Shown in pieces: positions 1 to 26,518 of a DNA stretch of 26,518 nt; positions within the stretch are counted from its first letter, which is position 1; every line of letters begins with the position of its first letter. The stretch is from a virus, in IMG/VR virus record IMGVR_UViG_3300031216_000059, positions 1 to 26,518 of that record; one strand, 5' to 3'. The notes below the pieces were generated by a model. It was given only the letters and a program-made list of their open reading frames with translations, was not told the origin of the DNA and ran no database searches. The translations under genes and the position numbers were made by a program.

Positions 1-146
1 CTAACTCTTGTTTTCATAATGCTAATTATTCTTTAGGGGGAACAAATGTTATAACGCTAGACCCATTATATGTAGACCCAGACAATGGATTTTTTGATTT
101 AAACCCTGATAGTCCTGTAATTTCGTTAGGTAGAATAACATCATGA
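1..146 (+). CDS. Tail spike or fibre protein, beta-helix C-terminus (partial)
   Basis: Only the last 47 codons are in the window; the frame is open from base 3 to the TGA at 144-146. The visible end contains the string DPLYVDPDNGFFDLNPDSP followed by a short tail. This is the usual C-terminal signature of right-handed parallel beta-helix repeat proteins (DPLFVDP.nGdFrL.pgSPa), a fold common in phage tail spikes and polysaccharide-degrading tail proteins. Its stop overlaps the start of the next gene (ATGA), so the two are translationally coupled. Role as receptor-binding or capsule-degrading spike is inferred from fold and position before the lysis genes; no catalytic residues are visible. Confidence 0.7.
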   Translation, partial: NSCFHNANYSLGGTNVITLDPLYVDPDNGFFDLNPDSPVISLGRITS

Positions 147-415
147 GTAAATTATTAAATAATATCGTTTACAGAATAGTCCTAAAGTTAGGATTAAAGG
201 CAAATATAAACAGTGTGCGTACCAAGGGGTTGGCAAAGAAATCTGAGCTTCATTTTACTAGCGATACAAACGAACTATTTATAAATAACGGAACAGAGAA
301 CGTACAAATCCCAACGTTACCATCTGCTGCCGATACTCTTTTTACAGGAACTTTTGTAAACGGAGATGGTGATACTGTAACGGTTAAAAACGGATTAATA
401 ACTGGAATAGCATGA
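143..415 (+). CDS. Small tail-fibre-like protein
   Basis: This 90-residue protein overlaps the spike gene by four bases. Residues 28-55 (KGLAKKSELHFTSDTNELFI then NNGTENVQIP) match the pattern seen in many phage tail-fibre N-terminal regions, where a short 'GEla..tDt.eLyiGdG' segment precedes the shaft. The C-terminal third, with DGDTVTVKNGLITGIA, matches a recurring phage structural motif (tVtVknGiIt.i). It is far shorter than a complete fibre, so it may be a fibre accessory or a decoration on the spike. The family pattern is recognised from memory; an exact function is not claimed. Confidence 0.6.
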   Translation: MSKLLNNIVYRIVLKLGLKANINSVRTKGLAKKSELHFTSDTNELFINNGTENVQIPTLPSAADTLFTGTFVNGDGDTVTVKNGLITGIA

Positions 416-429
416 TAACGCAATACAAA

Positions 430-459
430 TTAACAATAAAATTTAAATTCTGTTATAAT
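430..459 (+). promoter_or_regulatory. Promoter for the lysis cluster
   Basis: TTAACA at 430-435 and TATAAT at 454-459 are separated by 18 bases. A TG one base upstream of the -10 makes it an extended -10 promoter. Transcription would begin near 466, about 17 bases before the ATG at 483. It lies in the only gap between the tail genes and the small membrane proteins. Confidence 0.6.
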
Positions 460-482
460 ATAATTGATTAATAAAATAATAT

Positions 483-800
483 ATGCAATTTTACTTAATA
501 TCAGCAGCTTCAGAGTTAGCAGGAATCGCCACGATTCTAATAAGTGTTTGCGGTATAGCTCTAGCACTAACTCACTTCTTTTTTTTCGGCAAATCAAAAA
601 ACTTATTGGCGAATAAAGTGAAGTATGTATTTCTAACAGACGCATCTATTTATTTAGTCACTATTCTTTTTGGGCTTTGGTCTTTCTTGAGCCTAGATAA
701 TTCAACCGCGGTTGTTTTTCAGTACATAAGAATTCCCATCTTAATATTAAATATCTGGGCAAGTGTGAGACTCTATAAACACTACAAAGAATTAAAATAA
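483..800 (+). CDS. Three-helix membrane protein, candidate holin
   Basis: The 105-residue product has about three hydrophobic segments (roughly residues 8-35, 50-70 and 78-95) and ends in a basic tail (YKHYKELK). Small multi-helix membrane proteins beside an endolysin are commonly class I holins, which form the lesion that releases or activates the endolysin. Here there are three small membrane proteins in a row before the endolysin, so which one is the holin cannot be told from sequence alone. The start at 483 follows a good promoter but has no Shine-Dalgarno. No named family was recognised. Confidence 0.5.
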   Translation: MQFYLISAASELAGIATILISVCGIALALTHFFFFGKSKNLLANKVKYVFLTDASIYLVTILFGLWSFLSLDNSTAVVFQYIRIPILILNIWASVRLYKHYKELK

Positions 801-801
801 A

Positions 802-1029
802 ATGGAATCCTTTGTATTAAAAGCCTTTGCAGAGTACGGTTTCCCAACAGGGATGGTTTTAGTTATGACTTATTTATTTATAACATTTACAAATTCACAC
901 AAAGTAGAGAGAAAGGAGTGGCGAGACGAATCAAGGGAATTAAGCAATAGACATTTTGAAGCACAAGACACGACAAATAAGGTTCTTGGGGGGCTTGAAA
1001 ATGTTATAAGAGAGATTAATAGAAAATAA
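802..1029 (+). CDS. Single-span membrane protein, holin or antiholin candidate
   Basis: This 75-residue protein starts one base after the TAA of the preceding gene. It has one hydrophobic segment near residues 13-31 (FPTGMVLVMTYLFITF), then a charged, probably helical cytoplasmic tail rich in Glu, Arg and Lys. The layout resembles BhlA/UviB-type small phage membrane proteins, which are associated with lysis or bacteriocin release. The resemblance is in architecture only. Its place between two other membrane proteins and upstream of the endolysin supports a lysis role, for example as antiholin or pinholin partner. Confidence 0.5.
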   Translation: MESFVLKAFAEYGFPTGMVLVMTYLFITFTNSHKVERKEWRDESRELSNRHFEAQDTTNKVLGGLENVIREINRK

Positions 1030-1042
1030 AGGAGAACAAGAT

Positions 1043-1071
1043 TTGTTTTATTTTACTTTTAGCGATATAAT
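1043..1071 (+). promoter_or_regulatory. Promoter before the second holin candidate
   Basis: TTGTTT at 1043-1048 and a perfect TATAAT at 1066-1071, spaced by 17 bases. The predicted start near 1078 leaves a leader of about 24 bases before the ATG at 1102. The -35 is weak, so moderate activity is expected. Confidence 0.5.
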
Positions 1072-1101
1072 TAAAATAACATATATCTTAATTTCAAAAA
1101 A

Positions 1102-1323
1102 ATGAATTTAGTAGAAAACGGAGCTGTAATCGTAGGAATAACACAAGTATTAAAAGGCTTGGGAATTCAATCAAACTTCTTGCCGCTAGCTGCACTCATT
1201 ATTGGTGTATTACTCGTAATTGGTCAAAAAGGATTTAGTATCGCCGCTATTATAGAGGGAGTATCCACTGGACTTGTTTCAACTGGTCTAGTAAACAAAA
1301 CAAATGAATTTAGAAAAAAATAA
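1102..1323 (+). CDS. Holin-like small membrane protein
   Basis: The 73-residue protein has two hydrophobic stretches, about residues 7-19 and 25-65, separated by a polar turn (GIQSNFLP), and ends in a basic tail (KTNEFRKK). The pattern 'ItqvlKglG....flPl.ali.Gvll' followed by 'G...GLvstGL' resembles a frequent family of phage holins and holin-like proteins with two or three helices. It is the membrane protein closest to the endolysin, which makes it the best single holin candidate of the three. It has its own predicted promoter, which could time lysis separately from the genes upstream. Confidence 0.6.
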   Translation: MNLVENGAVIVGITQVLKGLGIQSNFLPLAALIIGVLLVIGQKGFSIAAIIEGVSTGLVSTGLVNKTNEFRKK

Positions 1324-1371
1324 TTACCTCGTTTGGGGCTTAGTTTTTCTTTTAATAATACTATATAATAT

Positions 1372-1905
1372 ATGAATATCGAAGCAAGTCGAGATACATC
1401 CTTATTAAATAAAGAGTTTTACGAAAATCAAGTGAAACCTTTTTTAGCCGAAGCAAATAATGTTTTTATAACCGAAGCATTCAGAACGATTGAACGTCAA
1501 AAATATTTATATTCAAAGGGGAGAACTATATCTGGCAACATTGCCACATGGATAGATGGAGTTAATGATAAAAGTATGCACCAGAAAGGGGTCGCTATAG
1601 ACATTGCATTTAATGATGGAGTGTTATACCCATTTAACCATAAAAAATGGCAGGAGGTGGCTAAAATCGCTAATAAATACGGTTTAGATTGGGGGTATGA
1701 TTTGTGGTCACATACAGGGTTTATAGATAAGCCACATTTTCAGGATAATTCAGCGCCTTATGTTATGCCACCAAACAGAACATGGCAAAATATTGCTATT
1801 GATTGGGCTATAGAGAATGGAGTTTCAAATGGAGAAAGACCAAGTGAATTAATAACAAGGGTTGAAACAATGGAGATGTTTAGAAAATATAATAATAAAA
1901 AATAA
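1372..1905 (+). CDS. Endolysin, M15 peptidase (L-Ala-D-Glu or D-Ala carboxypeptidase type)
   Basis: The 177-residue protein is a zinc peptidase of the M15/VanY-like superfamily that cuts the stem peptide of peptidoglycan. Visible signatures are EAFRTIERQKYLYSKG at about 35-50, the zinc motif S-x-H-x(6)-D (His70, Asp77 in SMHQKGVAIDIAF), WGYD near 110-117, and the second zinc site PHFQ (His122). A short C-terminal segment from about residue 136 (AIDWAIENGVSNGERPSELI, then TRVETMEMF) resembles one SLH or cell-wall-binding repeat. There is no signal peptide, so export should depend on the upstream holin candidates. The stop overlaps the next start (TAATG). Confidence 0.9.
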   Translation: MNIEASRDTSLLNKEFYENQVKPFLAEANNVFITEAFRTIERQKYLYSKGRTISGNIATWIDGVNDKSMHQKGVAIDIAFNDGVLYPFNHKKWQEVAKIANKYGLDWGYDLWSHTGFIDKPHFQDNSAPYVMPPNRTWQNIAIDWAIENGVSNGERPSELITRVETMEMFRKYNNKK

Positions 1906-2036
1906 TGTATTCAAGAGAAAAAGAACTTCGGAATTGTGAAAAAATAGCTAAAACTATTGCTTGGAAGAAATCCTTGGTTGATGTAGAAAAAGATAAAACT
2001 AAAAACAAGGTAAATAATTTTACAAAAAAAGATTAA
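1905..2036 (+). CDS. Small hypothetical protein
   Basis: A 43-residue, strongly basic and Lys-rich protein (MYSREKELRNCEKIAKTIAW at its start). It is coupled to the endolysin by a one-base TAATG overlap, the main reason to accept it. No domain was recognised. It could be a small lysis accessory (position) or an unrelated DNA-binding peptide (charge); neither can be shown. Confidence 0.5.
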   Translation: MYSREKELRNCEKIAKTIAWKKSLVDVEKDKTKNKVNNFTKKD

Positions 2037-2047
2037 AGGAGTATAAT
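2019..2047 (+). promoter_or_regulatory. Promoter before gene 2070
   Basis: TTTACA at 2019-2024 and TATAAT at 2042-2047 with a 17-base spacer, overlapping the end of the previous small gene. The predicted start near 2054 gives a short leader that contains an AACCCAAAT box before ATG 2070. Confidence 0.6.
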
Positions 2048-2069
2048 TAAATTAAATAACCCAAATCAT

Positions 2070-2348
2070 ATGACATCATTATTAAAAAAGTACATCGAGC
2101 CAGTAACTATTGGTAAGGTCAATGAAATTGTTGAATTACTTTATTCTTTACCACAAGAACAAAGAACCGTTCGCTCAACTGAAAAAAGAGGTGAGAGGGA
2201 ATCTAATGATTTTGATGCAAACAATGCAGAAAAACATACGACCGACCAAATTGAAAGAATTAAACAAGACCGATTACTTGAAGAGCTTGAAATGGTTTCT
2301 GATTGGGTTAGAGACGCAAGACGTAAAGCATATAAAGGAGAGTTCTAG
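2070..2348 (+). CDS. Hypothetical charged protein
   Basis: A 92-residue protein rich in Glu, Arg and Lys. The N-terminus (MTSLLKKYIEPVTIGKVNEI) looks helical; the middle (about 35-60) is polar and probably disordered; the C-terminus is again helical with many acidic and basic residues. The start at 2070 is supported by a consensus-like promoter and by the leader AACCCAAATCAT directly upstream, a variant of the initiation box used elsewhere in this genome. An alternative overlapping frame at 2110-2367 lacks these signals. No family recognised. Confidence 0.6.
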   Translation: MTSLLKKYIEPVTIGKVNEIVELLYSLPQEQRTVRSTEKRGERESNDFDANNAEKHTTDQIERIKQDRLLEELEMVSDWVRDARRKAYKGEF

Positions 2349-2389
2349 TAGAATAATTTGCATTTGAGCTGAATAGATATGCTCGGCTC

Positions 2390-2428
2390 ATGGAATCAAG
2401 ACTAACTGACCGAGAGCGTAATACATAA
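2390..2428 (+). pseudogene. Truncated copy of the 5' end of gene 2638
   Basis: This 12-codon reading frame begins MESRLTDRER, almost the same as the first residues of the gene at 2638 (MESKLTDDER), with clear DNA similarity over about 29 bases. It then stops. It is best read as the leftover of a duplication of the gene at 2638. A 6-bp hairpin (GAGCTG at 2366-2371 with CGGCTC at 2384-2389) sits immediately before its ATG. A regulatory mini-peptide is an alternative but less likely reading. Confidence 0.4.
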
Positions 2429-2452
2429 TGCAATTACCTAATAACATATAAG

Positions 2453-2620
2453 ATGAGCACAAAAGAAGGAAAAAGGTTTCGTAAATGGATGAATGACAAT
2501 GCGTGTGACACATGTAAGTCGGAAGAGGCAAAAGGAGATGCGTTCTTTAGTATATGTAAAGATTGCATGAATGGAAATTGGAGTGATTTCCTAGAAAAAA
2601 ACTCAGACAAAGTTACATAA
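2453..2620 (+). CDS. Small zinc-ribbon protein
   Basis: A 55-residue protein with two Cys pairs, CDTC at 18-21 and CKDC at 35-38, spaced as a treble-clef or zinc-ribbon knuckle, in a Lys/Asp/Glu-rich chain. Such proteins usually bind nucleic acid or another protein through the zinc knuckle. No catalytic residues are seen. It lies between two unknown genes with no clear promoter. The paired CxxC motifs make chance coding unlikely. Confidence 0.6.
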   Translation: MSTKEGKRFRKWMNDNACDTCKSEEAKGDAFFSICKDCMNGNWSDFLEKNSDKVT

Positions 2621-2637
2621 TAGTGTAGTATAAATAC

Positions 2638-2859
2638 ATGGAATCAAAACTGACTGATGACGAACGATTTATGTTTGATGTTTTTGTGGAATATAAAGAT
2701 ATATTAAACGAACAAATAACTGAGGTCAAAAAGGCTTATAAATTAGAGTATAGCAATATAGATGAAATCGCTTTAGACGTGCTCAGTACAGATGAACATA
2801 TCGCAAAATATGCAACTCAGGTTGCAAATAAAGTTATCAATATAATATTTCGTGTTTGA
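2638..2859 (+). CDS. Hypothetical protein, acidic and helical
   Basis: A 73-residue protein with mostly helical sequence, acidic in the first half and ending in a hydrophobic stretch (QVANKVINIIFRV). The leader is very short; a TATAAA at 2629-2634 sits just before the ATG. The truncated copy of its 5' end at 2390 suggests that the first ten codons are genuine. It is the last gene before the non-coding control region. No family recognised. Confidence 0.55.
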   Translation: MESKLTDDERFMFDVFVEYKDILNEQITEVKKAYKLEYSNIDEIALDVLSTDEHIAKYATQVANKVINIIFRV

Positions 2860-2891
2860 TTTATGGTTATTTATGGATATAATTAAATTGT

Positions 2892-2914
2892 AACCCCTGA
2901 GAATAGGTTTTTTT
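2892..2914 (+). terminator. Possible weak terminator after the lysis and small-gene block
   Basis: AACC at 2892-2895 can pair with GGTT at 2906-2909, followed by an unbroken T run to 2914. The stem is only about 4 bp, so this is weak. A larger alternative pairing, GTAACC at 2890-2895 with GGTTAC at 2932-2937, would enclose the same T run. Confidence 0.3.
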
Positions 2915-2949
2915 GGTTAAATACTTAAGGAGGTTACGTTCAAATAGAT

Positions 2950-2978
2950 TTGACTTTGATATAACTATCTGATATACT
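2950..2978 (+). promoter_or_regulatory. Promoter of a short RNA unit
   Basis: TTGACT at 2950-2955 and TATACT at 2973-2978, 17-base spacer. The 13 bases AGATTTGACTTTG around its -35 (2946-2958) recur exactly at the promoter at 3222, so the two may be controlled alike. The predicted start is near 2985. Confidence 0.65.
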
Positions 2979-2984
2979 TTTATT

Positions 2985-3055
2985 AGAAATCTCTCTCACG
3001 AAATTTTCATTCCAACCTTCGGGCTCAATTAACCTTGCAATTTGCAGGGTTTTTT
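2985..3055 (+). ncRNA. Candidate ~70-nt small RNA or attenuated leader
   Basis: A transcript from the promoter at 2950 would meet a strong intrinsic terminator at 3032-3055 after about 70 nt, without any reading frame that looks coding. It contains CCTTCGGG, able to form a tiny UUCG-capped hairpin, near the middle. It may be an independent small RNA or the 5' attenuator for what follows. No known RNA family recognised. Confidence 0.45.
3032..3055 (+). terminator. Intrinsic terminator
   Basis: ACCTTGCA at 3032-3039 pairs with TGCAGGGT at 3043-3050 (8 bp including one G-T, 3-nt loop), followed by a run of T to 3055. This is a textbook rho-independent terminator on the + strand. Confidence 0.8.
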
Positions 3056-3061
3056 AATGTT

Positions 3062-3215
3062 CACCTATGTGAAAAATTTACTATAGGTGGGAATCTATCT
3101 AGATAGGCTACAGCCATCTTAATTGATTTAGAATTGACACTTTATTAAGTAAAATACTGGACGTTTTGATGTTCAAAATGATTCCTGACTGCATACCATA
3201 CAGGATTGGAATATA
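3062..3215. other. Cluster of hairpins and palindromes (possible origin or operator region)
   Basis: This non-coding stretch has four dyads in about 150 bases: CACCTAT (3062-3068) with ATAGGTG (3083-3089); the perfect palindrome CTATCTAGATAG (3095-3106); CGTTTTGA (3162-3169) with TCAAAATG (3173-3180, one G-T); and TCCTG (about 3183-3187) with CAGGA (about 3201-3205). A TTGACA at 3134 lacks a convincing -10. The position just before the helicase-loader and helicase genes fits a replication origin or a repressor-operator region; both are inference. Confidence 0.35.
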
Positions 3216-3221
3216 AAAGAT

Positions 3222-3250
3222 TTGACTTTGGTTTCAAGGTGTGCTACACT
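3222..3250 (+). promoter_or_regulatory. Promoter of the structured RNA
   Basis: TTGACT at 3222-3227 and TACACT at 3245-3250, 17-base spacer, predicted start near 3257. The -35 context AGATTTGACTTTG is identical to that of the promoter at 2950. It directly precedes the structured RNA and would also reach the replication genes. Confidence 0.65.
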
Positions 3251-3256
3251 TGGTTT

Positions 3257-3485
3257 CGAGTTGTTCTTTTTGATTTCATTACATAGTGGCGGGCAGTGAA
3301 CCGTTAATATAAATATTAGGGGAACTTTCTCGGGATTCTGCCAGAGAGCCTACTCTGTATCTTACATAAAAAAGATGTTGCGAAAGCTATAAGTAAGACC
3401 CAAAGGCAGGAAGATAAAACGAGGCGTCAGTACACGCCTACCCTAATACTGAAAGTCAAACCTTTCCTATGTAATGAAATCAAAG
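3257..3485 (+). ncRNA. Structured RNA closed by an 18-bp helix (new candidate class)
   Basis: The two ends, 3269-3286 and 3467-3484, are perfect reverse complements over 18 bases (TTTGATTTCATTACATAG and its partner), enclosing 180 nt. Inside are further helices: GGCAG 3292-3296 with CTGCC 3338-3342; TAATA 3305-3309 with TATTA 3314-3318; AGAG 3343-3346 with CTCT 3353-3356; TCTTAC 3360-3365 with GTAAGA 3393-3398, capped by a GC-GAAA-GC tetraloop at 3380-3387; AGGCGT 3422-3427 with ACGCCT 3434-3439; and GAAAG 3451-3455 with CTTTC 3462-3466. Loop CAGTA (3428-3432) can pair with TACTG (3447-3451) as a pseudoknot. Features of group I/II introns, RNase P and tmRNA were not recognised. It precedes the replication genes and may be a leader or a stand-alone RNA. 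Confidence 0.75.
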
Positions 3486-3494
3486 ATAATAAAC

Positions 3495-3523
3495 TTGCAA
3501 AAACTAATTACTTCATATATAAT
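3495..3523 (+). promoter_or_regulatory. Promoter giving a possibly leaderless replication transcript
   Basis: TTGCAA at 3495-3500 and TATAAT at 3518-3523, 17-base spacer. The predicted start, near 3530, coincides with the ATG at 3531, so this transcript could be leaderless. Confidence 0.5.
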
Positions 3524-3530
3524 GAAACAG

Positions 3531-3716
3531 ATGACCATACCAACTAAAACCGAAATACTTTCAGCTTTATCCGATACTTATCAAAACGATTTGCCTTTTA
3601 TAGAAATGGTAAATAATTTTACTTATGGTCAAAAAGTTAATTTAAAGCGAGAAAGAAATACTATACTTACTAAACCCAATAATAATGGAAACAATCAGAA
3701 TACCACTTCGGTATAA
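3531..3716 (+). CDS. Hypothetical protein, first gene of the replication block
   Basis: The 61-residue product begins MTIPTKTEILSALSDTYQND and ends in an Asn-rich tail (NNNGNNQNTTSV). The frame is open from an ATG at 3474, but that one lies in the 3' arm of the RNA closing helix; ATG 3531 is preferred because a promoter predicts transcription starting there (3522 is a third choice). The gene overlaps the next start by 32 bases, so its Asn-rich end is also coding for the following gene. No family recognised; position suggests a replication or regulatory role. Confidence 0.45.
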   Translation: MTIPTKTEILSALSDTYQNDLPFIEMVNNFTYGQKVNLKRERNTILTKPNNNGNNQNTTSV

Positions 3717-4281
3717 AAAACAATTAGACAGATTAACACCAAAAGACAGACTTTGGTTTTTTGACTCTATTTTTTTACTTGCATCAGGGGGAAATGTGGA
3801 GCTTTTAGATACAAATGCGGGAGATATTTTAGAGCTAGTTTGGAGGGATAGTTTGCAGATGGCAAAGAAAAATGTTAAATTTAACTCAAATGCGATAGGT
3901 ATCATAGTTGCGGGTTACCCGCACACAGAAGTGAAAGGAAGTGAAGGGAAGGGAAGTGAAAAGAAAACTATGTGTGAGAAAGACTTAGAGAGTTTTGATT
4001 TATTTAGAAAAAAATATTTAGGAACTAAGAACGGAAACGAAACAGAGTTTAATAATTTTAAGAAAAAACATAAAGACTGGAAAACAATTCTACCTCTATT
4101 AGAATCAATAATTACAAAACAGATTAAATCTCGCGAACAATTAAAACTTAGAAAAGAGTTCATTCCTAGTTGGAAAAATCTATCTACTTGGATTAATCAG
4201 AGATGTTGGGAGGAAGAGATAACAATAGTTGAGGCACCAAAGAGAATGTCAGTATTTGATAAAGCAAAACAATATGAATAA
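3685..4281 (+). CDS. Replication protein, helicase-loader-like (DUF6291-like N-terminus)
   Basis: The 198-residue protein has two parts. Residues 1-60 (RIPLRYKKQLDRLTPKDRLW onward) resemble the DUF6291-type N-terminus of phage replication proteins. Residues about 105-185 (FDLFRKKYLG, FKKKHKDWKTILPLL, SWKNLSTWINQRCWEEE) match the conserved C-terminal domain of Bacteroidota-phage primosome or helicase-loader proteins. The linker carries a low-complexity GSEGKGSEKK stretch from a GTGAAGG-type DNA repeat. It directly precedes, and overlaps by eight bases, a DnaB-like helicase, the usual loader-helicase order. The loader role is inferred from that context. Confidence 0.65.
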   Translation: METIRIPLRYKKQLDRLTPKDRLWFFDSIFLLASGGNVELLDTNAGDILELVWRDSLQMAKKNVKFNSNAIGIIVAGYPHTEVKGSEGKGSEKKTMCEKDLESFDLFRKKYLGTKNGNETEFNNFKKKHKDWKTILPLLESIITKQIKSREQLKLRKEFIPSWKNLSTWINQRCWEEEITIVEAPKRMSVFDKAKQYE

Positions 4282-5395
4282 TAAAAAAATAACGCTTACG
4301 GAATTTAAGAAGGGTATTGAGACAAATCAGATATTACTATTCGCTGACCATCAAATAGATTTTGAATTAAAAGCAGATATATATAAATATTTCAAGGGTT
4401 TGATAGAAAAAAGATATACAGGGAACGGATTTTCGCTATTTGATGCTGTAGGAACTTTAGACGAATTAATGAACGAGAGAGCGAAGACTTATAGGGATTT
4501 ATGGGAATATCACTATGTAAACCTAAGAGACTTGCCAGAGGGATTTTTCGAAGATTCAAAAGATGTTATTAAAAATCTTTGTGAGGACTTAGACTCATCA
4601 AAAGAATCGTTTGTTAAATATCCATACAAAGAGCTGAATAGTGTTTTTGGAGGAATCTTTGACACAACGCTATTAGTTATTGGAGCTGATACAGGTTGTG
4701 GAAAATCAGAGCTATCTGGTGAAATCGCTTTAAATTGCATGAAGCAAGGCAAGAAAGTAGCTTACTTTGATTTTGAAAATGATAAAGGAGATTTCATTTT
4801 ACGGAACGCTTGCCGACAAATCGGGATTAAAACTGGGAAATCTTACAGCATACTAAAAGCTATGAAAGATGGAGTTAGTGATGAATTATATAATGCAATG
4901 GCAGAGATTGGCGATATTTGTGATGAAAAACTATTAATGTTTAATAATAAAAAAATCCCTAATATTTATGAATTTAGTAACTTTTTAAATCACATCAAAG
5001 AGTGGGGTGTTGACATTGTTTTCGTTGACCACATCCATTATTTCAACTTCGATAGACCAGAGGCGCAGCACCAACAAATTACGACTCTTATGGAAAAATT
5101 AAGAGAATTAGGGAAGAATGATGGAATACCAGTGGTGGTTGCAAGTCATTTAAAACAAAGACCAAACGGAAAAATGCCGACAAATTACGACTTATTTGGT
5201 TCATCTAATATTGCAAAAATAGCAACTGACGTAATTCTTTTATCTCGCGGAACTAGCGATAATAATGAGGATTATACTAATTTCTCTATAACAAAGAATC
5301 GTAAAGGTAGCTTTATTGGTAATAGCAAGGCGACATTTGACATAGTGAAACGAAATTTCCACTTTCTTTCACCAGATGAACAAAGCGGATTTTAA
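4274..5395 (+). CDS. Replicative DNA helicase, DnaB-like ATPase
   Basis: The 373-residue protein has a RecA-fold ATPase core: Walker A GADTGCGKSE at about 137-146, Walker B VDIVFVDHIHYF at about 245-256, the sensor-like ASHLKQRPNG, and a C-terminal ITKNRKG segment expected to provide the arginine finger region. The N-terminal ~120 residues are helical and may correspond to the DnaB N-terminal domain; no primase zinc or TOPRIM domain is present. It should unwind DNA 5'-3' at the phage fork. Start 4274 is chosen over the upstream ATG 4229 because it gives a short overlap with the loader gene. Confidence 0.85.
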   Translation: MNNKKITLTEFKKGIETNQILLFADHQIDFELKADIYKYFKGLIEKRYTGNGFSLFDAVGTLDELMNERAKTYRDLWEYHYVNLRDLPEGFFEDSKDVIKNLCEDLDSSKESFVKYPYKELNSVFGGIFDTTLLVIGADTGCGKSELSGEIALNCMKQGKKVAYFDFENDKGDFILRNACRQIGIKTGKSYSILKAMKDGVSDELYNAMAEIGDICDEKLLMFNNKKIPNIYEFSNFLNHIKEWGVDIVFVDHIHYFNFDRPEAQHQQITTLMEKLRELGKNDGIPVVVASHLKQRPNGKMPTNYDLFGSSNIAKIATDVILLSRGTSDNNEDYTNFSITKNRKGSFIGNSKATFDIVKRNFHFLSPDEQSGF

Positions 5396-5411
5396 TTAAT
5401 AATAAATAAAA

Positions 5412-5684
5412 ATGATTTATGAAAAAAACGACATCAGAAACTTAATATTTGGATTGTGTAATAACTATGCATCTATGAATAAAGAGGATATAGATAGTAT
5501 TACGAAATTTGCAAATTGGTGTGACAAATACGTAGACGACGAAAGAATTATTAAGAATGAAATAAAAGAGGGGGAACCTATCGGAAATAGATTAAAATAT
5601 CACAAAGGATTGTTCTTACGATGTAATGATAAGTTGGAGCACACAAATAACACTTGTTTATGTAAGCATAAAAAACATATTTAA
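5412..5684 (+). CDS. Hypothetical Cys/His-rich protein
   Basis: A 90-residue protein following the helicase after 16 bases. The N-terminal two thirds are mixed charged helix (MIYEKNDIRNLIFGLCNNYA). The C-terminus has Cys and His residues in LRCNDKLEHTNNTCLCKHKK, which could hold a zinc ion. No family recognised. It is the last gene before a promoter, so it probably belongs to the replication transcript. Confidence 0.6.
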   Translation: MIYEKNDIRNLIFGLCNNYASMNKEDIDSITKFANWCDKYVDDERIIKNEIKEGEPIGNRLKYHKGLFLRCNDKLEHTNNTCLCKHKKHI

Positions 5685-5686
5685 TA

Positions 5687-5715
5687 TTGACAAATAACAC
5701 GCAATAAGCTACACT
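5687..5715 (+). promoter_or_regulatory. Promoter for the split gene 5744
   Basis: Perfect -35 TTGACA at 5687-5692 and -10 TACACT at 5710-5715, 17-base spacer. Start near 5722; the leader carries AACCAAAAATC before ATG 5744. Confidence 0.7.
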
Positions 5716-5743
5716 TGATATCGATTATTAACCAAAAATCAAA

Positions 5744-5970
5744 ATGATTTACAAACTACATAAAAACGTATTCATCGAAAACGACCCTAATAACTGGGTT
5801 GTGAAAGAGTCATACATTAGTAATAAAACAAAAAAACAGAGGAAAAAGTTATTGGATACTATCCAAGTCTAGAGGCATCATATCGCGGATATTTTAGAGA
5901 GTATTCTTTTGTAGCAAAAAGTCATAAAGAATTAGAAGAATTATTGGCTAATATAGAGCGACTTAGGTAA
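5744..5970 (+). CDS. DUF5405-like small protein, split by a -1 frameshift
   Basis: The zero frame (5744-5872) gives 42 residues starting MIYKLHKNVFIENDPNNWVV and stops at TAG. The -1 frame continues as TEEKVIGYYPSLEASYRGYF and on to TAA at 5968-5970; 'iGYYpsLeaa...' is the hallmark of a common small phage protein family (DUF5405-like). The frames join at seven A residues (5830-5836), read A-AAA-AAA, a correct slippery heptamer for -1 frameshifting; fusion gives 75 residues, a normal length. A TTGGAT-ACT-ATCCAA hairpin lies 15 bases downstream. Programmed frameshift, mutation and sequencing error in the homopolymer remain possible. Cellular role unknown. Confidence 0.65.
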
Positions 5971-6046
5971 TGAGTGGGTAGATAGTACCTAAAACAAGCT
6001 AAAACGTCTGTAACCGCCTAAAGACTATTAAATTTAACCAAATACA

Positions 6047-6307
6047 ATGAGTAAAGATAAGATAATGGAGCTAATGATGAGAAGTTTCTCATGTGGAGTA
6101 TCACAGGGATTGATTTATGCAAATGATGAAAAGGAAAATAGGATTAATTATGAGTCAATGCTGGGAGTTGCATTTGACAGAGAAACTGCTACACCTTTGC
6201 AGTTAGGAAATATAATAGAGCCACAACCAAAAAGCAAGAAATGGATTGCTGCGCATAAAAAGGAAATTGCCGAGTTTTACGAATTACTACTTAGGGAATT
6301 AAAATAA
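6047..6307 (+). CDS. Hypothetical protein
   Basis: An 86-residue protein, mostly helical (MSKDKIMELMMRSFSCGVSQ at the start; AAHKKEIAEFYELLLRELK at the end). The leader AACCAAATACA lies immediately before the ATG, the same one used by the next gene. The sequence resembles small phage proteins of unknown role often found near DNA metabolism genes, but no family could be named. There is no promoter directly upstream, so it should be read from the promoter at 5687. Confidence 0.65.
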   Translation: MSKDKIMELMMRSFSCGVSQGLIYANDEKENRINYESMLGVAFDRETATPLQLGNIIEPQPKSKKWIAAHKKEIAEFYELLLRELK

Positions 6308-6320
6308 TTAACCAAATACA

Positions 6321-6731
6321 ATGAGATACTATAACCATAAAATAACCTACACGCTAAACGGAGAAGAAAAAGTTATTAATTACTGGAATTCTATAGAAAT
6401 GAATGACCAGATTGCCGCGATTGTTGTTTTTACTTCATACTTCGGACATAAGTACAAAGAAGATAGATTAAAAGCGGAAAATGAGTTTGCAGAAAATGGA
6501 AAATCAAAGTTTCAGTTGAAAACAAAGACTTTTGAATTTGATAAGCTTAGATTTGAGGCTATTGGAATAGAGAATAAAACTAAATCAGCTATAAAGAATT
6601 TATACGCAAAACAAGAAAGATTATTAAAGAAAAACAACGTCAGGAGGTTCGTGAAAGAAATTACTGAGAATTCCGCGAGATTCAATAGAGGTATGACTGG
6701 AAAAACTACATTATCGCGTCATAATAATTAA
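6321..6731 (+). CDS. Hypothetical basic protein
   Basis: A 136-residue protein with a beta-like N-terminus (YYNHKITYTLNGEEKVINYW) and a Lys/Arg-rich helical C-terminus (NLYAKQERLLKKNNVRRFVK), which suggests nucleic-acid contact. It shares the AACCAAATACA leader with its upstream neighbour. No catalytic motif or family was recognised. Confidence 0.65.
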   Translation: MRYYNHKITYTLNGEEKVINYWNSIEMNDQIAAIVVFTSYFGHKYKEDRLKAENEFAENGKSKFQLKTKTFEFDKLRFEAIGIENKTKSAIKNLYAKQERLLKKNNVRRFVKEITENSARFNRGMTGKTTLSRHNN

Positions 6732-6733
6732 AA

Positions 6734-6859
6734 ATGAGAAAACTAATTATAACAAAGTTATCAAAAAAACAGCTAACAATGCTGAAATGGAGTAATGAAA
6801 AACTCGTGATGAAAATCATAAACTTACAAAATGAAGTTCTTAGAGCAAATAAAAAATGA
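6734..6859 (+). CDS. Small basic hypothetical protein
   Basis: A 41-residue helical protein rich in Lys and Leu (MRKLIITKLSKKQLTMLKWS at the start), possibly a short coiled coil. It starts two bases after the preceding stop and its TGA overlaps the methyltransferase ATG (ATGA), so it may serve to couple translation into the methyltransferase. Function unknown. Confidence 0.5.
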   Translation: MRKLIITKLSKKQLTMLKWSNEKLVMKIINLQNEVLRANKK

Positions 6860-7503
6860 ATATAACAAATGAATGCAATATGAAGCTAATGGCTCGCTAT
6901 CCAGATAATTATTTTGATTTGGCTTTGATTGACCCTCCTTATGGGATAAGAGAGGATGGAAAAAAAAATCATTCTAGAGGCAAGAAAGCTAAAGCAAAAA
7001 AGTATACCCCAAAAAATTGGGATAAATCAGCTCCAAATAAAGAATATTTCGCGGAATTAAAAAGAGTTTCTAAAAATCAGATAATTTGGGGTGCAAATCA
7101 TTTTATTGAAAATATACCCGAAGCAAACAGTAGCTGTTGGATTGTTTGGGATAAAGTTAATGGGAAGACAGATTTTGCGGATTGCGAAATGGCTTATTCT
7201 AGCTTTAAAACAGCGGTTAGAAAATTTGTCTTTACTTGGCACGGAATGATTCAAGGAGATATGAAAAATAAAGAAATAAGAATCCACCCAACACAAAAAC
7301 CTGTAAAGCTTTACGAATGGCTTCTAATGAATTACGCAAAAGAGGGAGATAAAATATTAGATACTCATTTAGGCTCTGGAAGTATAGCTTTAGCCTGTCA
7401 TAACCTAGGATTTGATTTAACAGCGTGTGAACTAGATAAAGAGTATTATGACGGTGCAATGGCACGATTAAAGGTATATACAGACCAATTAACTATATTT
7501 TAA
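6856..7503 (+). CDS. DNA N6-adenine or N4-cytosine methyltransferase, beta class
   Basis: The 215-residue protein has catalytic motif IV DPPYG at 26-30, preceded by DLALI, and the AdoMet-binding motif I (LDTHLGSGSIALAC) near 167-180. With IV before I, the order is that of beta-class amino-methyltransferases. The middle contains IIWGANHF and SCWIVWDK, typical of phage site-specific methylases, and IHPTQKP precedes motif I as usual. No matching restriction enzyme is adjacent, so it is probably an orphan methylase protecting phage DNA from host restriction or marking it for regulation. Confidence 0.88.
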   Translation: MNITNECNMKLMARYPDNYFDLALIDPPYGIREDGKKNHSRGKKAKAKKYTPKNWDKSAPNKEYFAELKRVSKNQIIWGANHFIENIPEANSSCWIVWDKVNGKTDFADCEMAYSSFKTAVRKFVFTWHGMIQGDMKNKEIRIHPTQKPVKLYEWLLMNYAKEGDKILDTHLGSGSIALACHNLGFDLTACELDKEYYDGAMARLKVYTDQLTIF

Positions 7504-7534
7504 AACATATAATAAAAAGAAACAGCAGAAAGTG

Positions 7535-7563
7535 TTGACATGGTGATAAAACTTCTATATACT
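7535..7563 (+). promoter_or_regulatory. Promoter, GTGTTGACA type
   Basis: TTGACA at 7535-7540 preceded by GTG, and TATACT at 7558-7563, 17-base spacer. Start near 7570; the leader holds AACCAAAAAAATC before ATG 7591. Confidence 0.7.
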
Positions 7564-7590
7564 AGATAACGATTACTAACCAAAAAAATC

Positions 7591-7728
7591 ATGAATTGCC
7601 AATACTGTAAAGAACCGCTAGACGACTATGAGTTTGAAACGTGTGAAGTATGTGAAGAAGAAAACGAGGAAATAGTAAACGAGGAAGCGGTAGCGAGAGA
7701 TGATTACGAAAAAAGCCAATATATTTAA
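7591..7728 (+). CDS. Small acidic zinc-ribbon protein
   Basis: A 45-residue protein with CQYC at 3-6 and CEVC at 18-21, a classic rubredoxin-like zinc knuckle, followed by a very acidic helix. It has its own promoter and AACC leader. Small zinc-ribbon proteins in phages often act as protein-protein or nucleic-acid adaptors; the strongly negative tail makes it a candidate DNA mimic or host-factor binder, which is inference. Its TAA stop is part of the next gene's leader (TTTAACC). Confidence 0.65.
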   Translation: MNCQYCKEPLDDYEFETCEVCEEENEEIVNEEAVARDDYEKSQYI

Positions 7729-7738
7729 CCAAATAAAA

Positions 7739-7864
7739 ATGAGTTTCGAAAAATGGTATCAGACACAAGAAAAAAGCCTTGAGAAATTATTTAGCACTAG
7801 TCAGATTGTATTCATAAAAACATTACTAGAATATTCGTGGGTAGTAGGACAATCAGAAAAATAA
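7739..7864 (+). CDS. Small hypothetical protein
   Basis: A 41-residue, probably helical protein starting MSFEKWYQTQEKSLEKLFST. It has a full AACCAAATAAAA leader, identical to that of the next gene. No family recognised. Confidence 0.55.
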   Translation: MSFEKWYQTQEKSLEKLFSTSQIVFIKTLLEYSWVVGQSEK

Positions 7865-7886
7865 ATTAAAATTTAACCAAATAAAA

Positions 7887-8105
7887 ATGAAAAATTTAAA
7901 TAAAATAATCGGCTTCATGAAAAAATCTATCGACTCGATAGAAGTGGCAAAAATTTACCCAGAGGAGTGGGTGGTGTATGGAATATTTACATTGTTGTTC
8001 TGTTTAACTGGATTTGTTTTGCTTCAGGATAAAATGCCTGAGGAGGATTTAAATCAGTTAATGAGTCAAAGAACATTTGAACTTCAACAATATAACCCAA
8101 AATAA
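7887..8105 (+). CDS. Small single-span membrane protein
   Basis: A 72-residue protein with one clear membrane segment at about residues 29-47 (WVVYGIFTLLFCLTGFVLLQ), flanked by a basic N-terminal part and an acidic C-terminal part. It precedes two genes for exported proteins, so the group 7887-9571 may act at the cell envelope. Its last codons form the leader AACCCAAAATAAA of the next gene. No family recognised; an inner-membrane accessory or superinfection-exclusion role is only a suggestion. Confidence 0.6.
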   Translation: MKNLNKIIGFMKKSIDSIEVAKIYPEEWVVYGIFTLLFCLTGFVLLQDKMPEEDLNQLMSQRTFELQQYNPK

Positions 8106-8106
8106 A

Positions 8107-8625
8107 ATGACAGAAACAAAAATCGATTTCAAGTATGTAATAACAGAAATGAGTATTGCGGCGGTAGTACTATTTGTGGGAATTGCTTTACCGACTGTAG
8201 GAGCTGAACCAAGATTCCATGAGCTATATCCAGATAGAAATATCGCCCAAGTAGAATTGGTGAGTATGTTTGAGAATCCTGTTGAGTGGGAAAAAGAAAA
8301 AAAAGAATCTGAATATTTTCTATCAGATGGAACGGATTTGAGAAAACTAAGTCTAGCGGTTGCAATGCACGAAACAAGGAACTGCGGAATTGTTACGAAT
8401 TTTACTGTATTAGATAATTGCTTAGGAATTAAAATACAAGGAAAGCCTGCTAAATTCCCCGCGACAATTAACGGACAAAGATTTGAGACATCTCATTTAT
8501 ACTTTAGGGATTTATGGAAAAGGTTATATGGTAGATTTCCAGACATTGAGCTTGCTATAAGGTACTCGGGAGATGATAGACCAGAGGCGTGGTTAAAAAA
8601 TGTTACTCACTTTTATTATAATTAA
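8107..8625 (+). CDS. Exported lysozyme-like protein
   Basis: The 172-residue protein begins with a hydrophobic export or anchor segment (about 13-33, ending PTVGAEP). The remainder, AVAMHETRNCG, LDNCLGIKIQGKP, FETSHLYFRDLW, GRFPDIELAIRYSG and WLKNVTHFY, has the pattern of lysozyme-like transglycosylase-fold proteins, with a catalytic Glu in MHET and an 'NNcxGi' turn. It would cleave the glycan strand of peptidoglycan outside the membrane. It lies far from the lysis genes and among early/middle genes, so it may help entry, virion egress through the wall or superinfection exclusion. Start 8107 is preferred over 8077 because of the leader box directly before it. Confidence 0.65.
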   Translation: MTETKIDFKYVITEMSIAAVVLFVGIALPTVGAEPRFHELYPDRNIAQVELVSMFENPVEWEKEKKESEYFLSDGTDLRKLSLAVAMHETRNCGIVTNFTVLDNCLGIKIQGKPAKFPATINGQRFETSHLYFRDLWKRLYGRFPDIELAIRYSGDDRPEAWLKNVTHFYYN

Positions 8626-8628
8626 ACA

Positions 8629-8862
8629 ATGAATAAAGAAGTAAACGGCTGGCGAGAAAGATTTGAAAAGTTTAATAAACAAAATCACAGTCTTTTGGGA
8701 GCATTAAAAAGTCATTGGGCAAGTTTCATTGAAAAAGAAATAGAAAAGGCAAAGAGAGAAGCAAAGATTGAGGTTTTAAATAGCATTAGAGATGTTTCCC
8801 ATAAAAACTCAACTCATGGGATAATTTCTCGTAAAATAATGGAATTAGAGGAAGAATTTTAA
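8629..8862 (+). CDS. Hypothetical coiled-coil-like protein
   Basis: A 77-residue protein, almost wholly charged helix (ASFIEKEIEKAKREAKIEVL in the middle), likely a coiled coil. It starts three bases after the lysozyme-like gene. Similar short proteins with an 'IEKAKREAKIEVLNSI' core are frequent in phages but have no assigned role. Confidence 0.6.
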   Translation: MNKEVNGWRERFEKFNKQNHSLLGALKSHWASFIEKEIEKAKREAKIEVLNSIRDVSHKNSTHGIISRKIMELEEEF

Positions 8863-8873
8863 ACCCTAAACAA

Positions 8874-9131
8874 ATGAATTATGAAATAACAACACCTAAA
8901 GAATCTAAAAAAAGATTCATACATAAAGTTGGCGATGTCTGGCAAACTAAGAAAGAAACAAGGGAGGTTTTAAAAGTAGACCGCAAAAGGTTCACGTTTA
9001 GTTATAATAAAAACCTTGGTACTTGTGGTTCTTGTGGATGTTGCCCTATAAGGAGTGGAGAAAAAGAGACTGGGAAAAAAGCATTTCTTTTTTGGATAAA
9101 TTACAACAATGCTAAATTAATTAAACAATGA
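8874..9131 (+). CDS. Hypothetical Cys-rich protein
   Basis: An 85-residue protein with GTCGSCGCCPIRSGE near residues 49-63, four Cys in close order that could bind zinc or another metal. The N-terminus has beta-like repeats (KKRFIHKVGDVWQTKKETRE). The leader AACCCTAAACAA is a variant of the usual box. Its TGA overlaps the metalloprotease ATG (ATGA), so the two are co-translated. No family recognised. Confidence 0.6.
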   Translation: MNYEITTPKESKKRFIHKVGDVWQTKKETREVLKVDRKRFTFSYNKNLGTCGSCGCCPIRSGEKETGKKAFLFWINYNNAKLIKQ

Positions 9132-9571
9132 ATAAAACATTAACACTAATGGCTGTCATACTAGCAACTCTATATTTTACTTCAAGTTCTTTTGCATTAC
9201 CAACTAGAATTTATACTGAACTACCAAATGGAACGTACGGAAGATATTATCCTGACAGTAATGCAATCCGTATAAGCAGAAAAATACCAGAAGATATGAT
9301 TCAGCACGTTATAATTCATGAGACAGCTCATTGGTTTGATATGGAAAAGAAAACGCCATTACGAAGAATGTTCTGGAAAAGAGCATTTGAACGTGAGCAA
9401 TATCAGCCAACAGAATACTGCAGAAACACTAAAAGACATAAGGTTGAAGAATGTTATGCAGAAACGCTTACAAGAGCTGTTTTGTATAACTTATTACCAC
9501 CTGCTAGAACAACTACCCACAGAATAATTAAAATAGACAGAGAAGTGTTTTTAAAGCTATTAAATGAGTAA
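9128..9571 (+). CDS. Secreted zinc metalloprotease (HExxH)
   Basis: The 147-residue protein has a clear Sec signal peptide (MNKTLTLMAVILATLYFTSS, then SFA before a likely cut). The mature part has the zinc motif HETAHWFD with His64, Glu65 and His68, and a downstream acidic site EECYAE (107-112) placed like the third ligand of gluzincins; it is compact for such enzymes. It should act outside the cytoplasmic membrane on host surface or periplasmic proteins. It is coupled to the Cys-rich gene upstream and lies two genes from the exported lysozyme-like protein. Substrate and family are unknown. Confidence 0.75.
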   Translation: MNKTLTLMAVILATLYFTSSSFALPTRIYTELPNGTYGRYYPDSNAIRISRKIPEDMIQHVIIHETAHWFDMEKKTPLRRMFWKRAFEREQYQPTEYCRNTKRHKVEECYAETLTRAVLYNLLPPARTTTHRIIKIDREVFLKLLNE

Positions 9572-9600
9572 ATTATTAAACGTATGTAAAAAATGCGAAA

Positions 9601-9858
9601 ATGAATTATAAAGAAGTATATCGGCGATTTTTTGATTTTACTGATGGTGAATATGTACCATGCGAGGTTTGTGCAAAACCTGCATCAGATATTCATCATA
9701 TTGTGTTTAGAAGCAGAAAAAAAGATGACACGATAGGCAATCTAATAGGATTGTGCAGGAGTTGCCACAATAAAGCTCACTTTAAAGAAACCCCTTACCT
9801 ACGGGAAAAGGAATTGTTTGATATACATTTAAAACATATACAAAAACATAACTCATAA
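9601..9858 (+). CDS. HNH endonuclease domain protein
   Basis: The 85-residue protein has the Cys-paired HNH fold: CEVC at 21-24, DIHHIVFRS at 30-38 with the catalytic His, NLIGLCRSCHNKAH at 47-60 with the second Cys pair (52, 55), the HNH Asn (57) and final His (60). HNH nickases of this size occur as terminase-associated nucleases, mobile endonucleases or recombination helpers; here it is far from the terminase, so a free-standing or recombination role is more likely. A 15-codon frame (9564-9611, with a CKKC) overlaps its start and may couple it to the protease gene. Confidence 0.8.
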   Translation: MNYKEVYRRFFDFTDGEYVPCEVCAKPASDIHHIVFRSRKKDDTIGNLIGLCRSCHNKAHFKETPYLREKELFDIHLKHIQKHNS

Positions 9859-9878
9859 CGAATGACTAGCCGAATGTG

Positions 9879-9907
9879 TTGACCTAATTATTTATTTCTG
9901 GTAAAAT
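9879..9907 (+). promoter_or_regulatory. Promoter, GTGTTGAC type
   Basis: TTGACC at 9879-9884 preceded by GTG, and TAAAAT at 9902-9907, 17-base spacer. The leader contains AACCAAATAACC before ATG 9931. Confidence 0.6.
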
Positions 9908-9930
9908 TTAAATACCTTAACCAAATAACC

Positions 9931-10122
9931 ATGAAAGACCGACAAGAAACAGCAACAAAGATTATGAAAAAAATCAATGAAATAGAGTTTACCTCACAAG
10001 AGGATTTTACAAAAGAAATTACTAAATTATTGGAATGTGCTTATGCTAGTGGGTATACTCAATGTGAGTTAGATGTAGACAATAAAAATACTCATCAGGA
10101 TAGAATAAACAGGATGTCATAA
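9931..10122 (+). CDS. Small hypothetical protein
   Basis: A 63-residue helical, charged protein (MKDRQETATKIMKKINEIEF at the start; a central ECAYASGYTQCELD). It has its own promoter and AACC leader and is followed by an intrinsic terminator, so it may be made as a separate short transcript. No family recognised. Confidence 0.6.
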   Translation: MKDRQETATKIMKKINEIEFTSQEDFTKEITKLLECAYASGYTQCELDVDNKNTHQDRINRMS

Positions 10123-10140
10123 ATTCAATAGAAACCTTAC

Positions 10141-10173
10141 AGACCTCTCAATGAGGGGTCTAATAAGTTTTTT
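10141..10173 (+). terminator. Intrinsic terminator, AATG-loop type
   Basis: AGACCTCT (10141-10148) pairs with AGGGGTCT (10154-10161) around loop CAATG, then AATAAG and six T. The hairpin and the TAAGTTTT tail closely resemble the element after the capsid gene at 23383. Confidence 0.65.
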
Positions 10174-10201
10174 AATAAACTATATTTTAACCAAAATAAC
10201 C

Positions 10202-10333
10202 ATGTACAACAAAGCAAAAGACAACAGGCTACAAAGTCTTAATGATTTAAGACAAAAAGGACAAGATAAAATGTCTCAAATGTTTAGAGAAATTACAGCA
10301 GAGAATGAAGCATATACTTTAACCAATAATTAA
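10202..10333 (+). CDS. Small hypothetical protein
   Basis: A 43-residue helical protein (MYNKAKDNRLQSLNDLRQKG at the start). ATG 10202 is chosen over an in-frame ATG at 10151 because 10151 lies inside the terminator hairpin and 10202 has an AACCAAAATAACC leader. Its end (TNN stop) supplies the AACCAATAATTAAG leader of the next gene. No family recognised. Confidence 0.55.
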   Translation: MYNKAKDNRLQSLNDLRQKGQDKMSQMFREITAENEAYTLTNN

Positions 10334-10334
10334 G

Positions 10335-10823
10335 ATGAAAACACACTACAGAAAAGTATTCAAAAGCGACCACCTAGGAGTCGCAGATTTAGAAGAAATG
10401 ATTGACGAAAAAAAATCATTAGTATTCACAATTAAAGAAGTAAGGCAAGAGTGGGGAACTAAGGTTGCGGGTAGAAAAATAGACGCAAATATCGCTTATT
10501 TTATAGAAGACATAAAACCAATGGTGATTAATGCTAAAAATTCCCTTTCTATTAAAAAGTTTACGGGTTCTTATTTTGTAGAAGATTGGAGAAATATTAA
10601 AGTTAGTTTATTTGTGGATATGTCAGTTAAGAATCCATCAACTGGTGAGTCTGGTGGTGTTGGTATATCTACAGTATTACCAAAAGGAAAAGAAGTTCTA
10701 AACGAAAAACACGCCAGATGGTCAAAAGCTAAGGCAAGTTTAAAAGCGGGAGAAATTACGATAGAGGGATTGAGAAAACACTTTGATTTGTCTGATGCTG
10801 ATGCTAAAACAATCCAATTATGA
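10335..10823 (+). CDS. Conserved phage recombination-module protein, YqaJ partner
   Basis: The 162-residue protein matches a conserved phage protein usually encoded beside a YqaJ/lambda-type exonuclease; recognised stretches are HYRKVFKSDHLGVADLEE near the start, NIAYFIEDIKPMVINAKNS at 53-71 and FVEDWRNIKVSLFVD at about 81-95. Members are often called single-strand annealing or DNA-binding partners, but proof is scarce, so that role is inferred from pairing. Its TGA overlaps the exonuclease ATG (ATGA), consistent with a two-component recombination system. The C-terminal helix (RKHFDLSDADAKTIQL) may contact the partner. Confidence 0.6.
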   Translation: MKTHYRKVFKSDHLGVADLEEMIDEKKSLVFTIKEVRQEWGTKVAGRKIDANIAYFIEDIKPMVINAKNSLSIKKFTGSYFVEDWRNIKVSLFVDMSVKNPSTGESGGVGISTVLPKGKEVLNEKHARWSKAKASLKAGEITIEGLRKHFDLSDADAKTIQL

Positions 10824-11443
10824 AATACTACGACATAAACCAAAACAGCGAAGAATGGTTTGACATGCGTTCGGGTCGCATAACTTCAAGTGCAGTTGCG
10901 AAAGTTATGGCAAACTTTGGTAAAGCATTTGGAGAACCTGCAAAGGCTTATGCTGCACACATTGCATTGGAGCGATTCAATGGTAAGAAAATAGAAAAAG
11001 ATTACTATACAAGCTCGGTTATGGAGCGTGGCACGGAATTAGAGCCAGTAGCAAGAAATGAGTATGAAATAAATGAGATGGTAGAGGTAAAAAATGGTGG
11101 ATTCTTTGAAAAAGATACCCTAGGAGATAGTCCAGATGGATTGGTCGGAGAAAATGGAGTAATAGAAATAAAGTGCGTAATACCATCTACTCACTTTAAG
11201 ACATTAAAAAAAGGTGGTTATCCCTCATCTTATAAATGGCAAATTCACTTTCATATGTTAGTTACTGGTCGTGATTGGTGTGATTTTATTTCATATTGCC
11301 CAGACTTTCCAGAAGCAAAACAATTATACGTGTTCAGGGTAGACAAAGACACTGAACTACAAAAACAGATGCTAGAAAGAATCGCAGAGTTTGAACTACT
11401 AATAGAAGAAAATATTAACCTACTAAAAAATGACATACAATAG
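10820..11443 (+). CDS. YqaJ/lambda-exonuclease-type recombination nuclease
   Basis: The 207-residue protein has the PD-(D/E)XK exonuclease layout: SEEWFDMRSGRITSS at 10-24 (the 'R.g.iTaS' signature), MERGTELEPVARNEYE at 68-83, the catalytic core DSPDG at 103-107 with VIEIKC at 114-119, and KWQIHFHMLVTG at 139-150 (the Q.q.ml motif). It would degrade one strand from double-strand ends to make single strands for annealing with the upstream partner. Length and motif spacing are normal for the family. Confidence 0.88.
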   Translation: MKYYDINQNSEEWFDMRSGRITSSAVAKVMANFGKAFGEPAKAYAAHIALERFNGKKIEKDYYTSSVMERGTELEPVARNEYEINEMVEVKNGGFFEKDTLGDSPDGLVGENGVIEIKCVIPSTHFKTLKKGGYPSSYKWQIHFHMLVTGRDWCDFISYCPDFPEAKQLYVFRVDKDTELQKQMLERIAEFELLIEENINLLKNDIQ

Positions 11444-11648
11444 ACATAAACCCGATAACAAAAAGAAAATAGAAAAACTACAAAGTTCTGAACAAGATGT
11501 TAAATTTTCTGGAATGATTGAGAAGTTAATCAAAACAGGAAAAACATTTGAACAGGCAACTGTCATGATACTTAAACCATACACATTTAAACAGTATGGA
11601 GAATTGAGCGAGTACAACAAAAAGCGTATCTTAGATACTTACAAATGA
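11430..11648 (+). CDS. Small basic hypothetical protein
   Basis: A 72-residue Lys-rich protein (MTYNRHKPDNKKKIEKLQSS at the start) that overlaps the exonuclease gene by 14 bases and the NinB-like gene by four. No domain recognised. The tight packing within the recombination genes suggests a small accessory DNA-binding protein, which is inference. Confidence 0.55.
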   Translation: MTYNRHKPDNKKKIEKLQSSEQDVKFSGMIEKLIKTGKTFEQATVMILKPYTFKQYGELSEYNKKRILDTYK

Positions 11649-12013
11649 AAATAATTAAATTCAACAAGAACGCTGACTTTAAAATGAAGGATATTACTAA
11701 CGAAGTAGAAGAACTGCCAGATGGAATGTGGGAGTGTGTAATTAGAAAACCAAAGAGAACTCCAAAGCAAAACAACACTATTCACGCTTTGTTCGCGGAT
11801 TTAGCAGTTGAATTAGAGGGTTTGGGTATTGAGTATAAAATGGGAAACTTTATCGCAAGTTGGACAGAGGACTCAGCAAAAGAATTCTTTAAACAAATAT
11901 ACTTGAACGGAAAAAAGACAAGCCAAGTTAAATCGGATATAATGGCAAAGGCTACTGACAAATTACTACACGACATTAACAGGCTGGGAGGACAACTATC
12001 TATTAAACATTAA
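11645..12013 (+). CDS. NinB/Orf-like recombination protein
   Basis: The 122-residue protein has the core 'KPKRTPKQNNTIHALFADLA' at about 34-53, the hallmark of NinB (lambda Orf)-type recombination mediators, followed by a helical segment (SAKEFFKQIYLNG) and SQVKSDIMAKATDKL near the end. Lambda Orf binds single-stranded DNA and SSB and can replace RecFOR functions. Its place between the exonuclease and the phosphoesterase fits that role. Similarity is recognised by pattern and is moderate at the ends. Confidence 0.65.
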   Translation: MKIIKFNKNADFKMKDITNEVEELPDGMWECVIRKPKRTPKQNNTIHALFADLAVELEGLGIEYKMGNFIASWTEDSAKEFFKQIYLNGKKTSQVKSDIMAKATDKLLHDINRLGGQLSIKH

Positions 12014-12014
12014 A

Positions 12015-13136
12015 ATGGCTTACAAAAAATCTCGGAATCAGCAACAAAAAGAAAAGAAAATGATGCAAGATGTTCAAGACAATTTACACCTAACAGAAGT
12101 CAATATTTCTAAAAAACTAGGAATTTCAAGAAGAAGTGTGACAAAGTGTAAGAAAAAGTTAAACACGTTTCAAGAACATTTAAAGGAAAACGGATTCGAG
12201 CAGGATTTCAATCATGGTTGGTTAAAGGTAGATGGTGCAAGTATTCATATTAAAAACAATCTACCATCAAAGACATATCTAGATATGAGAGATGAAATAC
12301 TAATTGATATGAAAGAATATTCACCAGAATATAAAAAGATTTCTTACGAAGTTAAAAATAATGGTCATTTATTAATAGTAGACCTAGCAGATGTACACTT
12401 TGGTAAGCTTGCCACGAAGACAGAAACAAATAATAAGTATAACTTAAAGATTGCAGAAAAAAGATGCTTAGAGGGAGTTGTAGGTCTTCTAGAGAAGTCT
12501 AAGAACTTTCATATAGATGAAATCCATTTAATTATGGGAAATGATATGTTACATATTGATACACCATTTAGACAAACAACAGCAGGAACACCACAGGATA
12601 CTGATGGAATGTGGATGGATGCTTTTCAAGTAGCAAAAAGAACATTTATCAAGGTTATAGAGCAATTAATGGATGAAGCTAAATTAAAGGTGATTTTTAA
12701 TCCCTCAAATCATGATTATATGAGTGGGTATTTTTTAGCAGATTCTATTGCTAGTTGGTTCGCAAAGACAGATATTGAATTTGATACAAGTATTAAACAT
12801 AGGAAATATCATATGTATGGGAATTCACTTATAGGAACTAGTCATGGTGATGGAGCAAAAGAAATTAATGTCCCTTTGATTATGGCACAAGAAGCACCAA
12901 TTATGTGGTCAAAAACTAAATATAGGTATGTTTACCTACACCATGTACACCATAAAATGAAAAAGGTTACTCAAACAGCTAAAGACTATGTAGGAGTTAC
13001 GATTGAGTACATGAGAAGTCCATCAGGTACAGATAGATGGCACTTTGATAATGGATATTTATCCCACAAAGCAATAGAGGGTTTTATTCACTCAAAAGAA
13101 AACGGACAAGTTGCTAGATTAACACACTATTTCTAA
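12015..13136 (+). CDS. Calcineurin-like metallophosphoesterase with N-terminal helix-turn-helix
   Basis: The 373-residue protein starts with a helix-turn-helix at about 25-45 (LTEVNISKKLGISRRSVTKC). The phosphoesterase signature follows: DLADVHFGK (Asp126, His128 or nearby), GND at 175-177, NPSNHD at 229-234, SHGDG at 276-280 and the His cluster HHVHH at 309-313, which together bind two metal ions. Such phage proteins are usually called DNA repair exonucleases or phosphatases of unknown substrate. The DNA-binding N-terminus favours DNA as substrate. It is separated by a single base from the NinB-like gene and ends before a promoter. Confidence 0.85.
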   Translation: MAYKKSRNQQQKEKKMMQDVQDNLHLTEVNISKKLGISRRSVTKCKKKLNTFQEHLKENGFEQDFNHGWLKVDGASIHIKNNLPSKTYLDMRDEILIDMKEYSPEYKKISYEVKNNGHLLIVDLADVHFGKLATKTETNNKYNLKIAEKRCLEGVVGLLEKSKNFHIDEIHLIMGNDMLHIDTPFRQTTAGTPQDTDGMWMDAFQVAKRTFIKVIEQLMDEAKLKVIFNPSNHDYMSGYFLADSIASWFAKTDIEFDTSIKHRKYHMYGNSLIGTSHGDGAKEINVPLIMAQEAPIMWSKTKYRYVYLHHVHHKMKKVTQTAKDYVGVTIEYMRSPSGTDRWHFDNGYLSHKAIEGFIHSKENGQVARLTHYF

Positions 13137-13154
13137 GATAACAAGGCAGACGTG

Positions 13155-13183
13155 TTGACAGAAATACACTTCTCTGCTACAAT
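13155..13183 (+). promoter_or_regulatory. Promoter, GTGTTGACA type
   Basis: TTGACA at 13155-13160 preceded by GTG, and TACAAT at 13178-13183, 17-base spacer. The leader contains AACCAAACAAA before ATG 13206. Confidence 0.7.
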
Positions 13184-13205
13184 TGATATACTATAACCAA
13201 ACAAA

Positions 13206-13448
13206 ATGAATAACGAGTGGATGGATTCGGGAGTAAGAGACAGCAGAAAACGTGAGGGATATATATATAGAAAAAGAGCGCATGGAGTTACTACAATAGA
13301 ATTACCGTTTAAGTATAAAGGCGAGAAAAATTATTTTCGCAAGCTAGGGAATGATTTTGCTATTGCTCTTGCGGGTGATGAGATAAAAAAGAGTTTTGTT
13401 ATAGACGGAGTTCAACATTATATTATTAAAAAACCACAAAATGACTAG
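13206..13448 (+). CDS. Hypothetical protein, basic beta-rich
   Basis: An 80-residue basic protein with a beta-strand pattern (YIYRKRAHGVTTIELPFKYK, then GEKNYFRKLGNDFAIALAG). The first gene of its transcript, with promoter and AACC leader. Its end overlaps the next start by eight bases. No family recognised. Confidence 0.6.
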   Translation: MNNEWMDSGVRDSRKREGYIYRKRAHGVTTIELPFKYKGEKNYFRKLGNDFAIALAGDEIKKSFVIDGVQHYIIKKPQND

Positions 13449-13584
13449 GATACACCAATTACTTATTAAATATCAAGAAGTTCGGGATAAAATAATAGAA
13501 CGTGAAAAACTATACGGAATCGGAGTGAGTTCGCGATTAGAAAACGAGAAAAGAGACATTATTAAACAACTAGAAAATGAATAA
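13441..13584 (+). CDS. Small charged helical protein
   Basis: A 47-residue charged protein (MTRIHQLLIKYQEVRDKIIE at the start), likely one long helix or coiled coil. It overlaps both neighbours by eight bases, a packing pattern repeated in this operon that supports translation. No family recognised. Confidence 0.55.
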   Translation: MTRIHQLLIKYQEVRDKIIEREKLYGIGVSSRLENEKRDIIKQLENE

Positions 13585-13993
13585 AATATTTACGTCAGAC
13601 AAAGAGCCAGAATGGATTTGCTCTAGCTGTCATTTTTTTTATGGCAGTAATACTGTGTTCAAAAACTCCTTTAAAATGTGCCAATGCGATATTTGTGAAC
13701 TAGTAAAAGATTGTGTAAGCATTTGTCGCTTTGGAGGTATAAACTGGCAAAAGGCAACGGATGACAATAAGGACTGGACTGAGCAATGTTATTCAGAAAA
13801 AGATGCTATTAATCCAGACCATTACAAAAGTGGCTCTATGGAGTCTATAGAGGTTATAGAAGCCTTTGATTTAGGATTCAACCTTGGCAATGTAGTAAAG
13901 TATGTATTAAGAGCAGGGAAAAAGGACGACAAAAAACAAGATTTATTGAAGTGTGTTTGGTATATAGAGCGAGAAATTAAAAATATAAAATGA
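13577..13993 (+). CDS. DUF3310 protein with Cys-rich N-terminus
   Basis: The 138-residue protein has a C-terminal DUF3310 domain at about 76-135 (INPDHYKSGSMESIEVIEAF, then LGNVVKYVLRAGKKDDKKQD). DUF3310 is a small all-helical phage domain linked to nucleotide metabolism; its biochemical activity is not settled. The N-terminal ~70 residues carry nine or so Cys (WICSSCHFF, CQCDICELV, CVSICRF), which is unusual and probably forms a zinc-binding module. It overlaps the next gene by four bases. Confidence 0.75.
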   Translation: MNKIFTSDKEPEWICSSCHFFYGSNTVFKNSFKMCQCDICELVKDCVSICRFGGINWQKATDDNKDWTEQCYSEKDAINPDHYKSGSMESIEVIEAFDLGFNLGNVVKYVLRAGKKDDKKQDLLKCVWYIEREIKNIK

Positions 13994-14151
13994 ATAATAA
14001 AACAATAAAAAAAGAAATATTGGAAGAATTAAATAAAATAAGAAAAGGATTTCAAGATGCTGAAGAAGAATATGGATATGACCTTGCAAATGAAAAATTC
14101 TATCTATTTAATACTATATCATTAGTTAAAAAACTAACTAATATAAAATGA
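13990..14151 (+). CDS. Small hypothetical protein
   Basis: A 53-residue helical, charged protein (MNNKTIKKEILEELNKIRKG at the start). Both ends are ATGA overlaps, so it is firmly placed between the DUF3310 and RusA genes. No family recognised. Confidence 0.6.
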   Translation: MNNKTIKKEILEELNKIRKGFQDAEEEYGYDLANEKFYLFNTISLVKKLTNIK

Positions 14152-14546
14152 ATAAGATAATTCTACCAATGCCACCAAGTGTAAATGCTTTATATGCGAC
14201 CAACTTCAAGACAGGTCGGAGGTTCAAATCCAAGAAATACATTGAATGGGTGCAATTAGCAAAAACCTATAAGAATTCAACCTTTACAATTATCCCAGAT
14301 GAGAAGGTACTAGAATTATCAATGAAGTTTTACTCAAAGTGGTACAACCTCAATGACACGATAAAGAAAAAAGATTTATCAAATTATTTCAAAGCATTAG
14401 AAGATTATCTAGGGGAGATTATAAAGGGATTCGATGACAGTATGATATTCAGATATAAACAGATAGATAAAATACATAGTGATAGGGAAGAAGTAGAGAT
14501 AAAATTCAAAGAGGTAACACGAAAATCTTTTGACAAAACTAAATAA
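14148..14546 (+). CDS. rusA: RusA-family Holliday junction resolvase
   Basis: The 132-residue protein has the RusA layout: PMPPSVNALYA near the start, GRRFKSKKYIEW at 23-34, and the acidic active site KKKDLSNYFKALEDYL with Asp76, Asn79, Lys82 and Asp86, then FDDSMI at 95-100 with further acidic residues. RusA cuts Holliday junctions symmetrically as a dimer; in phages it resolves recombination and replication intermediates before packaging. Length (RusA is about 120 residues) fits. The next promoter overlaps its last codons. Confidence 0.85.
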   Translation: MNKIILPMPPSVNALYATNFKTGRRFKSKKYIEWVQLAKTYKNSTFTIIPDEKVLELSMKFYSKWYNLNDTIKKKDLSNYFKALEDYLGEIIKGFDDSMIFRYKQIDKIHSDREEVEIKFKEVTRKSFDKTK

Positions 14547-14558
14547 AAACGCTACAAT
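14530..14558 (+). promoter_or_regulatory. Promoter overlapping the end of the resolvase gene
   Basis: TTGACA at 14530-14535 lies within the last codons of the RusA gene; TACAAT at 14553-14558 follows after 17 bases. The leader has AACCAAAAAAACAG before ATG 14586. Confidence 0.7.
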
Positions 14559-14585
14559 CAATATACTAATTAACCAAAAAAACAG

Positions 14586-15089
14586 ATGAAACAAATTACA
14601 ATCGGCGACATGACAATCACGGCAGAACAACTAAGAAAAGCGATTAAAGATAATCCCGAAGTTCTAGAGGAAAAGAAAGACTTACCTAGATATTTCTTTC
14701 CGAAGGAGGGGAAAATCTATTTTCACATGGGGGAGGATAGAGATATATGTGAGGATGAATTCCGAAATAAAACCACTTGGAGGTATGAAGTTTCTATGGG
14801 GGTTCATGAAACAGAAAAACAAGTAGTAAAAGAGGCTGCACGACAAAAAGCTAAGGTAGCAATTTGGAAATACGCACAAGAGAATGACTTGATTTTGGAT
14901 TGTGATTGGGGTGATGTACATCAAGAGAAACACTATCCTTGTTATGACCATAATTACAAGGAAATAATGATAAATTGTAGCATTATGTGGCAAAGTCAAG
15001 CTGAATTACCATACACAGATAAAGAAAATTGCCACAAACTAATAGAAGCACAAAGAGAAAACATACTAATATATTTTAACCAACAATAA
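14586..15089 (+). CDS. Conserved hypothetical phage protein
   Basis: A 167-residue protein starting MKQITIGDMTITAEQLRKAI. The middle (GKIYFHMGEDRDIC, then VSMGVHETEKQVVKEAARQK) resembles a widespread phage family with a 'fyyi...g.i......F.teeeA...a' pattern, where a beta module is followed by an alpha-helix; no function is established. First gene of a transcript that also includes the SSB-like gene, so a DNA-metabolism role is possible. Its last codons supply the leader AACCAACAATAAC of the next gene. Confidence 0.65.
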   Translation: MKQITIGDMTITAEQLRKAIKDNPEVLEEKKDLPRYFFPKEGKIYFHMGEDRDICEDEFRNKTTWRYEVSMGVHETEKQVVKEAARQKAKVAIWKYAQENDLILDCDWGDVHQEKHYPCYDHNYKEIMINCSIMWQSQAELPYTDKENCHKLIEAQRENILIYFNQQ

Positions 15090-15090
15090 C

Positions 15091-15360
15091 ATGAGCGAAA
15101 AAGTCTATGTGGGCAACGGAAAAGAAATCGAGACACAATACGGAAAAATGATGAAGATTTCATTTAGCGAGGAAGATGTACAAAAGCTACAAGAAAACCT
15201 AAAAAATAAATGGGTAAATTGTGTAGTAAAAGAAAGACGAGAACCAAGTGAAAAAGGAACTACTCACTATCTAGAGATAGACCAATTTCTTCCTAACAAG
15301 GAATATAAAAAGAAGGACGAAGTATCTACGGAGGAAGATATTAATAATTTACCGTTCTGA
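15091..15360 (+). CDS. Small SSB-like protein with acidic SSB-type tail
   Basis: An 89-residue protein: VYVGNGKEIETQYGKMMKIS at 5-24 gives a beta-rich start, then NKWVNCVVKERREPSEKGTT at 54-73 and HYLEIDQF. It ends STEEDINNLPF, very similar to the acidic tail ending in Pro-Phe (DDDIPF) through which single-strand binding proteins recruit partners. The beta-rich body could be an OB-fold but is shorter than a typical SSB (about 110 residues before the tail). The stop overlaps the next ATG (TGATG). An SSB-like role is inferred from the tail and from the recombination context. Confidence 0.55.
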   Translation: MSEKVYVGNGKEIETQYGKMMKISFSEEDVQKLQENLKNKWVNCVVKERREPSEKGTTHYLEIDQFLPNKEYKKKDEVSTEEDINNLPF

Positions 15361-16007
15361 TGTCTAAAAAAAGACTAATAACTACTGGAGAGGAATTTAG
15401 CAGGCTTACTATTATAAAAGAAAGCAGTCCCGCCATATCTATTAATGGTAATAAAAAAAGAAGGGTTTTATGTGAGTGTTCTTGTGGGACTATAAAAACA
15501 GTTGATATGTCTCACTTGGCTAATGGTAGAATTAAATCTTGTGGTTGTCTAAAAAAAGAAGAAGCAAGCGAGAGGTTTACTAAGCATAATATGAAAAAAA
15601 GTAGAGAATATTATACTTGGCAGAATATGAAGTCTCGTTGTCTAAATAAGAATAATAAAAACTATAATTTTTATGGGGGTCGCGGAATAACTATTTGCGA
15701 TAAATGGCTAACGTTTGAGGGGTTTTATAAAGACATGGGAGATAGACCTGAAAACAAAACCTTAGATAGAGTAGATGGGGGTAAGGGATATTTAAAAAAT
15801 AACTGTAGATGGGCAACTAATAAGGAGCAACAAAACAATAAAATAAATAATGTTTTTCTAGAATATAATGGTAAAAGAAAGACTGTTGCACAATGGGCTG
15901 AATTTGTTGGCATTAATTCAAGCACCTTATATCACAGATTTTATTTAGGTTGGAATATAAAAGATGCATTAACAAAGGATTCATATATAGGAAGAAATAA
16001 ACATTAA
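15360..16007 (+). CDS. AP2/HNH-type homing endonuclease-like protein
   Basis: The 215-residue protein has an N-terminal zinc module (CECSCG at 38-43 with SCGCLKK at 60-66), a central nuclease-like domain (YGGRGITICDKWLTFEGFYK at 105-124, DMGDRPENKTLDRVDGG at 125-141, NNCRWATNKEQQNN at 147-160) and a C-terminal DNA-reading segment (VAQWAEFVGINSSTLYHRFY at 176-195, then GWNIKDAL). This order is common in free-standing phage endonucleases that spread by cutting a relative's DNA. It is probably a mobile passenger inserted between the SSB-like gene and the non-coding region. Confidence 0.8.
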   Translation: MSKKRLITTGEEFSRLTIIKESSPAISINGNKKRRVLCECSCGTIKTVDMSHLANGRIKSCGCLKKEEASERFTKHNMKKSREYYTWQNMKSRCLNKNNKNYNFYGGRGITICDKWLTFEGFYKDMGDRPENKTLDRVDGGKGYLKNNCRWATNKEQQNNKINNVFLEYNGKRKTVAQWAEFVGINSSTLYHRFYLGWNIKDALTKDSYIGRNKH

Positions 16008-16009
16008 GT

Positions 16010-16026
16010 GTTCTTTCAGCCTTCAT
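16010..16026 (+). repeat. Direct repeat GTTCTTTCAGCCTTCAT, copy 1
   Basis: A 17-base sequence identical to 16371-16387, 361 bases apart. Each copy forms the 5' arm of a separate RNA fold. It starts two bases after the endonuclease stop codon. Confidence 0.85.
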
Positions 16027-16089
16027 TGTCTCGTTAACAATGGAGTTATTATTATTGCTCTTACTTACTTCGGTAGTGAGGGCTGAGGG
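16013..16089 (+). ncRNA. Three-way-junction RNA element
   Basis: The outer helix pairs CTTTCAGCC (16013-16021) with GGCTGAGGG (16081-16089), 9 bp with two G-T. Inside are TTCATTGT (16022-16029) with ACAATGGA (16037-16044), and CTTACTTAC (16060-16068) with GTAGTGAG (16073-16080), 8 bp with one bulged T, capped by the very stable C(TTCG)G loop. No run of T follows, so it is not an ordinary terminator. It may protect the 3' end of the upstream mRNA, act as a processing site, or be part of the packaging region. Confidence 0.5.
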
Positions 16090-16117
16090 AATAAGGAATT
16101 AACTAACAAACTATAAC

Positions 16118-16204
16118 ATGACTAAGTAACAAACACTCGATGAGGTAATAGCAGAATATGAGGAAGAGAAGAGAGCTAATAATAAAGTTATAAAAAGAGT
16201 TTGA
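16118..16204 (+). pseudogene. Small frame broken by an in-frame TAA
   Basis: ATG ACT AAG is followed by TAA and then a well-formed frame (QTLDEVIAEYEEEKRANNKV, then IKRV and TGA). An intact version would be 28 residues. No other start is visible. The continuous charged helix after the stop suggests a recent nonsense mutation or a chance frame. The final TGA lies inside the next -35 box. Confidence 0.3.
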
Positions 16205-16229
16205 CACGATGTAAATAAATAAATATAAT
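16201..16229 (+). promoter_or_regulatory. Perfect consensus promoter of a small RNA
   Basis: TTGACA at 16201-16206, 17-base spacer, TATAAT at 16224-16229: the only fully consensus promoter in the window, expected to be very strong. It drives a short unit ending at the terminator at 16322, not a protein gene. Confidence 0.8.
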
Positions 16230-16235
16230 TAACTT

Positions 16236-16324
16236 GGCTTTTGATTTTACTAGGGATAGATTAAATCGAATATCATATAAAAACTGTCTTAGCTGTCTAT
16301 CCCCTCGGGCTAGGCAGTTTTTAT
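16236..16324 (+). ncRNA. Candidate ~90-nt small RNA with a knotted terminator
   Basis: The transcript from the consensus promoter ends at an intrinsic terminator after about 90 nt and has no coding frame. GGGATAGA (16253-16260) is perfectly complementary to TCTATCCC (16296-16303), which lies in the loop of the terminator hairpin. The RNA can therefore form a pseudoknot around the terminator or switch between two folds. Abundant expression is expected. No known family recognised; possible roles are regulation of host or phage mRNAs, an attenuator for the terminase operon, or a packaging RNA. Confidence 0.6.
16279..16322 (+). terminator. Strong intrinsic terminator of the small RNA
   Basis: AAAAACTGTCT-T-AGC (16279-16293) pairs with GCTAGGCAGTTTTT (16309-16322), about 14 bp with one bulged T, ending in five T. 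The A-rich 5' arm makes it partly bidirectional. Confidence 0.8.
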
Positions 16325-16370
16325 TATCTCGCTTATAAGTTAGGTGTAAAACAATTATAGCACTAACTTT

Positions 16371-16387
16371 GTTCTTTCAGCCTTCAT
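16371..16387 (+). repeat. Direct repeat GTTCTTTCAGCCTTCAT, copy 2
   Basis: Exact second copy of 16010-16026. The two copies bracket the broken small frame and the small RNA unit. Confidence 0.85.
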
Positions 16388-16574
16388 GCGTTAAATTGGG
16401 TAGACCAGACAACTGGGAATCCTTGTATAATAAATAATTGATAAGTTAATTATGTTGTGGAAGTATGTAGTCAGCAACATAGGTAAATAATTAACTGTAT
16501 AGCACCATAGAGAGGTTTAAATCTCTCCTCCTAATGTATTAGCCTTTTAAAATAATACATCCTATAAAACAGCA

Positions 16575-16599
16575 TTTAAACTCAAAGCTCAGGGAATGG
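16575..16599 (+). repeat. Degenerate iteron, copy 1
   Basis: TTTAAAC-TCAAAGCT then CAGGGAATGG. It matches 16679-16703 in the order TTTAAA, AAA, GCT and GGGAATGG. Sites of this kind upstream of a small terminase gene could be its DNA-binding sites, which is inference. Confidence 0.4.
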
Positions 16600-16678
16600 A
16601 ACTCACAGGGAAAGTCGCATGAAAGGTTAAAAAAATCAATTAAATTTGTATAGCTCCTTAAGCCTATTTCAAAAAGAC

Positions 16679-16703
16679 TTTAAATCTAAATGCTTGGGAA
16701 TGG
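16679..16703 (+). repeat. Degenerate iteron, copy 2
   Basis: TTTAAATCTAAATGCTTGGG then AATGG, second copy of the pattern at 16575, about 104 bases downstream. Confidence 0.4.
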
Positions 16704-16720
16704 CGATAAAAAGAAGAAGC

Positions 16721-16748
16721 TTTACAAAAAGAATTAATTAACTATAAT
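16721..16748 (+). promoter_or_regulatory. Promoter for the terminase operon
   Basis: TTTACA at 16721-16726 and TATAAT at 16743-16748, 16-base spacer. The predicted start is at about 16755-16756, at the ATG of the first gene, so this transcript could be leaderless. Confidence 0.55.
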
Positions 16749-16755
16749 AAGAGGG

Positions 16756-16863
16756 ATGAAAGTAGAGTTTAAAGTAAGCAAGGTTGTTGTTGATAATAAT
16801 AAGACAGAAGTAGGAGATATACTAGAGTTTGAGATTGACGATAATTTAATTAAAACAAAATGA
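16756..16863 (+). CDS. Small hypothetical protein
   Basis: A 35-residue protein with a beta-strand pattern (MKVEFKVSKVVVDNNKTEVG, then DILEFEIDDN). Its TGA overlaps the next ATG (ATGA). It is the first gene of the terminase transcript. No family recognised. Confidence 0.5.
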   Translation: MKVEFKVSKVVVDNNKTEVGDILEFEIDDNLIKTK

Positions 16864-17012
16864 GTAAAACTTTGCACACAGATTATAGTTATGGGGTAGT
16901 AGATGAAATATCTATAGAAGAAACTAATGATAATTCTTATGTAGATGTATTACAGTATCTTGAAACAGAGGAAGGTATGACAGCTATTTATGATTTAATT
17001 AAAAGAAAATGA
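16860..17012 (+). CDS. Small acidic hypothetical protein
   Basis: A 50-residue acidic protein (SYGVVDEISIEETNDNSYVD in its first half; a helical end TAIYDLIKRK). ATGA overlaps at both ends tie it to the terminase genes. No family recognised. Confidence 0.55.
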   Translation: MSKTLHTDYSYGVVDEISIEETNDNSYVDVLQYLETEEGMTAIYDLIKRK

Positions 17013-17437
17013 GAAAAGATGCTAAAAAGAACTTAAAAGATGTAGCAAAAATTGCTATAAAGAACCCTGACATAAAACCATCAGAAGTGGTTGAGCAAAC
17101 AGGGTTAAGTCGTGCGAGTGCCTATAATAAGTTAGACGAACTTAGACAGGGCGGTGTTATAGAGAAGTCTAGTGATGTCATAAGGATAGCCAAGATTGAT
17201 TTAGAGCATTTAGAACAGATACAGGGTATAGAGGGAGACCATATAGCTGAATACGCTAACAAGGCAAATAAAGGCGAATTCTTTAAACCAAGTGATTTAG
17301 AAAGTCTAAACAGAATAGGTGAGAGAAAACAAAAGAGATACTCTATGCTTATGGGAGAAAATACAGATAAGAAGGGAGCGGAAAAGGTTAATCCAGAATT
17401 AAAGATAGCAGTAGATAAATTACTAGGCTCAATGTAA
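17009..17437 (+). CDS. Terminase small subunit-like protein
   Basis: The 142-residue protein has a winged-helix or helix-turn-helix at about 12-55 (AIKNPDIKPSEVVEQTGLSR, ASAYNKLDELRQGGVIEKS). The C-terminal part is charged and helical, suited to oligomerisation and contact with the large subunit. It sits directly before, and overlaps by one base, the large terminase gene, which is the main basis for the call. It would recognise the packaging site, plausibly in the non-coding region just upstream. A transcription regulator is the alternative. Confidence 0.7.
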   Translation: MRKDAKKNLKDVAKIAIKNPDIKPSEVVEQTGLSRASAYNKLDELRQGGVIEKSSDVIRIAKIDLEHLEQIQGIEGDHIAEYANKANKGEFFKPSDLESLNRIGERKQKRYSMLMGENTDKKGAEKVNPELKIAVDKLLGSM

Positions 17438-18906
17438 TGGATAATAAAAAAGAATTAAGACGTATTTTAATAGAAGGAACTAAAGAGGAGAAAATAGCCT
17501 TGTTTGGTTTTAATAAAGATAATACAACTAAGGAGATATACAAGAAATTTAGATTATTCTCTACTAACTACCCTAGGTTCTTTAAGCATAATCCTGCACC
17601 GTTCCATGAGGGAATGATGATGAATTATATTAAATCATATAGAGGGGAGCTGAATTACTTAAACATAGGATTTCGTGGGTGTGCTAAAACAACACTACTT
17701 AAATTATTTGTTGCTTTTGTATTACTGAATGATTTAGACCATAGTAGAAAGTTTTTGAAAGTATTAACTAAGGACGGTGCAAACTCTAAACAAGTTGTAA
17801 CAGATGTATATAATCTAATGGTTGAAGTTCAGCCTATTTATGGAGATGTGTTTGATAATGAAACTAAGAAGAAAAGAGAGGAAACAATGGGGTCATTTAC
17901 TATGAGTTGTGGAGTAAAGCTTTTATCTAGTACAGTAGGTAAAACACAACGTGGACAAGTTCAAGATGCTTATCGTCCTGACTGGATATGGTTTGATGAT
18001 ATCGAGGATAGAGAGAGTGCAGACAGTGATACAAAGACTAGTAACATTATAAGTAAGGTTGATGAAGCGGTGCAAGGTTTATCTGTAGATGGTGGGTATG
18101 TATGTACAGCTAACTACATAACTGATTTGGGAGTGATTCAAAATATGATAAGCAAGAATGTTGTTGTAAGCATAACGCCATTACTAAATGAGAACGAAGA
18201 ACCAACGTGGGATTACTTCACAAAAGAGAAATGTACTAAAATAAGATTAGATGCGGAAGACTGGTATGGTGAATATATGTGCGACCCTGTTAGTGGTGCG
18301 GATAGAGAGTTTAAAAGAGAATACTTTAACTCTATTAAGATGAGCGAGGTATTTAATAAGAAATACAGATTGTTTCTTACAATTGATTCAGCGGTAAAAA
18401 AAGACGAAGGAGCGGACTTTTCAGGGTTTTGTTTAAACTTTGTTAGCCAAGACAACAAGTGGCACTTTAAAGCGTGGAGAGAGAAGCTAAATACAGGTGA
18501 ATTGATTGATAAGATATTTGAGTTATGGTCTTATTGGAGTCCCAAAGGCTTAGAGGTTGTAGGATTAGAGGAGACAATGGCGGTTGTTGCTATAATGCCA
18601 TTCTTAGAAGAAGAAATGAGAAAAAGAAATGTATACATGCCTATAGTTATGCTAAAGCATGGTGGCACAAAGAAAGAGACTAGAATACGAGGATTAATTC
18701 CAAGGTATACTTCTCATTCAGTGTTTCATATAGAAGGTGAGTGTGATGACTTAGAGAATGAACTATTAAGATTTCCTATCAGTAATAATGATGACTGTTC
18801 TGATGCCACAGCGTATCAAGACCAAGTAGCTAGACCACCACATGAAGAAGTGGTTGAACATTATGCACCTGTAGATAATTTTGATAGATTTGGTGTGAGT
18901 TTGTAG
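17437..18906 (+). CDS. terL: Terminase large subunit
   Basis: The 489-residue protein is the packaging motor ATPase and nuclease. Walker A GFRGCAKTT is at 78-86 and Walker B DWIWFDDIED at about 181-190. The RNase H-like nuclease domain starts near 312 (FLTIDSAVKKDEGADFSGFC), with later acidic residues in VVGLEE and in NNDDCSDA near 455-465 completing the metal site. Length is normal. It forms a TAATG junction with the small subunit gene, which supports translational coupling. Confidence 0.92.
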   Translation: MDNKKELRRILIEGTKEEKIALFGFNKDNTTKEIYKKFRLFSTNYPRFFKHNPAPFHEGMMMNYIKSYRGELNYLNIGFRGCAKTTLLKLFVAFVLLNDLDHSRKFLKVLTKDGANSKQVVTDVYNLMVEVQPIYGDVFDNETKKKREETMGSFTMSCGVKLLSSTVGKTQRGQVQDAYRPDWIWFDDIEDRESADSDTKTSNIISKVDEAVQGLSVDGGYVCTANYITDLGVIQNMISKNVVVSITPLLNENEEPTWDYFTKEKCTKIRLDAEDWYGEYMCDPVSGADREFKREYFNSIKMSEVFNKKYRLFLTIDSAVKKDEGADFSGFCLNFVSQDNKWHFKAWREKLNTGELIDKIFELWSYWSPKGLEVVGLEETMAVVAIMPFLEEEMRKRNVYMPIVMLKHGGTKKETRIRGLIPRYTSHSVFHIEGECDDLENELLRFPISNNDDCSDATAYQDQVARPPHEEVVEHYAPVDNFDRFGVSL

Positions 18907-18912
18907 AAAGTG

Positions 18913-18941
18913 TTTACAATAGTCAAGTGTTCTATTATAAT
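18913..18941 (+). promoter_or_regulatory. Late promoter, AGTGTTTACAA type
   Basis: TTTACA at 18913-18918 and TATAAT at 18936-18941, 17-base spacer. The bases AGTGTTTACAA around the -35 recur at 21339. Drives the portal group. Confidence 0.7.
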
Positions 18942-18968
18942 AAAATAGAAATTATTAATCCAAATAAA

Positions 18969-19361
18969 ATGACAACATTAAAAGAAGTACAAAAACAGTA
19001 TGAAGAATTATATAATGTAAAAGCACCAGACGAACCAAAAGCTTGGCTAATGAATAAGATAGACAAAGCTATGTTGGATGGAGTTGATAAGGTCATACAT
19101 CCTACAGGATTAACACATATTTACTTTGACGGTAAGAATGAAATCATTAAAAAAGAAGTTCTTAAAGAGACTTCAGATGGAACGTTTGTTTGTTGGGATG
19201 AAGAAGCAGAAATGCCTTTACCTTTTCCACGTTCTAAGTTTAAGATTGACGGTGGTGTATGGGGAACAGAGAAAGAAGCAGCAGAGAATGCAATAGAAAG
19301 AATGAAAATCTATGTTACTGAATGCGAGAAGGAAATAGAATATTTTAAAACATTAATATAA
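18969..19361 (+). CDS. Hypothetical protein upstream of the portal
   Basis: A 130-residue protein (MTTLKEVQKQYEELYNVKAP at the start) with a central beta region (GLTHIYFDGKNEIIKKEVLK) and a C-terminal helix (ENAIERMKIYVTECEKEIEY). ATG 18969 is preferred over an in-frame ATG at 18927, because 18927 lies between the -35 and -10 of its promoter and 18969 has the leader AATCCAAATAAA. It directly abuts the portal gene. A head-assembly role is possible by position only. Confidence 0.65.
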   Translation: MTTLKEVQKQYEELYNVKAPDEPKAWLMNKIDKAMLDGVDKVIHPTGLTHIYFDGKNEIIKKEVLKETSDGTFVCWDEEAEMPLPFPRSKFKIDGGVWGTEKEAAENAIERMKIYVTECEKEIEYFKTLI

Positions 19362-21062
19362 ATGGAATTAGAACCTACAGGAGTCGGAGTTCAAAGCGAT
19401 GTTGATACCGTTTCTTTTATACGTCAGAGGTATGACATAAAGAATGATGAATTTGATAGACGTAGAACGGTTCGTGAATACTTGTCAAAGTATATGCAAA
19501 AACTATTGGGTTCTGAGAGTGAAGAAGAAGTCAAGGCTAATAAAGTCTTTTCTTCTAATATTATGCGTAAAGGGTTTGAGTATGTTTCGACAGCTAAATT
19601 GTTTCCTGATAATATAGAGTTTAGCCCAACTCAAATAGAAGCACCTATTGAAAAACACGATACAGCTTTTAATTTCTCTGAGTTAGTTGGTTTTTCAGGA
19701 GCTAAGGGAGGACGAGAGAAAATGATAAAAGATGCTAAGAAAGATTTGGCTTATGGAGAGTGTTGGATTACACAAGAGTATCAAAAGAAAGATGACAGAG
19801 TTATTAAGATTCAACAAAAATCTATTAAGTGGGAAAACGTACGAGGTTATTATGGAGAAACTGATTTAATTACTATTGAGAATTTAACAGTAGGTCAAGT
19901 GGTGGCTGGGTATGGTAAAGATATTCTAAAAAAGATTCAGTATGGGTTCCCGTTTGATGTAAATGATGAATACGAAGAAGTATCTATTGATACTGTTCAA
20001 GTTCTCCAAAAAGGAAAAAGAATCGGAGTTGTTAAGTATTATGATTATGCGTTAAAGAAATACAATGTATTGATAGGAGGTGGTGCATATATGCCGAAAG
20101 AAATGCAAATGGACGGTGATGATTATTTCTGGGTAGACGATGACGGTGATGGGTTTTGTCCTGTTAAACGTAGAGTGTATAAAGAAGCTTCACGAGGGTA
20201 TCATGGGTATGGTGTACTAGACTTGCTTTATCCTTTAGCTTACCTTGAAACAGTTATTGTTAATTCAAGCTCACACGCTGCTATATTAGCTTCAGACCCG
20301 TTGTTGGTATTCTATGCAGATGATGTATCTGAAATGAAAAACAAATGGAATCAATACTTAGCTACAAAGAGAGCAGGAAGTCAGAGCCCTTTTTATATTA
20401 AGCAAGATAGAACGAATCCTATTAAAACAGACCAACTAACTTTTGACCCTAATGTAAACATATTTACTACTTGGAGAGCTTTTCTAATAGAAGAAGCAAC
20501 TATAAGAACAGGGATTGACTGGAAAGTATTAATTGATTACGCACCAACTGACGGACAACAAAAATCTCGTAAATATGAAACAGATAAAACAAACAGATAT
20601 GTATTATCAGAGAATTCAGTAGTAGATAAAGAGTTCGCTATGGAAACTATTTATATGTTAAAACGTGGTGATAGTGAATTTCACGATAAAGATTTATATA
20701 TTAAAGTAGGAGATTATTTTTACTCAGATAAAGACGAAGAAGATAAGAAGCTAATGATGAATGACAATGGTCAATTTGATGCAGTACCTATTACAATAAG
20801 AGAGTTCCTTGAAGAAAACGAAGAAACAGAGTTTGCTTTGACACCTAAACTTGATGGCATATTAGATGACCAATCATTCTTTGAAATGCAAGATGCTCGC
20901 AATGACCTACAGTTACTTAATCCAGAAACACAAGCTTATATAAAGACAGCAGATTACTACTTTAATAATAAGTACGGTAAGATTAAGTTTAACAAAGAAG
21001 ACTTCTCATTACCTGTTCCAGAGTTGCCACCTGAATTACCACCTGAATTACCACAAATATAA
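19362..21062 (+). CDS. Portal protein
   Basis: The 566-residue protein has the character of a podovirus-type portal: an acidic, helical N-terminus (FIRQRYDIKNDEFDRRRTVR), a central body with YHGYGVLDLLYPLAYLETVI near residues 285-304 (the 'G.gv...l.pl...' portal pattern), and an acidic C-terminus. Portals form the twelve-fold ring through which DNA is packaged and to which the tail attaches. The end carries a short repeat, PELPPELPPELPQ, from a 12-base tandem DNA repeat (CCACCTGAATTA). Position between terminase and scaffold/capsid supports the call; the family cannot be specified. Confidence 0.8.
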   Translation: MELEPTGVGVQSDVDTVSFIRQRYDIKNDEFDRRRTVREYLSKYMQKLLGSESEEEVKANKVFSSNIMRKGFEYVSTAKLFPDNIEFSPTQIEAPIEKHDTAFNFSELVGFSGAKGGREKMIKDAKKDLAYGECWITQEYQKKDDRVIKIQQKSIKWENVRGYYGETDLITIENLTVGQVVAGYGKDILKKIQYGFPFDVNDEYEEVSIDTVQVLQKGKRIGVVKYYDYALKKYNVLIGGGAYMPKEMQMDGDDYFWVDDDGDGFCPVKRRVYKEASRGYHGYGVLDLLYPLAYLETVIVNSSSHAAILASDPLLVFYADDVSEMKNKWNQYLATKRAGSQSPFYIKQDRTNPIKTDQLTFDPNVNIFTTWRAFLIEEATIRTGIDWKVLIDYAPTDGQQKSRKYETDKTNRYVLSENSVVDKEFAMETIYMLKRGDSEFHDKDLYIKVGDYFYSDKDEEDKKLMMNDNGQFDAVPITIREFLEENEETEFALTPKLDGILDDQSFFEMQDARNDLQLLNPETQAYIKTADYYFNNKYGKIKFNKEDFSLPVPELPPELPPELPQI

Positions 21063-21331
21063 TGAATACATATAAATCGCTTGCAGTACATACAGGAATA
21101 ATTGATGCTATGGTAGATAGTAAGTTAGACCCAAAAGAGTTCTTTGAGTTCGTAGGAAAGTATGGAGAATTTATTGAGTTTGGTATGGCTGCTAAAAAGA
21201 TGGATGTAATAGCATCAGACAGTCTACATGAAATCAATATAGCACGAGCCTTGGACTTAGGTTGTGCGACCTTTAGCTCATTTATGAGAGACTTTGAGAC
21301 CGAATATAAACAAAAAGCACTAGAAAGATAA
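21062..21331 (+). CDS. Hypothetical protein after the portal
   Basis: An 89-residue helical protein (MNTYKSLAVHTGIIDAMVDS at the start), joined to the portal gene by a TAATG overlap. The LDPKEFFEFVGKYGEFIEFG section is amphipathic. No family recognised; an assembly helper is possible from position. Confidence 0.6.
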   Translation: MNTYKSLAVHTGIIDAMVDSKLDPKEFFEFVGKYGEFIEFGMAAKKMDVIASDSLHEINIARALDLGCATFSSFMRDFETEYKQKALER

Positions 21332-21338
21332 AAAAGTG

Positions 21339-21367
21339 TTTACAAAGTAATTTAAGTAGTTTATAAT
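21339..21367 (+). promoter_or_regulatory. Late promoter, AGTGTTTACAA type
   Basis: TTTACA at 21339-21344 and TATAAT at 21362-21367, 17-base spacer, with the same AGTGTTTACAA context as 18913. Drives scaffold and capsid genes; leader about 30 nt. Confidence 0.7.
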
Positions 21368-21403
21368 TTAATTGTTCTTTTATAATTACTAACTTTATTA
21401 CAC

Positions 21404-22132
21404 ATGACCTCCGAAGATGGAAAAACTGACGCCACAGTTGAAGAACTGGCTGCCTTAGCTGATGACCCTCAAGAAGACGTTGCAGAAACACCTGCACCTG
21501 AAATTGAAGAAACTTTGCCTACAGCAGTAGAAGAAGAAGAAACAATCGAAACCGCAGATGCGAATGCTTTAAGTGATACTGACCTTGCCTTAATTGACAA
21601 GTACGGTAGCTTGGACGAATCTGAACGAATTGAGAAAATTCAAAAGATGTTCTCATCAGGAAGAAAAGACCAAGTAAATAAGGCAAAGATACTAATGGAT
21701 TCATTTGACCTAGAAATAGAAGAAGAAACTATCTCTAATACTGATGAAGCTGTAGCAAAATCTTTAGAAAAAATGGGATTAAGTATTGAGGAAATCAAAG
21801 AATTGCGGGAACGTAAGGAAATTGATAACCGAAAAGATGCAGTTGAAATTTGGGCGAAAACGCTTGGAGCTACGACAACATCAATCCTAAAAAATAAAGA
21901 CTTTGTAAAAGCTTATCACACCTTTGACGGAGACGTTCAAAGTAGAGTTGATTCAGCTATTAAGGTTTACTTAAAAAACAATCCTGTATCTAATGCTTCT
22001 AAGAAGCTTGCCACACTAAAATTGTCATCTACTACAAATTCAGTTGATACACCTAGTAAAAAGACCGAGGTTGACTTGGAATCTTTATTGAGTGGTAAAT
22101 CGCTGGACGAAATAGATTTATCAAAGTTGTAA
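21404..22132 (+). CDS. Scaffolding-like protein
   Basis: The 242-residue protein is very acidic and low in aromatic residues over its first 80 residues (DDPQEDVAETPAPEIEETLP, a disordered stretch), then strongly helical (EEIKELRERKEIDNRKDAVE near 130-150), with a charged C-terminal tail. This composition and the place between portal and capsid genes are typical of phage scaffolding proteins, which guide procapsid assembly and leave before maturation. No sequence family was recognised, so the call rests on composition and synteny. Confidence 0.7.
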   Translation: MTSEDGKTDATVEELAALADDPQEDVAETPAPEIEETLPTAVEEEETIETADANALSDTDLALIDKYGSLDESERIEKIQKMFSSGRKDQVNKAKILMDSFDLEIEEETISNTDEAVAKSLEKMGLSIEEIKELRERKEIDNRKDAVEIWAKTLGATTTSILKNKDFVKAYHTFDGDVQSRVDSAIKVYLKNNPVSNASKKLATLKLSSTTNSVDTPSKKTEVDLESLLSGKSLDEIDLSKL

Positions 22133-22142
22133 TACAATGGAA

Positions 22143-22154
22143 GGATATATATCC
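22143..22154. repeat. Palindrome GGATATATATCC before the capsid gene
   Basis: A perfect 12-base palindrome 15 bases upstream of the major capsid ATG. It could be a short mRNA hairpin that tunes translation or a protein-binding site; a promoter with TATCCT as -10 is unconvincing. Confidence 0.4.
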
Positions 22155-22169
22155 TAAACACATTACAAA

Positions 22170-23375
22170 ATGGCTACAAATAACTTTAATGCAGTATATG
22201 CACAAGTATTCGGAAAACTAGAAGACCACGTCGAGAAAATGTCAGTATTTGAAAAACTACGAGGTAAGATTGCACATAATGCACTATCTCGTGGTGGAGC
22301 AGGTAAGACTTACAACTATGACAACACACCAGAAGGTAAAGCGAGAGTAAATACTCGTGGAGCTGATAACACAATTCAAACTTTCACTAATACACAAACT
22401 CAACTAGTGGTTAACCGAGACTTTGAATACTCATTTACACAAAACGAATTTGATGCAAAGCTTTACCAAAATGCTGGTGATTTCTTGTTAAAACAATATA
22501 AATCAGCTCGTAAAGAATTAGTATCACTAATGGACGGAGATTTCCTAGGTGAGGTATCTAAATCAGATATCACGATTGATGACGGAGATATGGGAGGTAC
22601 AGCAGGTGACCCAATCGTTATCGCTACTCGAACAGCTAAGAAAGTTCTTGCTAAAGCTAAAGCAAAAGTTGCTAATAGCTCAGGTGAGTATGCAGACATG
22701 AGTCTAGCAGCAACACCAGACGTACTAGCAGAATTTGAAACAGAAGGAGCAAGTGCAGGATTCAACTATGCAGACGCTATCATGAAAAATGGTTTTCTTG
22801 GTATGAACATGCTAGGAGTTGGTTTCTATGTTTCTAATCAAGCTCGACACCAAATTGGTTTGACCTTCTCAGGTCAACCTTCAAACGGTCAAGTTATCAC
22901 AATTAAAGGACAAGCATTTACAGCAGTATCAAGTATTGGCTCAGCTGCAGGTAACTTCCTTATCGGTGGTGATGCAGATGCAACAAAAGCTAACTTAGTT
23001 GCTTTGATTAACGCACCAGATACTACTTCATCTACACAAGTTGCAGTTGGTACAGCTACATCAGATGCAGTTGCTAACCTTGCACAGCTAAGTGCTACAG
23101 ACGATTCAGCTACAGTTATGACTTTGATTTCTAAGTTTGGTAAAATTGCCTTCACAGAAAATCTAGCTAACGTTGCAGTTGGTACACAAGAAGCTCACTG
23201 TTACCTAGGTACATCAGGACTGATTGAACTAGCAAATCCGTTGCCAGTAAAATCATTCACTCGTGAGGAATCTAAAAACTCAGACCTTAACTACCTTACA
23301 GAGGCAGCATGGGGAGTTCAAGTTCCTACAGAGAATAGAAAGAAATTCGGTAAGCTTGTTGTTTCAACAGCTTAA
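22170..23375 (+). CDS. Major capsid protein with an inserted domain
   Basis: The 401-residue protein begins MATNNFNAVYAQVFGKLEDH and has the general look of an HK97-fold shell protein: N-terminal arm, long helix around KQYKSARKELVSLMDGDFLG, and a C-terminal NYLTEAAWGVQVPTENRKKF. Residues about 232-330 form an insertion (NGQVITIKGQAFTAVSSIGS, then GGDADATKANLVALINAPDT) matching the 'G..iTI.g..yt.v...gaa.e..iG.d.aata.nL..aIN' domain found in diverse phage structural proteins, probably exposed on the capsid surface. Position after the scaffold and before the connector, and a following terminator, support the call. Confidence 0.85.
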   Translation: MATNNFNAVYAQVFGKLEDHVEKMSVFEKLRGKIAHNALSRGGAGKTYNYDNTPEGKARVNTRGADNTIQTFTNTQTQLVVNRDFEYSFTQNEFDAKLYQNAGDFLLKQYKSARKELVSLMDGDFLGEVSKSDITIDDGDMGGTAGDPIVIATRTAKKVLAKAKAKVANSSGEYADMSLAATPDVLAEFETEGASAGFNYADAIMKNGFLGMNMLGVGFYVSNQARHQIGLTFSGQPSNGQVITIKGQAFTAVSSIGSAAGNFLIGGDADATKANLVALINAPDTTSSTQVAVGTATSDAVANLAQLSATDDSATVMTLISKFGKIAFTENLANVAVGTQEAHCYLGTSGLIELANPLPVKSFTREESKNSDLNYLTEAAWGVQVPTENRKKFGKLVVSTA

Positions 23376-23382
23376 AGTTTAT

Positions 23383-23418
23383 AGAGCCTCTCTAATGGGG
23401 GGCTTTATTAAGTTTTAA
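23383..23418 (+). terminator. Intrinsic terminator after the capsid gene, AATG-loop type
   Basis: AGAGCCTCT (23383-23391) pairs with GGGGGCTTT (23398-23406) around the loop CTAATG, followed by ATTAAGTTTT. Several G-T pairs and a broken T run suggest partial read-through, which would set capsid above tail expression. Close to the element at 10141. Confidence 0.6.
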
Positions 23419-23428
23419 TTAATACAAT

Positions 23429-23926
23429 ATGATACTAAGTGAACTAGAAACTCAGATATATTACAGGGACGCACAACTTGCACAACTCCCTAGTGATAGT
23501 GTGTTTATGTCTTTATTAGATAGAGCTATTACAAATGTAAGGTCAGAACTAAGATACTTTGAACCAGATAAGTTAGAGGTATGGATTGAAAATCAAGTAT
23601 CACCTGTTTCTTTTCCTGATGATTTAGAGATAAGTGAGTTGGCAATGTTTTACCCTAAAGGTGAGTACGAACTACCTATGGGTAGCCAATACATATCAGA
23701 GCGTAATTCTAAATGGTACGTTGAGGGATTTCTAGAGTTTAGCGTAAAGTATTCTAAACATTTACCTAGATTTACAGCAATGACACAAGACCTTGTATTT
23801 AAGTCTAGAAAGTCTGAAGAAATAATTATATCAGAAATGATGAACTTGATTTATAGGTGGAAAGAAGAAAACGAAAGTACACCCAGTGTTCAAGAAGCTA
23901 TCGAACAATCTAATCGCGTTAAATAA
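23429..23926 (+). CDS. Head-tail connector or adaptor-like protein
   Basis: The 165-residue protein begins with a helical part (MILSELETQIYYRDAQLAQL, then FMSLLDRAITNVRSELRYFE), a central beta region (PVSFPDDLEISELAMFYPKG) and a C-terminal helix (ISEMMNLIYRWKEENESTPS). Position after the capsid and before the tail stabilisation gene is where phage connectors (gp4/gp6-like) are encoded. No family was matched by motif; the call is from synteny and shape. It overlaps the next gene by one base (TAATG). Confidence 0.6.
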   Translation: MILSELETQIYYRDAQLAQLPSDSVFMSLLDRAITNVRSELRYFEPDKLEVWIENQVSPVSFPDDLEISELAMFYPKGEYELPMGSQYISERNSKWYVEGFLEFSVKYSKHLPRFTAMTQDLVFKSRKSEEIIISEMMNLIYRWKEENESTPSVQEAIEQSNRVK

Positions 23927-25701
23927 TGAGAGGTAATATATCAAATAATTATCGCCAAAAGCTAAGAAAAAACTATTTTCCGTTTGCTAAGGGAATGAGT
24001 GGTGAAATATTTAAAAGTGGTGCAAATTATCAGTTGAATATGGATAACACGCAAGGAGTTTTACAAAAAGTGAAACAAATTAGTGAATCAGCAGAAATTT
24101 CAGGGTTTACGGTAGTAAATTACTTATCTGAGCATGAATTAACTAATGGTGATTCTCAAACACTCGTATTTGGACTTCTAAGTAGTAATTTAAAATTGAG
24201 GGTAATAGAGGCAGACGGAACAATTACAACACCGTCAGCGGGAGCAGGAGACCTTACGTTTACTGGTACTATTTCAGCGCGACAAGTTGGACTTGAAACG
24301 ATAATAACTCACTCAGGTGGTCAACATAACTGGGATGGAACTAAATTAGTTGCAAAAGATTCAGTAATAAATGGAGCGATAACAGCGGTTCAAGATTTTA
24401 ATTCAACAGTTGCAGGAACTGTTTTGATAACAAGTATTGAACATGGATTGTTTACAGGTGATGAAATTACTATATCAGGGACAACTGATTATAATGGAAC
24501 GTTTATAATAACAGTTACAAGTATTAATGATTTTTATATAACAGAAACATACACAAGTACTCAGACTGGTACATGGTTTCATACATTAGTTTATGATATT
24601 GTTTCAAGTGCAAGAGATGGTTCAAGAGTTGGATTTATAACAGCGGATGGCAAGGCTCAATTTTCAGATGCAGACCCTATTAACGGTTTCACAGGTAGTA
24701 GCGGTGCAAATGCAAACGGTGATTATAATTGCGGAATACCAGTTGCAAAGGCAATAATTGAAGGAGGAACAGGGGTTGTTATATTCGGTAAGCATGGAGC
24801 TGAAGCACATTGGGTACAACCTAATAACGCCAGTGATAGTGTATCTAGTCGAACTAAGATAGAATCATTTAGTTACTATGGGCGTGGAGCTGATAGCGAT
24901 AACATGGTTACTTCAGCGGGTGATAGTGTAATATTTATGAATGAGGAAGGAATATTTGAGATGAATCCGTTTAGCGGTAAATCTACTAATCTAATAAAAG
25001 GAGGTAAGATTGAAAGATACTGGAACGAGCAAGTAAACTCGGCAAGTGGATTTGTTGCGTATGACTCAGAAAATGATTTGATTATCGCACAAGTGGCACT
25101 AGATAGTCCGCAAAATAACGTACTAATATGTTTTAATAGAAAAGAAGCATACCAACCTTTTATTATAAACAATCACTTTCTAAATGCAATAGGAGTAGTT
25201 AAAGGAACTTTGCTTGGTGGTAGTAATAAAAACGGAAAAGTGTTTGAGTTGTTTAAGTCATACAAGCTAGTTGACGGTACTACAAATAAATCAAAATATA
25301 TAACTGAATATGACGGACTGGGTGAGGTAGCTGAAGAAAAAACTCTGTATAGTATCACAGCGGTGCTAGGGGTTTCACCTAATGCTAACATACAAGTCAG
25401 AGCTTATTTTGATAACAACAACACACCTATTATAGAGAAAAGATACGAACCATCAGATTTGACTACACAAAACGGTGAAGCGGTTTATGGGGAATATGTT
25501 TTCGCATTAGGGTTGTCTGATTTAGTTGCTGAAAGAATTATAAACGGTGAGCGAGTTAAAGCTAGTTCACGATTTAAAACAATAGCAATTGAGATTCTTG
25601 AAGAATCAAATGCAAATTTTGAAATATATGATATAATATTGGAGTACAAACGCTCTGGCAGGTTATCGAAAACAATATCACTTAAAAATAATTTATTCTA
25701 A
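23926..25701 (+). CDS. Tail stabilisation or tubular tail protein (P22 gp10-like)
   Basis: The 591-residue beta-rich protein begins with an SNNYRQKLRKNYFPFAKGMS segment and has repeated beta-propeller-like strands (EGIFEMNPFSGKSTNLIKGG, NDLIIAQVALDSPQNNVLIC, GTLLGGSNKNGKVFELFKSY), the layout of P22 gp10-like tail stabilisation proteins that plug and extend the portal. Residues about 151-215 are an inserted Ig-like or coat-associated module (GTVLITSIEHGLFTGDEITI, then SGTTDYNGTFIITVTSINDF) that recurs in many phage structural proteins. The call rests on pattern and place. Confidence 0.7.
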   Translation: MRGNISNNYRQKLRKNYFPFAKGMSGEIFKSGANYQLNMDNTQGVLQKVKQISESAEISGFTVVNYLSEHELTNGDSQTLVFGLLSSNLKLRVIEADGTITTPSAGAGDLTFTGTISARQVGLETIITHSGGQHNWDGTKLVAKDSVINGAITAVQDFNSTVAGTVLITSIEHGLFTGDEITISGTTDYNGTFIITVTSINDFYITETYTSTQTGTWFHTLVYDIVSSARDGSRVGFITADGKAQFSDADPINGFTGSSGANANGDYNCGIPVAKAIIEGGTGVVIFGKHGAEAHWVQPNNASDSVSSRTKIESFSYYGRGADSDNMVTSAGDSVIFMNEEGIFEMNPFSGKSTNLIKGGKIERYWNEQVNSASGFVAYDSENDLIIAQVALDSPQNNVLICFNRKEAYQPFIINNHFLNAIGVVKGTLLGGSNKNGKVFELFKSYKLVDGTTNKSKYITEYDGLGEVAEEKTLYSITAVLGVSPNANIQVRAYFDNNNTPIIEKRYEPSDLTTQNGEAVYGEYVFALGLSDLVAERIINGERVKASSRFKTIAIEILEESNANFEIYDIILEYKRSGRLSKTISLKNNLF

Positions 25702-26518
25702 TGAATACAAAAATACTCGATTTCATAAGCTTTAGACTAGCTACTAAGTACACGCCAGCAACTGATACAACTATTACAATTATAGCGACAAGTGATATTT
25801 ATACACTTGCATTACAGAGAGCGGGTGGTAATCTATCAGACTTTAGATTAACATTAGTAGAAGATACAGATACATCAAAGAAAATAAGAATAGCTATCTC
25901 AAGTGTAGCAAGTGAGTCATTAGTTAATGGCAAAAAACAATATGTATTAACGGTAAAACAATCAGACTCATCTAACCTAATGGTAGGTATGGCAAATGAT
26001 GATGACGGTACAGGTTCAAACGCAAACATTATAGCAGGTAATTTATCAAGTTTAGGTATTACTCAATTTAGTGTAGATTCAGTTGCAAACGTGGTTGTTG
26101 GAAGTGCAGAGTATAATGTATTACTTTCAGCTTTTAATGCTGCTAGTACAGAGTCTACAGAAACAGCAGGAGAGGAAGCAGATTCGACAGGAACACCTGT
26201 TCCAGTTTCATTACATACAGATGGGAAATATTATAAATATCACGCGACAAATTATCCTGATTTACAAGGAACAATTAAACAAGGTGAAACAGTAGTAACA
26301 GATGGCACATTTACATTAGTAAAACTAAACGGAACTTCTACAGGATATACAGGGCTATCAGCAGGGAGAGTGTTTGCAGATAATACAGGTGCAATAACAC
26401 AAACAGAAAGTGTAACAACTAAATTCTTAGGGCGTTCACGCGGTGCAACTATCGTAGACCAAGCGGTAAATCCTACAAGTAAAATGTCTAATTCTGAACT
26501 GTCAGCTGGAACGTCGGT
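25701..26518 (+). CDS. Structural (tail or fibre-like) protein, partial
   Basis: The gene starts at ATG 25701 (TAATG overlap with the previous gene) and runs past the end of the window; 272 codons are seen. The first ~80 residues are a beta-strand pattern (TKYTPATDTTITIIATSDIY). The middle is Thr/Glu/Ala-rich (STESTETAGEEADSTGTPVP), then GKYYKYHATNYPDLQGTIKQ and GRSRGATIVDQAVNPTSKMS, repetitive and beta-like, as in fibre or neck-appendage proteins. Exact role unknown because the C-terminal part is missing. Confidence 0.6.
   Translation, partial: MNTKILDFISFRLATKYTPATDTTITIIATSDIYTLALQRAGGNLSDFRLTLVEDTDTSKKIRIAISSVASESLVNGKKQYVLTVKQSDSSNLMVGMANDDDGTGSNANIIAGNLSSLGITQFSVDSVANVVVGSAEYNVLLSAFNAASTESTETAGEEADSTGTPVPVSLHTDGKYYKYHATNYPDLQGTIKQGETVVTDGTFTLVKLNGTSTGYTGLSAGRVFADNTGAITQTESVTTKFLGRSRGATIVDQAVNPTSKMSNSELSAGTS

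Follow-up and report, generated by a model that had tools for sequence, protein, structure and literature searches.

The tRNA-like structures of plant viruses are viral mimics of tRNA, and tmRNA joins a tRNA-like domain to an extended helix at the anticodon-stem position. Phage T4 encodes stable small RNAs, species 1 and 2 (rnaC and rnaD), that are annotated beside its tRNAs, and rnaC ends in a T-arm-like hairpin. GOLLD and ROOL, which are often found near tRNA genes, are structured RNAs of phages and bacteria without an assigned function; we know of no tRNA-like outer body in either. Three-dimensional structures of GOLLD and ROOL have been described (PMC12286853).

Here we analyze an RNA encoded in a 26,518-base phage record from IMG/VR, hereafter the window (the whole stretch of DNA under analysis). 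Our best explanation is a structured RNA of about 220 nt that stands alone and belongs, as a divergent member, to an unnamed and widespread phage RNA family. Several features separate this family from the systems above. Unlike tmRNA, the phage RNA has no tag frame, no model match and, as a rule, no encoded CCA. Whereas the plant-virus structures form the 3' ends of RNA genomes, it is a separate RNA of DNA phages and appears to carry a conserved core in place of the anticodon arm. T4 rnaC and rnaD lack this core and do not match our family model R2, making them analogues rather than members. GOLLD and ROOL are much larger, and their Rfam models match neither the window nor its homologues. The copy in lambdoid phages lies between the late promoter and the holin gene, as do lambda 6S RNA and the late leader, but lambda itself yields only a 23-nt match at the query end, and in other phages the family sits elsewhere.

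No Rfam 15 family scored above its gathering threshold, or at E ≤ 10 for the window, and in the homologues Rfam recognized true tRNAs only. The literature covered, a scope that left out most subscription journals and preprints, described neither the family nor the sequence of its core. The family looks previously undescribed, with prior publication possible. An earlier sequence-only reading of the window had proposed a new structured RNA outside known families; the Rfam results and strong covariation bear this out. It had also recognized no intron or tmRNA signature, and Rfam and ARAGORN (tmRNA) agree. The tRNA-like architecture and the relatives, however, it missed.

The window RNA and its setting

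The window RNA has an unusually stable predicted fold. Positions 3257-3490 reach -67.8 kcal/mol, compared with -47.3 ± 4.3 kcal/mol after dinucleotide shuffling (z = -4.78; none of 200 shuffles did as well), and contain no open reading frame of 50 or more amino acids. The elements of the RNA and its surroundings are as follows.

3222-3250, plus strand: sigma-70-type promoter TTGACT-17-TACACT, ending 18 bases upstream of the 5' arm of the closing helix
3267-3286, plus strand: 5' side of the acceptor-like closing helix, which has 18 perfect pairs and two more
3287-3306, plus strand: D-arm-like hairpin UGGCGG-GCAGUGAA-CCGUUA (from the fold)
3306-3313, plus strand: linker AAUAUAAA, in the place of the AAUCAG conserved in other members
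3314-3321, plus strand: 5' strand of helix H2, UAUUAGGG, in the anticodon-stem place and pairing with 3441-3448 (covariation)
3322-3414, plus strand: inner module, starting with the conserved GA(A) and containing a UCUUAC/GUAAGA stem and GCGAAAGC
3415-3421, plus strand: core strand UAAAACG, invariant in aligned homologues
3422-3439, plus strand: core hairpin AGGCGU-CAGUAC-ACGCCU (fold, p 0.89-1.00; homologues)
3441-3448, plus strand: 3' strand of H2, CCCUAAUA (covariation)
3451-3466, plus strand: T-arm-like hairpin GAAAG-UCAAAC-CUUUC (fold; compensatory changes relative to locus L162)
3467-3486, plus strand: 3' strand of the acceptor-like closing helix, beginning right after the T-arm-like hairpin (gap 0)
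3525-3716, plus strand: small gene of about 63 amino acids, directly 3' of the RNA; also in the related phage G001, there without the RNA
3685-4281, plus strand: gene with a weak replication-initiation-protein match
4277-5395: DnaB-like helicase gene, next after the preceding gene

The sequence elements named in the sequence-only reading are all present. Its 18-base perfect complement (3269-3286 with 3467-3484) extends to 20 pairs (3267-3286 with 3467-3486), and the promoter, the internal helices (with GCGAAAGC at 3380-3387) and the GGCAG and CUGCC sequences are all found where it placed them. All eight H2 pairs form in the window. The inner module folds ambiguously, as a CUUUCU/AGAGAG hairpin, UUCUGCC/GGCAGGA or CUUUCU/AGGAAG, with probabilities of 0.2-0.8, and no homologue of this module was found. 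We rejected two apparent matches as chance: one to Felix-O1-like phages (79% identity at 3353-3408, E = 0.1), which covers the inner module only and falls in annotated coding DNA, and one to a crAss-like phage that has no core there.

Comparison with G001 suggests how the RNA came to lie where it does. G001 carries a counterpart of the small gene (50% identity) and, directly 5' of it, a promoter block TTGAC-17-..TTTCGA whose alignment to the window's promoter block beats all of 2,000 shuffles. The RNA is absent, and the small gene begins about 30 nt past the promoter. Because G001 has both promoter and gene without the RNA, we regard the window RNA as an accessory insert between the two. Neither a single-sequence model nor the family model matched the searched records of G001, G002 and G003, and protein searches with the terminase, capsid, helicase and small-gene product returned few relatives of the window phage, none with the RNA.

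The lineage of the window phage is otherwise very sparsely sampled; a sediment Gammaproteobacteria MAG contig (L036) encodes a terminase 49% identical to its own. Elsewhere in the window are a VanY/M15-type endolysin gene (1372-1905) and a DNA methyltransferase gene (6856-7503). A second strong promoter, TTGACT-17-TATACT (2950-2978), has an intrinsic-terminator-like hairpin downstream (3031-3051), and a separate small RNA of about 70-75 nt is possible at 2950-3055. The sequence TTGCAA-17-TATAAT at 3495-3523 (10/12 matches) overlaps the start of the small gene, in a region where about four such sites are expected by chance.

A widespread family of phage RNAs

Searching plasmids with window positions 3250-3500 by blastn matched one segment of 30-45 bases twice independently, each time in intergenic DNA without annotation. 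One match was in 215-kb Bacillus plasmids and the other in an E. coli lambdoid phage-plasmid, and the anatomy around them was the same. Queries built from the plasmid copies matched Escherichia phages CUS-3, IME10, Huey and Jgk1, phages of Aeromonas, Hafnia and Acinetobacter, Pseudomonas M1, Psa21 and D6, and TPWB-08, and Vibrio phages were reached with a class B query. A variant occurs in Erwinia jumbo phages: pEa_SNUABM_4 (L173, 1860-2045) has, between tRNA-Glu and tRNA-Asp, a variant core, CUAACACGAGGCG, whose inner module is tRNA-like and which lacks the outer body.

The core pattern TAAAACGAGNCGN8CGNCTA occurs in at least 119 IMG/VR viral stretches, nearly all with the expected flanking elements; the matches in L130 and L161 look like chance. 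A 16-mer of the core region produced only chance matches in viral contigs. The E. coli copy was matched in 155 of 5,426 complete E. coli genomes (about 3%), with no annotated feature beneath it among the 15 matches listed. Among the cellular genomes sampled, the core pattern was found in 0 of 369 and the model in 0 of 398, the latter being weak evidence because that set held no positive control. On these sequence searches, the family appears to reside mainly in viruses.

The window RNA belongs to this family. It contains the core UAAAACGAGNCGN8CGNCUA exactly (3415-3440). The covariance model R2, trained on 32 other members with the window left out, matches window positions 3272-3488 from end to end, scoring 44.7 bits with E = 3.6e-12 in 339 kb. 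The R2 consensus structure is poor, with only six pairs, because the inner modules do not align. Our covariation claims rest not on that structure but on pairing tests of H2, the acceptor-like helix and the permuted form of H2.

The nearest relative of the window RNA is L162 (IMGVR 3300033141_000627). The two have in common a variant D-arm and linker, GUGGCGG.CAGUGA.CCG.UAAUAUAAA (the D-arm-like hairpin of L162 is GUGGCGGACAGUGAGCCGCUAAUAUAAA), and an unusually long closing helix. Their T-arms, CCAAG-UCAAAC-CUUGG in L162 and GAAAG-UCAAAC-CUUUC in the window, differ by compensatory changes. Neither has the typical AAUCAG linker before H2; both have AAUAUAAA, which sets them apart as a divergent subgroup, and we do not treat AAUCAG as defining. 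In L162 the genes that follow the RNA are terminase genes rather than replication genes.

Conserved architecture and covariation

Comparison of the homologues shows a predicted layout of tRNA-like outer body, H2 at the anticodon-stem position, core junction and variable inner module. Class A members run, 5' to 3', through an acceptor-like strand, a D-arm-like hairpin, UAAUCAG, H2, GA(A) and the inner module, followed by UAAAACG, a hairpin AGGCGN..NCGCCU, an A, H2', a T-arm-like hairpin and the second acceptor-like strand. UAAAACG is kept in all aligned homologues, a strand that the search pattern itself fixes.

H2, as predicted from these comparisons, is the best-supported helix of all. It is paired at 7/7 positions in 49 of 55 nonredundant homologues (43 distinct sequences). 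Mean pairing is 6.89 of 7, against 4.62 (maximum 5.09) in a control in which pairing partners were exchanged between loci. A base is bulged at one position in 31 homologues, and it is always A; in the 24 sequences without the bulge, all eight pairs vary on both sides. The covariation score of 0.667 compares with 0.162 for shuffles, 0 of 500 of which scored as high, and with at most 0.173 for slid structures. In the window this helix is the UAUUAGGG/CCCUAAUA pairing that the sequence-only reading had offered as an alternative fold. The pairing is present and covaries at every pair, but it is compatible with the closing helix and no alternative to it.

The outer helices are conserved in the same way. 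A T-arm-like hairpin of 5-6 bp with a 6-9-nt loop occurs in 46 of 54 homologues, and in 35 of 54 it is abutted by an acceptor-like helix paired at 7/7, compared with 3 on average and 8 at most in the exchange control. The ends of the acceptor-like helix differ in sequence between homologues while their pairing is kept, which confirms that the closing helix is real and covaries. The CAGTA/TACTG pseudoknot proposed earlier can form in the window but is not conserved (the mean complementary run between loop and strand is 2.87 in 55 homologues versus 2.82 when shuffled). Other loop pairings, including a kiss between loop and inner module, did not rise above controls. We consider it close to certain that the family and its structure are real.

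An outer body that resembles tRNA

An acceptor helix abutting the T-arm is a hallmark of tRNA. Further resemblances appear in individual members: L148 has a D-arm, GUGGCGGAAUUGGUAGACGC, like that of tRNA-Leu, similar D-arms occur in L163, L116, L156 and L039, and L148, L071 and L163 have 7-nt T-loops such as UUCGAGU or UGCAAAU. The 3' end of L148 reads ..CUGACCACCA. ARAGORN called no tRNA in the outer bodies, even with the core cut out, and we therefore call them mimics, not tRNAs; "tRNA-like" here describes a predicted architecture rather than a match to a tRNA model. In the window itself, neither ARAGORN nor Rfam called a tRNA or tmRNA.

Most members lack an encoded CCA, and the acceptor-like helix varies from 7 to more than 20 bp. 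Both observations argue against aminoacylation or EF-Tu binding. With aminoacylation disfavored, the RNA is more likely to act by docking or as a decoy than in translation.

Exchangeable modules and a permuted core

The inner module is swapped among at least four unrelated kinds, some of them tRNA-like. In L140 (about 8950-9010) ARAGORN identifies it as tRNA-Gln(CUG), a tRNA nested within a tRNA-like RNA. The outer body also occurs without the core, in the enterobacterial phages mEp460, UPM2146, P1 (several tandem versions) and HK620. These core-less outer bodies, of the form GUUGUGGUGAAUGCGCAGGCUGAUGCGC ... GCCGGAGAUCAGCACCGGUCACCACAAC, lie in L050 (2501-2640), L051 (2500-2640), L052 (2200-2900) and L176 (about 1120-1240).

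About 18 nonredundant loci carry a circularly permuted core. Here a hairpin closes the AAUCAG side of H2, and a closing helix, of eight pairs in most, opens the inner side. H2 pairing is retained in the permuted form at 7.32 of 8 (control 4.61), with 12 distinct perfect versions. Permuted cores often sit right after a tRNA or odd tRNA in tRNA arrays, some in contigs larger than 300 kb.

Genomic neighborhoods and possible function

Of 85 loci, 40 have a tRNA within 500 nt of the RNA. The loci themselves are rich in tRNAs, but among random positions within them the share is 15%. The nearby tRNAs listed are on the same strand as the RNA. Any one neighboring gene family recurs in at most 5 of 86 loci, and no shared partner protein was found. 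Copies lie inside tRNA arrays, before terminase genes and after ligA. The lambdoid copy occupies the interval from Q to the holin gene, which in the HK620 annotation extends from the late promoter through qut to the terminator tQ. The only possibly RNA-related neighbor seen is an RtcB-like RNA ligase, recognized by eye near 4 of 86 loci (for example, L125 at about 7560-8860).

We propose that the RNA is a stand-alone, trans-acting tRNA mimic, and give this reading, description and mechanism together, a probability of about 0.45. The window RNA would form the beginning of the transcript made from the promoter at 3222 and would perhaps be excised by way of its long closing helix. It would then act in trans, its tRNA-like body docking on host tRNA-handling machinery such as the ribosome or tRNA-processing or tRNA-cutting enzymes. 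The conserved core would be presented at the anticodon-arm position, and the host machinery would be occupied or decoyed during infection. Action in trans is suggested by the proximity of tRNAs and the lack of a common neighbor gene. Several points weigh against a tRNA mimic: ARAGORN rejects the outer bodies as tRNAs, CCA is mostly not encoded, no tRNA adjoins the window copy, the inner module of the window has no homologue, and the window RNA lies between a promoter and a gene. Slightly more tentatively, we envisage a modular class of phage RNAs, with a tRNA-mimicking chassis, a permutable core in place of the anticodon arm and exchangeable modules, that might serve counter-defense or host takeover in trans, or might be a new ribozyme.

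A cleaving or splicing ribozyme, or a self-processing module tied to phage tRNA transcripts, is unlikely but survives best among the alternatives. It would fit an unpaired core that is invariant, circular permutation as known from some ribozymes, inner modules that are themselves tRNAs, as in L140, and the occasional RtcB-like ligase. However, Rfam returned no ribozyme or intron match, and excision would leave no consistent functional tRNA, the outer body being without an anticodon loop.

Slightly less probable is a putative cis-acting leader that would control the following operon, whether as a riboswitch-like element or as an antiterminator of the HK022 put RNA kind. The window RNA does follow an early-type promoter and precede the small gene and the replication genes, the lambdoid copy occupies the late promoter-qut-tQ stretch, and G001 keeps the promoter and gene without the RNA. 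Yet no downstream gene is common to the loci, and the scarcity of shared neighbor families argues against a cis-acting leader. The spread of copies over tRNA arrays, sites ahead of terminase genes, a site behind ligA and other places speaks against it too, circularly permuted forms within tRNA arrays fit it badly, and we saw no conserved terminator or element sequestering a start site. The sequence-only reading had allowed for either a switch-like leader of the replication genes or a stand-alone RNA; the varied contexts and lack of a shared neighbor gene favor the stand-alone RNA and make the switch an improbable function for the family.

A tmRNA-like rescue RNA is very improbable and already largely refuted: the layout is similar, with a tRNA-like domain and a helix at the anticodon position leading to a further domain, but neither ARAGORN nor Rfam called a tmRNA, no tag reading frame or resume codon was seen, and CCA is mostly not encoded. 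Weakest of all is the insertion into the leader of a MITE-like mobile element bounded by terminal inverted repeats of 18 bp, which the perfect repeat and the insertion relative to G001 would suit, but the ends vary in sequence among homologues yet stay paired, the arm 17-mer occurs once each in only two viral contigs, no target duplication was seen, and the covariation refutes it as a sole explanation.

Implications

These results reveal an RNA family, absent from Rfam and unannotated at the RefSeq E. coli sites inspected, that extends over at least 119 viral stretches and reaches from phages of Escherichia, Aeromonas, Hafnia, Pseudomonas, Acinetobacter and Vibrio to Bacillus plasmids. It appears to combine tRNA mimicry, module exchange and natural circular permutation. 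Because E. coli prophages and phages of laboratory E. coli carry copies, the function of the family is directly testable. The family bears on the old question of what role untranslated stable RNAs play in phage tRNA clusters. On the more tentative modular reading, very different phages would deploy such an RNA against tRNA- or ribosome-directed host machinery.

Follow-up and report, generated by a model that had tools for sequence, protein, structure and literature searches.

The window analysed here, a 26,518-base IMG/VR virus record of an uncultured phage, carries a perfect-consensus promoter, a predicted short untranslated RNA and a strong intrinsic terminator as one compact unit, located in the large gap before the terminase genes. 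Our tentatively favoured reading is that this unit controls the passage from early to late genes as the leader of the late operon, with start-and-stop control that follows the logic of lambda PR'-tR'. The features on which this reading is built are collected in Table 1.

Table 1. Features of the promoter-RNA-terminator unit and gene landmarks of the window
Feature	Position	Strand	Place or remark	Basis
Endolysin	1372			
Replication-type gene	3685			
DnaB	4229			
NinB-like gene, weak match	11645		Upstream of unit	Protein family search
Exonuclease	12015		Upstream of unit	Protein family search
RusA	14148		Upstream of unit	Protein family search
Orphan 167-aa ORF	14586..15089	+	Between RusA and HNH; own TTGACA-17-TACAAT at 14530	
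89-aa ORF			Upstream of unit, between 167-aa ORF and HNH	
HNH endonuclease	ends 16007		Upstream of unit	
TTGACA-17-TATAAT sigma70-type promoter	16201..16229	+	12/12 consensus	Sequence, promoter scan, shuffles
Predicted short untranslated RNA	16236..16325	+	Ends predicted from promoter and terminator	Sequence, fold, ORF check
Weak leader hairpin	16240..16270	+	8-bp A/U-rich stem; 15-nt loop containing GGGATAGA	Predicted fold
GGGATAGA	16253..16260	+	Exact complement of 16296-16303	Sequence, shuffles
Intrinsic terminator hairpin H1	16277..16324	+	A-tract before, T-tract after	Predicted fold
Alternative shorter terminator hairpin H2	16292..16318	+	Shares H1 3' arm; sequesters TCTATCCC	Predicted fold
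TCTATCCC	16296..16303	+	In H1 loop	Sequence, shuffles
Second promoter-like site TTTACA-16-TATAAT	16721..16748	+	Directly 5' of first downstream ORF	Promoter scan
35-aa ORF	16756..16863	+	First downstream ORF	
50-aa ORF			Downstream, after 35-aa ORF, before TerS	
Probable small terminase subunit (TerS)	17009..17437	+	Position before TerL	Weak HTH matches, position
Large terminase subunit (TerL)	17437..18906	+		phrog_38, E 3e-43

The promoter is composed of TTGACA (16201-16206), a 17-nt spacer, and TATAAT (16224-16229). It is the sole 12/12 copy on either strand (one on the plus strand and none on the minus strand), against a mean of 0.03 per window expected for both strands in 200 dinucleotide shuffles; the preliminary description had called it the strongest promoter in the window. 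The predicted transcription start is at about 16236. Sites of the form TTGAC-N18-TANNHT occur eight times on the plus strand, where 0.65 are expected, and once on the minus strand. Seven of the eight are in intergenic gaps, and the remaining site, at 14530, starts within the 3' end of a gene that stops at 14546. The phage thus uses sigma70-type promoters, among which the one at 16201 is the best match to the consensus. Judged from the promoter consensus alone, the short RNA would be highly expressed. A Bacteroidota-type promoter, considered owing to an exonuclease gene in common with Flavobacterium phages, was dropped because the promoters of the window fit TTGAC-17/18-TANNNT.

The predicted 90-nt RNA folds into two separate hairpins with an energy of -24.0 kcal/mol and a z score of -2.66. 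The terminator hairpin H1 pairs 16277-16289 and 16291-16294 with 16308-16324, which gives 17 pairs, one bulged base, a 13-nt loop, and -17.9 kcal/mol; the stem is therefore not the 14 bp given in the preliminary description. The simple terminator scan, whose loop limit is 8 nt, missed H1. The alternative hairpin H2 has an energy of -13.7 kcal/mol, and the stem of the leader hairpin pairs 16240-16247 with 16263-16270. No coding sequence was found in the RNA, since the open frame across it has no ATG and continues past the terminator, in agreement with the earlier statement that the promoter has no protein gene. A possible resemblance of the leader to positions 249-289 of the window (alignment score 29) was left aside.

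When a coupled unit is defined as a promoter of at least 10/12 followed by a terminator within 200 nt, the window holds two such units on the plus strand and none on the minus strand, against 0.05 per strand expected from 60 shuffles. One is the 16201 unit, and the other starts at 2950 and has its terminator at 3031-3051. A compact promoter-RNA-terminator unit, as proposed in the preliminary description, is thus well above chance. The further proposal of an independent small RNA (sRNA) is possible, with neither a homologue nor a standout target in its favour, and a late-operon leader is at least as natural, given the early/late position and the similar arrangement in a terminase relative (L014, below).

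The exact 8-bp complementarity between GGGATAGA and TCTATCCC that was noted earlier is confirmed in the sequence. Complements of at least 8 occurred in 53 of 5000 shuffles (~1%) of the 40-nt leader and 15-nt loop, and in 9 of 20000 shuffles of the two 15-nt loops alone, the loop borders being taken from the predicted fold. The same leader-loop geometry gave at least 8 at 19 of 8810 places on the plus strand of the window and at 22 of 8810 on the minus strand (in steps of 3 bases and with the site itself included). The match therefore stands out, though not overwhelmingly so, and the preliminary description could have picked on any feature. Since GGGATAGA sits in the loop of the weak leader hairpin, the match is one of loop to loop.

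Both segments are outside the arms of H1 and overlap with H2 (16292-16318). Because the segments do not overlap with the H1 arms, their pairing alone would not block termination. Of the two possibilities raised in the preliminary description, a pseudoknot or loop-loop contact is compatible with this geometry, whereas the usual terminator/antiterminator switch is not supported. The minimum-energy fold depends on the RNA end: it is a 9-bp long-range helix for the ends tried from 16303 to 16312, H2 at 16316 and 16320, and H1 at 16325. The succession from the long-range helix to H2 and then to H1 as the RNA grows is a plausible folding path in these models, and not a demonstrated switch. With a linker of about six bases, it is doubtful that both hairpins and the loop contact would form together in one molecule.

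Nearly all long genes of the window are on the plus strand. The unit lies within a 748-nt gap (16008-16755) that separates the RusA/HNH end of the early genes from the terminase genes, all on the plus strand, and 430 nt lie between the terminator and the first downstream ORF. The gap is noncoding with the exception of a possible broken frame at 16118-16204, in which ATG ACT AAG TAA precedes 24 open codons, closed by a TGA in overlap with the promoter -35; an early stop may have disrupted a small gene here. On either side of the RNA unit there is an exact 18-base direct repeat, TGTTCTTTCAGCCTTCAT, within 16009-16092 and at 16370-16387. A long hairpin is predicted between the first copy and 16072-16092 (-33.7 kcal/mol for 16007-16094), and the second can pair with 16616-16634. 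A search for TGTTCTTTCAGCCTTCAT found one contig, which is unrelated.

The other large gap of the window, 2860-3473, looks like a late/early border, as placed by the endolysin, replication-type, and DnaB genes, and both promoter-terminator units of the window thus stand at module borders. The unit in this gap has the promoter TTGACT-17-TATACT and an RNA of ~70 nt, and 2985-3180 folds with a z score of -3.66. A common origin of the 16201 unit and this gap was rejected, with alignment scores inside the shuffle range. In the same region, the predicted leader of a promoter at 3222 folds at -67.8 kcal/mol (3257-3490, z -4.78). This fold is closed by a perfect 18-base inverted repeat (3269-3286 with 3467-3484) that contains the ATG of the ORF at 3474. 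The 3257-3490 leader has no Rfam match at E up to 5, and could serve as a structured 5' UTR in whose predicted fold the start codon is hidden.

In the late-operon leader reading, the promoter would fire constitutively and most transcripts would end near 16325 to yield the short RNA. The late genes would be reached by polymerase read-through, by means of either a phage protein or an altered leader fold. Pairing of the leader loop with the terminator loop would tune the read-through by keeping the growing RNA in the 9-bp helix until the 3' arm is transcribed; alternatively, it would form a pseudoknot that stabilises the completed hairpin. Once released, the RNA may act in trans as well, and leader and sRNA roles could coexist, as in StxS. 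The promoter and its coupled terminator, being far above chance, support the leader reading. The order of the genes, with RusA and HNH upstream and with TerS and TerL following on the same strand, supports it too, as does the position of the 2950/3031-3051 unit in another large module-border gap, before replication genes.

A known precedent, which also favours this reading, is the late promoter region of lambdoid phages. According to PMC6606751 and PMC4604602, Q acts at the late promoter, where it needs a -10-like pause element and a Q-binding element, and lets polymerase pass the terminator just downstream of that promoter. The PR'-tR' regions of lambda and 21 share with the present unit a strong promoter at the early/late border, an untranslated short leader, a close intrinsic terminator, and late genes that follow this terminator in the same orientation. 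Here, the strong promoter lies upstream of TerS and TerL, and the intrinsic terminator is within ~200 nt of the start. In lambda, the lysis genes come first after PR'-tR', whereas here the terminase genes come next. In further contrast to the lambdoid regions, no Q is recognised, there is no convincing pause element, and a second promoter-like site is present at 16721.

The ORFs scanned gave no family match and no Q-like protein was recognised among them; Q proteins are diverse. In the initial transcribed region, the hexamers closest to a -10-like pause element were GATTTT (3/6) at +8 and TAGATT (4/6) at +22. Between -35 and -10, where lambdoid late promoters have Q-binding repeats, the spacer contains AAATAAATAAA, a low-complexity repeat that is not convincing as a binding element. 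The orphan 167-aa ORF is a candidate antiterminator by position only. Its AlphaFold model is unusable (pLDDT 39.6), and protein scans of viral contigs found no relatives of it or of TerS.

A TerL profile search of viral contigs gave 108 relatives, and 80 of them were retained. TerL identity is highest, at 68-71%, for L003, L004, and L010, and the sequence 5' of the TerL match is just 364 bases in L003 and 519 in L010. The promoter-terminator unit is absent before the terminase genes of L004 and L005. A gap of at least 250 nt within 3 kb upstream of TerL was present in 21 of 64 loci examined, and 18 of these gaps were scanned (L029, L040, and L084 were left out). A strong promoter with a close terminator was found in one, L014, whose TerL is 34% identical to that of the window. 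L014 has TTGACT-17-TATAAT at 1154, a ~120-nt leader with a z score of -4.8, a terminator at 1273-1302, a 136-aa ORF with its ATG at 1322, and TerL at 1722, and the terminator ends 20 nt before the ORF that precedes TerL. This similar order of promoter, terminated leader, and terminase in a distant relative lends the leader reading further support.

Promoter-terminator units are not enriched near TerL in 79 of the 80 loci (L081 was left out as a copy of L009): on the plus strand, four entries from three distinct phages fall in 143 kb upstream and 13 entries in 655 kb elsewhere, and eight entries are on the minus strand. Given this lack of enrichment, L014 is one supporting case and not a trend. 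The absence of the unit from L004 and L005, the missing TerL enrichment over the 79 loci, the single case in 18 gaps, and the 430 nt from terminator to ORF all count against the leader reading, as do the lack of a recognised Q-like protein and of a convincing pause element. Moreover, the terminase genes could be transcribed from the promoter-like site at 16721 with no need for read-through, which speaks against strict dependence on it.

Several structured elements were seen in these loci. In L014, the 430 noncoding nt that precede the promoter-leader unit (721-1150) fold at -126.1 kcal/mol with a z score of -5.7, and their best Rfam match is Phe_leader, under the gathering score (37.8 vs 55 bits). 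In L038, the 2.7 kb ahead of TerL (5301-7869) contain a tmRNA (128.8 bits) together with four tRNAs, and a promoter-terminator unit of ~84 nt follows TerL (TTGACAACAGGTTGAATACCTGATACAAT, 9601-9720). This unit is also found in L040 and L045, with a single-base difference from L038 in the stem of the terminator. L066 has two strong promoters, at 4272 and ~10392, each with a similar terminator within ~40 nt (GCCGCAGAGCATC.. and GCCGGTGAGCATC..). The sole TerL match among genome contigs was on a contig binned with a Pacearchaeota archaeon, which is not accepted as the host.

Relatives of the RNA itself were sought in several ways. Rfam gave no match at gathering in the whole window, and two chance-level matches for 15900-16900 at E up to 10, namely RsaD (18.8 bits) and IsrR (12.8 bits). 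RsaD, a Staphylococcus aureus sRNA (RF01819), is the best Rfam match across the unit (16199-16322, same strand); its score against a gathering score of 50 and its E value of 1.1 are at chance level, and this identity was rejected. In 83 of the 84 loci (L001, which is the window itself, was left out), blastn and nhmmer found chance-level pieces only. Phage and plasmid records gave short pieces only, of which AT-rich stretches from promoter regions scored best. For 18 loci the full records were searched as well and gave no convincing match, the best (E 2.3e-4, in G009) being a 41-base piece at 16711-16756, outside the RNA. Among viral contigs, the pattern TATAAT..GGGATAGA..TCTATCCC occurred in 10 contigs of four unrelated groups, and was not accepted as a sign of relatedness; the L093 occurrence coincides with a terminator stem. 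A looser pattern gave seven contigs, none of them related, and an 18-mer of the loop region gave 0 matches. The architecture is already known from other phages, and the RNA found here in an uncultured phage is an orphan example of it.

The main rival, which we consider somewhat unlikely, is that the unit encodes an independent trans-acting phage sRNA with its own promoter and terminator, which would pair with host or phage mRNAs; the C-rich loop of the terminator or the A/U-rich leader would probably make the contact. The unit is free-standing and gene-less, and with a promoter-like site at 16721 directly before the downstream ORFs it need not serve them. Phage sRNAs with trans targets are known (PMC12197685), and they include StxS, a terminated late-leader RNA (PMC7873438). 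According to PMC7873438 and PMC12197685, StxS is processed from the RNA that runs from PR' to tR' and has become a regulator. The present RNA, like StxS of Stx phages (PMC7873438), is a short RNA bounded by a putative late promoter and its terminator; the likeness is in layout alone, and a sequence relation is not claimed. However, no homologue of the RNA was found in the 83 loci, the phage and plasmid records, or the pattern scans of viral contigs, and no target stands out among the 51 start regions of the window. The target prediction proposed in the preliminary description thus yielded nothing in its phage part: in a duplex scan that covered the phage window only, and in which two starts (16117 and 16755) were set one base early, the best energy of -17.9 (loop) was no better than that of arbitrary window sites (-18.4).

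An improbable explanation is that of a border element, in which the hairpin merely ends early transcripts, the promoter is incidental or host-interfering, and the RNA is a functionless by-product. The hairpin is placed at the end of the early genes, has an A-tract and a T-tract on both sides, and can also form on the minus strand (-13.6 kcal/mol). On the other hand, there is little for a minus-strand terminator to stop because the nearby long genes are all on the plus strand. A border element also fits poorly with a perfect promoter, a 12/12 site being rare (0.03 expected), and leaves the match between leader and terminator loop unexplained.

The boldest explanation, and a highly improbable one, is a packaging-associated, self-assembling RNA, whose complementary loops would join copies head to tail into multimers as in phi29 pRNA and which would work with the adjacent terminase, with the logic of pRNA but unrelated to it in sequence and fold. 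Like pRNA, whose multimers form by such loop-loop pairing (PMC7357161), this is a small phage RNA with two mutually complementary loops, and it is encoded shortly before terminase genes; the two predicted 15-nt loops share an exact 8-nt match, reached in only 9 of 20000 shuffled loop pairs. In contrast to pRNA, the match is of 8 nt rather than 4 nt and the fold has no three-way junction; the pRNA covariance model gave no Rfam match at gathering in the window and none at E up to 10 in 15900-16900, the terminase is of the TerS/TerL type (a TerS-like gene precedes TerL, which matches phrog_38) and a phi29-type packaging ATPase is absent, neither L004 nor L005 shows such an RNA ahead of its terminase genes, the stem of the leader hairpin is weak, and one of the loops is part of the terminator. 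If the loops do pair between molecules, the RNA would add a further kind of phage RNA that assembles itself.

At present, the unit is a single orphan element with a sound architecture and a putative function. If the leader reading is true, it would extend promoter-proximal termination as an early/late switch to an uncultured phage group without a recognised Q, and the site would mark where to seek the antiterminator of this phage.
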